From Aurantiochytrium sp. KH105 (lineage: Eukaryota > Sar > Bigyra > Thraustochytrida > Thraustochytriidae), in assembly GCA_003116975.1 (NCBI GenBank), contig BGKB01000204.1, forward strand, positions 48,008 through 112,007: a DNA stretch of 64,000 bases, given 5' to 3'. A program made the position numbers and the translations under genes. This document shows positions 1-64,000 of this stretch, piece by piece; position 1 is the stretch's first letter, and each line of letters begins with the position of its first letter. A model generated the notes under the pieces. That model was not told the DNA's origin. It ran no database searches and saw only the letters and a list, made by a program, of their open reading frames with translations.

Positions 1-260
1 TAGCAGAGTCAATAGCAGAAGCGTTGGCAAAAGCATTAGGCCTAGCGCCAGCTAAGTAGAACAGTTATAAAAAAGGTTCCTTTCTTTTCCTTTCTCCTCT
101 GTGCAGCAGTCACGTGAAATCGCACAGACTCTTGCCGAACGAATGAATGACTCGCGCGACTACCGCGATTTGATTGTGGCGTTCGCAACTTGTTGTCACC
201 CCTATTTTTAAAAAGGTTGCCAAAAAGTAAAGAAAAGGAAAGAGAAGAAAAGACAGAGAA

Positions 261-600
261 GGATCGGCAGACCTGTCTCGAGATGCGCCGGACATGAGAT
301 GAGGCACGATCTCTTTCGAGGAGAAATAAAGTATCAGCAGACCTGTCTCGAGATGCGCCAAACATGAGATGAGGCACTCTTTCGAGGAAAAGCCAAGTAT
401 CAGCAGACCTGTCTCGAGATGCGCCAAACATGAGATGAAACACTCTTTCGAGTAAAAGCCAAGTATCAGCAGACCTGTCTCGAGATGCGCCAAACATGAG
501 ATGAAACACTCTTTCGAGTAAAAGCCAAGTATCAGCAGACCTGTCTCGAGATGCAACAGACATGAGATGAGACACATATCGATCTCTTTCGAGGAGAATA
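261..600. repeat. 66-bp tandem repeat array, five copies
   Basis: The core CAGACCTGTCTCGAGATGC recurs five times. The ACCT of the core lies at about 271, 341, 407, 473 and 539, so spacing is 70, 66, 66 and 66 bp. Inner copies are nearly identical, and the first and last diverge. Each copy also carries a CTCTTTCGAG block. Because 66 is a multiple of three, several frames stay open through the array, giving spurious proteins with a 22-residue repeat. The array lies just downstream of the PPOX stop in transcript sense, so it is probably 3' UTR or intergenic. Confidence 0.9.
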
Positions 601-757
601 AAAATCATCGATCGGGAGAACTGTCTGAGCCAGAGTCCTCTTTCGACTACACAGACGAGTCACTCTCGCAAATCTCCATAAAAATCATCGATCGGGAGAA
701 CTGTCTGAGCCAGAGTCCTCTTTCGACTACACAGACGAGTCACTCTCGCAAATCTCC
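601..757. repeat. 80-bp tandem duplication overlapping the PPOX stop
   Basis: Bases 601-677 are repeated without change at 681-757, an 80-bp period. The right-hand copy contains the stop and last ten or so codons of the PPOX gene (stop at 727-729). The left-hand copy therefore repeats the gene's 3' end downstream of its stop. The perfect identity implies a recent duplication. Confidence 0.92.
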
Positions 758-2190
758 CGTACCATGCGACGCGCACTCCTCACAGTGTCCGCAATGCCCA
801 CGCCATCGTAGTTGTTTCCCGTGACGCGCAGGAACGGCAGCTCCGTCGCCAGCTGCGCCCGTGCACGCGCAACCTTATCTTTATGGCCCAACGTGTATTG
901 AGGGATACAATCCGACAACACCCAGGCCCGAGTTGCGTCCGGAGCACGCTCGATTCCAAGGTGCTCGCGGACCTTTTCCTGCGCCAAGTCCACGAGCTCT
1001 TGCTCGGAGAAGCGAGCAACTTCGGGAAATTGCATGCCGCCCATCATCACCGTAAGTCCGCTCGTTCCCTTGGCAAACTGAGAAGGAAACACCTCCGAGT
1101 CATAAATCATTCCAATCACACGCTCCATTTGCGACGTCGGCACGAGATGGCCAAAGCCAGGCACGGGCAGCTGCGACATGTCGTCCCAAACAAAGTTCAC
1201 GACACCCACAGAAGAAAACGGTGTCTCTTGCGCAAGCTTGCGCAGCTCTCCACCCGTGCCCTCGGGGAGGACCTTTACCAACGCCCGAAACGGAAGCGAT
1301 GAGATCACGTGCCCATCTGCGCCTCGCTCCAGGACCTCTCCCGAAGAGAGCTCTACATCGCCATTTCGAGAAATCTTGACAATCTCTGCACCGGACTTGA
1401 GCTCGCAATGAGGGTTGCTGGCGCCGAATACTTGCGACTCGAGCTCGCGCGTCAGCCGACTCAGGCCCCCAGGAAACGACACGCCCGTCGCTTTGACGAG
1501 CGCTTGACCCTCGGCCGTTTTCACGGCGTCTTCAAGCGCAATCTCCCCGAGAGGATCCGGCAGCGAGCTGCTTCCAAAGGCACGTCGCAGCATGCCACGC
1601 ACAATCGAGCCATATTGCGACTCAAGTCCGGGAAGCAGCGGCAAGCAAGCCTGCACAGAGAGTCTTCGGATATCACCTGCAAAAATACCCTGCAAGAGAG
1701 CATCGGCAAACGTCTCTGCCACGTACGGGCTGAATCGACGAGCAAAAAAGTCGTACACGCTCTCGTCCTCGTCGCTTCCCTTGGGCACCAGCAGCGCTTC
1801 GCGCAAGCCCAAAAAGGGCAGCGGCCGCGTCAAGGGCTCGCGAAGCAATCCCGCCACGCTCGAAGGCATGCAGCGTAGCTTGCCGTTGTGCCAAATGTAT
1901 CGTGCTTTGGCCGACGCGCTCGTCGGCACAGCCTCCTTCTCCAGCCCAAGCTCCTCGAGAAGGCGAACGACGGCCGCGCCGCTCGGCCCCACGGGACGGA
2001 AGCTGTGAGGGCCTCGTTCCAGAATTGTGTCGCTATCCCGCTTCTCGGAGCAAAACCAGCCGCCCGTCTTCGCTCTCGCTTCGACTAGACGTACCGACGG
2101 CGCCGCCGCCGCGCCCGCAAAGGCCGCCGTGAGCCCGCTCACGCCGCCGCCCAGCACGACGAGGCCGCCCCTCATCTTCATGGTGCTCAT
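727..2190 (-). CDS. PPOX: Protoporphyrinogen oxidase (PPOX/HemY family)
   Basis: This FAD enzyme oxidises protoporphyrinogen IX to protoporphyrin IX, the penultimate step of haem synthesis, normally at the mitochondrial inner membrane. The 487-residue product has the N-terminal dinucleotide-binding motif GGGVSGL at about residues 13-19. It also has the family's C-terminal signature GNNYDGVGIADTV, where the related form in homologues is GNSYRGVAINDC. Length is normal for the oxygen-dependent family. The open frame extends to 2223 but begins there with TTG, so I chose the first ATG at 2190; further in-frame ATGs follow at 2181 and 2175. No clear targeting peptide precedes the FAD motif, as is common for PPOX. 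The last codons lie inside the 80-bp duplication. Confidence 0.93.
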   Translation of the reverse strand: MSTMKMRGGLVVLGGGVSGLTAAFAGAAAAPSVRLVEARAKTGGWFCSEKRDSDTILERGPHSFRPVGPSGAAVVRLLEELGLEKEAVPTSASAKARYIWHNGKLRCMPSSVAGLLREPLTRPLPFLGLREALLVPKGSDEDESVYDFFARRFSPYVAETFADALLQGIFAGDIRRLSVQACLPLLPGLESQYGSIVRGMLRRAFGSSSLPDPLGEIALEDAVKTAEGQALVKATGVSFPGGLSRLTRELESQVFGASNPHCELKSGAEIVKISRNGDVELSSGEVLERGADGHVISSLPFRALVKVLPEGTGGELRKLAQETPFSSVGVVNFVWDDMSQLPVPGFGHLVPTSQMERVIGMIYDSEVFPSQFAKGTSGLTVMMGGMQFPEVARFSEQELVDLAQEKVREHLGIERAPDATRAWVLSDCIPQYTLGHKDKVARARAQLATELPFLRVTGNNYDGVGIADTVRSARRMVREICESDSSV

Positions 2191-3800
2191 CGTGGCCGCC
2201 GAGGTCGCTCGCGTCGCTGGCAAAGGGAACGGATCTCGCGCACGTAGAGCTTGGCGGAGGGGAGAAAGGGCACGAAGCCCGCGCTTCTACTTTCGCCCTT
2301 GCACGTACCAGATGCGCGCGAAAAGGTCCGCGCGCCGCAAGAAAGATTGAACTTCTGAAATGGGTTGTCCTTTCACCTTGTGTACTACTAGTACTATACT
2401 ACAAGTAGGAGGCCGGGGCGGAGGAACAAAGTTCACGATGGAATGCAACGAGACGTCTAGTCGACTCAGAGCGGGAAGAAGGTCTGGGGTTGGAAGCTGC
2501 GGCCTATCCTTCGGATAGACTCGAGCCTAAACCCAAGGCCCTGAGGTTTTGGAGCAACGTGGAGAGGTCGGCAAGAAAAGTTCGGATGGCAAACTTGGGC
2601 AATGCAGATGTCATTCCAGCATAGCACAATTTGTTTGCAAGAGCCAATGGTAAAAACTTGAAGTATTCGTGGACAGCATTCTCTGGAAATTGTGTGCAAT
2701 GACGTCAAGAGTGAGGACAAGGGGGTAAGGGCTCGTACGTCGCCGCAAAGTAGGCTCCTGGCAAGAGTATCGAAGTCGGGCGATCGGGCGTGATCGCTTT
2801 GATGATGTTTGCAGTAAACCTCACACGGAGTGGTCGAATTTTATTCGATCAGCTGAGGCAGAGCAGCTGCCAAATCACTCTCGCGCTTTATCTTCTCGTG
2901 GGCGATGGCATGATTGATCGAACTGCCAGTTTCGCACGTAGGCCTACTTCGTTCGCATGACACATCCTGGAAAAGTTCTCTCGACGCCATCCGAAATGTC
3001 CTCGATCGACCTCCCCATCATCAATCAACAAGCGCGTGATATCCGCAAGCGTTTTGTGTGCTTTTCAGCAAGTGATAACCTCACTCGGTTCGCTTCGCGA
3101 CCTATTACCATCCCATCTCGTTGACTCGACCCCCGAAAACAAACGCTGTCGGAGGAAGGAAAGGAACTCCTCTCTCCGCGTGTATCGCCCGTCCGCATCG
3201 CGGTAGCCTGGACATGCCACGGTTCTCGGAAAGCGATTCTTTGGCTTCGGAAAGTGATTTTTCGGCTTCGGAAAGGTCTTTGCGAAACGAGTGCGCTGGA
3301 TTCACGGTTCCCATCCGCCGGCCGCTGGCAAACTTTGTCGTGGAAATGCAGCATCATCCATCCGCAGGTCTTCCGTCAAAGCGCTGGATTCCTCTGCTGC
3401 GACACGCAAGCCCGGCCCGCCCGCTCGAGCGACGTGGCCTGGCGTGGCTTAGCTTAGCTTAGCTCCGCCTGCCCTCACCGAGTCTGGCCCTCGAGCTGTG
3501 CTTTCCAGAGCGGGTTCGCGTTGCGAGTTCTAGCTCGAGCGCCTCTAGGCTTGCGTTATTCCCGACCAGCTCTTCGGCGCATCGCTTTGCTCCTCTCCAT
3601 TCCCATTTGCTTCTGCTTCAGCAGCTCCATCTCCGTCCCTGCCATCGTCGTCGTCGCAGTCGTTGTCGTCGTTGTTGCTGCTGCTGTTGCTGTTGTGAAG
3701 CGTGCGGCGCGACTTGAGAGCGAGCAGCAAAACCCCAAGCCCAAGCCCGAGCCCGAGCCCGAGCCCGAGCCGACGCCGGCCCGCGCGCGCGGGGGGCGGC
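2191..3800. other. Intergenic region, no gene recognised
   Basis: This 1.6-kb stretch separates divergent genes. Short frames on both strands show no recognisable domain. Around 3226-3280 there is a short degenerate repeat of GGCTTCGGAAAG. Around 3733-3772 there is a CCCAAG/CCCGAG hexamer tract. It probably contains both promoters and 5' UTRs. Confidence 0.5.
3733..3772. repeat. (CCCRAG)n hexamer tract
   Basis: About six hexamer units change from CCCAAG to CCCGAG. The tract lies upstream of the chosen ATG of the next gene. The same open frame would read it as a Ser-Pro repeat, but only from a GTG start. Confidence 0.8.
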
Positions 3801-5408
3801 ATGAAGCGCAGAAGGCCCGGGCCGAGGCCGCTCGCGCTCGCGCCCGGGGCAGGCCCCGCGGCGGCGGCGGGCAGGGAAGGCGATGCGCGCGATCATGGAG
3901 GCCCTGGCGGCCCCTCGAGGCCTGCGGCCGCCGGCGCTGCGCACGCGGCAGGCGGCGGCGGCGGGGGCGGCGGGGGCGGCGACGGCGGCGGCGGCGGCGG
4001 CGGCGGCGCGGGAGAAGAAATCCAGGACGCAGACAGAGCCGCGGAGATCTGGGCCCTCGAGGAGAAAGTCCGAGCGCTCGAGGAGAAGAACAAGGCGCTC
4101 TCGCAGGAGAACTTCGATCTCAAGTCCGAGCTGTGGATGAGGTCCGCCGAGGAGAAACACAGCAACGCGCCCATAGTCAAGTCTTTGCAGGAGGAGCTCA
4201 ACTTTAAAGAGCGCGAGCTCAGGGAGAGCGATAATGCGATGCGTAAAGAGCGAGAATGGCGTAAGAAGTTGCAAGAACAGCATGAGGCGTTGCAGCAGCA
4301 AATTCGCAAGCTAAAGCGTGCGCAGGTCAACGCGCAAGCAGGACCGACGAGAGGTCGCGCAAACCTGCGCGAAGGCCAAAGCTCGCGTCCGGGCGAGGCG
4401 AGACCGCTGCAAATGCAGCCCAGACAAGCACTGCACGCGAACGCGACACCAGTCTCAAATCGAACGCCAGGACAAGCTAGGAGCGGACCCAAGTCGCCCT
4501 TGTCGCCGCCTCCGAGCCTCACAGCTTCTTCGTCGACCTTGTCATCGACTTCATCCATCGCCTCGTCGTCTGCATCGTCCACACTTACATCGAGCCCGCC
4601 CCTTCCTCCTCAACAACACCCAGGGCCCGCTTCTGTAAAGTTGCCGAGCTACTTTACGTCCGAGGACCACGTGATTATCCTTAGGCATCTAGAGCACTCG
4701 AACGCCGTGGCGCTGAGTGAAGGCCAAGTCGAACGCGTTCTTATTGACGAAGTCGCACTCCGTTTGGACAGTGGCCGCATGGACGCCTTGGAGGCAGTCC
4801 TGCGCGTTCTAAGCAAGTGTATTCGTCAGCGTCGCCCCTCGTTAGCTGACGGCATCGCCTCTGCGCTGCTCGTCCCAGCATTTGTGAAATACTATGACCG
4901 CTCCAGAACTGCGGTTCCGACCCATCTTGAGATGCAAACTTGCGCGGCCATTGCCGGCTTTCTCACTCCGCTCGCCCGACGTACGCGCAAACCTTGTGCA
5001 CAGGGCAAGGCCTTGGCGCAAGGCTTTGCGAACCTTGTCAATGGCCAACAAGGCCATCTCGAAGCATGGCTCGAGGCCCCCGGGAACTGTTGGGCTCAAG
5101 TTCTCGAATTATTTTCTGTTGTCACCGCTGTGCAAGCTCCCCAGCTCGAGGCTGCCACGCTTCCAGACATGTATAGACTGCTCGACTTGCATCGGCAGCA
5201 AACTTCCTTTCACCCCATGCTCACGCCAGTGCTCGAATTTTGTGCGTCCCTGGTACTTGTCAAACCGTCCAGCATCAGTGCTCGTGGCGACGAGGATCCA
5301 GATTGGCGGTCGCGACTGATCGAGCTTTTACAAGAGCTTGCCGATGCCGGTTTTGAGTCGGCCACCTGGATTCGAATCACCATCACCAAGGCTGCAATGA
5401 AGGCATGA
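3801..5408 (+). CDS. Coiled-coil protein with helical C-terminal domain, unknown function
   Basis: I do not recognise this 535-residue protein. It starts at the first ATG of a frame whose longer form begins with GTG at 3702. The order is a basic and Gly/Ala-rich N-terminus with a poly-Gly run (about 45-70), a strongly charged coiled coil with Glu/Lys/Leu heptads (about 75-175), a Ser/Thr/Pro-rich linker (175-275), and a folded, mostly helical domain (about 280-535) that looks armadillo/HEAT-like, starting near LPSYFTSEDH. The layout suggests a scaffold or adaptor. The helical domain is the most likely part to be conserved. Confidence is high that it is a gene and low for its function. Confidence 0.75.
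   Translation: MKRRRPGPRPLALAPGAGPAAAAGREGDARDHGGPGGPSRPAAAGAAHAAGGGGGGGGGGDGGGGGGGGAGEEIQDADRAAEIWALEEKVRALEEKNKALSQENFDLKSELWMRSAEEKHSNAPIVKSLQEELNFKERELRESDNAMRKEREWRKKLQEQHEALQQQIRKLKRAQVNAQAGPTRGRANLREGQSSRPGEARPLQMQPRQALHANATPVSNRTPGQARSGPKSPLSPPPSLTASSSTLSSTSSIASSSASSTLTSSPPLPPQQHPGPASVKLPSYFTSEDHVIILRHLEHSNAVALSEGQVERVLIDEVALRLDSGRMDALEAVLRVLSKCIRQRRPSLADGIASALLVPAFVKYYDRSRTAVPTHLEMQTCAAIAGFLTPLARRTRKPCAQGKALAQGFANLVNGQQGHLEAWLEAPGNCWAQVLELFSVVTAVQAPQLEAATLPDMYRLLDLHRQQTSFHPMLTPVLEFCASLVLVKPSSISARGDEDPDWRSRLIELLQELADAGFESATWIRITITKAAMKA
3950..4012. repeat. GGC-rich trinucleotide tract (poly-Gly coding)
   Basis: Near-continuous GGC/GGG triplets lie inside the coding region and encode the poly-Gly run of the coiled-coil protein. 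It is likely to vary in length and to be hard to sequence. Confidence 0.8.
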
Positions 5409-6169
5409 GCATGGCGCTCAAGTTTGTAAGGCGTGCAGGCTTTTCATTCATGTAGTGCGGCCGTTCTCCCATCAGCCAGCCTGAATACAATTGGTAGAAT
5501 AGAGCTAGCGAGTTCTGGAAAAGCGGCTTGTCTCACTTCAAAAAGATTCTGCAAAGTCCCTGACGAGGCGAAATGCTTTTCTGCCTGCGAGATTCGCAAG
5601 TGTCACATATTTCTGTCATAAAGTGGTCTCGAGCAAGACATATGTTTCCCGGCGCAGCTGAGCAAAGCGTTGTGTCTTCTTTATCCCGATCACATAAAAA
5701 AATTATTGTGGGTCAAGGCTCTCTTCTCCTCACCTTTTTTTTTCATAGTAAATCAACACAGAGTTTAACCAGCCAGCGGACAAAACTTCGTTTCCATGCA
5801 TCGCAGACATCACAAAAATATGACGAGACGATTGCTGCTCGTGACGGCGATCTTTGTGTTCTCCTCCCCCTGCCCCCTTATAGTAAACAGCACAAGGACA
5901 GTGCAAGCTTGGAGCTCAGTATTTCGATTATCATCGTAAAGGTCAGCTTGCGCTTTCTCTCAATTTCCTCGCCTTTGCAAGCTTTTATTTTAGAAAACGT
6001 GAACGAGACCAGACGTCAGACAAGCAAGGCAGCCAATCTTCTGAACTCCTGTGTATCGAAAGCACGCTACGAATACGAAGTCAACGAGGACAAGTTCTGG
6101 AGATCCTCGAGATTTTCCGACCGACGCAACTGACAGAGAGCAAAAGAAATGTCAAAATTATATATTGAA
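5409..6169. other. Convergent 3' intergenic region
   Basis: This AT-richer spacer lies between the 3' ends of the coiled-coil gene (+) and PA200 (-). The only notable content is at 6067-6129: a diverged second copy of the PA200 terminal codons, preceded in PA200 sense by a pyrimidine-rich CAG acceptor-like site. See findings. Confidence 0.6.
6067..6129 (-). other. Possible alternative last exon of PA200 (diverged copy of its 3' coding end)
   Basis: In PA200 sense this 63-nt stretch reads LRRSENLEDLQN then LSSLTSYS and a stop. The annotated end is ELEDLQD then SSASTSHS and a stop. The two stretches match at roughly three quarters of 56 bases. Immediately upstream in sense is TTTCTTTTGCTCTCTGTCAG, a strong 3' splice site. 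A phase-compatible donor exists only at a weak GTGGCT (first base 6283), which would give a 154-nt intron. Whether it is used is unknown. Confidence 0.35.
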
Positions 6170-9100
6170 CTACGAGTGCGAAGTCGATGCCGACGAGTCC
6201 TGAAGATCCTCGAGCTCTTCGGTGGTAAAAGCCTGCTTCGTCTTCTCCCAGGTATCGGCGTGCGTGCGCTTGAAATTAGCCACGGCCTTTTTCGCCTCAT
6301 TGCCGACGCCGGCGGGGTCGTTGACGCGCCGAGCGAGTGTGACCACAGCCTGTGGGAACGGAACCGTGTACGGAAAGGCGTTGACAACCGCGGCAAGACC
6401 GAGAACTCCAGTCATGCGTTTCTTGAGCTTTTCGCGACCCTCATCCGTCTTGTACTGGTCGCGCTTCACCTTGGTATTGGCCAATTTGATGTAGCGGTCG
6501 CGCGTCACCTCGAGTGAGGCAGACTCTGCCTTATACGCGGAGAGAACCTGCATGAGCATCACGCTTGCAACCGTCTGCACCTCGACCTGAGGATCGCGCA
6601 AAAGTTTCTCAATTTCTTTGCGCGTGTGAATAGCGCCCATAGCGTACCCGAGCGAGAACATGTTGAGCGAAAAGAGTGCGCCCAGTAACTGCACGACCGC
6701 CGCGCGAGCGTGCCACAGCTCCACAGGAAGGGAGAATTCGCTAATAGCCCGCACAAGCTCAAGAGCAGTCGTGCTACTCACGAACGAGACGCTCGCCATG
6801 CAGCCTGCAGCAGACTTGGCCTTGTTGCCGACGTCCACGTTCGGGTGCCCTTGGGCCTCGAGCACCACAGGCACGCACTTGACCAGATAGCGATCGACAG
6901 CAGGTCCTCCGCACATGACGATGGAAGCCGTCAAGTGCATTGACGTTTCATACGAGCGAGTTGTGGCGCTTGCTTCCTTTTCGCGAGGTGTGCCCACCAC
7001 AGCGTCAAAAACACCCGCGAGCATCTTGTCAGCCCACGAGGTGCACTCGAGCTCGCGGCGCATGCAGACGTCAATGAGGGCAGCCATTGTCCTGCCGAGC
7101 TCGCGACGGACAGTTTCGTAGGAATGCCCGGCGCTCTCCGCCAGTCGAGGCGCTAGCTGCGCACACGTGTCGGAAAGCTCCGTCGAAGGCTCTGACTCGT
7201 AGACAAGCGCCCGCACCACGCGCAGCATGTTGGTTGTCTTGACCGAATCCGAGGTGTCGAGCGCAGCATTCAATACCGCCGTAAGACGTTCCGCAAAGAC
7301 ACTGAGATGCACGCCCTCTGCGGGCGCCAGCCGAAAAGCGTCGAGCCATACCTCGGCGGTATCAAGACTGGTATCATCAAAGGCTCGCAGCACCATGTCG
7401 AGCAGACCGTCATGGCCTCCAGCGCCGCCATTCACCAGACCAGCAAAGATCTCCGCGGCGGCGCTCACGCGCGACTGGTGCTCGGCCGTCTCCTTGCCTT
7501 CAAAGAGTAGCGACTCGAGGTGAGGAAGCAGGGCCGAAACGCACGCATCGGCGCCGAGTGCGTCAGTGAGACCTCGCATCATGAGCATGTGCGACGTATT
7601 AAAGTTCTTGGCGTGAGAAGGCATACAGGTACGCGGGTAGAACCGCGACCCTGGGTACCGCGCCAGGCGCAGGAGCTCTCCGACACCAGCGGACCAGTCT
7701 GACTTTTGTTTGATGCCCTTGGCATTGCCGTCCACCGATACGGTAGCGTTGCTGTGATTTTGCGCGAGCGTCTCGGCCATGGAAGCAAACTCAGCGGACC
7801 CGAGATTCAACTTTTTCACGGCCTTGGGCTGCTCCGAAGCAGGAATCACCTGCAAGAGCTTGACCAGTGTCGATGATGCAGCAGAACGGAGCGGCAGAAC
7901 ATCGCTTGTTGTACGCGAAGCCAGCCACGCCAGTACATCAGCATCTACCGCCTTGTCGTCCGCGCGAGCGATCGTGCCCGCGAGGACGCAGGCTGCAATT
8001 TCGTTCCGCCATGAAAGCCCGCTTGGCGCTTCGCAAGTAACGTCGCGAAGAAGCTTGGCTCGCAGCGGCTCAGTGTCGTCCGTGACAGGAATGCGCGTCC
8101 ACGCTTGGAGGATGAGGACCATGAGACCGCGAATGCCGTCGGCAGCAACGCGCTGCTTGTCCTCTGGCAGGTCAGACACGCTCGCCTCGAGGATGAGCGC
8201 ACGCATGCACTGGTCGTACAGGCGCCAATCCGTGGTGATCCAGCGGACAATTTTGTTCCACGAGAGCAAATCCCCTGCTCCCAGCACGCGGCCATGGAGT
8301 TTCTTTTCCAAAAGGGAGTCGAGCAGATCCGGGACTTGAATCTTGCCAAACCAGGGCGCACGAGAAATGATGTCCTTGATGGCATCGGCAGCGCTCTTGC
8401 GGGTATCGTCCCAGTCGTGCTCATTGGCCTTGACGAGTGCATTGAATGCCTCTTGAAGTGCATCCTCGCGGCGGTCATCCTTGTCAGCGCGAGCAAACTC
8501 ATGCGCCCATTGGTGTTTTTGCAGGCTGTAGAGAGTCTGCACAGCGTCAATCTGGTGGAATCGCGGGACAACCCAGTCCTTACGGTCGGGAATGTCCTCG
8601 GACCGCGATGCTCGCACTTCTTCGGCAAAGGCTAGGGAGTTCATCATGTTGCGCATGTAACTAAACCACATGCCTCGGCCCTGAAGATTCTTTTTCGACC
8701 GAGAACTCGCGCCATAGGCGCTAATGACCATGCGAATCGTCTTGATCACCCGACGGTGCGAGACTGTGTCCGTCTCTCGCTCTTTGAGAAGGGTCACGAG
8801 CATGTCGCCGAGCGTGCGAAGTTGCTCATGGCGCTCGGATCTTTTCTCGCACATGGCCGAAGCGGCACGCGTGACTTGAAAGAGAATCTCGAGCTCTTTG
8901 CGCAGGGCCGTGCTCGAGGCATTTTCGGCCATCACCTTGTTGTAGCCGTCCATGGCGCGTGTACGGTACTGCTCCATGAGGCGCTTGGCCATGTCGATTT
9001 CCTTCTTGCTCGGCTCGTGCCATTGCACCGAGGCGCACGTGTCTGTCCAAGCCTGGGGCTGACCCCACATGACTGCGGCGCGAGTCATGGCCTCCTTGTC

Positions 9101-11455
9101 CGCATCGTCCTCCATGAAAAAGGAGCTGCGTGTGGGAATGTATCGTTCGCACAGACCACGCGTGACACGACGCAAGAGCTTGCCGCCGAGCTTGCGCACG
9201 CCCGCATCCTCGTGCTCAAGCGCAAGGTCGATCGCACTGACAAGGTCCTTTTCGTACGGCAAAAGGTACGGACCAAGCACACGGGCCATGGCACCAAGGA
9301 TGGTGAGCGCCCACTGCAAGGTTCGTTCGGAAGCACCAGACGAGGTTGCGCGCGAGAGCATCGGTTCGAAGAGCCCATCAAGCACAACTTTCTGGATGGC
9401 CTTGTCGTCCTTGCCGGCCACAAAGCTTGCCGTGTAGGAACGGACCAGAGACTTGGACTCGCGGTTTGCGTCGAGGTACACTTTGTCGAGTGCCCATTCG
9501 TTGATGCGTTCGCCTGCACGAGCGCGCACGGCAGGACTCATCTGGGACATGAGCAGCCGGCTCGTAATGGCAATGCCGGAAAAGACTGCATTGTCGAGCT
9601 GGCCGGCCATGCCACCCTTGGCGCGCTTGACCTGGTTTCCAATAAAAAGGAGCAGGCGTTCGAGACAGGCCAGCGACCACTCGACCAAGATTGCGTTTCC
9701 GCGCCACATGGCGTCGCGCATCGGGGCCTCATCGTTCGTCTGTGCCTCCTTGTCTGGGTCGTCGATGCCAAAACTCACAGAGAGACCCTCCTTGATATCC
9801 TTGGAGTCGCCAGTCAGCGTCGGCGGCTTGGACGGGTACTCGAGCCCTTCGGCTTCGACGTCAATGATGGGAATCCAGCTCAGCACGACTTGATAAAACA
9901 TGCTCGTCGTCACTGTCTTGAAGACGTCATTTGAGTCAATACCTGGCAGGGTGAGCTCGAGGAATTCCGGAAGCGCTTCGGCGAGCACCGGGCGAACCTG
10001 CAAAAGCGGCTGCAAAAGTACTGTCAGCATTTTGATTGCAGCAGGGGCATGATGTGTCTGGTTAAGATTGTTTGGGTCAAGTGCCTCGGCAACAAGGGTA
10101 ATAAAGTGGTCCGCGACTGTGAGCGGCGCCACGTACGCGAGCTGACCAATGCTGACCTGAGCCAGGTGAACGACAGAACGAACCTTGGAGTACATGCCCA
10201 TGGATACAAGCGGAAGCATTGTCGCGACAAAGGCACGCTTGTCCTCGACGGAAAAGGGCTCGTCGCCGGCAGGGAGCTCACCGACGCGCTCGCGACCGAG
10301 GTAGCGCACGAAGGCCTCGCAAAGTGCTTCCGCAAAAGATGCAATGCCCGTCGTGTGCCGGTCAGCATTACTCGGGTGAAAGAGCGTCTGCGTAGCCGTG
10401 AGAAGCCTGCGGAGGTGCAAAAAGCCCGCCGAGAGATTCTTATCACTCTCCAGACAGCTCGCAAGCTCGTCGCGGCTGTTGGAGGTGAGCAGGACTTGTG
10501 CCTGGTCCACACCTCCAACATGCGTGCCGTAATAGTCCGTGGCAGAGCACTGGCCCATGAGACGGACGGCAATGCCTGCGCCGTAGGCAGATCCGGCTGT
10601 TTTCGTGCCAAAGGGAGAAAGGTAGAGGGGTCGCGAGGTGCGCACAGGCGGCGTGAAGCCACTGGGCGAAGGCAAGCGCAGAGAAAGCTGCACGCGCCGC
10701 ATCAGCTCGGCCACGAGGGCTGCATCACCATCGACGCAGGCGGTGGCCCCACCCCATTTGAATGCGCGACGAATGACACGAAGCCAGCCAGCATCCCAGT
10801 CAGCGCAGTGCTCGATCTTGGGCCATTCATTGAAAACCCAGCGCTGCACGTGAGGGGCATAGACGGCTCCTTGAACAGAAGGCAAAAAAAGCGTCAACAC
10901 AGTCTGGCCGATAAAGAGGTCTCGTGAGAGCGGGTCTACCATGTACGAAGAGGCCTTGTCGCAGACTTCTTCGACAATGTCTGCGCTGTAATAGAATCGT
11001 GCCGCGCGGCAAACATCCGCAAGCGCGCCTGCATGTCCGGCAAGAACTTTCGACGACCCGAGCTCGCCTTCTTGGGGCGAGCGCTCCTTCCAGTGCACGT
11101 TTTCGGCGAGATTGAGCAAGTCTTTCCACTCGAGCTTGGTCAGCTTGGGCGCAAGCCCTTTGCGGCGTTCTTTAAGGAATTGGTGAAGCGCTTTAAGCGT
11201 CTTGATCTGCTCGTTGAGCGTCTGACCCTCAAGCTTGAGAAGCTCGAGCAGCAAATCTACGATCGCTGCATGGTCGTCTAGCGAAAGATTACCCTTGAGT
11301 TCTAAAAAGGTGGTCAAGCCACGCGCCGCAACCAAGGCGAGCGTGGCATTCTTGTCCGCAACGGCCTCGCGCAGGTCTACGAGTGCCTTTTCCGCTGCCT
11401 CGGGCTTGGCGCTCAGGTTCCGCTCCGGGAGCGCGTCCACGAGCACGTGCTCCAT
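6170..11455 (-). CDS. PSME4: Proteasome activator PA200/Blm10 (PSME4)
   Basis: This HEAT-repeat protein caps the 20S proteasome and opens its gate in an ATP- and ubiquitin-independent way, in nucleus and cytosol. The 1761-residue product has the size of the family (about 1800-2100). It carries a hallmark central block, LPGIDSNDVFKT, followed by VLSWIPIID (about residues 500-550). It also has the conserved C-terminal region with AFPYTVPFPQAVVTLA and AFTTEEL, matching the DUF3437-type end of PA200. The frame runs to 11476 from a GTG, and I used the ATG at 11455 (MEHVLVDALPER). Family members normally end in a hydrophobic-Tyr-X tail (YYA) that docks into the proteasome. This frame ends in SHS, so the docking tail is absent unless an alternative last exon is used. 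Confidence 0.93.
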   Translation of the reverse strand: MEHVLVDALPERNLSAKPEAAEKALVDLREAVADKNATLALVAARGLTTFLELKGNLSLDDHAAIVDLLLELLKLEGQTLNEQIKTLKALHQFLKERRKGLAPKLTKLEWKDLLNLAENVHWKERSPQEGELGSSKVLAGHAGALADVCRAARFYYSADIVEEVCDKASSYMVDPLSRDLFIGQTVLTLFLPSVQGAVYAPHVQRWVFNEWPKIEHCADWDAGWLRVIRRAFKWGGATACVDGDAALVAELMRRVQLSLRLPSPSGFTPPVRTSRPLYLSPFGTKTAGSAYGAGIAVRLMGQCSATDYYGTHVGGVDQAQVLLTSNSRDELASCLESDKNLSAGFLHLRRLLTATQTLFHPSNADRHTTGIASFAEALCEAFVRYLGRERVGELPAGDEPFSVEDKRAFVATMLPLVSMGMYSKVRSVVHLAQVSIGQLAYVAPLTVADHFITLVAEALDPNNLNQTHHAPAAIKMLTVLLQPLLQVRPVLAEALPEFLELTLPGIDSNDVFKTVTTSMFYQVVLSWIPIIDVEAEGLEYPSKPPTLTGDSKDIKEGLSVSFGIDDPDKEAQTNDEAPMRDAMWRGNAILVEWSLACLERLLLFIGNQVKRAKGGMAGQLDNAVFSGIAITSRLLMSQMSPAVRARAGERINEWALDKVYLDANRESKSLVRSYTASFVAGKDDKAIQKVVLDGLFEPMLSRATSSGASERTLQWALTILGAMARVLGPYLLPYEKDLVSAIDLALEHEDAGVRKLGGKLLRRVTRGLCERYIPTRSSFFMEDDADKEAMTRAAVMWGQPQAWTDTCASVQWHEPSKKEIDMAKRLMEQYRTRAMDGYNKVMAENASSTALRKELEILFQVTRAASAMCEKRSERHEQLRTLGDMLVTLLKERETDTVSHRRVIKTIRMVISAYGASSRSKKNLQGRGMWFSYMRNMMNSLAFAEEVRASRSEDIPDRKDWVVPRFHQIDAVQTLYSLQKHQWAHEFARADKDDRREDALQEAFNALVKANEHDWDDTRKSAADAIKDIISRAPWFGKIQVPDLLDSLLEKKLHGRVLGAGDLLSWNKIVRWITTDWRLYDQCMRALILEASVSDLPEDKQRVAADGIRGLMVLILQAWTRIPVTDDTEPLRAKLLRDVTCEAPSGLSWRNEIAACVLAGTIARADDKAVDADVLAWLASRTTSDVLPLRSAASSTLVKLLQVIPASEQPKAVKKLNLGSAEFASMAETLAQNHSNATVSVDGNAKGIKQKSDWSAGVGELLRLARYPGSRFYPRTCMPSHAKNFNTSHMLMMRGLTDALGADACVSALLPHLESLLFEGKETAEHQSRVSAAAEIFAGLVNGGAGGHDGLLDMVLRAFDDTSLDTAEVWLDAFRLAPAEGVHLSVFAERLTAVLNAALDTSDSVKTTNMLRVVRALVYESEPSTELSDTCAQLAPRLAESAGHSYETVRRELGRTMAALIDVCMRRELECTSWADKMLAGVFDAVVGTPREKEASATTRSYETSMHLTASIVMCGGPAVDRYLVKCVPVVLEAQGHPNVDVGNKAKSAAGCMASVSFVSSTTALELVRAISEFSLPVELWHARAAVVQLLGALFSLNMFSLGYAMGAIHTRKEIEKLLRDPQVEVQTVASVMLMQVLSAYKAESASLEVTRDRYIKLANTKVKRDQYKTDEGREKLKKRMTGVLGLAAVVNAFPYTVPFPQAVVTLARRVNDPAGVGNEAKKAVANFKRTHADTWEKTKQAFTTEELEDLQDSSASTSHS

Positions 11456-12511
11456 TGTGATGGACGATGGATGCACTCTCCTCGATCAAAAATGGGATTT
11501 GGAGTTGTCTGTCTATCACTGCTGCGACAAGCTCGACGAGAACAGGAACGAAGCTTCCTTCTCTCGACGGCGTGCTGCAACCTTCGCTAGACTTCCTCCG
11601 CTCTTCTCACTTTAACAAGCAAGAAAGAAGGCACGTACGTACACACGCAAGCACGCGCACAGACAAGATTTCTTGACCCGGGCCGGGAAGCTTCGCTGTA
11701 CGTAGTGCAATCGCTGTCGAAAAGGCAGCGAGAGTGACGACTGACAAGTCCAGCCCCGCCTGCTGCCAGCGAGTTCCTCGGGTTCCTGCTCGCTCGAGTC
11801 GAGATCCCGGCGAGTTCGCGTCAAGCCTGTTTGCTTGCTTGCTTGCTTTCTCCTGGCGCCGTTTGTTTCCTGTGAACTCGAATCCGAATCTCGCTCGTTC
11901 GACCCGAGAGCGTCCCTCCCCGCGACCTGCCGCGACGCAAGCAAGCAAGCAAAGCCCGTCCCAGAGACCGCTGTCGCGCGCGGCGCCTCGCGGACGGCGT
12001 CGTCTCCCAGCGAGTTCCGAGCGTCTGCCGAAGCGGTTTGGGTTTGAATTTGCTTTTGCTCGCTGCTCTGCTCTGCTCTCTCTGCTCTCTCTGCTCGCGC
12101 TTTGCCAAAGGGAAGGGAAGGGAAGGGAAGAAGCTTCGCAATTGAAATGGGTTGCGCGGTTAGGTTTGGCTAGGGCGGGGTCTCGGAAACCGCCGAAACG
12201 GAGAACGATGTAACCGAGGACCTCTTTCAAATAACCTGAAAGAAGGAAGGACTCGACGACCCGACTGCAACAGCAAACTTAAAGGAAAGATGAAGCTGGC
12301 GGGGAGAAATGAAATGGAAAAAGCGAAGGGCGACACGAGAATAACGAATGAATGACTTTCCTACTTCTTTTTGCTAATTTTCTCTGCACGTTAGCTTGCG
12401 TTGCAAAGGCGATCCTTTGCCCTCCCATTGCAGCGAAGATAAGTTTAACGTTCGCGATGATGTCCAAAGTTGCCCGGGTCAGAACTTTCTTCTTACATAG
12501 TGTAACCTCAA
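11456..12511. other. Intergenic region with short repeats
   Basis: This region spans the PA200 5' side and the 3' side of the ROCO gene, both on the minus strand. I see GCTTGC repeats near 11829-11845 and 11938-11950, a CTCTG/CTCTCTG run at about 12062-12095 and four GGAAG units at 12111-12130. The open frames here are compositional and show no domain. Confidence 0.5.
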
Positions 12512-15500
12512 TCATGATCTGTACGCAAGAGAACCAGCAGGATACCACTTCAAAAGCTCTTTCCGGGGTACTGACTCATCGTAAGGAAAGATCTCGGTCA
12601 GGATTCTCTCCACCAAATAGTCCAGATTTTCCTGAATTTTCTGTGTGCTGGATAGGTCGACCCAAATTCTGCCAACAAGATCTGGCGCACCTTGCTCGCT
12701 AATGGTCTCCGTCTCCGTCATGTGGGCTCGAATGATCGTGTCCTCCATCGAGCCAGTGTCTTTTCGATGAATTGCATAATTGTACTCGAGCTTGCAATAG
12801 TTTCTCCTGGCAGTGACTTGGAGCTTGTCCATGAAATTTGGAGTAAGACAGAACATAACGACATGGGAATCGTCAATTCCTGATGCCATCCAATCTACCA
12901 TGTTCTTCCTTTTCAGGTCCCTTCCATCAAACCAGGTACGAATACCTTCTCTTTCAAGGCACGCTGACAGGTCCCCAACGCAAGCATGATTGATCTCTTC
13001 ATGTTCGCCGGAAAAGTTGTTCCAGCTGTGTGACAAGAATACGTCTCGATCGGTTCGCATGCGAGTTTCAAATATGGCCACAGCTTTGGTCATTTCCCTC
13101 GCCTCGTCCAAGCCAATGCCTTCGTTCCAAATAAGCTTCACGAACTTTTTCAGTGTCTGCCACAGCTGCACGTCATGCTCGTGCAGCCCAAAAGCGGAAG
13201 GAGAAGCGGACTCATGTACAGCGGCTCTGGAGACATCGCGAACTCTTAGCATGCTGAGCAGGTATCTGACGGCTTCTGTGAGCATATCCCGAGGCGTGAC
13301 ATCTGTACGAGCCAGCAACGTCTTTAACGCTCTCCGAACTCGATACTTGAAAGACCACAGAGCTTCCCCTCCTTGGTGCTCCGTAGGCTCCGCAAGGGTA
13401 AGCAAAGACGAAACGGGTGCGATGCGCGTTCGTGCTACCTTCTGGACAATTTCTGAACATCCTGCGTCGATATGGCGCTGTGGTACTTCACCATATGGGC
13501 TGCTAATAATGTTGACACTGCTCAAAATCACTTCCGATTCCCGTGTGGTTTTATTCACCTGACGATGGGCAACAGACTCCAAGAGCTCACGCAGTATTCC
13601 ATACTTGCCTCCCGATGAAAGAAAGAGTTGCGTGCCCCAAGAATGCAGCTTTTGCTCTTGAAGGTACACGTCGACATGACGCAACACGACACTAAAGCTA
13701 TCAAACAATGCAAAGCGATGCGATTTATCTGATGATGAAGACCATGCTTTAATCTCGAGGCGTCCAGAACCTTGCAGGTCATATCCCTGTGCGAAGGCAA
13801 AGTACGATACGATCTCACCCTCATCCTGATTGACATCTTTGACTGTGGTGGTTCCAGTGAACCTGAACTCATCGAGAACTGAGAGGTTCTTGATCACGCG
13901 ATAGCAACGCGACGCCAGGCGTAAAAAGAGGCTCCTTGGCAGCACGAGATCGAACTCACAATGCCAATGAAGGATTGCCGAGTCTGGGCAGGGTGTGCTC
14001 GCCAAAGTCCGAGACATCTTCCGAGTATACTCGTCTTTATACACGCGAGGAAAGTTTGATTGGAACAAAAGCGGAACCATGTATTCTGTCCCAAGGTCTA
14101 GCCCGCTTGTTCGTGATGGTAATGTGAATAACAAATCGTGCTCCATGAAGAATTCCAAATACGTTTGCTTGTCGTCCCCCAAATCGCTCCACGTTTCAAG
14201 ACATTCGCTTGTCATATTTGGCCCAGTGCGCGTTCTGCAAGGGCTGATCGGAATCTGATCGAGAAGTGCATCTGTCAGCACACATTCCTGCTCAAGACGC
14301 TTTTGACCTACTTCCAACTTCTTGGCCCTTAAGTTGGCGAAGTTCGTCGGCACATTTGAGTTCCCGATCTTGTAAATTACGCCTCTTTCTCCTGTTTCCG
14401 GGTTTAAGAACAGATCGTGACGAAAGACAGAGCGCACAACGTCGACGAGCCACACGGGGTCGGTAAAAACCAAGTGAGCGAGGTTTGGATTCTGGCTGCA
14501 CCACACCACCTGCCCGAGGTCATTGAGCAGTTGCAACGCCCGTTCAAAATCCTCGTTGCCATCGAGGGAAAGGTACCCCAACGCCTTCATTTGACGTCGT
14601 ACATTTGAAACGTTACGCACGGTGACGCGCATGTCGCGCACCTTCGGCTCACGGGGCAGCACATGGTCAAAGAGCATATTGCGAAGCGCGACATACGGTT
14701 TGGGCAGGCGCAATGCGATACGATACTTCGGGTCGCAGGTAAACGTATGAAGCATATTGTAGAGATCTTCAACGCCATCAGGGGTCTCGTTACTCAGGAT
14801 GAATGATTTCTTCAGAGGTGCGAAGGTCATTTCGCAAAGCGCTCGAAGTCCGCGTCGAAGCACGGCTACTCTATCCATAATTTTTCGAAGCCGGTCCTCT
14901 GAACTTGGACCGGCGAAAGACTTGGATACTAGATCAGATTTAGTCCCAACAATGACCAAATGCACTCGAGATGTTTGGACAGCCAGAGCGCGAAGCCAGC
15001 GCCCCGCAGTATTCTCGAAGTATTCGTCAGAATCCCTGTATGCGTTGAGGTCCATTACGAGCACGACGAGGCTTCGACTTGAAATAAAGAGAGAGTGGGT
15101 CATGTAATACTCTTGCTGTCCACCAAAATCCCAAAGCGATACCTCCCCGGGAATCGTCCCATGGCCGCCGGTATCGAACTTTAGCTTCCGGATGTCCACG
15201 CTAATCGTCGCGCGATCAGGGCCTTTCATCGTCAAGTCTGAAGTCATACCTTTCGAAGCAAGACAATTTGCTAAACTTGTCTTGCCGGAGCCCTGTGGAC
15301 CCACGAGAAGGACCCTGAGTTGCGCAAGCGAGCTCGTACCATTTGCTAGATCATTGAAATACTTGCGTACGACAGCAAGACCAGAATACAATATTTCCTC
15401 GGGTATATCCACCACAGCTTCCGTTCTACGTCTTTGGCATTCCTGAGCGTAGCTTTGTGCTATCGAGTAGAGTTTATCATTGCAGGCGACGCGCTTACAA

Positions 15501-16720
15501 TCAGGTCTGAGAATAGCGAGTGCAACAGACCCTTCCTTGGTGTTTCCGCTGAAATCGAGGCGTTCGAATGAAGAGTTTTTCACTAACGCATTCGCCAGGG
15601 CTCTGCTCCCTTCAGCGCCAATCGAATTCTCTCCAAGATCCAGCGACTTCAAGGCTCTTGCGTCGGCGATCGCTTTCGCCAGGCAAACGGCCCCCTTTGA
15701 GCGAATCTTGTTATCGTGTAAGCTCAAAATTTGAAGTGATTCATTGTATGTAAGAGCGTCCGCCAGCGCTGCAGAACCTTTGTCATCAATACCATTAGAC
15801 CGAAGATCGAGCTCGAGAAGAAATTGATTCACCTTTAGCGCCTCCCCAAGTGACTTCAAGGCGCCGTTGCCGTTGTCAGTGCCGATGCCAGTGCGTCCAA
15901 GACGAAGTGTGTGCAGCGATCCGTTCCATTTCAGCGCGGCTGCCAATGCTATCACCCCCTCATCACCAAGTGCATTCCCACAAAGAGAGAGCAGCTGCAG
16001 CGAATTATTCCTCGCGAGGGTCAACCCAGAACCGGATCGGGCCCACGATGTAAGAAGATATTGTGTTGACCTTTTCGTAGCGAGCGCGAGCGCAAATGCC
16101 TTTGCACCGACATTCGAAATGCCACAGTGATCAAGAAAGAGCTCTTTTAGCGAATCTTTCATATATATCACGTGGGCAAATGATTTTGCTCCCTCGTCCT
16201 TGATCCAGGTATGGCAAAGGCAAAGCGTATGCAATGAGTCATTGGCCATGGAAAACTCCGCAAGTGCTTTGGCGCCATCCCGAGAAACCCAATTGGGCCG
16301 CACATCAAACTCAAATTTGTCCTGTAATGAAGAATCTGGGTTGCTCAAGTCGATACTTTCCAGCGATCGATTCTGCATGAGAGCCTGCACAAGATCCTTG
16401 GTGCCTGTGTCGCTAATCCCAGTGGCTTTGAAACAGAGTCTTTTCAGTGTCTGGTTTTCCTTAAGCGCATCTGTCAGCCACATAACTCCATTGTCTCCAA
16501 TAAATGTAAATGCTGCGTCGATTTCCTCCGTTACGTCATCTTCGATCAAATCACGAATCTCCTCTACTTCATCACTTTCGAATATTTCGTGCTCAATTTC
16601 GTGCTCAATTTCGCGCGCACGTTTTTCATGCGTTGTCACAGGCGACGGCGCGCCACCGCTCGACAGATCCGCGAGCGACGCTGCTTGGTCAGCAACAAAG
16701 GAATCGGAAGCAAGCGGCAT
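12512..16720 (-). CDS. LRR-Roc-COR-TIR protein (ROCO family)
   Basis: This is a 1402-residue signalling protein. About residues 60-430 hold RanGAP/NLR-type leucine-rich repeats of 28 residues (units such as LDLRSNGIDDKGSAALADAL). A Roc GTPase domain follows, with P-loop GPQGSGKT near 471, switch DFGGQQEY near 528 and base-recognition TKSD near 590. Next come a COR region (about 650-1100) and a TIR domain at about 1225-1365, starting DVFLSHSW. The TIR keeps a Glu in NYCKLEYNYA (about residue 1312), at the place of the catalytic Glu of NAD-cleaving TIRs. Family knowledge says Roc-COR modules are dimerising GTPase switches, and TIRs either scaffold or cleave NAD. The role in stress or self/non-self sensing is inference. 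Start is the ATG at 16720 because the longer frame begins with TTG. Confidence 0.9.
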   Translation of the reverse strand: MPLASDSFVADQAASLADLSSGGAPSPVTTHEKRAREIEHEIEHEIFESDEVEEIRDLIEDDVTEEIDAAFTFIGDNGVMWLTDALKENQTLKRLCFKATGISDTGTKDLVQALMQNRSLESIDLSNPDSSLQDKFEFDVRPNWVSRDGAKALAEFSMANDSLHTLCLCHTWIKDEGAKSFAHVIYMKDSLKELFLDHCGISNVGAKAFALALATKRSTQYLLTSWARSGSGLTLARNNSLQLLSLCGNALGDEGVIALAAALKWNGSLHTLRLGRTGIGTDNGNGALKSLGEALKVNQFLLELDLRSNGIDDKGSAALADALTYNESLQILSLHDNKIRSKGAVCLAKAIADARALKSLDLGENSIGAEGSRALANALVKNSSFERLDFSGNTKEGSVALAILRPDCKRVACNDKLYSIAQSYAQECQRRRTEAVVDIPEEILYSGLAVVRKYFNDLANGTSSLAQLRVLLVGPQGSGKTSLANCLASKGMTSDLTMKGPDRATISVDIRKLKFDTGGHGTIPGEVSLWDFGGQQEYYMTHSLFISSRSLVVLVMDLNAYRDSDEYFENTAGRWLRALAVQTSRVHLVIVGTKSDLVSKSFAGPSSEDRLRKIMDRVAVLRRGLRALCEMTFAPLKKSFILSNETPDGVEDLYNMLHTFTCDPKYRIALRLPKPYVALRNMLFDHVLPREPKVRDMRVTVRNVSNVRRQMKALGYLSLDGNEDFERALQLLNDLGQVVWCSQNPNLAHLVFTDPVWLVDVVRSVFRHDLFLNPETGERGVIYKIGNSNVPTNFANLRAKKLEVGQKRLEQECVLTDALLDQIPISPCRTRTGPNMTSECLETWSDLGDDKQTYLEFFMEHDLLFTLPSRTSGLDLGTEYMVPLLFQSNFPRVYKDEYTRKMSRTLASTPCPDSAILHWHCEFDLVLPRSLFLRLASRCYRVIKNLSVLDEFRFTGTTTVKDVNQDEGEIVSYFAFAQGYDLQGSGRLEIKAWSSSSDKSHRFALFDSFSVVLRHVDVYLQEQKLHSWGTQLFLSSGGKYGILRELLESVAHRQVNKTTRESEVILSSVNIISSPYGEVPQRHIDAGCSEIVQKVARTRIAPVSSLLTLAEPTEHQGGEALWSFKYRVRRALKTLLARTDVTPRDMLTEAVRYLLSMLRVRDVSRAAVHESASPSAFGLHEHDVQLWQTLKKFVKLIWNEGIGLDEAREMTKAVAIFETRMRTDRDVFLSHSWNNFSGEHEEINHACVGDLSACLEREGIRTWFDGRDLKRKNMVDWMASGIDDSHVVMFCLTPNFMDKLQVTARRNYCKLEYNYAIHRKDTGSMEDTIIRAHMTETETISEQGAPDLVGRIWVDLSSTQKIQENLDYLVERILTEIFPYDESVPRKELLKWYPAGSLAYRS

Positions 16721-17274
16721 CTTCGTCCAGACTGGCGTCGTCGTTCTCGTCCAACGTCCTCGTTGCTTCGCTCGGGTTCTTATTGCGCTCTCAACCTTCA
16801 ACTCCGTGGGCCGGACCGGCGCAAAAAGTTGAGCCTTCGTGTAGAGCCTACGCGGTGTCTAGCTATAGCCGCCCGGGCGAACGCTGCACGCGCGGTCGCT
16901 CCGCGGGTCGCAGTCGTTCGTCGCTTCGTTCGATCTTTGCCATCGTAGCCCCAATACCACCAATTATTTGTTCTTAGTAAAGTCCAGTATGAGGTTGTTT
17001 CTCTTGTAAACATTCTTGTTTCCGAGCACCTGCGAGAGATGGTGCGTGGAAAACGCGCAGCGCGACATTTTGCGTTGTCCACACGAAGCTCTCGAGCGCC
17101 AGAACGAGATCATCGATCTCCGCCGGCGAGGGCTACGTGGACGCGGACGTAGAAAGCCGTCGTCGCGGGCCGGCCGAGGCGTCTCGAGGACGGGCCCCGA
17201 GCTCTTGCGGAGAGAAAGACAAAGGTGCTCTGAGGACCGCCTGTGCGAGGGGACGAGTGAAAAGAGAAGAGAAG
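16721..17274. other. Divergent promoter region, ROCO and HtrA
   Basis: About 550 bp lie between the two start codons, including 5' UTRs. I see no clear operator or repeat. Open frames extend into it from both genes but without an ATG in good context. Confidence 0.5.
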
Positions 17275-18591
17275 ATGTCTTCCGTCATGGCGCGGCGGTT
17301 CGCGCGCCGAAGCCTCGCGAGCGTGGCGAAGAGGGCACCGCAGATGCCCAAGGCAGGGGCCGTGGGCTGCTGCCGCCAGGGAACGCAGCGCATGATGAGC
17401 TCCCTGCCGCCCCAGCCAGCGGGCAAACGGTCCGGCGAACAGAGTTTCTCGTCGTCATCTTTTGCCAGGGGCGCAGCGTTTGCTCTCGGCGGCGTCCTTC
17501 TCTTCGGCCTCGCTGCAGGATCCTACAACACGGAGGAGAAGCGCACAGAGACGCGCAACGAGGTCCGCTGCGAGCAGCGCAACAGCATGCTTGCAGGCTA
17601 CGATGTAGCACAGCCGGGATCGACGGAAAAGGCCTCGCCGGCAAACTTTGGACCGCATTTCATCGCCGATGCTGCAGAAAAGGCCATCCCTGCACTCGTC
17701 AACATTAGTTCCATCCAGAATGGTCCGTGGGGCCAGATGGTCCAGTCCGCTGGTTCTGGCTTTGTCATTCGTTCGGATGGTCTCATCGCCACCAACGCTC
17801 ACGTTGTCAAAGGCGCATCCAGCCTTACCGTAACGCTCAACGACGGCCGCCAGTACCAGGGACGTGTCTACGCTACGGATCAAACGTCGGACCTTGCGCT
17901 GGTAATCGTCACTGACATTCTTGAGGAACCTTTGCCCATTATGCACATTGGCGACTCGGGCCTCTTGCGCCCCGGAGAATTTGTGGTGGCCCTCGGTTCG
18001 CCGCTCAACCTCGGCAACTCCGTCACGGCAGGGATTGTTAGCTCGACGGCACGTGCCGCATCCGAGATTGGTATTATGCAGGCGCGCACGGACTACATTC
18101 AAACCGACGCTGCCATCAACCAGGGTAACTCTGGCGGCCCTCTCATCAACCTTGACGGTCAGGTGGTCGGCATCAATACCATGAAGGTCGCTGGCGGCGA
18201 CGGCATTGGTTTTGCTATTCCCATCAACACGGCATGGGTTGTTCTTTCTCAGCTTCGCGACACCGGCAAGGTCATTCGACCGTACCTTGGCTTGCGCATG
18301 GCTGCTCTCAACCGAAACCTCGCCCGCTTCGAGCGACGCGTCTCCAAGCGTTTTCCGGATGTTGAGTCGGGCTTGCTCGTCGTCAAAGTTGCACCCAACT
18401 CGCCTGCGTCTCGCGCTGGGCTCAAGCCGGGTGATGTCATTGTAGAATTCGACGGTAAAAAGGTCAAGTCTGTAGCAGAGATGACCACGCGCATGGCCTA
18501 CGAAGTTGGCAAGACCTTCGATCTTGCCGTTGTGCGGGAAGGTGGACAGAAGATTTCCATGTCTGTCACCACCGAGGCTCTCAATCTCTAA
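17275..18591 (+). CDS. HtrA/DegP-type serine protease, probably mitochondrial
   Basis: This is a trypsin-fold protein quality-control protease with one PDZ domain, like animal HTRA2. The catalytic triad is visible as His176 (ATNAHVV), Asp206 (TSDLAL) and Ser286 (GNSGGPL). The PDZ domain follows at about 330-430 (SGLLVVKVAPNSPASRAG). The 438-residue form starting MSSVMARRFARR has an Arg/Ser/Ala-rich, acid-free leader, a hydrophobic segment at about 60-82 (FARGAAFALGGVLLFGLAAG), and then the protease. That fits an inner-membrane-anchored, intermembrane-space enzyme. The frame is open to 17137 upstream, but that extension is acidic and unlike a presequence, so I chose 17275. Confidence 0.93.
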   Translation: MSSVMARRFARRSLASVAKRAPQMPKAGAVGCCRQGTQRMMSSLPPQPAGKRSGEQSFSSSSFARGAAFALGGVLLFGLAAGSYNTEEKRTETRNEVRCEQRNSMLAGYDVAQPGSTEKASPANFGPHFIADAAEKAIPALVNISSIQNGPWGQMVQSAGSGFVIRSDGLIATNAHVVKGASSLTVTLNDGRQYQGRVYATDQTSDLALVIVTDILEEPLPIMHIGDSGLLRPGEFVVALGSPLNLGNSVTAGIVSSTARAASEIGIMQARTDYIQTDAAINQGNSGGPLINLDGQVVGINTMKVAGGDGIGFAIPINTAWVVLSQLRDTGKVIRPYLGLRMAALNRNLARFERRVSKRFPDVESGLLVVKVAPNSPASRAGLKPGDVIVEFDGKKVKSVAEMTTRMAYEVGKTFDLAVVREGGQKISMSVTTEALNL

Positions 18592-18890
18592 TTGTTTACC
18601 ATACCAACAAGAGCAATGATGCCGACCACAAAACGAATGGCGCACGGTACTGTTTGGAGCAGGTTGCACTACAGAAAAGTAGGAAATTGTGCAAAAGCAA
18701 ATACAAGAGAAAGAATTCTTTGTTCACATCAGTAAAACAACGCTCGTTCCTTTTCTTGACAAAAGACTTGGGATACTGCACCTGCCAAGTCTCATAATCC
18801 TCTTTTCAAGGGTAAAGGGTGTTCGAAGAATGGAAAAGTGAGAGAGAAAAGCGACTCAGGAAAGAAAGGTAATGGGTCAATAGTAACACA

Positions 18891-20306
18891 TTAAGGGTAA
18901 CGGACGTCAGCTCCCATACTGCGAAGTCTCTGGAGAATAAAGTCGTGTTGCATGGGTACATACGGGATCTCATTGACTTCCATACGTCGTGGAGACCGTG
19001 GCGAGGCAGCGCCACCTGTAGCACGGGTTCCCTCTGCGCTCGCGCACGTCGGGGGCTCATCCAGGCGTAAATCTGTAGCAGGTCGTGACGACTGTGATGC
19101 GGTAGACTGCTGAAAGAGGCGCTCATGCACTGGGCCCTCTCGCATAATTTGCCTTGACCGCGGATTAATTTGCGGGTGAAATGGTGGCTCAGGTGGCGCT
19201 GCAGCAGCAGCTTTGGCAAATCTCTTGGGGCTCGCCTCCTCGATAGGCTGTCTGCGTCCTTCCTCGCTGGCGCGCTCTGCCATCTGGAGCGAGCGAACGT
19301 TCATCAATGGTGCAAAGGTCAGATCTGTGCTGGGCGCACGAGCCTCTTCGAGAGCGGCGTCAATGTATCTGCGTGAGACCCTGGGTTTCCATCGCTTCGT
19401 ATGATTAATGCGAGGCGCTCCTGTACATCCCGCAATCTCTTCTTCTTCAAGTCGTTGCCTTTCTTGGGCGAGACGAGTCTCTCGCTCCTGAATAATGGAT
19501 TGCAAACGCTCTTGAATGGGCTTCACACGTGCCAGCTTCCTTGACCGTTTGTTGATCCTGGGCCGAAAGTCCAGACTCGCGAGCTCCTCGACTAAGGCTT
19601 CGTCCTGCGCTCGCTGCCGTCGAAGGTCCCGCGTAATTTGATGTGCATACAGTCTCTCGGAGAGTGCTTCGACCTGTTTCGGCGTCAACTCTTTGACGAC
19701 AGGGGCCTCTGTTTGCCGCCAGCGCGCTGCTTTCCAAATTTCGTATGGTGTGAGCTTTTTCGCCTTGGTCGCTTGGGACGTTTCGCTCCGCTGCGTCAGC
19801 GTATCTCCTCCATGACGAGCTTCGCTGCAAGAGCTCAAATAGCTCAGAATAGAGTCGTCCTCTTCGAGTGCAGCAGCGACTTTTGCTTCGAGACGCAGCG
19901 TGGACATGCTTGACGTGCTGAATCTGCTCCCCGGCTCGCTGCGCGTGCCCTCGCTTTTGCACTCTTCTACGGCTGGTTTTTCCGGCGTCAGCTCGCCTTC
20001 TGTCCCTGAGAAAGCGACCATGCGGTTGATTTCATCCGCAATGGTTCGTACGAGCGACTCGGTTCGCTTTTTCCAGTCCTCGTCACCGCCTCGAGGCTGC
20101 ATGTCGTCGAGCAGAGCTGCCAGTTCCTCTGCAGATTTTTCGAGCATCATTTCCTCTGTCTCCCGCTTCATGTCTCGCTGTTGCGGTCCTTTTCGCGAGA
20201 TGTAGGTGGACGCAGCATCTGCCTTCAACCTCGTCTCCGACGTCGCCGTCGTCGTTGCTGCCGCTGCCGCTGCCGCTGCCGCTGCCGCTGCTGCTGCTGC
20301 TGCCAT
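18891..20306 (-). CDS. Protein with repeated FxPxINxRSR motifs, possibly flagellar
   Basis: I do not recognise the family. The 471-residue form begins at the first ATG (20306) and opens with a poly-Ala run from a GCN repeat. A longer frame starts at TTG (20417). After an acidic, Ser-rich region, three related motifs occur: FRPRINKRSRKLA (near 248), FAPLMNVRSLQMA (near 330) and FHPQINPRSRQIM (near 378). Two of them continue into P-[IV]-x-E-R-L. Charged Arg/Glu helices lie between them. Such F-x-P-x-I-N spacing recurs in protist cytoskeletal and flagellar proteins as I recall, and the divergent neighbour is a CFAP92-like gene, so an axonemal role is a guess. A real gene is likely; its function is open. 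Confidence 0.65.
   Translation of the reverse strand: MAAAAAAAAAAAAAAAATTTATSETRLKADAASTYISRKGPQQRDMKRETEEMMLEKSAEELAALLDDMQPRGGDEDWKKRTESLVRTIADEINRMVAFSGTEGELTPEKPAVEECKSEGTRSEPGSRFSTSSMSTLRLEAKVAAALEEDDSILSYLSSCSEARHGGDTLTQRSETSQATKAKKLTPYEIWKAARWRQTEAPVVKELTPKQVEALSERLYAHQITRDLRRQRAQDEALVEELASLDFRPRINKRSRKLARVKPIQERLQSIIQERETRLAQERQRLEEEEIAGCTGAPRINHTKRWKPRVSRRYIDAALEEARAPSTDLTFAPLMNVRSLQMAERASEEGRRQPIEEASPKRFAKAAAAAPPEPPFHPQINPRSRQIMREGPVHERLFQQSTASQSSRPATDLRLDEPPTCASAEGTRATGGAASPRSPRRMEVNEIPYVPMQHDFILQRLRSMGADVRYP
20256..20304. repeat. GCN trinucleotide repeat (poly-Ala coding)
   Basis: Alternating GCTGCC and then GCTGCT units encode about 15 alanines at the very N-terminus of the adjacent minus-strand protein. 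Confidence 0.85.
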
Positions 20307-20859
20307 CGTGATCGACGCCAAGCTTGCCTGTGACCGCGGCCCGCGACGGGCGGCCGCGTCCGCGCTCGCAACCCGTGTCGTCTCTCTGCCTACGACCCGC
20401 GCGTCTGCCGTTGCCAATCGAAAAGGCTCGGTATCGCCATCGACCTGAGCGAGACCCTCCGCACGTTTCGTACCCCGACGCCAAAGACAATATTTCTATT
20501 CTGGTGCCATGTAATTCATATATTTTCCCATGCAATAACATTACAAGACACAGCGAAATCAACGGATAGGAAAAAGACATGTGCTCGGCAGTACACACCC
20601 GTTTTAGCACACACGCACATACACACACGTGCACGCACACGATAGTAGCTGTAGTTGGTTGTCGCGGGCGATCGGGCGCGCGTGCGCGTGCGGCCCTTGG
20701 AGCCTTGCAGCGCCAATACTTGCATCGCGATCGACAGGGGCGCTGCGCTGTTCACTCGCTTGCTTGCTTCGCCGTGACATTTAAATCATCGCGGGCGGGC
20801 GACGTTTGCGCGGGGCAAAGGGTGGCGACGCGATTCATCAAGTCAAAAAAACAAACGTC
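20307..20859. other. Divergent promoter region of the putative flagellar pair
   Basis: This 550-bp stretch lies between two divergent starts. It includes an AC-rich stretch (ACACACGCACATACACACACG, about 20610-20635). I see no other gene. Confidence 0.5.
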
Positions 20860-23800
20860 ATGGCGGATGACAACAAGCAGCCGCAAGAAGACGGCGACGA
20901 AGGCAGCAGAGGCGAAGTAGATGATGTTGCTACAGAATCGCTCGAAAAGGACACAGATGTGGACGAGAAGATCAGCAACGGTGACGGAGATTGTGAAGAT
21001 GATGAAGAAGAAGAAGAGGTCGAAAAGATTGTTGAGCAGGACGTGACGCTCGGCTTGGTGCTGAGCGTGGCGGGACTGAAACCACCCAAAGTGGACGAGG
21101 ATGCTGCATTGACTCAAGAAGACGACCCGGTCGGGGGAATTCGCTTCCGATTCATGATACCAGGTATGCAAGAGCCCGCCGAAACCACCGCGGTGTCATG
21201 CTGGGACTTTGTGCACGCAGACGCTGTAGATCCTCTCGCAAGCGATGACGATGCCAAACCAGACGAAATCACAGAAACGCCAGCAGATGGAGATGTTGCA
21301 CAGGAAAACGAAAACGTTGAAAGCGCCGATAGTCATCTCGAAGGGACCACAAAGGATATCGTGGAGCCAACACTCACTTTCAAGCTGAATGTCGCCGTCC
21401 ACGTTGACCTCGCATGGGCCCGAGCACTTGACAAAAACCCTTATCTCGTTCTAACAGCTGTCGGACCTGCTGATGATGCCGACAATGTTGCCGAGGGAGA
21501 TGAAACGGGTTCTGCTCCGAGTGTATCGAGGATTGGCGCTGTGTCTCTCGACCTGAGTCCCCTGCTGGATGGCGAGACATCCATTGCGGGCTCGTGGGGC
21601 AGCTACCCCGGATGTGAGCAGCAATATTTGTCACCGAGTGGTCTCTTGGATGGTAAATTGCAAGGTTTGAAAGCCCGCGTCGTTGCGAGCATGCCATGTC
21701 TGACGCCCGATCTCTGCGAGGTCGTTAATCCTCTCACCATTGCACTCAAGACGGTTCGTCCTTTGCCAGGACTCATTGTCGAAGAGGGCAATGCAGCGCT
21801 CAAACCCTACGTAACAGACCCCATCACCAAGGACAAAGACGCCTTTCTGCTACAAAAGCGATACTGCGAGCCTGTTCATGCACATTTTTACGTGTTGCCA
21901 CGCCTCTTGGGAAATCATCGTCGCGTGCAGACTCCCGCATATTGCCAGGGCAAGAACAAGGTGTCTTTCTCAGCTACGACCACGGTCCTGGTAGGTGAAC
22001 TCGATCGAGATCTCGTGGCAGAAGCGCTCGAAACCGACCCTGTTAGGGTCTGTCTTCATGATCGGGATGTTCCGCTCATTTCGACAGACCGATCGCTCGA
22101 AACATTGCGACAAGGCATCCCTGCACGCTATGCAAAGCTCGACGGAGCAGCCGATGAGGAAGCAGAACTTGACGCAGACGCGAATGGACAAGCTCCCGAG
22201 ATCGATGACGTCGATGCAGGCCTTGGTGGCGCTTCAAACGGCGCAGAAGAGGTTGAGAGCACCCCTGCACTGCGAAGACATCGGCTTGAGGAAGCAATCT
22301 ATCGCGAGGAGTGCGATATCCTCGCCCGCCACGCAGCCCAGCAAACCTTTGGTGAAGCCATGTTTTCTCTTGCCGAGCTGTGGACAAATTCAAGCGAGAT
22401 TATTGACAGACATCGTCTCGATCTCTATCGTCGCAAGCCTGAGCGATTCGGGAATACTCGCAAAGCCGTTTCCATCAAGGTGCGGGCTGGCGTGACACCT
22501 GTGAAACGAACCTTTCAGCTCCACCCAGATGTGAAAAAGGCTGACTTGGATCTCGATGCGGCAGAGCGAATGGTTCGCCAGCCTGGGCGCTACATGGAAG
22601 CCGGCACTGAGATGCGACTTGCAGCAAGCATTACCTTCCCGGTCCATCACCACGAAAAGTCGATTTTTGCACGGAGGGCGCGGAAGCGACGCGAGCTTGA
22701 GCAGCGTAAGGCCCCTTTCGAGAGAGTCGTCTTTCTCTTCGAGTACAAGTGTGGAGCCTACATGCAGGAGCTGCGTGCAGTCTTGCAAGACGTCAATGCT
22801 CGGGCCCTCCCGGAAGCAGTGTCGCTGCGTTCGCACCAGCTATCCGACGAGGAGCGAGCTCGTGCCGACGACGGATCTTTGGATATTCTCACCGGGTTTC
22901 AAGTTGTAGACGATCATTTTCGCGTCGTCGTCATTGAAGGTCTCGCCGCCGGTGCGATTGAAGAGCTAACGCGTCGAATGCCTCGTCGTGCCGCCAATAC
23001 TGAGCAGCTGCGCATCCTGCGCAATGCTCGCATTCGGTTTCATCAGCGCTTGTACACGTGCTTCGACGTCGATCTCAAGATTATCCGCTTGCGAGACCCC
23101 CTTTGCTACATTATGCAGGCTGCGGAGATTTACGACTCTTTCAAGGTCGATCTCGAGTGTCACAACGCCCTCTGCCGGCTGTCCGAGATGCGCAGCACGC
23201 TTCGGGCCAAAACGCTTTTCCGCTCGAGCCTCTTTCCGACACCCGCAATGCTCACCAAGCTCGAGTCCAAGTACGGCGAGTCCGTCTCTGTCGAGGACAT
23301 GGATGGCGTGCCCAGACCGCCTCGACGTGGGTCTCGTCGAGGTCAGAACCAGCTGGAAGACCAGCAAAAGCAGGTCGATGCCGAAGGCCAGTTCGCAATT
23401 CAGAATGGGGAGGAGGCTGCGAGCGACAATGGGCCCTTGCGCGCGCATTCGGCAGGTGCCTTGCGTCGCAAGGCGGCGACGGACTCGAGAAACGACGCTT
23501 ACTTGGCTTCAATTGCAGCGCGTGTTGAAAAGGACCATCTGGCTGTTCACCGAAAGACGCGGCAGCGCATCAAGCGGTCAACCAAGGCGCGCATGGCGGC
23601 TCGGGCTGAAAAGGACCGCGCACTTTTGCAGGCTTTGGGTCAGGACGACAAGCAGATCTTCATGTACTCTGGCCAAAAGCTCAACTTTGTTGAAATGCAG
23701 CAAGACAGGCTTCGCCAGCGTCTTGCCACGCACGCAAATGTCACATATACATATTCAAAGGACTTTCAGTCGCTCGCGTTTCCTTTGGTCAATGAAGAGC

Positions 23801-24393
23801 GCGTTGCCAAGAACGAGGCCGAGGCCCAGCGAGCAAAATTTATCACGAAACGCGGCTTTGTGTATCCTGCGCCGCGCGAATCGAAAGAGGCCCGAAAGGG
23901 CAAGCGAGAGATTAGCGAAGCGCGCGCGGAAGAGCTCAAGGAACCTTGGGAAGACCCGGCATTGATGCACCGGCCCGCGCGATCCGACCACGAGCTTGAC
24001 TTCGACTGCATTCCAACCAATGACAATACGGTTTTCGGAGGCTACCACAAGGATGGGTCGCGGAATCCAGAGTTTTTTCGCTCGGTGCATTTGTCTGGCG
24101 ACGGCGTCGAGGCCGAGGCGCAAGCTCGCAAGGCACAAGAGCATCAAGAGTGGCTCGATCGCGTGGTCGTGGACACGCTCGACTTCAAGGCGCATCAAGG
24201 CGTCAAGGGCGAGAAACCTACGCAGCTCGACAAGATCCGCGACATTCTCGACTCCAAGCCTCGCAAAAAGGGCATCTACATGGTGCGAAATGTTACACTT
24301 CCTTCTGGCAAGCGAGCGCCTCTACGCGCGCCGCCGGTATCAATCATGGGTCCATCCGCGCCGGTGCCGAAATCCGTTTCGTTCTCGTCGTGA
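20860..24393 (+). CDS. CFAP92-like (KIAA1257/DUF4550-type) protein, probable flagellar component
   Basis: The 1177-residue product starts at ATG 20860 (MADDNKQPQ) in an AACGTCATGG context; an in-frame upstream extension to 20806 is less likely. The N-terminus (1-70) is very acidic with a Glu run. Residues about 170-280 form a beta-rich, possibly C2-like region. The central block at about 620-815 contains FLFEYKCGAYMQELRAVLQ, then FRVVVIEGLAAGAIEELTRR and a cysteine-containing helical part. This resembles, from memory, the DUF4550 region of CFAP92. The C-terminal third is Arg/Lys-rich. CFAP proteins act in motile cilia, and thraustochytrid zoospores have flagella. The assignment is from pattern memory only; CFAP70 was considered, but no TPR tail is seen. 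Confidence 0.6.
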   Translation: MADDNKQPQEDGDEGSRGEVDDVATESLEKDTDVDEKISNGDGDCEDDEEEEEVEKIVEQDVTLGLVLSVAGLKPPKVDEDAALTQEDDPVGGIRFRFMIPGMQEPAETTAVSCWDFVHADAVDPLASDDDAKPDEITETPADGDVAQENENVESADSHLEGTTKDIVEPTLTFKLNVAVHVDLAWARALDKNPYLVLTAVGPADDADNVAEGDETGSAPSVSRIGAVSLDLSPLLDGETSIAGSWGSYPGCEQQYLSPSGLLDGKLQGLKARVVASMPCLTPDLCEVVNPLTIALKTVRPLPGLIVEEGNAALKPYVTDPITKDKDAFLLQKRYCEPVHAHFYVLPRLLGNHRRVQTPAYCQGKNKVSFSATTTVLVGELDRDLVAEALETDPVRVCLHDRDVPLISTDRSLETLRQGIPARYAKLDGAADEEAELDADANGQAPEIDDVDAGLGGASNGAEEVESTPALRRHRLEEAIYREECDILARHAAQQTFGEAMFSLAELWTNSSEIIDRHRLDLYRRKPERFGNTRKAVSIKVRAGVTPVKRTFQLHPDVKKADLDLDAAERMVRQPGRYMEAGTEMRLAASITFPVHHHEKSIFARRARKRRELEQRKAPFERVVFLFEYKCGAYMQELRAVLQDVNARALPEAVSLRSHQLSDEERARADDGSLDILTGFQVVDDHFRVVVIEGLAAGAIEELTRRMPRRAANTEQLRILRNARIRFHQRLYTCFDVDLKIIRLRDPLCYIMQAAEIYDSFKVDLECHNALCRLSEMRSTLRAKTLFRSSLFPTPAMLTKLESKYGESVSVEDMDGVPRPPRRGSRRGQNQLEDQQKQVDAEGQFAIQNGEEAASDNGPLRAHSAGALRRKAATDSRNDAYLASIAARVEKDHLAVHRKTRQRIKRSTKARMAARAEKDRALLQALGQDDKQIFMYSGQKLNFVEMQQDRLRQRLATHANVTYTYSKDFQSLAFPLVNEERVAKNEAEAQRAKFITKRGFVYPAPRESKEARKGKREISEARAEELKEPWEDPALMHRPARSDHELDFDCIPTNDNTVFGGYHKDGSRNPEFFRSVHLSGDGVEAEAQARKAQEHQEWLDRVVVDTLDFKAHQGVKGEKPTQLDKIRDILDSKPRKKGIYMVRNVTLPSGKRAPLRAPPVSIMGPSAPVPKSVSFSS

Positions 24394-24489
24394 GGATATA
24401 TATATGTAAGACAAGGAGAAGAGAGATATCGCCCTCACCTATACCCTGAATACATCCACGACACCACTTGTCTGCCGCGTCTTTCTTGA

Positions 24490-25093
24490 TCAAATCGCGG
24501 CAATCACTTCCTTTTTCACAGCCTCGAATTCTTCTTGCGAGATCTCGCCTCGATCGAGCTTCTCCCGCGCCTCCTTGATTCTCTGCAAAGGTGACAGAAC
24601 GGTACCGGAGGCATCGGAACTTGCTGCCGGCATTGCTGCCGTTGCGGCTTCGAAAGCACTACCGGTGCCTTGCGCGCTAGAGGTCTCTTGAGACTCTACT
24701 CCGAACGAGAGTAGGTCATTCGCGTCACTGCTTGCGACGGCGGACTGTGCTCCGGTACCGGGTGCAGGGGTGCTCTCCTTGGGAGTAGAGCTTTCCTCCG
24801 CGGCGCCAAAGTCAAGCAGATTATCATCATTGTCATCAGCACTTGTGCCTTTCGGCTCACTTGACTGAGCATTGTAGTCAACGTTGTAGTCTTCGCTCCC
24901 AAGCAGGTCCTCGGAGGAGAACGTGCTCGAATTTTGCTCCTGAGCCCCGACCTTTTCGTCCTGCCCGTAATCGCCAGACAAAAAGTCCTCGTTGGTCTCT
25001 TCTTGCACGGTTGTCTCCTGGTAGCTCGGGGGCGCCGGCGCTGAGCTTGACGCTGTTGGATATGGCGGCGCCTCTTGTTGTTGTTGTTGTTGT

Positions 25094-25126
<33 letters not shown>

Positions 25127-26121
25127 GCTTCCTGCGCAAGAACTTCTGCACGAAGATCCTCAGGCAAGGCGGCGAGAAAGTCCTCTCGCTCTTTACGTTC
25201 AGCTTCAGTCATTGGTGGCGGCGGTGGTGGAGCGGCTTGCTGCTGGTGTGACTGCTCATGCATGGAGCTAGCTGCAGGGGCTGGTGTTGGGGCCGGCGCG
25301 GCAGCGAGCTGTGCAGCCTCAGTGGCCATAAGCTCAGCACGAATATCCTCAGGTAGCGCTGCAAGAAACTCTTCGCGCTCCTTGCGCTCCGCTTCTGTCA
25401 TGGGAGGTGGCGGCGGAGCTTGCTGCGAGGAAGGCGGCTCGCCCGTAGGAATGTCAAGCTCGTCACCTGGTTGGCAACCATTGGGCACGAGGACAGAAAC
25501 CCTCGTCCCCGAGGGGAGAACCACGGGAAACGTGCCGCCTGCAGAGACGCCCTGCGGAATGCGCACGCGGACCATATGCGAAGACGATGCGTTGGCCATG
25601 GACTGCCCTTGCGATCCGTTCACGCCAGAGGTGACGTAGGTAAATGACATGCCCGGCTGGAGGCCCGGAGGAACCTGGACCCGCTCAACACCTGCGCCAG
25701 GAATCTGCACGGCGATAAATTGGCCCCCGATTACGCCCGCAGGCACCGTGCACTGGATCCGGAGCGCGTTCGATTGCCCGCTGAGCTCCTCCTGAAGTCG
25801 CTGCGCGAGTTTGCGATCTTCTTCTTCAATGATGCGTCTCGCGCGGATCTCAGAGTAAATCTGCTCTTCTTCGCGACGCAGGTCCTCCTGAAACTGCTCA
25901 TTATTGCGCATCTGCGCAGAGAGGGCCTCGTCGGCGCCCGAACGCTGGCTATGCACCCGCGTCGGGGTCACCCTTCGGACGCCGGCGCCGTCGTTGTCGT
26001 CGTCACCGCCGCCCTCCACGCCCAGCAAGCTCTCGTTGAGGGGCATCGCGTCTAGCAGGCCGCTATCTCCATCGTTTCGCACGCCCCTGTTCAGGCCCAC
26101 GGCGTTACGGAATCTGTCCAT
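24490..26121 (-). CDS. Twin UBM-motif protein with polyQ and SHOCT-like C-terminus
   Basis: This 543-residue protein appears to bind ubiquitin. After an acidic N-terminus comes a helical region (RREEEQIYSEIRARRIIEEE). Two related beta segments follow at about 120-160 and 184-224, each with [VI]P-x-G-V-x-x-G-x-[FT] and a P-x-G-x-x-P-G turn. Two copies of MTEAERKEREEFLAALPED come next, at about 235-262 and 300-327, whose LPED[IL]RAE core matches the ubiquitin-binding UBM of HUWE1. A polyQ run lies at about 330-348. An acidic, Ser-rich linker leads to the end, LQRIKEAREKLDRGEISQEEF, a SHOCT-type oligomerisation motif. The frame upstream of MDRFRNAV reads low-complexity sequence, so I start at 26121. 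The exact role is unknown. Confidence 0.8.
25075..25127. repeat. CAA/CAG repeat coding polyglutamine
   Basis: In the plus strand this reads TTG units and then CTG units. In the gene it encodes about 16 glutamines interrupted by one Arg, just after the second UBM-like motif. Confidence 0.85.
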
Positions 26122-26882
26122 GGCGCTCTCCTCGTCGCCGTGCCGGTTCAGGTCGCTGCTGTCGAAGCTTGGTCGCCTCCGTGGGCTTTGCCCGCGCCGA
26201 TCCAGCCGTCGATAATGGGCGAGCGTGCGCGACGCGGCTCGCGACGAGCCTCTCTGCGCGTCCTCGCGCGTGCAGCGGTCGCCCGCGCCTCCGGCTCGAG
26301 CTCGATCGAGATTGCGGACTTGGACGAGTTGAGTTTTTGCACATCGCGACGAAGTCAATTCCGCGCACACGAAGATACTCTCCGAGGGGGGCACGATAAG
26401 AATGTCATTTCTCCGAGGGTGGGCATCTTGTGTTGTCGATTTGCAGTCGGATAAATAAAAAATTGTATAATACCCCTGCCATCTCGGCAAGAGAAAGCTG
26501 GCTCGGCTCTGATGTTGATGCGGAGAACGTGCCGGGGCGCATGGCGGATGATGGCTATAATAATGATGACGATGATTATGACGATGATGATGTTGTTGTT
26601 GATGATGACGATGTCGAGAGCGCCTAAACCTTCTCTTGGAAATGATAGAAGGGGATGGAAAACAGGTCTCGGGGAAAGAAGAACAAGAAGAGGGAGGACG
26701 ATGTGCTGTTTGTGGTGATGGCAAGATGTTGCACGTCCAAAATCCAAGATTGCCTGAAACGAACGGCAAGGAATGCTCGTAGAGGGAAAAAGTCTGGATT
26801 CAAGAGAGCAGGGAACAAAACGTAGACGAGAAAAGACATGGCTATCGTAGTAGAGGCATTCGGGAATGTCGTGAGACTTACA
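26122..26882. other. Intergenic region with GAT/ATG-rich repeat
   Basis: This is the upstream region of the UBM gene and the downstream region of the deaminase gene. A degenerate GATGAT/AATGATGAC tract lies at about 26546-26620. I see no convincing coding sequence; the open frame through here reads His/Gln low complexity. Confidence 0.5.
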
Positions 26883-28388
26883 TCACTTGAGGAGATGCTC
26901 CGCGACGACCTCGGACTTGAGGAAGTTTGACCAGTCCTTGTCAAACTGGGCCTGCGCCTTGAGAACAGCGTCGTGATCGAGCGTGGAGCAGCGGAAGCTC
27001 GCGCGCGCAAGGTGCTTGAGCTGCGCAAGCGTCAGGCCCCAGGCCTTGGCAACCAGCGCAAAATCGTAAGTCACGTCATCATACCCAAAGGTGGCTGCGT
27101 CGTCGGATGAGATGGTGATTTTGACGCCAGCGTTAAGCATCATGAGACCAGGGTGATTGCGAAGATCATCAACATAACCAAGGCACTGGTTGGACATGGG
27201 GCAGCACTCGACAGTAATACCGCGCTCCTTGACGATGCGCACGAGAGACGGATGCTTGGGGAGCGCATAGGCGTGGCCAATGCGCTCGCAACCGAGGGCG
27301 ATCGCGTCGTACAGCTGCTCGTTGTTGGGGTCAATGGTCTCGCCAGCGTGAAGAAGGAGGCGGCCGCCGCGATCCTTGTAGTACGCAAGGGCGTCGACAT
27401 AGGTCGAAATGGGCTTGAGAGAATCCTCGTGGCCCACCAGATCGAAACCAGCAATCCAGCCGGGGTACTTTTCCTCCAGTCTCAACACAGTGTCTACATT
27501 CTCGCGCACAACTTCAGGGGAAAAGACCTTGAGCGCAGACCACACCATCTTGGCGCCCACAAAGGTCGGGTTTTCCTTTTTGAAAAGCTCGACAGTAGCA
27601 ATGAAGGTGTCCATGAACTCGTCAATGGTGGCTTCCCGGTTGATTCGCTCGCCGTTATTCTCTGGTTTGACAAAGCCCACCGGGATGAGCTGCTTGATCT
27701 CTACGTAATTGACGCCGGTCTTGAGAAGCTGCGTGAGAATATCCCAAAAGTAGGAATCGCGGCCGTCCCAGAGCGGCAAGGCGTCCGAGAGCTCGCGAAC
27801 GCGGTTCCAGCAGTGCTGAAAGACTGTCCAGCGCTTGTCGCGCGGGGTGTCGGGCGGGACCTGCAGATATGCGAGCACCTCGACCTCGTCGAGGTCGCTG
27901 ATCGGGACCCAGCCTCCGCGGGTCTGCATGTGATTGGTCGCCTCGCGGTTGGTCATGTACCGGATTTCGCCCTCGATCGCGGTCTCCTCGTAGTGCGCCT
28001 CGGAGCCTGGCGCACGGGCTGCCACGTCGGCGGCTCCGTCTTCGTCCAGCTCGGGGCCCACGTAAATGTACACGAGGTCGTCCGCTTGGAGTCGTTTCAC
28101 GAGTGATTCAAAGGGCCCAGTGGCGATGCCGTGCGTGTGCAAGAGGGCACCCTTGGGCATCTTTTCGAGGACCTTGAACACGGGGCTCTCTTGCGCGGTG
28201 CGTCGAGTGTGCATGAGGTGGTCGCTGGGGTCGAGGCCTTCATCGTTGCGCAGCAGCTCGTCAAAGGCCTTCTCCGCGCGCTTTTCGACCTCGCTGTCTA
28301 GCAGGTCATAGTCCACGCTGTGGAACGACTCGAGCAGCACCTGCTTGCGCAGCGCTTCCTTGCGTTGCTCGAAGAGCGCCGACGACAT
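26883..28388 (-). CDS. Adenosine deaminase, ADA2/ADGF type
   Basis: This zinc enzyme should deaminate adenosine or a related nucleoside to inosine. The 501-residue product matches ADA2/ADGF rather than ADA1 in the stretch KMPKGALLHTHG. It has metal ligands His84 and His86, and then AGFDLVGHED, LLHAGET (with the catalytic Glu region HAGE), RIGHAYAL, CPMSNQ and ISSDDAATFG (metal Asp). The start at 28388 (MSSALFEQRK) is an ATG; the frame extends 19 codons upstream without a good alternative. Animal ADA2 proteins are secreted, but I see no signal peptide here, so a cytosolic enzyme is likely. Purine salvage is the inferred role. Confidence 0.88.
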   Translation of the reverse strand: MSSALFEQRKEALRKQVLLESFHSVDYDLLDSEVEKRAEKAFDELLRNDEGLDPSDHLMHTRRTAQESPVFKVLEKMPKGALLHTHGIATGPFESLVKRLQADDLVYIYVGPELDEDGAADVAARAPGSEAHYEETAIEGEIRYMTNREATNHMQTRGGWVPISDLDEVEVLAYLQVPPDTPRDKRWTVFQHCWNRVRELSDALPLWDGRDSYFWDILTQLLKTGVNYVEIKQLIPVGFVKPENNGERINREATIDEFMDTFIATVELFKKENPTFVGAKMVWSALKVFSPEVVRENVDTVLRLEEKYPGWIAGFDLVGHEDSLKPISTYVDALAYYKDRGGRLLLHAGETIDPNNEQLYDAIALGCERIGHAYALPKHPSLVRIVKERGITVECCPMSNQCLGYVDDLRNHPGLMMLNAGVKITISSDDAATFGYDDVTYDFALVAKAWGLTLAQLKHLARASFRCSTLDHDAVLKAQAQFDKDWSNFLKSEVVAEHLLK

Positions 28389-29867
28389 GATTGACGCGCG
28401 ATGCCTTGCTCTTCGTACCTTCACTTCAGCGACCGGCGACGGCACGGGCGTTCTCTTCCGCTCGCGATGCCTCTTCGTGCGCGAGGAGGTCTCGCCGAGC
28501 CTTGCCCGCTCGCCTGCACGTCTGCTTGCTTGCTCGCCAGCTAGCTATTCGCGCCCAGGTAAGTTGAGGTTTTGGTCGTCTCCGCACGGTCTCTCTGTCT
28601 GTATCCACCTGCACCGTCACCGCACAGGCTGTCGCCAAGAACAACAACAACAACGCCGCCCGGTCTGTAACACTATCGTCAAGAGGAAACTGCTGCTGCT
28701 ACGGAGCAGGCCGCAACAAGGTCTTGCGGCCTCGTAGCTTGCTTGCTGTTGCTGCCGACATGACATCTGCGATCCGCTGGCGGGGCGGAAGATGCTCGCG
28801 CTCTCGCCGATGGACGAGCGAGAAGAACGCCATACCCGTGCATCGACCGACAGCGACAGCCTATGAGGCATGGCTTGGATGGATGAACAAATGGATGGCA
28901 GCAGCATCATCACCTCCATCAGCACCATCACCAGGAGGAGCCTCAAGAAAGATGTCGCATAGCGAACGCATTCTTCGAGCATCGTGCCGCGATGGCGGCG
29001 ACGATTCAGCAGCAGCGCGTGTCAGGAATGGGATTTGTGATTTGTGATGTAAAGACTATCATATGGATGGAACGGAGATCGTGGGAATCGCAGGCTCACA
29101 CCGGGATCAGCTGCAGAGATTCTGATCCGGTCTGACAGTGAATCAGAAGCAAAACTTGTTTGCTTACTTGTTGTGTTGCATGGAAGGCAAAAGGCCAGCA
29201 GCCGAGTGGACGGCCGCAGCGATGAAGGCTCGGACAGCGTCCAGGATTGTGGACGGACGAAGGAACAGGGTGCTCGAAGAACGAACGAGGAAGCCGGGTT
29301 GTGGCGTGCAGGGTCCAGGAGGCCGCAGAGAAGCAAAGTTTTCTCGCTGCCGCTGTGCTGTCATGGCGCTATGGCGGGGGAGGGTCTGGACTAGAAGAGG
29401 TGTTGCGCCAGTCGTATGATTACAAGCTTGAGGTGTACGAATAGACCTTTTGCTGGGTGGGAGAGTGAGATGAAATGACGGACAGTAAGGTGTTACCTTA
29501 TTACTCTGGCAGAGAGAAGCGGCGAGATGTATAGGATGACGACGTTGTGCGCACAAAGCCTGCCATGAAAGAGAACGAGAGAGAGAGAAAGAGAGAAAGG
29601 GTTACCACCCTTGCTCGACCGAGATTCTGACAATTCTCTTGGTGCGCATGCTCCAAGGCCACCTCATCTCGTTCACGATTGATGCTGCAAAACCATTCCA
29701 GCTCGAACGAAGAGTGTTTCCCAACTTGTAGCTGCTCCTCTAGCGACCAGCAAACGAGTCGCCCACGGCAAGAAAAACCTCACCCGCAAAATGTCAAATC
29801 AACATGACAACATAATCATCATAATGTGCGACGCGCACTCCGTTCTCGTTCTCGGCCACGTCGTCTC

Positions 29868-29938
29868 CATTCGTCTCGTCTCGTTTCGTCTCGTCTCGTC
29901 TCGTCTCGTCTCGTCTCGTCTCGTCTCGTCTCGTCTTG
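29868..29938. repeat. (TCGTC)n satellite
   Basis: About thirteen TCGTC units with few substitutions, bordered by TCGTTTCGTC. Confidence 0.9.
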
Positions 29939-29954
29939 TCCATATTTTTCATGA

Positions 29955-30082
29955 CATTGCATTGCATTGCATTACATCGCGCAGCGCATCTCATCGTATC
30001 GCATCGCATCGCAGCGCATCGCATCGCAGCGCAGCGCATCGCATCGCATCGTATCGCCTCGTATCGCCTCGTCGCATCTCGA
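29955..30082. repeat. (GCATC/GCATT)n satellite
   Basis: Pentamers begin as GCATT and shift to GCATC with GCAGC and GTATC variants. The array runs about 125 bp, immediately after the TCGTC array. Confidence 0.85.
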
Positions 30083-30328
30083 TGAACTCCACACCTACTG
30101 CTACTTCTTGTCATGAAAGGTGCACACCCGCAATGTACCGGATGCACGAAAGAATGGCAAAAGCGCTTTTGGCCGCTCGGGCGCTTGCGTTTTGGGCGAG
30201 CGCGTGAAGTCTTGCACGCTCGCGCGCGTCCACGCTGGAAACGGCCCGGCCTGCCTGGATGAGCTGGCAGCAGAAGCTCAAGGCGCGGCTGGAAGCGAGC
30301 AGCTAGGTGGGCGAGACCGACGGCCGCG

Positions 30329-31417
30329 ATGGCGGGGACGCGGAGCGCTTGCAGCGGCCTCGTCTCGGTAGAGTGCGCGCGACGACGCTGGAAGCAGCTG
30401 CTCGTGGTGGCCCTGCTCGTGGCCGTCATCGTGGCAGCCGTCGTTGACGCGCTGACGTGCTCTTGCATGATGACTGAGACCGAACAGGACCGCGTGCAGA
30501 GGCTCTACTGCGAAGGTTTGCTCAACGCCACAAGCGACGGTACTGTCGAGCCGGGGCAGAGCTTCCGGTGCTCGCGGACAGACTTAGACGAGGAGGCCTG
30601 GGTCCCAAGCGGGGAGGATCCCAACACCTGCATCCAAAGCAGCTCATGCCTCGCTGTGGGCTTTCAGGCGGTGCTCGAGTGGATTAGCGAGCATCCGGGA
30701 GAAGGCTGGGCCGTGACTGCACTCGTGTACGCAGTGCTGACCATGGCGCTCATTCCTGGCAGTGTGCTCACCATTGGCTCCGGTGTTGCCTTTGGCACTG
30801 CTCTTGGGCTCGGCAAAGGCACTGCTGTGGCAGCCACGGCGGTCATCGTCGGCGCTTCGGTCGGGGCCACAATGGCCTTCCTCATGGGACGGTACCTCTT
30901 GCGCGAGGTCATCAACCAGTGGGCAAAGAAATTTCGCGTCATCAAAGCGCTCGATAAAGCACTCGAGACGCAAGGTTTTCGTATCACCCTGCTGCTGCGT
31001 CTTTCTCCCATTGTGCCGTTTAACGTCTTCAATTTTATCATGGGTAGTACCTCGTGCGAGTTGCGTGACTACGTGCTGGCCACATCGCTGGGCATCATTC
31101 CAGGCACCTTTGCATTCGTCTTTATCGGTGCGCTTGTAGGATCTGCGGCTTTCGAGGGGACGTCCATGGCCAATCTGTCTGACAACGGCTCACAAGTGTA
31201 TCCTGATTTGTGCGAGGAGAGCGCGCAGGCCAAGACGATCCGCATTGTGATCATCGTTGTCGGCATTGTGGCGACAATTCTCGCAGTGGTGTTGCTCACC
31301 ATTGTAGGCCGAAGGCAATTCCGCAAACTTGCAGAGGCGGATGGTGTCGACTTGGACGATCTTGATGAGAGCACATCGCGAGCGCAGGTGTCAAATGAGG
31401 ACGGAGAAGCAGCCTGA
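30329..31417 (+). CDS. VTT-domain membrane protein (TVP38/TMEM64 family)
   Basis: The 362-residue protein begins with a short basic leader and a hydrophobic anchor (about 22-42, LLVVALLVAVIVAAVVDAL). A Cys-containing lumenal segment follows. The VTT/SNARE-associated domain (about 135-280) carries the typical features: a G-x-x-F-G-x-x-x-G-x-x-x-G region, MAFLMGRYLLR, LRLSPIVPFNVFNF, and a last LGIIPGTFAFVFIGALVG. A final helix at about 303-325 (IRIVIIVVGIVATILAVVLL) precedes an acidic tail. VTT proteins act in the ER, Golgi or vacuole, and some are scramblase-related. The substrate here is unknown. Start ATG is at 30329. Confidence 0.88.
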   Translation: MAGTRSACSGLVSVECARRRWKQLLVVALLVAVIVAAVVDALTCSCMMTETEQDRVQRLYCEGLLNATSDGTVEPGQSFRCSRTDLDEEAWVPSGEDPNTCIQSSSCLAVGFQAVLEWISEHPGEGWAVTALVYAVLTMALIPGSVLTIGSGVAFGTALGLGKGTAVAATAVIVGASVGATMAFLMGRYLLREVINQWAKKFRVIKALDKALETQGFRITLLLRLSPIVPFNVFNFIMGSTSCELRDYVLATSLGIIPGTFAFVFIGALVGSAAFEGTSMANLSDNGSQVYPDLCEESAQAKTIRIVIIVVGIVATILAVVLLTIVGRRQFRKLAEADGVDLDDLDESTSRAQVSNEDGEAA

Positions 31418-31842
31418 GGCCTTGCTTCGCACCATGGTACAGCACATTTTGCGCGAGAGGGATGGCAAAGTCACATGCACAGCTCGATGTATCTATTTCA
31501 TTCAAGTTTTCTGTATGTGCTGATTTGTCTTCTTGGTCTCCGCGTGCGCAATCAAGATGATGTGTTGAGGCCGCAGACGTTGGTGAACGGATCTGTTAGC
31601 TTTTTCGGATTTCGAACCGCACGAGCAGCAAGCTATTTGGCAGATTTGGAGATAGAGCGTGGACGATACGATTTTGGCATAGTAGCTGCAAGCGAGGGGA
31701 TAAGTAGCAAATGCAAGGTCTCGCTCGATGCTGTCTGTGTTTTTTTCTTTCCAAATGTTTACAAAGAAAGGACCAGCAAAAATTATCGAAATTTATCTTG
31801 TACTCTCTTGTGTTGTCTGTTTGTGGTCAAAGCGACTACGTT
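31418..31842. other. Convergent 3' intergenic region
   Basis: This spacer lies between the VTT gene and the Tim10-like gene. It is T-rich in places. I see no gene or structure in it. Confidence 0.5.
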
Positions 31843-32268
31843 CTACTGCATGCCGCCCATCATCTGCTGCGCCTGCTGAGTCTGCTGCATTTTGGCCTGC
31901 TCCATCTGTTGGAACTCTGTGTGCGTGTTGAATGGCCTCATGGGACGGACGTCAGCTTTTCTCCCATCTCTTTGTAAAATATGAATCGATTCTCGATGCC
32001 TACGCGCGGCGGAAAACTTACCCTGGAGCTTGTCGCCAACCTTCTTGTATGACTCCATAAACTTGGACACGCAGCGATCGGTGCACGACATCTCTCCCAC
32101 GTTGAGTTCGGCCTCCTGGTACTTGCCAATGCACTTTTCGAAGCACATGTCGGCCATGCGGTTATACAAGTCAGTGGCGCCCTCGGCCTGAATCTTGGCC
32201 GCCTTGAGCTGGGGGTGCTCCTGGCCGCGGCCGCCAAAGCCGCCGCCACCAAGTCCAAAGGCCGACAT
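31843..32268 (-). CDS. TIM10: Tim10-like small Tim chaperone, one intron
   Basis: Small Tim proteins form hexameric chaperones in the mitochondrial intermembrane space that carry hydrophobic precursors. Exon 1 is 32268-32022 and exon 2 is 31916-31843. The 105-nt intron (32021-31917) has donor GTAAGT and acceptor CACACAG. Splicing joins KLQ to EFQQMEQAK and gives 106 residues; reading through would add about 30 non-conserved residues. The twin CX3C motif is Cys42-x3-Cys46 and Cys62-x3-Cys66 with 15 residues between, as in the family. The N-terminus is Gly-rich (GLGGGGFGG) and the tail is Gln/Met-rich, as expected of a Tim10. Tim9 is the alternative. Confidence 0.88.
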   Translation of the reverse strand: MSAFGLGGGGFGGRGQEHPQLKAAKIQAEGATDLYNRMADMCFEKCIGKYQEAELNVGEMSCTDRCVSKFMESYKKVGDKLQGKFSAARRHRESIHILQRDGRKADVRPMRPFNTHTEFQQMEQAKMQQTQQAQQMMGGMQ

Positions 32269-32377
32269 CTTTCTTCTGTTTCTTTTTCTCTGCTTTCTGT
32301 AGAGGAGACCTGCGATTCGAAGCAAGAATTAATGGTACGAGCAACAGAGCTGTCAGTCTTGAGTCCGTGAAAAGTAG

Positions 32378-32419
32378 TCCGTCCGTCCGCCCGCCCGCCC
32401 GCCCGCCCGCCCGCCCGCC
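32378..32419. repeat. (CCCG)n tetranucleotide tract
   Basis: Ten or so CCCG units, preceded by GTCC units, lie upstream of the Tim10-like start. Confidence 0.85.
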
Positions 32420-33336
32420 TTCTCTTGCTCGCTCGCCCGCGCTTGCCGCAGCTGCTGCAAGCGAAAGAAGCCTCAGCACCAGCGCCAGCAGCTCGTCGAG
32501 GTGCCACGCTACAGCCACATCTGCAGCATGTCGGCCGCTGCAAGAGACCGCGCTCGCACCTACCTCGGCGAGCGAGCGGGCGTCCGCGCAGCGCTCTGTC
32601 GGTCGCTGTGCCTTCGGGCCCTCCTTCTTACACGCACGAGTCGAGAGTCCTTTTGCGCGCAAAGGTTTTCTGCGAATGGAGCGCTCGCTCTTCGCCAAGA
32701 AAAATGCAGCGACCCTTGTAAGGGTCTAATTCTTAGGCCTGACGCCCGCGGAAGCTGTCCGCACACGGGGAAGAGGCAAGGTGCGCCTGCTGGGCTCGAT
32801 GCACTGGCCGACGATAAAAACTCGGAAGCCGGCTCGAGAAGAGGTTAGCAGCGTCTTCGGGATTGTTCTTTGCGAGCTCTTGGGTAATTTGTTTGTGAGC
32901 AAGCATCTTCACGTCATCATCCTCCCTTCTCAAGCTCCATTGATTCGTGAAAAAGAAGCAAGTTTACCCAATCATTTTTCTGGTAAAGCTCGACGCATCG
33001 AGAACCCGGTGCCGTCTCATGGCCCTGTCCTCCCTCTTTTCGTCGTCCTCGTGCGGTCCTCGATGTCGCTGGTCTTCTCTCGTCGAGCGAGCTCAGTGTA
33101 GATAGATGGGCTGGGCCTAGTAAAAATAGGTATCAGGCGGACTCGTTGGGCCGCAAAATCCAAACTGCAAAGCGCCGTCGCTGACGCCGCCAAAGCCGCC
33201 GCCAAAGCCGCTCGCCGCGAGACTCGGCGGGTCTCGCGCGCGGGAGAGGCCTAGCGCCGCGCGCGCGGCGCCGGCCGCAGTCGCCGGCGGCCCTCGGCGC
33301 CCGCGCGAAGAGGCGCCTAGGAGGACGGCGACGACG

Positions 33337-33367
33337 GCAGCAGCAGCAGCAGCAGCAGCAGCTGCTG
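33337..33367. repeat. (CAG)n tract in the TAF6 5' region
   Basis: Eight CAG units followed by CTGCTG lie about 75 bp upstream of the TAF6 ATG. Confidence 0.85.
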
Positions 33368-33440
33368 CGAAGGGGGGCGACGACTCGCGCGACGCGACGC
33401 GGCGCGGCGGCTGCTGGCGGCGCGCGGGCGCGCGGCGAGG

Positions 33441-34745
33441 ATGGAGGTCGTGAGCGAAGACTCCGTGTCCGTGGTAGCTGAGGAGCTCGGCGTGAACGCG
33501 GAAAGCGTGTTGGCGCAGGTGGCCGCAGAGGTCGAGTACCGGCTACGCCACCTCGTGCAGGATGCCGGCAAGTTCATGCGCCGCGCACGAAGACAGCGGC
33601 TCACAATCGACGACGTAGAGAACGCGCTCCGCGTGCGTAAAATCCCCGTCGTGCACGGGTTCGGCGTCTCGAAACCGGATCGGTTCAAATTTCTGCAGTA
33701 TCAAAATTTGTACTTTTTGGAGCAAGAGGACGTGGACCTGGGACGCATCCTCGAGGATAGCGAGCAGCTTTTCCTGCCGAAAAAGGTCCCGCTTCGACCC
33801 TCGTTTGGAATCCATTGGCTCGCCATTAACGGTGTGCAACCCACAATCGCGGAAAACCCGCACCTGCTCGAAGGCCAGGGCACGGCCAAAGAAAAGGTCA
33901 AGAGCGATCCGCAAAATGGCATCGCCAAGCACGTGCTGACCAAAGAGCTTCAAATCTACTATGAAAAGGTGGTACTGGCGGTCGTCGAGGCCGCTCTGGG
34001 CAATAGCGCCGCCGCCGAGTCAGTGTACGCAAGTCTCGCCGTGGACCCGGGCCTTCAGCAGCTCATGCCGTATCTGGCCAAGTTTATATTTGATCAGGTG
34101 AACAAGAGTTTGAGCAACCTAGCACTGCTCAAGTCGGTGATGCGTCTTACGCGCTGTATCCTCATTAACCCAAACCTCGACAAGGAACTCTATCTGCACG
34201 AGATGATGCCGCCCATCATGACGTGTATCGTGCACCGACGGCTGTGCACGTCTCCTTTTCAGGACCACTGGTCTTTGCGCGATGCTGCAGCAACGCTCAT
34301 TCCCATTGTCTACGGCCAGTATGGCGACACATACCAAAACATCAAACCTCGTGTGCAGAACACGCTGCGCGATGCGCTCATGCGCAAGGACAGGCCATTG
34401 ACGACGCAGTACGGCGCGATTGTAGGCATCGCAGCCATGGGGCCGCTCACGGTGCAAGCGGTCTTACTGCCGGTCATGGCCAAGCTCTTGCGTCGTTACA
34501 GCAAGGCAATGTTGCGTTCGAGGTCGATTCTTGAGCGGCGGGAGGCCCAGCATTGTGTCGGCGCCTTGCAGTCAGCCTTTGGCTCGTATTTGAGAGCCTG
34601 CGCTTCGCCTGAGTTGTCCAAGGCTATTTTACTAGAGGAGCATGCTGAGATGGCACGGGCTGTCGCTCTGGCCGCCGGGGAGGCCACCATTCCATGGCAA
34701 CCACATGACGCCGCTTCCTCTTCCCACCTCTTTCTCTTTGTCTGA
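33441..34745 (+). CDS. TAF6: TFIID subunit TAF6
   Basis: TAF6 pairs with TAF9 through a histone fold and contributes HEAT repeats to TFIID (and SAGA in some species). The 434-residue protein starts at ATG 33441. The histone fold covers about residues 1-70, with EYRLRHLVQDAGKFMRRARR and LTIDDVENALRVR. A linker follows, and then the TAF6 C-terminal HEAT domain (about 165-410) with the diagnostic DPGLQQLMPYLAKFI and NPNLDKELYLHEMMPPI. Length and order match the family. No intron is needed. Confidence 0.95.
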   Translation: MEVVSEDSVSVVAEELGVNAESVLAQVAAEVEYRLRHLVQDAGKFMRRARRQRLTIDDVENALRVRKIPVVHGFGVSKPDRFKFLQYQNLYFLEQEDVDLGRILEDSEQLFLPKKVPLRPSFGIHWLAINGVQPTIAENPHLLEGQGTAKEKVKSDPQNGIAKHVLTKELQIYYEKVVLAVVEAALGNSAAAESVYASLAVDPGLQQLMPYLAKFIFDQVNKSLSNLALLKSVMRLTRCILINPNLDKELYLHEMMPPIMTCIVHRRLCTSPFQDHWSLRDAAATLIPIVYGQYGDTYQNIKPRVQNTLRDALMRKDRPLTTQYGAIVGIAAMGPLTVQAVLLPVMAKLLRRYSKAMLRSRSILERREAQHCVGALQSAFGSYLRACASPELSKAILLEEHAEMARAVALAAGEATIPWQPHDAASSSHLFLFV

Positions 34746-35010
34746 TGATTGCCTCCTTCCTTCCTTTCTTCTTCTTCTTTCCTCTCGTCCCGATCATGAA
34801 AAGAGAGCCAATCGAATTTGCTTTGACTTTGGTTTGCTAGTTTAGTTTGTTTCGAGCACATGCGACGTTGATCGGGTTCCTTGTTTGTGTCGCGCTTGCC
34901 TGAACAGAAGGCGAGGCCATGCGACACATTTGAATTTGGCGACAGAAAGACCTTCGTTTTATCCAGACCGTCAAGTACAATGCCGGAATCCTGATAGGAA
35001 GTGTCAATAA

Positions 35011-35391
35011 TCATCTGGCTTTCGTTTGACCGCCTGTAAGTTCGACAAGAAGCTGCCAATCGGATGGATTATCAAGCTTGACTGACTCCTTGAGCGCCAT
35101 AATGGCATCGTCGCGACGATTGACAGCAATACATGCACGCGCCATGATCTGATATGCGTTGTAATTTTTCGGATCGAGGTCCACGCTTCGCTGGAAACAT
35201 TGAATCGAGAGCGCGTACTGTTTTTTGTTGTAAAACCCCACTCCGGCTCGGAACCAACCGAGCGAGGTCTTGGGTAGCAAGCCCAGCTTGCGTTTGATCC
35301 ATTGTTCGGCGTCGTTTCCGCTTCGGAGATCCTGCGCGACCTCCACCACGGAGACCTCCTCGCTGGGCTCCTTGCCTTCCTCGGGCTCCAT
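35011..35391 (-). CDS. Small TPR protein A
   Basis: The 126-residue protein starts at ATG 35391 (MEPEEGKEPSEE); the longer frame begins with TTG. After an acidic leader and a W-containing helix (DAEQWIKRKLGL), two TPR units follow: WFRAGVGFYNKKQYALSIQC with DPKNYNAYQIMARACIAVNR, then RRDDAIMALKESVKL. The end is DWQLLVELTGG. The same layout and the same DWQLLVE ending occur in the divergent gene at 35802-36469, so the two are probably paralogues. The family is unknown. A co-chaperone or complex-assembly role is possible but unsupported. Confidence 0.78.
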   Translation of the reverse strand: MEPEEGKEPSEEVSVVEVAQDLRSGNDAEQWIKRKLGLLPKTSLGWFRAGVGFYNKKQYALSIQCFQRSVDLDPKNYNAYQIMARACIAVNRRDDAIMALKESVKLDNPSDWQLLVELTGGQTKAR

Positions 35392-35801
35392 CTTCGTAGT
35401 GTTTGCTACGTCAGGGCCCAAGGGCTGGCTCGCTGGCTTTGGCTCGATCGATCGAGGCTAGGCTGCGGCTTCTCTCGCGCCTACGGCTCGCTCGCTTTCA
35501 AAGCCTTGATGCCGCCGGTGCCACACGGCACGGCCACGAGCCCGAAGTTCTCTTGCGCCGGCCCTGCTGGTGCAAATGGGCTTCACGTTTCGGTATCGTC
35601 AGACGTCTGTCTCATCAGGCCTCGAACTTGAACTTGAAGGGAAAGGGGGATTACAACGGCTTTATGGGACGCGCACAACGGGGCCGCTTTGCGTGCAACA
35701 AAAGACTATCGCATTGCTACTGCGCTGGGCCACCACCGGCGGCGGCCGCGGCAGTGCCAGCGACGAACGCGGGAGGGCGGGCTTAGGCGTAGAGAGGGAC
35801 T
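35392..35801. other. Divergent promoter region between two related TPR genes
   Basis: About 410 bp lie between the two starts. I see no repeat or recognisable site. The plus-strand open frames here are not supported. Confidence 0.5.
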
Positions 35802-36469
35802 ATGAGCGGAGCCGAAGGCCTGCACGCTGCAATGACCAAGGACGAGGTGCTTTCTTGGTTCGCAGCAAAGCTCGACCGCAAACCCACATCGGTGGACCTA
35901 TTTATGGTGCGTTAGCTGACAGCGCTACTACGAAAGAAGAAATGAACTGCGTTCCTTGCAATACTATACACTGGCAGGTATATAGATAGCCCTAAGAATG
36001 AAGGACTCACGCGTGAACATCGGAATTGACTGATGAGCAACCAGCGCAGACAGCGAAAGATTTGTACAATATGGGCGACTACGCTCGCGCCGTTCGGACA
36101 CTCGAGGTCTATGTGAGTTAGCTATTGGTCCTTTTCCCTTTCTTGGCTCGCCAGACGCAAGACAAAGTAGCTGACGCTAAGAAGTCTCGCAATTGCAGAC
36201 GGAAACTCCAGGTAAAAACTTGCGTGGCGTCCATTTGCTCGGCTATGCCTACTACATGAACGGCGACCTTGCCAAAGCGCTGCGCATGTTCACGACATGC
36301 GTCAACGGTACGTGAAGAATGCCGGGCTTGCGGTTGAAAGACTCCCAACTAACGGGGTCGAACTTTTTTTTTCCGGGGGTGGGAAATGAAAGATGGTTTT
36401 GACGCGGACTGGCAGCTCCTTGTGGAGATCCAGATCGAGCTTGAGGCGCAGGCCGTCGTTGCGGTCTGA
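35802..36469 (+). CDS. Small TPR protein B, four exons
   Basis: No single open frame covers this gene. I assembled it from exons 35802-35906, 36050-36112, 36199-36307 and 36393-36469. The introns have donors GTGCGT, GTGAGT and GTACGT and acceptors GCGCAG, TTGCAG and GAAAG. Intron 3 has an ACTAAC branch-point-like site. Phases agree throughout and give 117 residues ending at TGA 36467-36469. The product has LSWFAAKLDR, then TPR units DLYNMGDYARAVRTLEVY and LLGYAYYMNGDLAKALRMF, and ends DWQLLVEIQIE. It parallels the divergent gene at 35011-35391 in length, order and ending. The third acceptor is the least certain. Function is unknown. Confidence 0.75.
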
Positions 36470-36710
36470 CATGTTCCGCGCTTTTTTTTGTTTTGTTTAC
36501 AAAACGTGATCGTCTCGAAGTGCGATCGTCAACACGAGTTGTATTATTATATTCGCTTCACAGTGTTTTCCTCGAGGTGCACTTACTCCCAGTGCAGCTG
36601 CAGAACGCAACGTGTTTTCAGAATAAGGTTGATCACCTCCATTTATGCACCGATCTCGAGCTCTCGACCGTCATCTGCACTAGGTTTAGTACCCTAACAA
36701 AACTTTACTT

Positions 36711-36741
36711 CCTTCCCTTCCTTCCTTCCTTCCTTCCTTGC
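36711..36741. repeat. (CTTC)n tract
   Basis: Tandem CTTCC and CTTC units in the 3' flank of the TPR gene. Confidence 0.8.
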
Positions 36742-37157
36742 CTTTGCCCCGCACGGACGCACGAGCACAAGCACGCTCGCCGTGCACACATCAACCCACC
36801 TTAACCCCCCCTTCCATCGCCCCTTCCCCGCCCTCTCCCTTAAGGTCCCCGAGCGAGCGCCTTTCCCACACACCTTCATAACTCCCCCTCTGCCCCTCCT
36901 ATCCCCCCTTTCCCCCCTTTCCGCCCAGCCTTTCCAAGGCGCACCGCGCGACTCCCACCCCCCCGCCAGCGCCCCATGCGGGGCTGGTGCGGGCGCCGGT
37001 GCGGGGTCAACCCCCTCCCATCCACTGGCCGCCGCACGCACCTTACCGTCGCATATCCAGCCGTCGCTGCGGGCGCTGCGGCCCCGCAGCCAGGGGGCCG
37101 CGCAGCGCTCTGCCTTGCACGTGCCGGCGGCGCGCGCTCGCTCGCCGCCCCGCCCGC

Positions 37158-37192
37158 TCGCCCCGCCCGCCCGCCCGCCCGCCCGCCCGCCC
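37158..37192. repeat. (CCCG)n tract
   Basis: About eight CCCG units in a GC-rich upstream region, like the tract at 32378. Confidence 0.8.
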
Positions 37193-37337
37193 TCCTCGCC
37201 CCGCCTCGCCCCCGCCGCGCCGCGGCCGCCTCCCGCCGCCCTTCCTCGCGCGCGCGCGGCGCCCCGCGGCCTCGCTGCCCGCCAGCTGCCTCCCCGGCGA
37301 GCGCGGGATCGGCGGCCAGGAGAGAAAGAAGAAAGCA

Positions 37338-37366
37338 GAAAAGAAAGAAAGAAAGAAAGAAAGAAG
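37338..37366. repeat. (GAAA)n tract
   Basis: About seven GAAA units on the plus strand, upstream of the RhoGAP gene start. Confidence 0.8.
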
Positions 37367-37736
37367 GCGAGGGGGGGAGGCGCGGTGCGCGGCAGTCCCG
37401 ATCCATCCAGGCGCAGGCGCGGCGGCAGCAGGCGGCGGAGACGCGGGCGCGGGCGCGGGCAGGCAGCAGGCAGCAGGCAGCAGGCAGGCGGGCGCGGCGC
37501 GCGCGGGCGCGGCGCGCGCGGGCATCGCGCGCATCGGTTCATCGGTTCATCCATTTGGAGATCCATTCCATTCCAGCTCGGGTCAGTCAGGTCGGCGCGC
37601 GACGTACTCCGCTCGCGGGGCTGTGCTCTGCCGGACTCCGCTCCGCGCGCGGGAGAGGAGGCGGGGCGAGCGGCGAGGCGAGCGCGGACGAGCGAGCGAG
37701 CGAGCGCGCGCCGCCGCGGCGTCGGCGTAGGCCACC

Positions 37737-39288
37737 ATGCCTTGGAAATGTAAGTTCGAAAGCGCGCCGTAGCGAGCACGTGCGCACCTTGAAAAGTACT
37801 GTCGCCGCCCGCGACGACGACGACGACGAGGACGTCAAGGACGGCGAGGACGGCGAGACTGCGCGCTCGTAAGAGGGAGAGCACGAACGCGACATATGCA
37901 GGCACCGCGTGCGCGCCGCTCGCGCCCTGCAGTCGTCACGAGCCTTTCCTCCTGGGACGGTAGCGGCGCTCCGAGGAGCGCGTGCACCTGGTCCTGCTGC
38001 AGGAATCGCAGCTTTTTCGAGGTCGCGGGCTTGTCGTACTTTGTGAGGCGCATGCGCGCATCAAGAGAGAGAAAAAGAGAGAGACAGAGAGAAAGATACA
38101 GAGAAAACTGACACAATAACGCGATAAACGCAATGCGAGTTCACAGGCGAGGTCTGCACATTAATGAACCTGAACGACGACGCGGAGTTCTGCAACCTGT
38201 GTAACAAGCCCAAGGGCACCCCGGACCCGGACGCAGACGATGATGACGACACGATGCAGCGCATGTCGCTGAAAGCCATTCTCAAGGCCGGCCCCGACGC
38301 CTTTGACGCAGAGATCCAGGAGCACAAGCGGCTCGAGGCACTCAAGGAGGTCAGGGGTGTCTTTGGCGTTGTGATCAACAGCGAAACGCCAATTGTCGTC
38401 TGCGACTGCATCGCCTTTCTGCGCGCGCAGGGCATGTACACTGAGGGTGTCTTCCGCATTCCCGGCCAGCAGGACATCGTGGACGCGCTCAAGTTCCGCT
38501 ACGTACAAGAAAACGAGGACGAGGACGTCCTCAGCGCCATCCCCTGCGAGGTGAACGATGTGGCCACTCTTCTTAAGAGCTATTTCCGCTGGCTTCCGGA
38601 GCCCGCATTCCCGTACGAAAACTACGACGACATTCTCGACACGTGCCGAACCCCCAAGGCTAGCAAGGAGGAGCTGGAGGATGCCGTCTTTGAAGCCATG
38701 GAGAACGTGCAGAGCCCGAACCGCGAGTGCATCTGCCTCCTCATTCAGTTCCTGCGCGAGGTGGCGCAGTTCGAGGAGATCAACAAGATGTCGCCGGCCA
38801 ACCTGGCCACCTGCTTTGCGCCTTCGCTTCTTCGGGCGCCGGACACGGTGTCTCCTGAACAAGCGCTCATGGACATGGGCCCTGCCATCGGTGTGCTCGT
38901 CACGCTCATTCGCAGCGATCGCCCTCTCTTTCTGCCCCCAAAGGAACAAGTGCGCGCATCCACAAAGCACAAGCCGCGTGATGTCCTTCCTCCTCCCGGC
39001 ATGGGTCCTTCCGCAAACGAGAGGCGTCGGTCCTCACTCCAGGCGGGCCTCACTCAGCTTCGCAAGTCTCTGGGCGGTCTTGTCCGCTCCAACAAGGATA
39101 AGGGTCGTGACGTAGGCGCTCCCCCGGGACTCAACCAGGGTCGCGAGGGTCCGCCGCCCATGCCTTCGCGTCGCGATGGCCGTGGCGCCGCTGCCACGCC
39201 AACCACGGTGACACCGCCAAAGCCTGCCAAGGAGCTCCGCAAGAAGTCTCGCATGCCTGCGGACTATGATATCGACGAGAATATATGA
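37737..39288 (+). CDS. RanBP2-type zinc finger/RhoGAP protein, two exons
   Basis: Exon 1 is only 13 nt (37737-37749), beginning GCCACCATGC. The intron is 37750-38146 with donor GTAAGT and acceptor TTCACAG. Exon 2 is 38147-39288, giving 384 residues. Splicing completes a RanBP2-type finger, W-x-C-x2-C-x10-C-x2-C (WKCEVC ... FCNLC), whose first two Cys come from across the junction. The RhoGAP domain (about 70-260) follows, with the arginine finger in EGVFRIPG, LKSYFRWLPEPAFPY and MSPANLATCFAPSLLR. RhoGAPs switch off Rho-family GTPases. RanBP2-type fingers bind ubiquitin, Ran-GDP or RNA. The tail is basic, Ser/Pro-rich and probably disordered. The finger suggests recruitment to a partner, which I infer only. 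Confidence 0.9.
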
Positions 39289-39679
39289 GCCTGATCCCGC
39301 CTTTTGCCTCTGTGCATGTGCATGAAAGTGCGCCTGCGCACAGTGGCGCCAGGCCTCCATCCGATCTGCATCGCTGCGTTTCTTCACACGTTGTTTCTTC
39401 TTTCCCATTCTTTTCTTTTGAGTGGATGGTCGTATGCACGAACGGAGCGGTGTGCCCCGTCGAGTAGGGGCGCTCGTTCGTTTACAGCTGTGCAAGTACT
39501 ACTGCAAGTGCAAGTACTACTGCAACTTTAAGCAACTGTATGGAACTTTAGCGCGGCGAGCGACCCGGACCTCTCCCTTTTCATGAACCTGAGACACGAC
39601 CAAGGAGCAAGCGCTTGTCTTCAGCTTTTTGTGCACGCAAGATGACCATCAAGCAAGTAAGCGAGCATCGTTGGCATGT

Positions 39680-39710
<31 letters not shown>

Positions 39711-40061
39711 GATGCTATTTGCTCGTACTTTCAGTCTCACCTCCCAAAATGTCATACGCGAGCCGTCGGCCGCGACTTTGCTCGAGTGTTTATCCCCCTT
39801 CCTTTGTCTCCCACCCACTTCCCGTATTCTTCGGACACTTTTGGCTGGGCACGCTTTACCTGTCCGGCGATGGCGTCTTTGTCTTCGTTCCCTTTCTCTT
39901 TCCTCGATCTTCTAAAATTTGTCAGCCACCTGTTTTCTTCCATACATGTTCTCCTAAAAACTGTGCAAAATCGTTTTGCCTGCAAATATCAAAGGTAGAA
40001 CAAGATCACACAAGCATTGCAAAGGTGAACGAGACACAATAAATCTTTTCTTGGATTAGGC
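39289..40061. other. Convergent 3' intergenic region
   Basis: This spacer lies between the RhoGAP and LACTB2 3' ends. It holds a short duplicated CAAGTACTACTGCAA motif (about 39492-39525) and a GCTT repeat (39680-39710). No gene is seen. Confidence 0.5.
39680..39710. repeat. (GCTT)n tract
   Basis: Seven tandem GCTT units. Shorter GCTT runs occur elsewhere in the window, near 11830. Confidence 0.85.
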
Positions 40062-41184
40062 CTAGAGCCCGGACGCAGATGCGCTCAGACAAAGCTTCCA
40101 TTGCTGTGTAAATGGCTCTTTGGGCTCAGGGCCAGTCTTTTCAGCCCTCTTCTCGGAACTCAGATACGTGAGAACATTCACGGTGTTATACATGGCAGGC
40201 CCAAAGAGCTTGGGATCGAGATCCGACGGGTAGACTGCGCGCGTAATCTGCTCGACCGTGAGGGCCGCCTCTTGGCCAGCGTCGCGCATTGCGCCCTCCA
40301 CCTGGCGAACGCGTCCCATGCGGTGTTCCACATAGGCGTCAATGCGCTCAATCGCGTCCTCAATCACGGGGCCGTGCCCTGGGTAGAGCTTTTGCGGCTT
40401 GAGGTCTTTCATTCGCTGCAAGGAGGCAAGATAAGCCGTCAGGTCGCGAAAGACACCCGTGCCTTCGCCAAGGACATTATCCGCTGACAGCATCGATTGC
40501 TCCTCCTCGATCACTCCAACGAGATGGTCGTTTGCGTGACCGGGGGTGAGATATACGCGCAAAGTCGCACCCTCCGTGCGCAGGACGTCGCCGTCGCCAA
40601 GCGGAGTAAATTTGTCCTTTGGCCAGATCTCATACGGTGTCACAGCGCCCTCGCCACCATACGAAGGCTCGAGCTCTTCTGGAATAAACTTGTACACAGG
40701 CACCGGAGAAGTCTCTGACTCTGAAAAGGCCTTGACCACCGACGGCACGCCGCCCAAGTGGTCGAAATGCCAGTGCGAGATGACAATGGCTTGCAGCCCA
40801 GTGCAGCCGACCTCGGACATGGCCTTACGCAAAGTCTCTACGTAATCCTCGAGACCCTCGCCGGTGTCCCAGAGGATGCGCTTGGGTCCCGAGCCAATTA
40901 AGTACGTGTTGGTGCCTGCAGCCCCAGCGTTGTCAGTCTGCGAACACAATCCTTTTTTCGACCTCTGCAGGTGCAAGACAAGCAAGAGGAGCAAGCACGA
41001 GAAATGTTGTTCTTTTTGGTTGTGTGTTTTGCGCGTGGTGAGTCATGCACGTACCGTTGAGCGTGAAAGAGCCCGGGTTTTGCCCAAGGACTCGCGTGAC
41101 CACGGGCGACAGCGTCGAAAAGGCATCAAGCTTTTGCAAGACTTGCTTCCCGCCCCGCAGGTGCTGCGTCAGGTTAGCGGCCAT
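40062..41184 (-). CDS. LACTB2: LACTB2-like metallo-beta-lactamase-fold nuclease, two exons
   Basis: LACTB2 is a mitochondrial single-strand endoribonuclease of the metallo-beta-lactamase fold. Exon 1 is 41184-41055 (from MAANLTQHL). The intron is 41054-40916 with donor GTACGT and acceptor CTGCAG. Exon 2 is 40915-40062. Splicing gives VTRVLGQNPGSFTLN joined to GTNTYLIGSGP, which reproduces the conserved N-terminal block of the family; the unspliced frame does not. The product has 327 residues. The metal motif HWHFDH is at about residues 91-96, with later ligands in TPGHANDH and YPGHGP. The helical C-terminus (LTVEQITRAVYPSDLD) is also typical. Mitochondrial location is inferred from the family. 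Confidence 0.92.
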
Positions 41185-41866
41185 GACCGCAGCTGCTTTG
41201 TCGTCTTTGTCCGCCGCGCGGGGGCGTCTCGCCTCACCTCGCCTTGTAGCGTAGCGTAGCCGAGCGCCTCCTGCTTGAAAAGGTTTTGGCTGAGACGGTG
41301 TCAAGAACGACAATGCCAAATGTCAAAGTCAATCCCGCGCTTCGAAGCCGAGCTCTTCTGCGCGCGAGAGAGGCGGCGTGCTCGCGCTGGCGGGAGAAGT
41401 CGCGCGAAGGCTGCGGCGCCAGACGAACGACGCAGAGCGCGCAGCAACGGGGTCTGCCGGCGGCCAAAGCGGGTCTGCGCAGTCTGAGCAGGGATCGGTT
41501 TGGCGACGGCGAATGTCGGACGGACCATGCTTGCGAATTATGGTGGCAACTCCAGGGGCCAAAAGGGCGTGGAGCAGGACTCTGTCGTCGTCCTCCAGCT
41601 CAGGGGTGTTATGACACACGTGCCCAAGGCTGCGAGATTGACGTTCTTTGATGAAGAGAGCGGGATCTCATCGCGGTCGGAAGGTCATTTGGACGATGGG
41701 TGGGGAGTGCGGCGTAGTGCTGTAGATGTGGCAGCGGCTGCGGCTCCTGGCTGTAGTAGCTGCAGCTGATCAATCGCCCAGGAGCAGCATAGGTCCTGGA
41801 GGGTTATTGGACTCTCACAACTGGCTACTCCTCGGCGCCCGGGCCAGAGGATGTGTAGTACGGGCA

Positions 41867-41901
<35 letters not shown>

Positions 41902-43410
41902 TGGGAGCCCGTGCCAACATTGCAGCACGGCGACCGGCGGCACCGCGGCAGGACCGTAACGGATTTGCGCTCGCCTGGCCGATTTGACCCACGCCTGCCC
42001 CACCGGTCAGGTCTTGCTTCTGGACCGTGGAAAGCTCGCTCGTTCTGTGACAAGTGACAAACAGTCATCTCCCAGCCGTGACTCCTCTCCCCCAAAATCG
42101 CCCTCCGGCATCCCCGTCGATGACGGTTACGTTTCGTCTCGTCACCCTTCCTTTCCTTTCGTTTCTTTGTCGCGTCCACGACGAGGTCCTCCAAGAGCCC
42201 GCTCGCTCGCCTCACCGCCAATCCCAACCGCAATCCCAAGTCGCCGCCCACTGAATCCCGCAGAAGCCGGGGTCCTCCGAAACACCCGAAGCCCGACGCG
42301 GCAAGACGCGAGCTCCGCGCAGCAGAGTCGCGCTCGGCAGCCGGGCCTGCGCTCGACCCCGACGATTGCTGCAGCCGGCAGGCACGGCGCTGATCTGGCC
42401 GCGTCTATCGTTGATGATCATCGCCCGCTCGCTCGGTAAAGCCTGCAAAAACGAACTGGCCTATCTGCGCAAGAATAGGTCTCTTCCGGATAAAAGTCGC
42501 TTCCACATTTCTTTTCAAAAAGAGAGAGGGCAAACAAACTCGAAGCGCGACTCCGCGTCGCGTGGCGTCGCGCGTGGCGTGCTGCGCCGCGCGTGGCGTG
42601 CTGCGCCGCGCGAGTGCCGCGGGCCCCTCCCGGCCTCGCCCTCCCTCCCTCCCTCCCTCCCGTCTCTGCTCGGCGGCGCCAACGCGCGAGCGAGGATCGG
42701 CGAGCGCGGCATCTCCATCGCACGGATCACCACCGCGGCGCGGCTGAAACAGCCCCCGACTCCGGCGGCCCTCGCTCCCGCCCACGCTCCGGCGGCCGGA
42801 GCAGAGCCCGGCGCCGCGCCCTCTCCCCGCGCCGCGCACCGCGCCGGCAGGCGGGCGGGCGGGCGAGGCGGCGCGGGCGGCGCGGAGACGGCCGGCCTCC
42901 CTGAGGAGAGGCCGACTCGACCCCGCGCGGCTGCCTCCTGAAGAACGCCGCTGCCGCCCGAGGCCGTGCTGACTTGCCGACCCGGCCTGCCGCCTGCTGC
43001 CTGCTCTGCGCGCCCTTCGCGGCCTGCCGGTACCGACGGCCGCTGGCGGCGAGCTCGCGAGGTCCGCGGGCGCGGCTTTCTCGCCCTTTCGGCCTCGTCT
43101 TCTACGTCCGTCTTCTCCGTCTTCTTCGCCTCGAGCGAGCGAGGCCTTCGTTCAAGCGGCGCGTGCCGAGGTTGGTTAGACCAGGTCTCGCCAGGTCGCT
43201 CGCTAAGCTCGACCGAGGTGCGCCTCGCGCCTTGCTCGCTCACGGTTCTCAGCGTGTTGTGTGTGTCTCTTTTTCCCCTCTCTTGTTGGTGCGAGTGAGC
43301 GAGGCCTGTGAGGAGCGGCGGCGTGTTTGACGCGGCGAGCAGGGCCAGGGCTGGCCGGGCTGGCTCGATCGTTCGACCTTGAGGTAGTTGGTTCTTGAGC
43401 GCAAAGAACA
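41185..43410. other. Intergenic and 5' region of the DEK1-like calpain gene
   Basis: This 2.2-kb region lies between divergent genes. It becomes very GC-rich after 42540. It contains a CTG tract at 41868-41901 and repeated GCGTGGCGTGCTGCGCC units at about 42560-42605. Long frames on both strands in 42515-43435 come from composition. No domain is seen. Confidence 0.5.
41868..41901. repeat. (CTG)n tract
   Basis: About ten CTG units ending in TTGCTG, in an intergenic region. Confidence 0.85.
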
Positions 43411-46400
43411 ATGGCCGGCAAAGTCGTGCAAACAACAGGCGTGGTGCTATGGGAGCGCAAGGATATCTGGGAGGTCACGAACGCCACGGGTCTCGTGGCG
43501 GCCATCATCGTAACGCTCGTGCTCTATATTATTATCATGATCATCATGGCGAAAACGAGGTTCCGATGGTGGATGCTGCCTCCAGTAATTACCGCAAGGA
43601 GAAAGTGGCTCATGCCATGGATTGACGTCAGAGACCGCGGCGCGAGCAGTTTACGCACTCTGCACTACAGCATCATCGCCTGGAAGGGTGTCGTCAAGGC
43701 CCTCCTTGCGGCGCTCGCTGTCAGTGTCGCACTTATGCTCTACTATTCGTCCTCAGATAGCGTTTGGGGCAACTTTCGCCAGAAACCGCTGGCACTCGTC
43801 TCCCTGGGGCTCTACCTGCTCACCGTAATCGCGCTGGTCTTGTTCTGGAAAACAAACCTATGGAACATCTCGATGCAGATCCGCGTGCTCTCCTTTGTGC
43901 CGCTCTCGCTCAATCTCATGGACACGAAAGGGCATTCGTGGTGGGCACCCCAAGAGGCTCGCGAAAAGGTATTGCGCCAAGTTCTTGCCATCCTCATTTC
44001 CCTCGGGCTCATCTTCGTCACAATTACGAATCTCTTCCTCATCCCCTTCGGCGAGTGCGAGGGGGAGGACATTGCGTGGATGTTCTCAGAATGCAACAAA
44101 ACTTGGACCTCGCACACGCGCGCGGCGCATGATAACTACATGCAAGACGCGACCTGGCACGTGGGGTCAAACTGGATCTTCATCCTTTTCAACTCAATCT
44201 TTGTCATCATGACTGCTTTCCTCATCGACCTCTACGTCCACGCGGGCGTTGACCTCGTCGTAGAGGTTCAAACACGCGTTGCCCAAAGTCTCATGCGTTA
44301 TGGCGTCAATGCACACCAAATTGCCATGGCGGCAACTGAGACCGACGACGCCACCGGGTCGCTCGCGAGCGCGCGCGACATCGATACACAGCTCAATGAG
44401 CGAGCCCCCACCGCGCAGGAGCGCGTCGACGTACTCATGAACATGGACAGTCCTCGCGAAGACAGTCTGGTGCGCGCGTCTTCGAGCCTTAACAACGACG
44501 ACGAAGACAGGACAAGCGACGCCGAAGACCGCAAAGGCGGCACACACAGCAACGATAATGATGGCAATGCATCGCCTCACATCAAGAAGGCGGACTGGGA
44601 CGCGCTCCCCGGAATCAACGCCCCAATACGCGTGCCACTTTCGAGCCCTGACGGCCGCGAACTCATCGACAAAGAACTCGCGCGTGCGTATAAGATTCTC
44701 AAAAACTTTGTTTGGAAACAAATGGGCGACATGCCGGGTCTGCAGCGCGGCGATGCAGCGGTGACCATCGAGGGTATTGCAAGGCAAGAGTCGCTGCACA
44801 GGTCTGTCGACAAGTCTCGACCACCAGCGCGCGTAATTCGAGCCGCGAAACCGTTTAGCGAACAAAACTACATGGACAAGCTGCTGCATGCCTACATGGG
44901 TATTTTGCGCGCTGGCATGATGATTTCATATGGAGCTTCCGTAACGGTGCTCCTGATGCACGCCGTGCTTCATCTCGTTCTCACGCAACGCACCGTGGCG
45001 TTTTTTCAGGCCGTCGGCATCCTTATGACCGATTCGATTCTCCTGCTCAGGTTTGCGGAAAGTACGAAGATGCGCACCAAAGTCCAAGCCAGCTCGCGCT
45101 ATGCGCGCATAAGCCGTGCCAAACCTTGGCATATTGCCACCATATCGCTCTTGTCACGCATCGTGCTCGTAAGTGTTCCCAGTGACGCCTGGTTTATTGG
45201 CCAGGCGTGTCTTTACACCATCGCAAGTATCTATCTGGGCCGAGGTCTTGCCTCAGAGTATATGTCGAAAAAGTCCACGGGCGGGACGGGCCGCAGAACT
45301 GTTTTGCGCGCAGTTCGCCGTGTCCGCGGCGTTGGATCCCTCTTTCGGGTTCTATGGCTCTCGAGCATCGTGTTTCTGCGCGAAATCCTCTTTGCTGTGT
45401 TTCTCATTTACTTTGGAGGGCTCACGTGGCTGCTGAGCTCGCCAACGCTGGACAATGCCATGCGACTCGGCGTGCAAGAGAACAATGGGGGCTATGTTAC
45501 CATCTGGATCCTTGAGGATGCCGTCCCGCAATACAAAATTGGCGTGCTGGCTTTGCTCATCGTTTGCAACTTTTGCGCCGGCTTTCTTGCTTGGCACTAT
45601 TGGCTGCGAATTCGGGGTAAGCGGCCTCTACACGTGTTAAGCAACCTGCGCCTTGCTACGCAAGTCCTGCTCACATTTTCGGGTGTTCTGGCGCTTGCTA
45701 TTTACAGTGCATACTTCATCTCGTATGATATGTTCGCCAAGTCCGAGAAGTTCTCCATTTTTGGCACCGTCGCAACAATGCTTCCCGTGACGTTCGTCGC
45801 CGTGTACGTGCACGAGATCTGGGTGCGCGATGACTTTCGCTATTGGCATCCGCTTCCCAAGCGCGTTATTCTACCAGCGAGCGCAGAGCCCTACGACGAG
45901 CACACCATTAAGTTGCGCAACTATGCGGCCAAGGTCAAGGCCGCGCGCCAGCTCATCTGGCGTCGCAACGCAGTCGTGGTGGCCGGCTCCCTTTTCGTAA
46001 TTTCAGGTTTTGCAGCCTGGGGCGCCTCTCTTGCCTACGAGATTGAGGATCTTGACACAGAGTTTGCCATTCTCTTTCCCTGTGCAACCTTTGCTCTCCT
46101 TTGCGGCGTTCTTGGCGCCAAACTCTGGTTCAATACGCTCCAAGTCTCGAGTGGTCTCGTGTTCTTCTTTGCGCTGCTCGTGTCCACAATGTTGGCATCC
46201 TACGTTGTGGGTCTCGAGGAGGTCATTACCTCACGCGGCACCGCCTACAATGACTTCCTCGATGTCATTGGCTTCTTCCTGCTTCTCGTCCCTGTCTTTA
46301 TCACCGGTGTTGGTTCTATGCTCGTTTTCCGCGATGAGCACTTCAAGCTTAACTGGTTTGTTGTAGCGGCTGCAACCTCGTGCCTACTGATCTTGCTGGG

Positions 46401-49400
46401 ACTCGGCTCTTGGTTTGCGATCCGTTTCTCTGCTTTTGCCGCCATTTTCTACTACCTGTGTCTGGTCATTGTCTTTGTGCTGGCATGTATCTGGCTGTGG
46501 TGGCATTCCTCGCGCATCGACAGCGACAAGAGTCTGCGCCCGACGCGTCGTTGGCTCTGGGTCGTTGTCGTCTTTGTGATCGTACTTTGCGCGCTCGGTG
46601 CGTGGGATCTCGGGACGCAGCAAAGCGTCATCATTGCTGACGTCTCGGACCCTCTGTATGGTGTGAGCTACTTCCTCGTTGCGTATGCCCTGGCGTTTGT
46701 CTTCACGACCGTCTTCATTCTCAGTATTAACCGTGATCTGGTACGCAAGTCAACACGTCTCTCCCCTGCGCCTTCATTGCTTGGGCTTCCGGCTATTGCC
46801 TTCAAAGTGGAAAATCGTGGAGGCGAGCTTTACAAGTACAACAGTCCGGTTCTCTGGGTCATTGGTGTGCTCTTTTCACTGCAGCTTCTGGGCTTTAGCA
46901 TTACCTGGACCGTGCAGCCCAATGCGGGCATTTCCATGACTTCCGTGGCCATTTGCCTACTTGAGATCTACGCGCTGCACATGTCCGTGGAGCGGTCGCT
47001 TCATTTTCGCAGCAATTTGCTCGAAATTGATGATGTCTCCGAGCTTGACACCATCTTTGAGCGCATTTTGCGCGAATCTGTCGATCGCTGTCTGCAGATT
47101 TCCCAGCAGGCAATGATGGCGTCCTGGCTTCAGATCCGCCGGCCGCGCCTCGACGAAACGAACGAAGGCGAAGCGGCCTCGCCGCGCAAGGGGGCTGAGG
47201 GGGCGCAACAGTCTCGGAAAAAGAACCGTTTTTGGAAAAGCAAGCGACGGCGGATGCGTTCGCCTCGCTCTTTCCTGAGGGCCGAGAGTCAGATTCCCAC
47301 GACATCTGCTCCAGGAAAGGCACGTCTCGTTCCACTTGTATCCAAGTCGATGCCAGGCTTGTCACGACCGACCTTTCCCTCGACAAGCCCGAGTACTGTG
47401 GAAGCGGGCCAATTTGGGTCCAGTTCGTCGCTGAATAGGCCGCAGGGTGAAACAGACGACCAGAGTGCTGGCGAAGTAAGAGCAGACGATGACATCGGGG
47501 AGGAGCAGCACTTTGATGAAGTTGACGCGGACGCGGACGCGTCCGCGGAAGAGAATGAGGATGAGGAACAAGATGAAGAGCAAGAGGGCGAGGAGACCAT
47601 TATCAGCAACGCTAAGGCGCTCGTTGAATACTACGATTCCGTCGCAGAATGTGACGCCGAGTACGAGCGGTTCCTTCATGATGGCTGCAAGTATGATGCT
47701 CTCTTCAATGTGCTATTTTGGATGCGGACAACGCAGGTTGTGCTGGAACAGCGAGCGACATGCAAACGTGTCGTTTGGACGCCGCTTACGTCAACGCACG
47801 GTGGAGATAGCGTGAGCACCGGTTCGGGGAGCTCTGGGCGTGGTGCGCTTCAGATAAGACACTCGAACTCGCATGCCTCGCCGGAAGATGCTGGAATCCT
47901 CGATGATACGCGCAAGGTCATTCCTCCGAGCGCGCTCGGAAGCCATTCACACGCTGAACGAGTGCCCTACATGGGCAACTCGACACCGTATCGGCTACCG
48001 TCTCTGGAGGTCAACATCACAAACATCAGTTCCTCACAAGAGCACATCTCTTGCGATGCAAGTGTGCCTTCGGCTCCCGCATCGCTTGCAAAGTCTATCG
48101 ATCAGTCAACAGCTACTCAGGCGCCGTCGACGTCGTCGAATTCGCCCGCGACCTCCTTGTCCACGCTCAAGAATCTCAAGTTCTGGAAAGGGGGTCGTGG
48201 TCCATTGCGCGCTGCGTCGAGACGATCGTCTTCGACCGTCGCGCGAACTGCCGCCGATCTTCGCAATGCTGGCCGCCTGCGCTTGGCGCAGACGGTGAGT
48301 AATCGAAAAGGATTGATTGCCAGTCAATATGAGCGGCACGCAGCACCCCATGAGAGCCCATGCGATCAGCAACAGCAACAGCACCACCATCAGTACTCTC
48401 GTGGTGGCCTGCGCACGAATAGCGAGCTCAATGTCCTCTCTCATGAGTGGAAGCACCTCGACGACGATATGGTGTGGACGCAGTTGCAGTCGATTGTTCA
48501 GCATAGCGGACGATGGAGCGACCCCGAGTTCCCAGCCACGAACGCGAGCTTGTTCCTTGACTGGAATGACGAAGATTACGAGGAATATCTGGACGACCTT
48601 GACGAGGATGACATTCGCGGAGCCGTGTGGTGCCGACCAAGCGAGTTTCTTCCCAATGAAGTGGCGCGAGTGATGAACCTTTCTCTTTGCGTGAAGCCCT
48701 CTGAAAACGTATATGATCCAACGGAGGTCCTCCAAGGCGGAACAGGCGACTGCTGGCTCTTGAGTGCAATGTCCGTGGTCGCGCTTTTCCCGCGTCTGCT
48801 CGACGATGTGGTGGTGACCAAGCACGTTGCCGAAAAGGGGATTTACCATGTGCGACTCTTTCTGGACGGCAAGTGGGAGAATATTCTCATTGATGACCGG
48901 TTCCCGTGTTCGCTTGAACAGAGTCTTGAGTTTGATCCAAACGATGAGTCTAAATCTCTTCGATTAAGTGATAGGCCTCCAGATATCGTGCTCAAGCGCC
49001 CGCACGACGACTACGATCCCAACGAAGTGCGCCGTCTACCCTTACCGCAGTACTGTCGTTCGCGAACAGGCAATGTGCTGTGGCCAATGCTTATTGAAAA
49101 GGCGTATGCAAAGCGTTTTGGTTCGTATGAGGCGCTCAATGGTGGTCACGTTCACTCGGCGCTCGTAGACCTCACGGGTGGCCTTTCGCAGGTGTTTGCT
49201 TTGCACGAGGACGTCGAAGTTGTCATGTCCGGTGCACTTTGGGACAAGCTCCTCGAGTTCAAGAGTCGCGGAGCATTGCTTGCCGCTGGATCGCCAGCGC
49301 CACCGATGGGAGACTCGAACCAATTTGCGGATGGCCAGCTCGCCACCGATCGTAATGGCATCGTTCACGGGCACGCATATTCTATCGTGGATGTGATGGA

Positions 49401-50373
49401 CGAGTCAGATTACAATGGCAAGCACAAGCTGCTGCGGTTACGCGACCCATGGGGCATCTCGCGTTGGAACGGGCCGTGGTCTCGCAAGGATCGCAAACGC
49501 TGGACGCGACGAATGCAGCGCCGTCTCAAGTACGAGGTGGATGCGGCCTCGCGTGTTGACGGCCTGCGCGAAATTTTGACCCAAATGGAAAGCGAAGACG
49601 ACGCCAACGAAGACCCTCTCGGATCGCTGCCCACAGGCTTCGAGTCGGACAACACGTCGAGACCTTTTGGATCCCCTGAGGAGGGTGACTTTTGGATCTC
49701 GCTCGAGGACTTTGTGGCCCGATTCCAATGGCTATACGTGTGCCAGATTTTCGACAAGGAAAAGTGGGTGCATCGATCCATCAGCGACGAGTGGAAGGGT
49801 TTTACCGCGGGCGGCCCGCCGAATCAACCGGGCGCTTACTACAATCCGCAGTATGGCTTTCGACTACAGGAGTCTGCGGCGCGAAAGCTTGCGCCGCACC
49901 GTGCTCTGGGGTGCGGTTCAGGGAAGCTCGAGACTGTCACAGTCTTTTTCTCCATCTCCAATCTTCAAGAGTCACAGTCGAGTCATTATCGGAGCAGTGG
50001 CCCCTTGGGCGAGACGGACAGTGGCGTTTTTTCCGGTGAGCCGACGGGAATTGATCCTTTTGGTCAATATGAAGATGCTGCTCGTGAGAGCGGGCGAATT
50101 TACCCGTTTATGTCTCTTCTTCTCCTCAATATTGATGGGAAGCGGCTTAATGGAGAGCTAGCTGCCAATTCTGTGGTGGCAAGCACGGGCAAGTACAAGG
50201 ATTCGCGGGATCTCTCGTTTGAGACAAAGCTTCCTTGCACGTCAGACATTACGTACACGATTTTCCCCTCGCTCTTTCCGCGAGGCAAAGAGGGTGCTTT
50301 TCGCATCAACATATACTGTGAAACGGGCTTTGAACTTTTTCGACTGCCCATGGACGAATCTGCAATTGCTTAA
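43411..50373 (+). CDS. DEK1-like multi-spanning membrane calpain
   Basis: The 2320-residue protein has the layout of plant DEK1 (phytocalpain). The N-terminal two-fifths (about 25-1210) contain some 22 hydrophobic helices, interrupted by a long charged loop (about 290-490). A disordered acidic and Ser-rich linker follows (about 1250-1690). The calpain protease core starts near 1740, with Cys1781 in GGTGDCWLLSA and His1988 in GHAYSIVDV. The third active-site motif reads LRLRDPWGISRWNGPW, so residue 2012 is Asp where calpains have Asn. A calpain beta-sandwich (domain III/C2L-like) occupies about 2140-2315. In plants DEK1 controls cell fate and wall orientation and may respond to mechanical stress. 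Its job here is unknown. Start ATG at 43411 in AACAATGG context; no intron. Confidence 0.9.
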   Translation: MAGKVVQTTGVVLWERKDIWEVTNATGLVAAIIVTLVLYIIIMIIMAKTRFRWWMLPPVITARRKWLMPWIDVRDRGASSLRTLHYSIIAWKGVVKALLAALAVSVALMLYYSSSDSVWGNFRQKPLALVSLGLYLLTVIALVLFWKTNLWNISMQIRVLSFVPLSLNLMDTKGHSWWAPQEAREKVLRQVLAILISLGLIFVTITNLFLIPFGECEGEDIAWMFSECNKTWTSHTRAAHDNYMQDATWHVGSNWIFILFNSIFVIMTAFLIDLYVHAGVDLVVEVQTRVAQSLMRYGVNAHQIAMAATETDDATGSLASARDIDTQLNERAPTAQERVDVLMNMDSPREDSLVRASSSLNNDDEDRTSDAEDRKGGTHSNDNDGNASPHIKKADWDALPGINAPIRVPLSSPDGRELIDKELARAYKILKNFVWKQMGDMPGLQRGDAAVTIEGIARQESLHRSVDKSRPPARVIRAAKPFSEQNYMDKLLHAYMGILRAGMMISYGASVTVLLMHAVLHLVLTQRTVAFFQAVGILMTDSILLLRFAESTKMRTKVQASSRYARISRAKPWHIATISLLSRIVLVSVPSDAWFIGQACLYTIASIYLGRGLASEYMSKKSTGGTGRRTVLRAVRRVRGVGSLFRVLWLSSIVFLREILFAVFLIYFGGLTWLLSSPTLDNAMRLGVQENNGGYVTIWILEDAVPQYKIGVLALLIVCNFCAGFLAWHYWLRIRGKRPLHVLSNLRLATQVLLTFSGVLALAIYSAYFISYDMFAKSEKFSIFGTVATMLPVTFVAVYVHEIWVRDDFRYWHPLPKRVILPASAEPYDEHTIKLRNYAAKVKAARQLIWRRNAVVVAGSLFVISGFAAWGASLAYEIEDLDTEFAILFPCATFALLCGVLGAKLWFNTLQVSSGLVFFFALLVSTMLASYVVGLEEVITSRGTAYNDFLDVIGFFLLLVPVFITGVGSMLVFRDEHFKLNWFVVAAATSCLLILLGLGSWFAIRFSAFAAIFYYLCLVIVFVLACIWLWWHSSRIDSDKSLRPTRRWLWVVVVFVIVLCALGAWDLGTQQSVIIADVSDPLYGVSYFLVAYALAFVFTTVFILSINRDLVRKSTRLSPAPSLLGLPAIAFKVENRGGELYKYNSPVLWVIGVLFSLQLLGFSITWTVQPNAGISMTSVAICLLEIYALHMSVERSLHFRSNLLEIDDVSELDTIFERILRESVDRCLQISQQAMMASWLQIRRPRLDETNEGEAASPRKGAEGAQQSRKKNRFWKSKRRRMRSPRSFLRAESQIPTTSAPGKARLVPLVSKSMPGLSRPTFPSTSPSTVEAGQFGSSSSLNRPQGETDDQSAGEVRADDDIGEEQHFDEVDADADASAEENEDEEQDEEQEGEETIISNAKALVEYYDSVAECDAEYERFLHDGCKYDALFNVLFWMRTTQVVLEQRATCKRVVWTPLTSTHGGDSVSTGSGSSGRGALQIRHSNSHASPEDAGILDDTRKVIPPSALGSHSHAERVPYMGNSTPYRLPSLEVNITNISSSQEHISCDASVPSAPASLAKSIDQSTATQAPSTSSNSPATSLSTLKNLKFWKGGRGPLRAASRRSSSTVARTAADLRNAGRLRLAQTVSNRKGLIASQYERHAAPHESPCDQQQQQHHHQYSRGGLRTNSELNVLSHEWKHLDDDMVWTQLQSIVQHSGRWSDPEFPATNASLFLDWNDEDYEEYLDDLDEDDIRGAVWCRPSEFLPNEVARVMNLSLCVKPSENVYDPTEVLQGGTGDCWLLSAMSVVALFPRLLDDVVVTKHVAEKGIYHVRLFLDGKWENILIDDRFPCSLEQSLEFDPNDESKSLRLSDRPPDIVLKRPHDDYDPNEVRRLPLPQYCRSRTGNVLWPMLIEKAYAKRFGSYEALNGGHVHSALVDLTGGLSQVFALHEDVEVVMSGALWDKLLEFKSRGALLAAGSPAPPMGDSNQFADGQLATDRNGIVHGHAYSIVDVMDESDYNGKHKLLRLRDPWGISRWNGPWSRKDRKRWTRRMQRRLKYEVDAASRVDGLREILTQMESEDDANEDPLGSLPTGFESDNTSRPFGSPEEGDFWISLEDFVARFQWLYVCQIFDKEKWVHRSISDEWKGFTAGGPPNQPGAYYNPQYGFRLQESAARKLAPHRALGCGSGKLETVTVFFSISNLQESQSSHYRSSGPLGETDSGVFSGEPTGIDPFGQYEDAARESGRIYPFMSLLLLNIDGKRLNGELAANSVVASTGKYKDSRDLSFETKLPCTSDITYTIFPSLFPRGKEGAFRINIYCETGFELFRLPMDESAIA

Positions 50374-50653
50374 GTTTGAATATTTGTCAAGTTGCAACAA
50401 ACAAACGAGCCGAAAAAAGCGGCCAATCATTTTGCTTTTGGATGAACAAATTAATTATAGCCTAGTGCCTTTGTTTCGTGATCTTGTCGACTTTTCTGGA
50501 ATGCGTGCAGCGGGAGTATAGCAGCATAAGAAGAAGGTCTGTCCCATTCGCTCATTATCCAGAACACAATATTCTACGCATCGTTGAAGACTGATATGCA
50601 GCGGAGAAACAAGAGCTCTACCTCATTTGTGGGTCAGATCAGATCATATGCGA

Positions 50654-52171
50654 CTAAGCGAGGAGGTCGGATGGAACGCGGCGGAGCGCACTGTGAAACT
50701 GATCAACGAGGTCCTCGTACAAGAGCTCTAAATTCTGTTTGAGGTTCTCGCGAGGAAGATCCTGGACGCCCTCGAGGTTGAGCGCGAAGATGCGGCGTTT
50801 GAGCGCGAGACGAAGCCTGCGCAAAGCCGTCTCGTCTTTGGACTTTTCGGCGCGGTGTAGCACAAGCATGTCAAAGCAGCGCTGTGCCTGCTTGCGTGTG
50901 ATTTTGACAGTTTTGCAAACCCTGTCTCGAGAAGCATCGTCCATGTGATTGGTATCCTTCTCATCGGTCGCGTCTTTCGGCGAGACGTCCTCAAAGACGT
51001 TGTTTTCGAGACACAGCGAGAACTCCACGGCATCACGCAAGCGCACAAAGGCCGGGCAAGGTTCTTCCACGTTCACCTCGTGGACCTTGGGATCGGCAAT
51101 GGCCCGAAGATATATTTGTTTGACGATGCGCTGGCCAATGCCTTGATTCTGGAGGACGGGTAGCACAACGACCTGGCAAATGCGCCATGTGAGCGGGTCT
51201 TCTACGCGCATGGGATTGTGAAATTCAAAAAGTGTAAGGAAGCCGATGATGAGGGGCTGCGAAGCGTCTCGAATCACGTAAAGCGACCAGCGTGGGTCCT
51301 CGGCGTCAGTTTGTTGCGCGGTCTCAATCCACCAGAATGACATGGCTTGCAGCCTACTCATGAGAATGCGGCGCTCCTCGTTGGAGCAAACTTCTTGGCA
51401 AAGCAAAAGCTCGTCGGTATCGGTGGAGGAAATCGTCGTAGCGCCTTGCAGTCCCAATTCTGCGTCTGCCTGCTGGTCCTCAGCCTTCCACTTGGCAAAA
51501 ACAGCGGGGTCTTCCGTGACACTTGCTTTTTCACCGTTGATCGGCAGGAGACCGCTGTCTCGAACCATGTCAATAGGTTCCTTGTCGACCTCCCAGGTGG
51601 GCTTGCGCTGGCTCGCAGGAAGAGTGCCTTCGTGCGAGACCTGAAACAGGAGGCGCCATCTTTTCGTGTAGGAGAACTTGGCTTTGAATCCCTTGTAGCC
51701 CAAAAGGTACTTGTCACGAGTGAAGACCTGGTGCGTGAAGAGAGGCGTCATTGTGCCTTGGGCGCCGTCCACTTCGATCTCCACACAGTCTTTGACCACG
51801 TTAACATACTCTTGGGGATAGTCCTCGGGCAAGATGCGGTTGCCTTCGTCGTCCAAGTTGTCCTGTTCATCCTCATTCGTAGCGTTTTGCGGATCTGCGC
51901 CCGGGGCGTTGGCCGCTGCAGCTGCAGCAGCCAAGACTGCCTCGAGACTTTGTTGTTGCTGACCGCCACTTGCTCCGGCAGCAGCAGCAGTAGCAGCAGC
52001 GGCGGCAGCAGCAGGAGCCGCGGTGGGAGCAGCAGCAACAGCAGCAGCAGCGCCACCGCCCATGAGACGCTGCATGACGCTGCTGAAGATGCTGCTAGCG
52101 GCCTCACGCTCACCCTCCTCCCCGGTACGCGGCCGCTTGGCGGCGCGGGCCTCGTCGCCATTGTCGCTCAT
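50654..52171 (-). CDS. HAT1: Histone acetyltransferase type B catalytic subunit HAT1
   Basis: HAT1 acetylates newly made histone H4 (Lys5 and Lys12) before chromatin assembly. The 505-residue product starts at ATG 52171 (MSDNGDEARAAKRPR), with a likely basic nuclear signal at AAKRPRT. A low-complexity Ala/Gln stretch (about 35-90) is unusual for the family. The HAT1 N-terminal domain follows (FTHQVFTRDKYLLGYKGF). The GNAT fold has the acetyl-CoA motif VVVLPVLQNQGIGQRIV near 334, and then NVEEPCPAFVRLRD, a hallmark of HAT1. The frame extends further upstream but reads non-conserved sequence. Confidence 0.93.
   Translation of the reverse strand: MSDNGDEARAAKRPRTGEEGEREAASSIFSSVMQRLMGGGAAAAVAAAPTAAPAAAAAAATAAAAGASGGQQQQSLEAVLAAAAAAANAPGADPQNATNEDEQDNLDDEGNRILPEDYPQEYVNVVKDCVEIEVDGAQGTMTPLFTHQVFTRDKYLLGYKGFKAKFSYTKRWRLLFQVSHEGTLPASQRKPTWEVDKEPIDMVRDSGLLPINGEKASVTEDPAVFAKWKAEDQQADAELGLQGATTISSTDTDELLLCQEVCSNEERRILMSRLQAMSFWWIETAQQTDAEDPRWSLYVIRDASQPLIIGFLTLFEFHNPMRVEDPLTWRICQVVVLPVLQNQGIGQRIVKQIYLRAIADPKVHEVNVEEPCPAFVRLRDAVEFSLCLENNVFEDVSPKDATDEKDTNHMDDASRDRVCKTVKITRKQAQRCFDMLVLHRAEKSKDETALRRLRLALKRRIFALNLEGVQDLPRENLKQNLELLYEDLVDQFHSALRRVPSDLLA
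51960..52055. repeat. CAG/GCA-rich tract in HAT1 (poly-Ala coding)
   Basis: Degenerate GCAGCAGCAGTAGCAGC-type triplets code for the Ala-rich insertion near the HAT1 N-terminus. Confidence 0.8.
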
Positions 52172-52604
52172 CACGCCTCGCACGCACGCGCTCCACAGCG
52201 CAGACGGCAGTGCAGACCAACGCAAAAAGTTCGTGAATTTGCCAACTGCTTGGGCTCGACGCCTAACCACCGCGGAAGACGATGGAAGAGATCTCAACGA
52301 AGATGAAGATGATGGGGTTTTTGTTCGGAGCACAGTAAAAAGCAAAGCTAGGCCTAGCATTTATTTGAGTGAGCAAATGATTGAGTAGGGGGATGAATGG
52401 ATGGACGGATGAATGAATGAATGAAGACAACATGAATAGGGGATGGATGCACGCATGCACGCACAGAAAGCGTTTGCCGCTTTGCACATGCATGCCTTGA
52501 GGAAATAATTTCCAGATCCCAGTCGAGAAGGAAATGCAAGAAGATTCTATTTCTCCAGAGACAAACATGCACGTGCGTGCGTGCGTGCGTGCGCTTTCAG
52601 GAGA
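52172..52604. other. Intergenic region, HAT1 5' side and AP-2 mu 3' side
   Basis: The two neighbours are on the same strand. The stretch holds an ATGAATGGATGGACGG-like tetranucleotide-rich run (about 52380-52460) and a CGTG tract (52569-52593). No gene is seen. Confidence 0.5.
52569..52593. repeat. (CGTG)n tract
   Basis: Five to six CGTG units just downstream of the AP-2 mu stop. Confidence 0.8.
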
Positions 52605-53909
52605 TCAAATTCGGATCTGGTACGAATCGGAGGCCTTGGAAAAGTACTTGACATAGCTCTTGGCTCTGTATCCAGATTTCTCGATGACCTTAAGGTAGCG
52701 GACCTTGAGTCCCGAGGCCGCCCACATAGGAATGGTAAAGTCCATGTGAATAGGCGGCCGTGACCAAGGCTTTTCCTTTGTGTTGGGAACAGTCTCCACA
52801 ACGCAGGTAAAGCTCGCCTCGGAACCGCCCGCACACTTGCGCAAACGCCAGAGAATGGCATGCTGAGCAGGGTCGTATTTTGCTCGCCCGCGCGTGACGT
52901 GCGGCTTTGCGCGCGCGGTGTTCGGGGGGCACGGGATGCGGACCAGAACATTGCGCGCTGACTCGTCATCAGGGAACTGCGCAAGAAGACGAACATTGTA
53001 AAAGACCTTGGTCTTGCCATGCTCCTCCACCACGGGAATGAGACGAAACGGAGGAGAGATGTTGGTAGCAATGCGGTAGCGCATGAGCTCGAATTCGCCA
53101 TCTGGAGGCGTAAAGGTGACGGTGCGGTCTGTATCAAAGCGACCAAGGCTGACGCAGCGGTGAAAAGTGCAATCTTCAAGCTCGACATTGCTAAAGCTGC
53201 GGACGTCGCCGGCCCCATCTAGCGTAGCTTCCGTATTAAGTGAGACCTTGTCGTTGAGCGCAAGCTGGCACTCCGGCATGCCGGATAGGTATGTGCGCAA
53301 GGTGAGGACGCCGCGGGCCTCGCTGTTAAGCACACTGCCGTCGGCTGAGACCATGAGGCTTACTTCCTCCATAACATTGACATAGACCTCGTTGTGACGA
53401 TGCTTGACGCCCGGTTTGCGCCAGTCGATGGCGCCGGTAATTTGCGCCGTGATCTGTTTCGCCTTTTCAGCAGACTTTACCTTTTCACGGAGCTTGCCGA
53501 GATTGATGTACAATTTGAGGACGTCGATGGAGCAGTTTTGTGGGTAGCCAAAGTCGAGAGCCTCATCAAGAAGCTCGTAAATGAGCGTGAAATTATTGCG
53601 AAGGTCATTCTCCGAGAAGTCCTCGCCAAGGTATGCAGCGACGACGCGCTGGAGCTGGAAGAGGAACTCGAAGATGAGCGCTGGGTTTCCGTTGCTCTTG
53701 GTGACGGCGGTGAAAAAGAGCTTGTTCCTTCTCGTGTGCAGGAACGAGGTGTTATCGACGAGCTGTACGGGCGGGACGTTGCCGGTTTCTTTGCGCGCAA
53801 CGACTTCGACGCGGAAGGCTTCTGCGGCTTCACGCGTCACGTCGTCGCGGTACGCGCGGTACATGACCACCTCGCCGCGCTCGTTGATGACCAGCACGGC
53901 GCTGATCAT
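52605..53909 (-). CDS. AP2M1: AP-2 clathrin adaptor complex mu subunit
   Basis: The mu subunit of AP-2 recognises Tyr-based sorting signals during clathrin endocytosis. The product is 434 residues, against about 435 in animals. It opens MISAVLVINERGEVVMYRAYRDD, and the longin domain (1-140) contains FIYELLDE-type sequence (FTLIYELLDEALDFGYPQN). The mu homology domain (about 165-434) has WRKPGVKHRHNEVYVNVME and YLSGMPECQLALNDK, typical of AP-2 mu. AP-1 mu is the main alternative. The N-terminus YRDDVTREAAEAFRV fits AP-2 (YRDDIGRNAVDAFRV) better. Start is an ATG at 53909. Confidence 0.93.
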   Translation of the reverse strand: MISAVLVINERGEVVMYRAYRDDVTREAAEAFRVEVVARKETGNVPPVQLVDNTSFLHTRRNKLFFTAVTKSNGNPALIFEFLFQLQRVVAAYLGEDFSENDLRNNFTLIYELLDEALDFGYPQNCSIDVLKLYINLGKLREKVKSAEKAKQITAQITGAIDWRKPGVKHRHNEVYVNVMEEVSLMVSADGSVLNSEARGVLTLRTYLSGMPECQLALNDKVSLNTEATLDGAGDVRSFSNVELEDCTFHRCVSLGRFDTDRTVTFTPPDGEFELMRYRIATNISPPFRLIPVVEEHGKTKVFYNVRLLAQFPDDESARNVLVRIPCPPNTARAKPHVTRGRAKYDPAQHAILWRLRKCAGGSEASFTCVVETVPNTKEKPWSRPPIHMDFTIPMWAASGLKVRYLKVIEKSGYRAKSYVKYFSKASDSYQIRI

Positions 53910-54599
53910 CCTTTTCTTCTTTCTCGCTTCTCGCGCGAGAAACGCTCTCGGCGACGCGGTCCGCTCCTCGGCTCCCTTGGCGCGGCGCGGGCGCGGTGAA
54001 GGTTTACGCTCAGCCTAAGAGCCGCCTTCTGCTGGGCCGGATGGTGCACGATGAAGAAAAAGATCTTTGGCGAACTCCAGATACGAGTTCTGGGGGAGCG
54101 CGTGATATCACTGATCTTTGAGGATATCATTGTTTACGATGAGTGGAATCATCGTATGGCCTTCACGTTGACTTGACTCGACTTGACCCAGAGCAGGTTG
54201 CGCGCTGCAGGCAAACCTTGGACGATCATGATGATGATCATGATTCTTGAACTTGTTTTTCACAATGGCACTGGCCGCCAAAACTCGCGACTGTATCCCG
54301 ATGTTTGGCAGGACGTTGTTCTTTACCTTTCACAGCCCGAGACACTTGACTTTTAGGACAGGATGGAATGTAGGGCAAGGGAAGACAAGGAGCAGGAGCT
54401 TATAGCTGCGCTATCACGTTGAAATGCGCTGCTAATTCATATTTAGGTGATGACGATTGCTCTCGTCGTAGCGTTGTGACAAGACAATGGATACCCCGTT
54501 TACAATGGCTGCGGAGCGGTCGTGACATGAGCTTATTTTTGATGCAAGCGGAAGCGACAAAAGGTCCGTCCCACTGAAGACAGGCATTGGGCTGAGTCT

Positions 54600-54671
54600 T
54601 CGCAAGGCAAGGCAAGGCAAGGCAAGACAAGGCGAGGCGAGGCGAGGCGAGGCGAGGCGAGGCGAGGCGAG
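54600..54671. repeat. (GGCAA)n/(GGCGA)n satellite
   Basis: About five GGCAA units change abruptly into about eight GGCGA units. The plus strand is purine-rich. Confidence 0.9.
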
Positions 54672-55282
54672 CAATTTGCACCTCGCGCGATGCGCCTTGC
54701 ATCTTTTCCCATGGCGGTGTCTTGAGTACGACCGAGGCTTCCGTCCGTCTGCCAATTTGGACGTTTTCACATGTCTCGCCGACACAGATAATACATGTTG
54801 CGCAAAGCGTGAGGCAGCGCAGACGTTTGAGCACGTCTTTGCACAGTTCCAAGGGGTGTGTTGTATGGGATGGGGTGGCTCGGACGATCTCGCGCCGGGT
54901 CCCGTGAAGCGAAAGGCCGATTATGACCTCTCGAGCTTGCAAGCGTCGCGACCAGGATCGACAGAAGGAGCTCTGCAGACTGAATGGCAACCGGTGGCAC
55001 AAGCAAGTAACCACGACTCCGATGAGCAGGAAGCACTTCCTCGGGTCATCTCTCATGGACTGCCGCGGGACATTCCTTTTCCACGGTCGTAGCGACCGCA
55101 CCGCACATTCCGCGATGATCCTGCCATCGCCATCGCACGCGCCTTGGAAAAGTCCCAGGTAGAAGTGGTTAGCCATCTTTCGGTCCAACGCCGTGACGGC
55201 TTCCCGCTCCACCCTGAATACCCCCGCGCCGTGCCGCTGCCGTCAGCGCCCGCGAGTGGAAGCAGCCGCGAGGTCTCCACGC

Positions 55283-55340
55283 AGGCTAGCGAGCAAGCTA
55301 GCAAGCTAGCAAGCTAGCAAGCGAGCAAGCGAGCGAGCTT
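55283..55340. repeat. (CTAGCAAG)n and GAGCAAGC repeat
   Basis: Tandem GCTAGCAA octamers contain the palindrome GCTAGC, followed by AGCGAGCA units. It lies in the upstream region of the quinone reductase. Confidence 0.8.
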
Positions 55341-55949
55341 GCCTGCGGCACAAAGCCTTGCTGCTGATGGCAGTATTCCTGCACGCGCCGCTCGGGATAT
55401 CTTGGCAGACGCCCGCCAGGATCGACGCAGCCGCGGTCGTCCGTTTCCGGGCGGCGTGCCCGGGCTCCGTCGCTGCCGACGGCGACGGCCTCCCGCTCGC
55501 TCGCTCGCTCGCCCGCCCCGCGCGCGTGTTCCGACTTGGGAGCGAGAAGAGACTCGCTCGGTCTCCTCGTTTCTCGCGCTCGAGCGCCGCCATGAACGCA
55601 AGGCATGGCGGCCTGGCCTGGCCTCCTGCCGCCGGGGCTCCCCAGAACGCCAGAACGCCAGAACGCCGCCGCACCTGCGCAGCTGCGCAGCTGCCCGGCC
55701 CGCCCTCCGCGTCCGCGCGCGGCGAGGGCGAGCGAGGAATCGGCGGAGGAGACGCGAGTCACCGGCGACCTGCGCTGCATGAGAAGGAGGAGATAGAAGA
55801 CGAAGAAGAGCAGCGAGAAAGCGGAGAAGGAGAGCGCCTCTTCGGAGGCCAACGTGAGAGAGCAAACCCGAAACTCACTGCCAGAAACCCCTCGAGCTGG
55901 CTGGGCGAGCAGACCCGCAAGACAGGCGAGCGGCGCGACCTCGAGGCGC

Positions 55950-57110
55950 ATGCAAAGGGCCGCGCGAGGACTTGCGGCGAGAACCACGCCGAGGACCAGA
56001 CTGAGCTTGAGAGCGAGCTCGCTTGCGAGAAGCCTCGGCAGGAGCTTTAGTAGCAGCTGCAGCGAGAAGATGGCGGCGACGCTCGCGGACGGCGTGCCCG
56101 ACAAGCAGATGGCGGTGGTTCTGGAGCACATTGTGGAGAAGGCCGAGGACCTCAACGCCTGCCTGCGCGATGACGTGGACGTGCCGGGCAAGAACAAGCC
56201 CCTGGGCGCGCAGGAGGTGCTTGTGCGCAACAAGTTCGCGGGCGTGAACTTTATTGACACCTACTTTCGAACTGGATTGTACAAGGCAGAGGCGCCCTTT
56301 GGGCTCGGTCGCGAGGGCGCAGGTGAGGTCGTCGGCGTGGGCAGCGAGGTCCCCGAGTCGATCTGCAAGCTGGGTGACAATGTGGCGTATCTTGCGTCCT
56401 CGACGTATGCGCAATACTCGGCTGCCAGCGCAGACCGCGTCTACAAGGCCCCTGCGGACGTCGGACTCGACGTGCTTACCACGCTGCTTACGCAGGGTCT
56501 CACCGCGCAGTACCTGGCGCGAGATAGCTTTCCGCTGGGCCCTGGCAAGGTATGCCTCGTGCAAGCAGCTGCCGGCGGCACGGGCCAGCTCCTCGTTCAG
56601 GTTGCCAAGGCTCTTGGCGCCACCGTCATTGGCACCTGCAGCAAGCGCAAGTCTGACATTGCCAAGGCCGTTGGGTGCGACCTCGTCCTGAACTACGACG
56701 AGCTTTCGCAAGACGAGGTCGTGGACCGCGTCAAGGAGGCGACCGAAGGCAAGGGCGTACATGTTGCGTATGATGGCGTTGGCAAGGCCACGTATCAGAT
56801 GTCAATGCAATGCGTGCGCAAGCGTGGTACGCTCGTCCTCTTTGGTAACGCGAGTGGTGCGGTGCCGCCGATTGACCCGCTCGATCTCACGAAACAGGGC
56901 TCCATCTTTCTCACACGCCCCATCATGGGTCATCACATCGAAGATCAAGCAGACTTTGCGAGTCGCATGGATGAGCTTGTGGCCTGGTACAAGGACGGGT
57001 CAGTCAAGGTGACCGTCCAAGCGACACTTCCGCTCAGCGAGGTCAGTGAATCCCATCGCTTGCTGGAAAGCGGGTCGACGCAGGGCAAGGTGCTCCTGAA
57101 GACCGACTGA
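55950..57110 (+). CDS. NADPH:quinone reductase (zeta-crystallin type MDR), mitochondrial presequence
   Basis: This medium-chain dehydrogenase/reductase reduces quinones with NADPH and lacks the zinc-ligand motif of alcohol dehydrogenases. The catalytic part starts MAATLADGVPDK (ATG at 56070). It has GVNFIDTYFRTGLY (a zeta-crystallin signature), GREGAGEVVGVG, the nucleotide-binding AAAGGTGQLLVQVAKALGA and LVLFGNASGAVPP. I extended the start to ATG 55950 because the 40 residues before are a good mitochondrial presequence: MQRAARGLAARTT then Arg/Ser/Leu-rich, with no acid until the end. That gives 386 residues. A shorter cytosolic form from 56070 (346 residues) is possible. Confidence 0.88.
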   Translation: MQRAARGLAARTTPRTRLSLRASSLARSLGRSFSSSCSEKMAATLADGVPDKQMAVVLEHIVEKAEDLNACLRDDVDVPGKNKPLGAQEVLVRNKFAGVNFIDTYFRTGLYKAEAPFGLGREGAGEVVGVGSEVPESICKLGDNVAYLASSTYAQYSAASADRVYKAPADVGLDVLTTLLTQGLTAQYLARDSFPLGPGKVCLVQAAAGGTGQLLVQVAKALGATVIGTCSKRKSDIAKAVGCDLVLNYDELSQDEVVDRVKEATEGKGVHVAYDGVGKATYQMSMQCVRKRGTLVLFGNASGAVPPIDPLDLTKQGSIFLTRPIMGHHIEDQADFASRMDELVAWYKDGSVKVTVQATLPLSEVSESHRLLESGSTQGKVLLKTD

Positions 57111-57557
57111 GAAAGATGACAACGTCACTGCTGCGCAGCATGAACTTGAGCCCCCTTTTCAACCACCTTTACTATAACGAAGTCTTGTTGATCTCACTCA
57201 GCCCCCCAAAAGGGTGGTCCGTGGGAACCTCACGCTCTACAATATTAGCTAGAACTACAAGAAAAAACAGAACTAAGAACACCGCTCTCGAACGAAGCAA
57301 TTTTGAATGAACTTGATTGATAACAACATAAGACGAAACAGGATTTGCGTGTTTGCGTGTCCCATGCCAGACGCCACTATAGAGTCTGCGACTTGAGAGG
57401 CATTCTTTTCTGGCGGACACTGACTTTTTCCTTTTTTTCCCTTTTTGTTTCCTTGTTTTGCCTGACTCGCTGCTGGTCGACCAGTCCCTCGACCAGTCCG
57501 CAACATCGAGCGAGTGAGCAAGTACGGAAGAGATATTGATGACCTGCTGGTGTGCTT
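57111..57557. other. Convergent 3' intergenic region
   Basis: This spacer lies between the quinone reductase and kinase 3' ends. It contains a short repeat of GACCAGTCC (about 57478-57500) and T-rich runs. No gene is seen. Confidence 0.5.
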
Positions 57558-58958
57558 TTAGAAAATGTTGCAGCAGCTGCGGTTCGCAGAGGACTTGGGC
57601 CTTTCAGCCCCAGGACCACTCGTGGCGCCGCCAGCCGCGGCAGAAGAAGACGAAGGAGAAGTCCCAGGACCAGCGCCAGTAGAAGCAGCGCCCGGAGAAG
57701 AAGTTGTGGTACAATCGCCACCGAGTGATGCCACAACGGGTACCACAGGAGGCGCGGCAGCATCCACAGCAGCATCGGCGTTTGGCGTGGCGGGAGAGAC
57801 GGGGAGGTGCGCGTCCTCATTCGTGCCGATAGTATCTACGTCGTCGTCTTCGTGAAGCGTGTTGGCAGACGAAGACGCAGCGGAAGGACGGCCAAGGCCG
57901 CTGTCATCCCGCAAGCCCTTGGATGAGGATGCTGCCTTGCGCCACAACTTGGCGTGCTTTTTAGCGTTGACAATCTTATAGAGATCAAGCTGAAAGGGCG
58001 TAATGGCCTGCTCGCGCTCAGACTCGGTAAGCTCGACTTTGTCGGGTTGCGCGAGCTCCTCGTCGGAGAATTCGAACCAGGAGCTTTCGATGAGCTCGGT
58101 CATGCCGAGGCGCTTCTTGGGATCCTTTTCCAAAACACCCGCCAGCAGTTCAGAAAGCGGGTCAGACAGGCCCTCTGGAATAACGAGCTTACCCTTTTCG
58201 ATCGCCTCAAAGACTGATTCGGCGTCCGCGCCATAAAATGGGAGCTCGCCGTTGACAAAGGCGTAGAGGCAAACGCCAAAGGCCCAAATATCGATGAGGT
58301 AGCCATTGTATTTGTCATCGGTGATCATTTCAGGCGCCATAAACTGGTAGGTACCCTGCATGTTGGAAAGCGAGGCGCTTTGGGTTTTCTCCAGTTCGAG
58401 TTTCTGCGCAATACCGAAATCGCCAATTTTAACGCGCCCGTCGCTGGCGAGCAGCAGATTTTCCGGCTTGAGGTCGCGATGAATAATTTCCTGCGCGTGA
58501 AGATAGCGGAGCCCATCGAGGACGCCCTGGGCGATCGGTCTGGCTGCATTCTCGGAGAAGACGCCGCCGCCCTTCTTGCTGTAGCGAGCGTCCGCGCCGG
58601 ACCAGTACATGACCTGTCCGCCAGAGACGAACTCGAGCACAATGTACAGGTTGTCGGTGTCTTCGTTATCAATGGCCTCCACGAGGCCGACCAGGTTGGG
58701 GTGGTGGACCTTCTTCATGATGGCGATTTCGCGCTGGACATCGTCGAGGGCGGTCTTTACCTTCATGCGGCGGCCCTCCTTCTTGAACTCGCGCTTCTTC
58801 TTGAGAAAGCTGCGGCTCAGGCACTTGACGGCGAAGAGGTCATCGCCCTTGCGCCCCTCGCGGACCTCCCCAAAGGAGCCCTGGCCCAGCAGCGCGCCCA
58901 GCGTGTACTCGTTCACCACGTCGCCGTCCTTGGCGACGAAGCCGTCGTCGTCCATCAT
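57558..58958 (-). CDS. CaMKK/SAK1-like Ser/Thr protein kinase with C-terminal CaaX motif
   Basis: The 466-residue protein starts at ATG 58958 (MMDDDGFVAKDG). The kinase domain (about 18-300) has GQGSFGEV, AVKCL, IHRDLKPENLLL, DFGIAQK, GTYQFMAPEM and DIWAFGVCLYAF. All catalytic residues are present. A basic insert between the AVK strand and helix C (FLKKKREFKKEGRRMKVKT) is typical of CaMKK-type kinases, which activate AMPK or CaMK. A short conserved extension follows (ITPFQLDLYKIVNAKK). The Ser/Ala/Pro-rich tail ends RSCCNIF. The last four residues, CNIF, fit a CaaX prenylation box with an extra Cys beside it, so membrane anchoring is likely. A calmodulin-binding helix was not identified with confidence. 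Confidence 0.88.
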   Translation of the reverse strand: MMDDDGFVAKDGDVVNEYTLGALLGQGSFGEVREGRKGDDLFAVKCLSRSFLKKKREFKKEGRRMKVKTALDDVQREIAIMKKVHHPNLVGLVEAIDNEDTDNLYIVLEFVSGGQVMYWSGADARYSKKGGGVFSENAARPIAQGVLDGLRYLHAQEIIHRDLKPENLLLASDGRVKIGDFGIAQKLELEKTQSASLSNMQGTYQFMAPEMITDDKYNGYLIDIWAFGVCLYAFVNGELPFYGADAESVFEAIEKGKLVIPEGLSDPLSELLAGVLEKDPKKRLGMTELIESSWFEFSDEELAQPDKVELTESEREQAITPFQLDLYKIVNAKKHAKLWRKAASSSKGLRDDSGLGRPSAASSSANTLHEDDDVDTIGTNEDAHLPVSPATPNADAAVDAAAPPVVPVVASLGGDCTTTSSPGAASTGAGPGTSPSSSSAAAGGATSGPGAERPKSSANRSCCNIF

Positions 58959-61408
58959 CGTCTCTCCCTCGCGCGGGCCGCTCGCGGCGGCGGCGTGCGC
59001 GCGGCGCCGCGGCGCCTCTTCTCGCCTCGCCTCGGTGCGCGCGGGGCCAGTGCGCAGCGAGCTCTGCCGCGCGGCCGCGAGACTCGGAGCAGCGAGGGAA
59101 GGAGGCCAAATGGGGCTCTCTCGGCCCCGGCGCGTGCGCACCGTGTCTACGTTGGAGTTCACGTTGCGAAGTGCCGCCAAACTGGTCACGTAGTACACTA
59201 TTCTCGTATACCCCGAGGGTCAACCAGCAGCACCAGCAGCAGCTGCTGCAGCCCTGGCAGCTGCGGCCGAGATCGAATTGCCTGGTGAGGAGATGGAGCA
59301 GCTGCGAATGTGAGGCGAGTCTGCGGGCATGAAAGGGAACAAGGTATGTGCAGGCGCGAGACCAAGATGATACTAGAGAGGAAAAGTATAGGCCTTATAC
59401 GTCTAGATGCGCGTGAGACGGGGGAAGGGAGAGGCGGACATTGGCGATTCGTGAAAGCATGGGGCGCAAAACCAGCGGTTGCTCAGTTCATGCCCGCGGA
59501 CGCCTCCAGTTTGGACTTTGAGCGGTTGGAGTCGATTGTTCACTTTCCACAAAAAGACCTTCCGGTAGTCGACCCTTTTGGGTGCCAGGGTGTCAGGTAA
59601 CCGAGTCTTCCTCTTCATCGCGAGAACTCCTCGCAACTCACGTCTGCACTTGAGGGGCTCAAGATAGACGATCGATCTACTGTTGTGTTGTCAAATCTGC
59701 TCTTGCAAAATCGGATCAAGAGCATCAAGAGAGCGTGTGCAAGTAAATGCTTGACCAAACCATTTACATCCCATCACGATCCCTTTCGCGAAAAGATACA
59801 AAGACTCGTCAAACTCTGGTTCCGGGCAAGTCCTCTACCTGCAGAGTCGCTGCAAAAAGAAACCTGCAAAAGATCAATAAAAGAAAAGACGCGACGGAGA
59901 ATGCGCGACCAAGACTCTCCCTTCTCTACTCTTTTGATTTTCTTCATGAAGACGCTACCAGTCAAGCCAAGACTTGGGAATCTCCCCCCTGGGCAACATG
60001 AAGTGTGGTCGACGTGCTACCTGTATTGAACGAGTTGTTTAAGATTAGAAGACTTCGTTTCATGGATATGCAGACTATCTTACTTCCAACCCGAACTTGC
60101 TCCATAGACGCGTCTGCGAGCTGTAGCGGCTATCCGGTACTCCCAGCGGCTGGGGCGTTCTCTCCAGACGACTTCACCACCGCTCACACGATCAACGCGT
60201 GCATGCACAAATTCGCAACTCCATCGACGGCTCGCTGACAATCGCAAAGTTCAGAAAATTGTGCGGGCCGCCATGCTCAGCAGACGTTCATCCGCAAGGC
60301 CCGAGGCGCAAAATATTCCAATCTCCTGTCGCAACGACGTGGCCCTAGTTAGTTTATTTTGCAAACCACAGTGTTCCGCCCACACCCACTGCAGTGCCAG
60401 GGGAGAGAGGGAAGGCGTTTCCGAAATAAATCCGTTGGGTGTTTGGCGGCTCGGCGAGTCATGGCGCAAATGCAGGGCGGCAGTGCAGCGCAGAGCAGCG
60501 CCCATGCCTGGAGGACTGGGCATCCGAGCTTCCCTCTTGGTAGACCTTTCGGACGGGACGAGCGGAGCCGGATTTGCGTCTGACTCCGCTTGCGGGAAGG
60601 TTGACGCTGTGCTTGGCTGGTTCTGTCGACGGTTCCAGCGAATCGCAGGCCATTAAACCACGCATTCCGTGTAAATTTTAGTGATTGATCTCAGCCGCAG
60701 AGCTTCCTTGTGAGCAACGTACGCTTCGAAGATGGAAGCAGTAAGACTGCAGCCGGCCAGCACCATGCTTGATATTTCCGTTCAGACAAATCCGGGAACC
60801 GGCCTGATCCAAACAATGAGCTCAAGGCTTCTCTCGCGGGCAGTGATGCCTCTCGAGCGTGCAAAATGAGGGGAACTGTGTCGGTTGGAACTGCGATCGG
60901 CAACCGCAGGGTTCTGATTCGTCATTGGGTCCTGAAAGAATAATTTGTTCGTGTCGCACGCTGTGGTCCATGCTCATCTTGCTGTAGGGGTTCATAGCGC
61001 CCGCCCGCGACCAGGCCATCGGCCAATGCACCTAGACAACAATAGGCTGACTGTGAATTATAAAGTCGTACCTAGACTAAGGCTGATCCTACCCTGCGGG
61101 GCCGTTACGGTGCGGACTATCCGGCGCGCGGTGCGTTCTACCTGTGGACTAAGGGAAGCGTGTCCTTTCCGGTTCCGCCTCATTGCACTTGGAACAAAAG
61201 GCTGTCGACGGGAACGAAACAGTGAAAATCAAGGCTACTTTTGAATGTTGGATCATTTTCGACCGGCACTTATTCGTTGGCCGTCATCGATGCGATCGTA
61301 ATGCAATCCCCAAGTCTTTTGACTCACGAAAGCAAACTGCGAAAGCTGGCCAGTTGGCTCAGCGTCAAGACAGTTCAACAAGGTATTTCAGCAGTCTGTG
61401 AGAAGAGG
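58959..61408. other. Long intergenic region, no gene recognised
   Basis: This is 2.45 kb between the kinase start (-) and the GPCR-like gene (+). Short frames on both strands have no domain. A CAGCAG/CTGCTG cluster lies at about 59225-59260 and a TATA-like ATTATAAAG near 61056. It probably contains both promoters. Confidence 0.5.
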
Positions 61409-63829
61409 ATGCGGTCACGTTCGTTCGCTGTAGCTTTCGCGCTGCTGCTCACCGCGACGCCTGCGACAGCTCTGCGCGCGGACCCGCTCGTCGATTCGTG
61501 CGCTCGAGGTGAGGCAAACTGCTGCTTTCCGGAGTCGAAATGGCCAAAACCAACCATGGAATCGCGCTTTCGTTGCGCACCAGACGAGGATGGGAGCTAC
61601 CCTTGCAGCGTCAGGCTCGCTGTCAGCGACTGGATTGGGAGCTTTATCAACGTCTACGTTGCCAAGATCTTCATCGAGGAGTTCCTCGGGTATCCCGTCG
61701 AAATCACGGCCGATTCCAGCGACTACACGGGGACTATTAGGGAGTCAGATGTTTACGCGGAAAATGGGACGTTGGTTGAGCCGAGCGGTTGGAGACTCCT
61801 CGAGAGCGGAGACGTCGACGTCATTCTCGAATACTGGCCTTCGGGACATCGAGATAATATTCGCGAGTTCGTTGTGGAACGCGGGACCGTGAAGACGGCC
61901 GGCGAAAATGGAATTGAGGGCCGAATCGGATGGTTCATGCCCTCGTTCGTGGGCGAAGACAATGACCCGGCTCTCGACTACTGGCGTACGCTCACCGACC
62001 CGGCCAAAGCGAGTCTCTTTCCTCATCCGGCGGCGACCACGCCTTGCTGTCGTTCCGATATGGACCAAGGTGCCAACGCTCCTTGTGTCCCAACGGAGGC
62101 TCTGGGTGGCACGAAAGTGGCAGATGGAGGCATGGCCAATGCGATGGACGAGTGTGACGCCGTGTCGGCCACGGCGTGGCACGAGATTCCGACCACGGGA
62201 GGGCGCTTTCTGGGAGCACAGCCGACTTGGACTCACCATGATGATCAGATTATTCGGAACCTGGGTCTGCCTCTCACTCTCGTCTTTGCGGGCTCCGAGG
62301 AGAAAATCTTGGAGGAGATTGAGACTGCCCACACGTCAAGAACACCGCTCTTGTTCTATTTCTGGAAGCCGCACGGCGCCTTTCGCATGTACGACTTCGA
62401 CGACTTTCTGCTGCCGCTCAGCAGCGCGGAATGTCGATCGGCGCAGATAACTGGTGACGCCAACTGCGGGTACCCGATTGAGCTGCTTGCTAAGGCATAC
62501 TCGGTATCATTGGAGCAAAGTAAGCCAGATGTGGCACACTTTGTTGGCGCCATGGTGTTCAACTCGACTGTGCAGCAAGAAGAGATCCACTATGAGCTCT
62601 TGGTCAACAGTTCGCGGACGCTGAACGAAGCAGCTTGTGAGTGGGTCAAGATCAACGAGCACACCTGGACGGATTGGACAGAGAGCGTTGTGCGCCAGTA
62701 CGAAGGCGAAGTATGGCAAGATGAGGTTCTCGAGCCAACGGTCGTGGCTTGCGACTGCAAACCCAATGGTCTGCGTGATGTCGTGGCCGTGTACGATACT
62801 TCTGCGTATGCTGAGGACGGCTCTGTGATTATCGAGGTGGATCCGAGCCCATGCTCGGAGGCACGCAATGTGTCGCTGTACAAGACCCGCTGGAGCACGA
62901 TGCTGCTGGAGACCGAGGTGCTCAAGGAGATCCAGTGCGCTCATGTACCACTTGGGAGCTCTGGTGAGATCATCATTCTAACGTTGGCTTCCATCGCATG
63001 GCTCGTGCTCTTGATTTGCCTGGTGTTCGTCGTGGCGTATCGCAGCCACAAGGCGGTGAAGAGCGCTCGCATCCGTACGCTCATGATTCTCTTGTTTGGC
63101 GCAGCGCTGATGAACGGAGCAGAGACGTCTCAAATTGGCGAGCCAACGCGTGTCAAGTGTGCGATGCGCTTTTCGCTGCTGCTCTTTGGCTTCATGTACT
63201 TTGTGGGATCGCTTCTCATCAAGCAGTTCGTCATTGCTTCGGTCATGAAGCGTGCGCAAAAGTTGGATCGGCGCAAGAAGAAGGGCGGTCAGGTGTTCAT
63301 GAGGTTTGAGTTTACGATCTGCACGCTCGTGGCTCTTGCTCTTCTTGCCATCTGGTACGCAGTCGTGGGCTTTGAGCCCGAAGCGGTGGTCGCAGACGTG
63401 CTGCTGGACGTCGACGAGCTCGTGTGTCCGACGGACTCGACGCTGCTAATGCTCATCATTGCCGTGTGCTACTTGCTGATTGTTGTGAGCTGCGTGCTCG
63501 CGAGCCAGACGCGAGGTCTTTCGGGGCTGGTGTTCAACGAGGGCAAGTTCATGTTGTTTTCAAACTACAATGTGGCTGTGTTGACGGGTCTCTCGCTGTT
63601 TGTGACGCTTTCCCCGGGCATGGACGCCTCGCTGAAGAGCCTGTTCGTTTCATTTTGCATTCTCTTCAGTACGGTGTCGTGCGCGCTTTTGGTGGTTGGC
63701 TCGCGCGTGTATGCAGCTGGCTTCAATATCAACGCAACGCTTCTCGCAACAGCCACCACTACTGCGCCAGTCACCCAGCGTGGCTCGGCCGCTGCAAGTT
63801 CAGTAGTTGGGACGACAGTTGCAAAATAG
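61409..63829 (+). CDS. Glycine-betaine-binding protein/class C GPCR fusion receptor
   Basis: The 806-residue protein starts at ATG 61409 with a signal peptide (MRSRSFAVAFALLLTATPATA). Residues about 45-515 resemble bacterial OpuAC/ProX-type quaternary-amine binding proteins. The evidence is SDWIGSFINVYVAKIFIEEFLGYPVEI-type opening text, ESGDVDVILEYWPSGH and LLFYFWKPHGAFRMYDF, with the aromatic residues such proteins use for a betaine cage. Cys residues and N-glycosylation-type NST/NSS sites fit an extracellular domain. Seven hydrophobic helices follow at about 521-780. Between helices 5 and 6 lies FNEGKFMLFSNYNVAVLTG, matching the class C (GABA-B-like) motif NESKYIxxSxYNVAVL. The longer frame from 61241 would bury the signal peptide. 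A role sensing betaine-like osmolytes is inference. Confidence 0.85.
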   Translation: MRSRSFAVAFALLLTATPATALRADPLVDSCARGEANCCFPESKWPKPTMESRFRCAPDEDGSYPCSVRLAVSDWIGSFINVYVAKIFIEEFLGYPVEITADSSDYTGTIRESDVYAENGTLVEPSGWRLLESGDVDVILEYWPSGHRDNIREFVVERGTVKTAGENGIEGRIGWFMPSFVGEDNDPALDYWRTLTDPAKASLFPHPAATTPCCRSDMDQGANAPCVPTEALGGTKVADGGMANAMDECDAVSATAWHEIPTTGGRFLGAQPTWTHHDDQIIRNLGLPLTLVFAGSEEKILEEIETAHTSRTPLLFYFWKPHGAFRMYDFDDFLLPLSSAECRSAQITGDANCGYPIELLAKAYSVSLEQSKPDVAHFVGAMVFNSTVQQEEIHYELLVNSSRTLNEAACEWVKINEHTWTDWTESVVRQYEGEVWQDEVLEPTVVACDCKPNGLRDVVAVYDTSAYAEDGSVIIEVDPSPCSEARNVSLYKTRWSTMLLETEVLKEIQCAHVPLGSSGEIIILTLASIAWLVLLICLVFVVAYRSHKAVKSARIRTLMILLFGAALMNGAETSQIGEPTRVKCAMRFSLLLFGFMYFVGSLLIKQFVIASVMKRAQKLDRRKKKGGQVFMRFEFTICTLVALALLAIWYAVVGFEPEAVVADVLLDVDELVCPTDSTLLMLIIAVCYLLIVVSCVLASQTRGLSGLVFNEGKFMLFSNYNVAVLTGLSLFVTLSPGMDASLKSLFVSFCILFSTVSCALLVVGSRVYAAGFNINATLLATATTTAPVTQRGSAAASSVVGTTVAK

Positions 63830-64000
63830 TTTTTTTAATCCGTACGACCCTTTATTGACGCGAAGTCTGATTGAAGGAAAGAACAACAAAGATGATTCGT
63901 CTAAACGTAAAAAATTCTCCCCTCCGCGCGTAGCGCGATGGGGAGGAAGAAGTTGGAGTCTCACGCAGCTGCTCGGAGACTGTGGTCGATTGCCTAGTTT
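63830..64000. other. 3' flank of the GPCR-like gene
   Basis: This is 170 bp to the window edge, starting with a T-run. No gene is seen. Confidence 0.4.

Follow-up and report, generated by a model that had tools for sequence, protein, structure and literature searches.

In the class C G protein-coupled receptors GABA-B, mGlu and CaSR, a ligand domain of the ANF_receptor family (PF01094) is joined to a seven-helix domain (7tm_3), and the class features named in the relevant passages of PMC3727952 include a cysteine pair between TM3 and extracellular loop 2 (ECL2) and a PK motif in TM7. Class C receptors with a non-ANF ligand domain are also known: mGlyR and GPR179, which are metazoan, have the order Cache-EGF-7TM (PMC12716839, in the sections used here), Cache being unrelated in kind to the type II binding proteins, and PBP1, 5-nucleotidase C and Cache 1 domains were reported for diatom receptors (excerpts of PMC3727952). 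Nearest in design to the gene described here are the receptors listed in the available portion of Krishnan 2012 (PMC3251606), where OpuAC (PF04069) stands in the N-terminus of six 7tm_3 receptors of the glutamate family from Allomyces macrogynus, and PBP_like_2, SBP_bac_1, LysR_substrate and BMP appear in other non-animal receptors. The Allomyces proteins are fungal and known from Pfam annotation, with no pocket analysis in that portion, and are compared here by description only. OpuAC was absent from section 9 and the main text, in the form available, of a 2025 eLife survey of glutamate receptors of animals and their relatives (PMC12716839). Among the matches listed from open-licence full-text literature, no other published OpuAC-bearing class C GPCR was found beyond Allomyces; a non-exhaustive search of open-licence literature gave no eukaryotic receptor for betaine, DMSP, TMAO or choline among its listed matches.

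On the bacterial side, TmoX (PDB 4XZ6) and DmpX (PDB 7YLE) are soluble partners of ABC transporters and carry no 7TM part. In the sections consulted of the respective papers, the pocket of TmoX is formed by W55, W102, F106, E131, W177, F220 and W222 (PMC8918994), and that of DmpX by W35, T64, W84, E113, W152, A153, Y200 and W202, with the exchanges Y200A and Y200F abolishing DMSP binding (PMC10030565).

Given the Allomyces precedent, as excerpted, the combination of OpuAC with a class C 7TM domain is not new; what the present genome adds is a larger number of copies, another architecture and a pocket that can be read. A preliminary description of this DNA had held that known class C receptors use a flytrap domain of the amino-acid-binding type. 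Set against the excerpted Allomyces OpuAC receptors (PMC3251606) and several other ectodomains in this genome, that statement was too strong.

Gene structure and seven-helix domain

The window, i.e. the whole stretch of 64,000 nucleotides that was analysed, stops at the end of contig C204, 171 bases beyond the end of the gene of interest. This gene, at 61409-63829 of the plus strand, is a single open frame of 806 codons plus stop with no internal stop. The frame is open upstream as far as 61226, a hydrophobic leader follows the ATG at 61409, and no splice is required to read through both domains. The features are as follows.

61409..63829 (+): whole coding sequence (806 aa), OpuAC-type ectodomain fused to class C 7TM; single open frame, both Pfam domains above cut-off, seven further full-length genome copies of 48-96% identity
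61409..61474 (+): hydrophobic N-terminus, probable signal peptide, residues 1-22; judged by eye from the translation
61607..62677 (+): OpuAC / quaternary-amine binding-protein domain, residues 67-423; bacteria-only HMM, AF2 ectodomain model and Foldseek
62006..62197 (+): insert of ~64 residues with four cysteines between the two HMM pieces, residues 200-263; gap between HMM pieces, mostly low AF2 confidence
62678..62959 (+): linker of ~94 residues with four cysteines from the binding domain to TM1; no NCD3G match (Pfam)
62966..63697 (+): class C seven-helix domain (7tm_3), residues 520-763; Pfam E 8.9e-30, PDB phmmer GABA-B2 E 1.4e-7, seven helices in a low-confidence full-length model
63158..63160 (+): C584 at the start of TM3, candidate class C disulfide pair with C673 (63425-63427); both invariant in eight of eight copies, role according to passages of PMC3727952
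63698..63826 (+): end of TM7 and short tail, varying among copies; comparison of copies

The preliminary description had read an OpuAC-type binding domain and a class C 7TM from one frame and had proposed an HMM check for both families. This reading was borne out: 7tm_3 (PF00003) scored 104.6 bits (cut-off 33.5) and OpuAC 59.9 bits (E 3.8e-16; cut-off 21.2), the latter in two stretches of which the best covered residues 263-414. No other family, and neither ANF_receptor nor NCD3G, was found in a Pfam search of the protein with E-values up to 10. The choline-binding protein model TIGR03414 of NCBIfam matched with E 1.8e-6 and 27.5 bits, far under its curated cut-off of 379.05. In a phmmer search of the PDB the best chain was 4XZ6 (E 1.3e-9), with GABA-B2 and metabotropic glutamate receptors next. 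All motifs quoted earlier were located in the translation: SDWIGSF at residues 73-79, SGDVDVILEYW at 133-143, FYFWKPHG at 316-323 and NEGKFMLFSNYNVAVL at 710-725. The signal peptide claimed at that stage can be kept as probable, the hydrophobic leader being present and its nature having been judged by eye.

Assignment of the membrane part to class C likewise agrees with the 7tm_3 score, with the quoted motif and with seven helices in the full-length model (519-545, 554-575, 579-622, 629-653, 677-701, 711-734 and 740-784). Confidence in this part of the model was low for want of aligned relatives in that region, and the 50 matches listed from a PDB structure search with the full-length model were binding proteins only. 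E711 and K713 are invariant in all eight genome copies, within a stretch that reads NEGK in six of them and REAK in two. As in GABA-B, mGlu and CaSR, a ligand domain precedes a 7tm_3 domain with candidate TM3-ECL2 cysteines. Unlike these receptors, the window protein lacks ANF_receptor, NCD3G and the TM7 PK motif; residues 764-766 are GSR, and GSR or GTR is found in the copies.

Two further long frames of the window are recorded here. A frame of 1429 codons on the minus strand (12512-16801) combines LRR, Roc, a COR-A match below cut-off and TIR_2, an unusual mix; a frame of 2320 codons on the plus strand (43411-50373) includes, on its C-terminal side, a calpain domain (Peptidase_C2, E 1.6e-61).

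The ectodomain and its predicted pocket

A profile of 50 actinobacterial binding proteins matched the window frame along the entire length of the profile, with E 3.8e-47 and 156.7 bits. The match consists of two pieces (profile positions 1-110 and 121-276 of 276) that flank the insert. The 50 proteins were taken from 80 kept loci, the others being omitted because of stretched or uncertain ends or by choice. Among 2000 shuffled versions of the window protein, two gave a match at E <= 10, the best with 2.5 bits, and only one other window frame of at least 60 aa was listed at E <= 1 (E 0.73).

Searching plasmids by tblastn with residues 53-450 yielded 41 records, 25 of which covered at least 80% of the query; the best came from Nonomuraea (E 2e-20), and identities were 21.5-24.6% in the best 15 of the 41 rows. 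When prokaryote genomes were scanned with an alignment of receptors only, 88 pattern matches were obtained and none was confirmed. With one Nonomuraea protein added, picked for its best E-value among the 41 plasmid records that the window ectodomain alone had retrieved, the scan gave 346 relatives, and the best 80 of these were kept as a set that is biased towards the added protein. One scan of a viral collection with a full-length alignment gave 46 pattern matches, none of them confirmed. Two of the 80 loci were examined for neighbours (L067 and L083, from Streptomyces and Streptosporangium), and in both a ChoXWV/ProW-type permease adjoins the gene.

An AF2 model of the ectodomain, made with an alignment of 51 rows whose bacterial members contributed to its shape, had a pLDDT of 74.1 and a pTM of 0.74; residues 51-72 and 157-207 of the construct were poorly predicted. 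In Foldseek searches with this model the closest structure was TmoX with TMAO (E 4e-19, TM 0.86 by target), followed by DmpX with DMSP, ChoX with choline, and then ProX and OpuAC with betaine. By title, 46 of the 50 chains listed are binding proteins of the ProX/OpuAC, choline, TMAO, DMSP or ergothioneine type or sensors built from them. The predicted fold is thus that of a binding protein, as the preliminary description had supposed, and by profile and model the ectodomain is a bacterial-type binding protein over its whole length.

Unrooted trees of 30 rows, or of 28 after removal of two long ones, placed the receptors, the actinobacterial proteins and the alphaproteobacterial proteins in one group each; the rows were picked (14 actinobacterial, 10 or 9 alphaproteobacterial), and a three-group tree of this kind cannot show sisters. 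Small group profiles scored the window gene at 144.6 bits (10 alphaproteobacterial rows) and 139.6 bits (10 actinobacterial rows), a tie. The sole feature that ties the receptor to the actinobacterial set is a pocket signature, Ile at 173 plus Tyr at 317.

The pocket positions, each assigned by sequence alignment, are listed below; at ~20-30% identity, such equivalences express the alignment and not cage geometry.

61631..61633 (+): cage residue W75 (TmoX W55, DmpX W35)
61835..61837 (+): cage residue W143 (TmoX W102, DmpX W84)
61925..61927 (+): I173, replacing the ligand-contacting glutamate (TmoX E131, DmpX E113)
62228..62230 (+): cage residue W274 (TmoX W177, DmpX W152); Y in the fourth tandem copy
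62357..62365 (+): Y317 (DmpX Y200, TmoX F220), F318 and cage residue W319 (TmoX W222, DmpX W202)

An aromatic cage had been expected in the ectodomain, and the alignment indicates that the four-tryptophan cage of TmoX and DmpX is kept in the window protein together with Y317. The cage aromatics are identical among the eight genome copies except for the change of W to Y at 274. In the 50 aligned actinobacterial relatives, W75, W143, I173 and Y317 are identical in every case; at position 274, 41 have Y and nine have F, and at position 319, 45 have Y and five have W. The pocket glutamate, which hydrogen-bonds TMAO in TmoX and, via water, DMSP in DmpX, is replaced by I173 and the cage tryptophans are retained, so that the polar contact would differ from that in the two bacterial proteins. 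As judged from the aligned residues, it is well supported that the kept cage points to a ligand of the quaternary ammonium or sulfonium class; since the glutamate is an isoleucine here, the alignment does not fix the exact ligand. No earlier report of cage and pocket evidence for an OpuAC-7TM receptor was found in the literature searched.

Copies of the gene and other class C receptors in the genome

The genome comprises 76.0 Mb in 367 contigs and, from paired matches, looks like two haplotypes. The OpuAC-7TM frame was found in eight copies on three contigs, one of which is 492 kb long, with the same fusion in all: four copies stand in a row on C34, the window gene occupies the end of C204, and the other three lie close to the start of C258. 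The copies on C204 and C258 are probably the other haplotype relative to C34. The window gene shares 96% identity with its partner on C34, 86-89% with the copies that come next and 48% with the fourth pair.

Both halves of the gene are under purifying selection as protein. Relative to the 96% partner, dS and dN were 0.206 and 0.025 in the ectodomain and 0.088 and 0.008 in the 7TM part (dN/dS ~0.12 and ~0.09, respectively); relative to the fourth C34 copy (48%), they were 1.93 and 0.46 in the ectodomain and 1.57 and 0.54 in the 7TM part. Between the apparent haplotypes at C34 and C204/C258, a dS of ~0.09-0.21 is high for alleles and may reflect a hybrid or a very diverse diploid.

All 10 Pfam OpuAC matches in the genome lie within the eight frames that also hold a 7TM, and no free-standing OpuAC protein was found at the sensitivity of this search. 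Fused to a 7TM as it is, the window protein is not a soluble ABC-transporter partner.

The genome has 69 matches to 7tm_3. Twenty of these frames, one per apparent allele pair, were scanned for other domains, many of them truncated at locus borders ~500 residues upstream of the 7TM. Three were of OpuAC type (L005, L007 and L056). The other 17 comprised (i) four with ANF_receptor; (ii) one with Phosphonate-bd (E 7e-26); (iii) one with PBP_like_2 (27.0 bits, exactly at cut-off); (iv) one with sCache_2; and (v) 10 with no other domain above cut-off, some perhaps through shortened frames at locus borders.

A second, longer type of OpuAC-like receptor was found on C3 and C19, with frames of 1680 and 1728 codons in open-frame length; the loci are L056:1719-6758 (+) and L055:3-4631 (-). 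Its ectodomain is diverged, matching the bacterial profile with E 2e-13 and Pfam OpuAC with E 0.024 only, and it is absent from the list of Pfam OpuAC matches of the genome. Further modules are EGF-like, 7tm_3 (E 1.4e-11), a weak SAM (E 0.059) and WW under cut-off (22.1 vs 26.9 bits). The alignment places serines at the counterparts of Y317 and W319, so the ligand of this type probably differs from that of the window gene.

L054 (C70:337500-342500; frame 585-3560, minus strand) joins a phosphonate-type binding domain to a class C 7TM (7tm_3 E 6.9e-14). Its Phosphonate-bd match and that of a second copy on C181 were the only two in the genome, and no class C receptor with such a domain was found among the matches listed from literature joining phosphonate and GPCR terms. 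Cache was matched on a class C 7TM in L019 on C66 (sCache_2, E 3.5e-6) and, below cut-off, in L025 on C92; the sections seen of PMC12716839 report no Cache among the non-metazoan receptors screened. In a tree of 21 seven-helix domains, keeping the four OpuAC rows as one group cost 4.59 log units (p-AU 0.217), a result compatible with either one origin or two of the OpuAC-7TM pairing within this genome.

These ectodomains may be parts of a chemosensory system built from modules, in which a single type of 7TM signalling unit is combined with various sensor domains of bacterial type (OpuAC, phosphonate-binding, PBP_like_2, ANF and Cache). The OpuAC arm with its kept tryptophan cage would then be the receptor by which a eukaryotic cell senses, at its surface, methylated osmolytes that are taken up by marine bacteria, namely betaine, DMSP, TMAO and choline. 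We give this wider proposal an even chance.

Proposed function and alternative explanations

For the window gene itself we favour, as probable, a plasma-membrane class C GPCR whose flytrap ectodomain is a quaternary-amine binding protein of bacterial type and which acts as a cell-surface chemoreceptor for an external methylated osmolyte. It builds on the single frame with both domains, the predicted fold, the cage kept in the alignment, purifying selection on both halves and the tandem family. A small methylated onium compound from outside (glycine betaine, choline, TMAO, DMSP or a close relative) would sit in the tryptophan cage and close the two lobes of the ectodomain; closure would be passed via the cysteine-bearing linker to the seven helices and then to heterotrimeric G proteins. 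The genome contains 27 G-alpha matches above cut-off. Two of the G-alpha frames, C245:49750-50781 and C314:13060-14091, carry one in-frame TGA on both contigs, which may be an intron or mark a pseudogene.

The receptor would probably serve in chemosensing of osmolytes that leak from food, decaying matter and neighbouring cells, beside uptake by BCCT-family betaine/choline/carnitine transporters, which occur as a tandem of three per haplotype (E to 2e-106). This BCCT tandem lies on C143 and C77 at about 217600-240800, and its third gene is split between two frames on C77.

That the receptor is a direct osmosensor, reporting ambient salinity by way of an osmolyte, was the use suggested in the preliminary description. 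PUFA-synthase-like pieces, the best with 930 bits against a cut-off of 1010, fit a thraustochytrid, of which we take such genes to be a mark; assignment to the stramenopiles is plausible. Glycine betaine is a principal compatible solute of thraustochytrids according to the title of Jakobsen 2007, cited in PMC5794333. The binding domain would nevertheless face outside and so read an external solute, whose level need not track salinity, and no osmoregulation gene was named near the window gene among the nine scanned of the 21 window frames of at least 350 aa. We therefore prefer sensing of food or neighbours, which fits at least as well as following salinity, and consider a salinity gauge quite unlikely. 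A different doubt concerns the pocket, since the ectodomain may no longer bind a betaine-like compound and may instead take another ligand, such as ergothioneine or some other solute, or serve as a silent partner subunit like GABA-B2. The change from Glu to Ile, the difference between tandem copies at 274, the serines of the distant long receptor, the ergothioneine-binding chains among the Foldseek matches and GABA-B2 as the best PDB match of the 7TM all point that way. Against this stand the constancy of the other cage aromatics in all eight copies, purifying selection on the ectodomain and the fact that the same Ile occurs in every actinobacterial relative aligned, the two checked adjoining permeases of quaternary-amine type; we consider loss of betaine-like binding unlikely.

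The position of the gene so close to a contig end could suggest that two adjoining genes, a misassembly or bacterial contamination was read as one protein. An artefact of this sort is very improbable, as the same fused frame recurs in eight copies on three contigs including one of 492 kb, both halves are under purifying selection, and the reading frame crosses the junction without a splice.

Betaine, DMSP, TMAO and choline rank among the major currencies of marine microbial life. The chemoreceptor proposed here would be a concrete candidate for a eukaryotic osmolyte receptor; its pocket can be read, its tandem copies can be compared and structures of bacterial relatives are solved, so that its ligand binding is directly testable. 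The gene also shows that the ligand domain of class C receptors can come from other binding-protein families, a point relevant to the origin of this receptor class.
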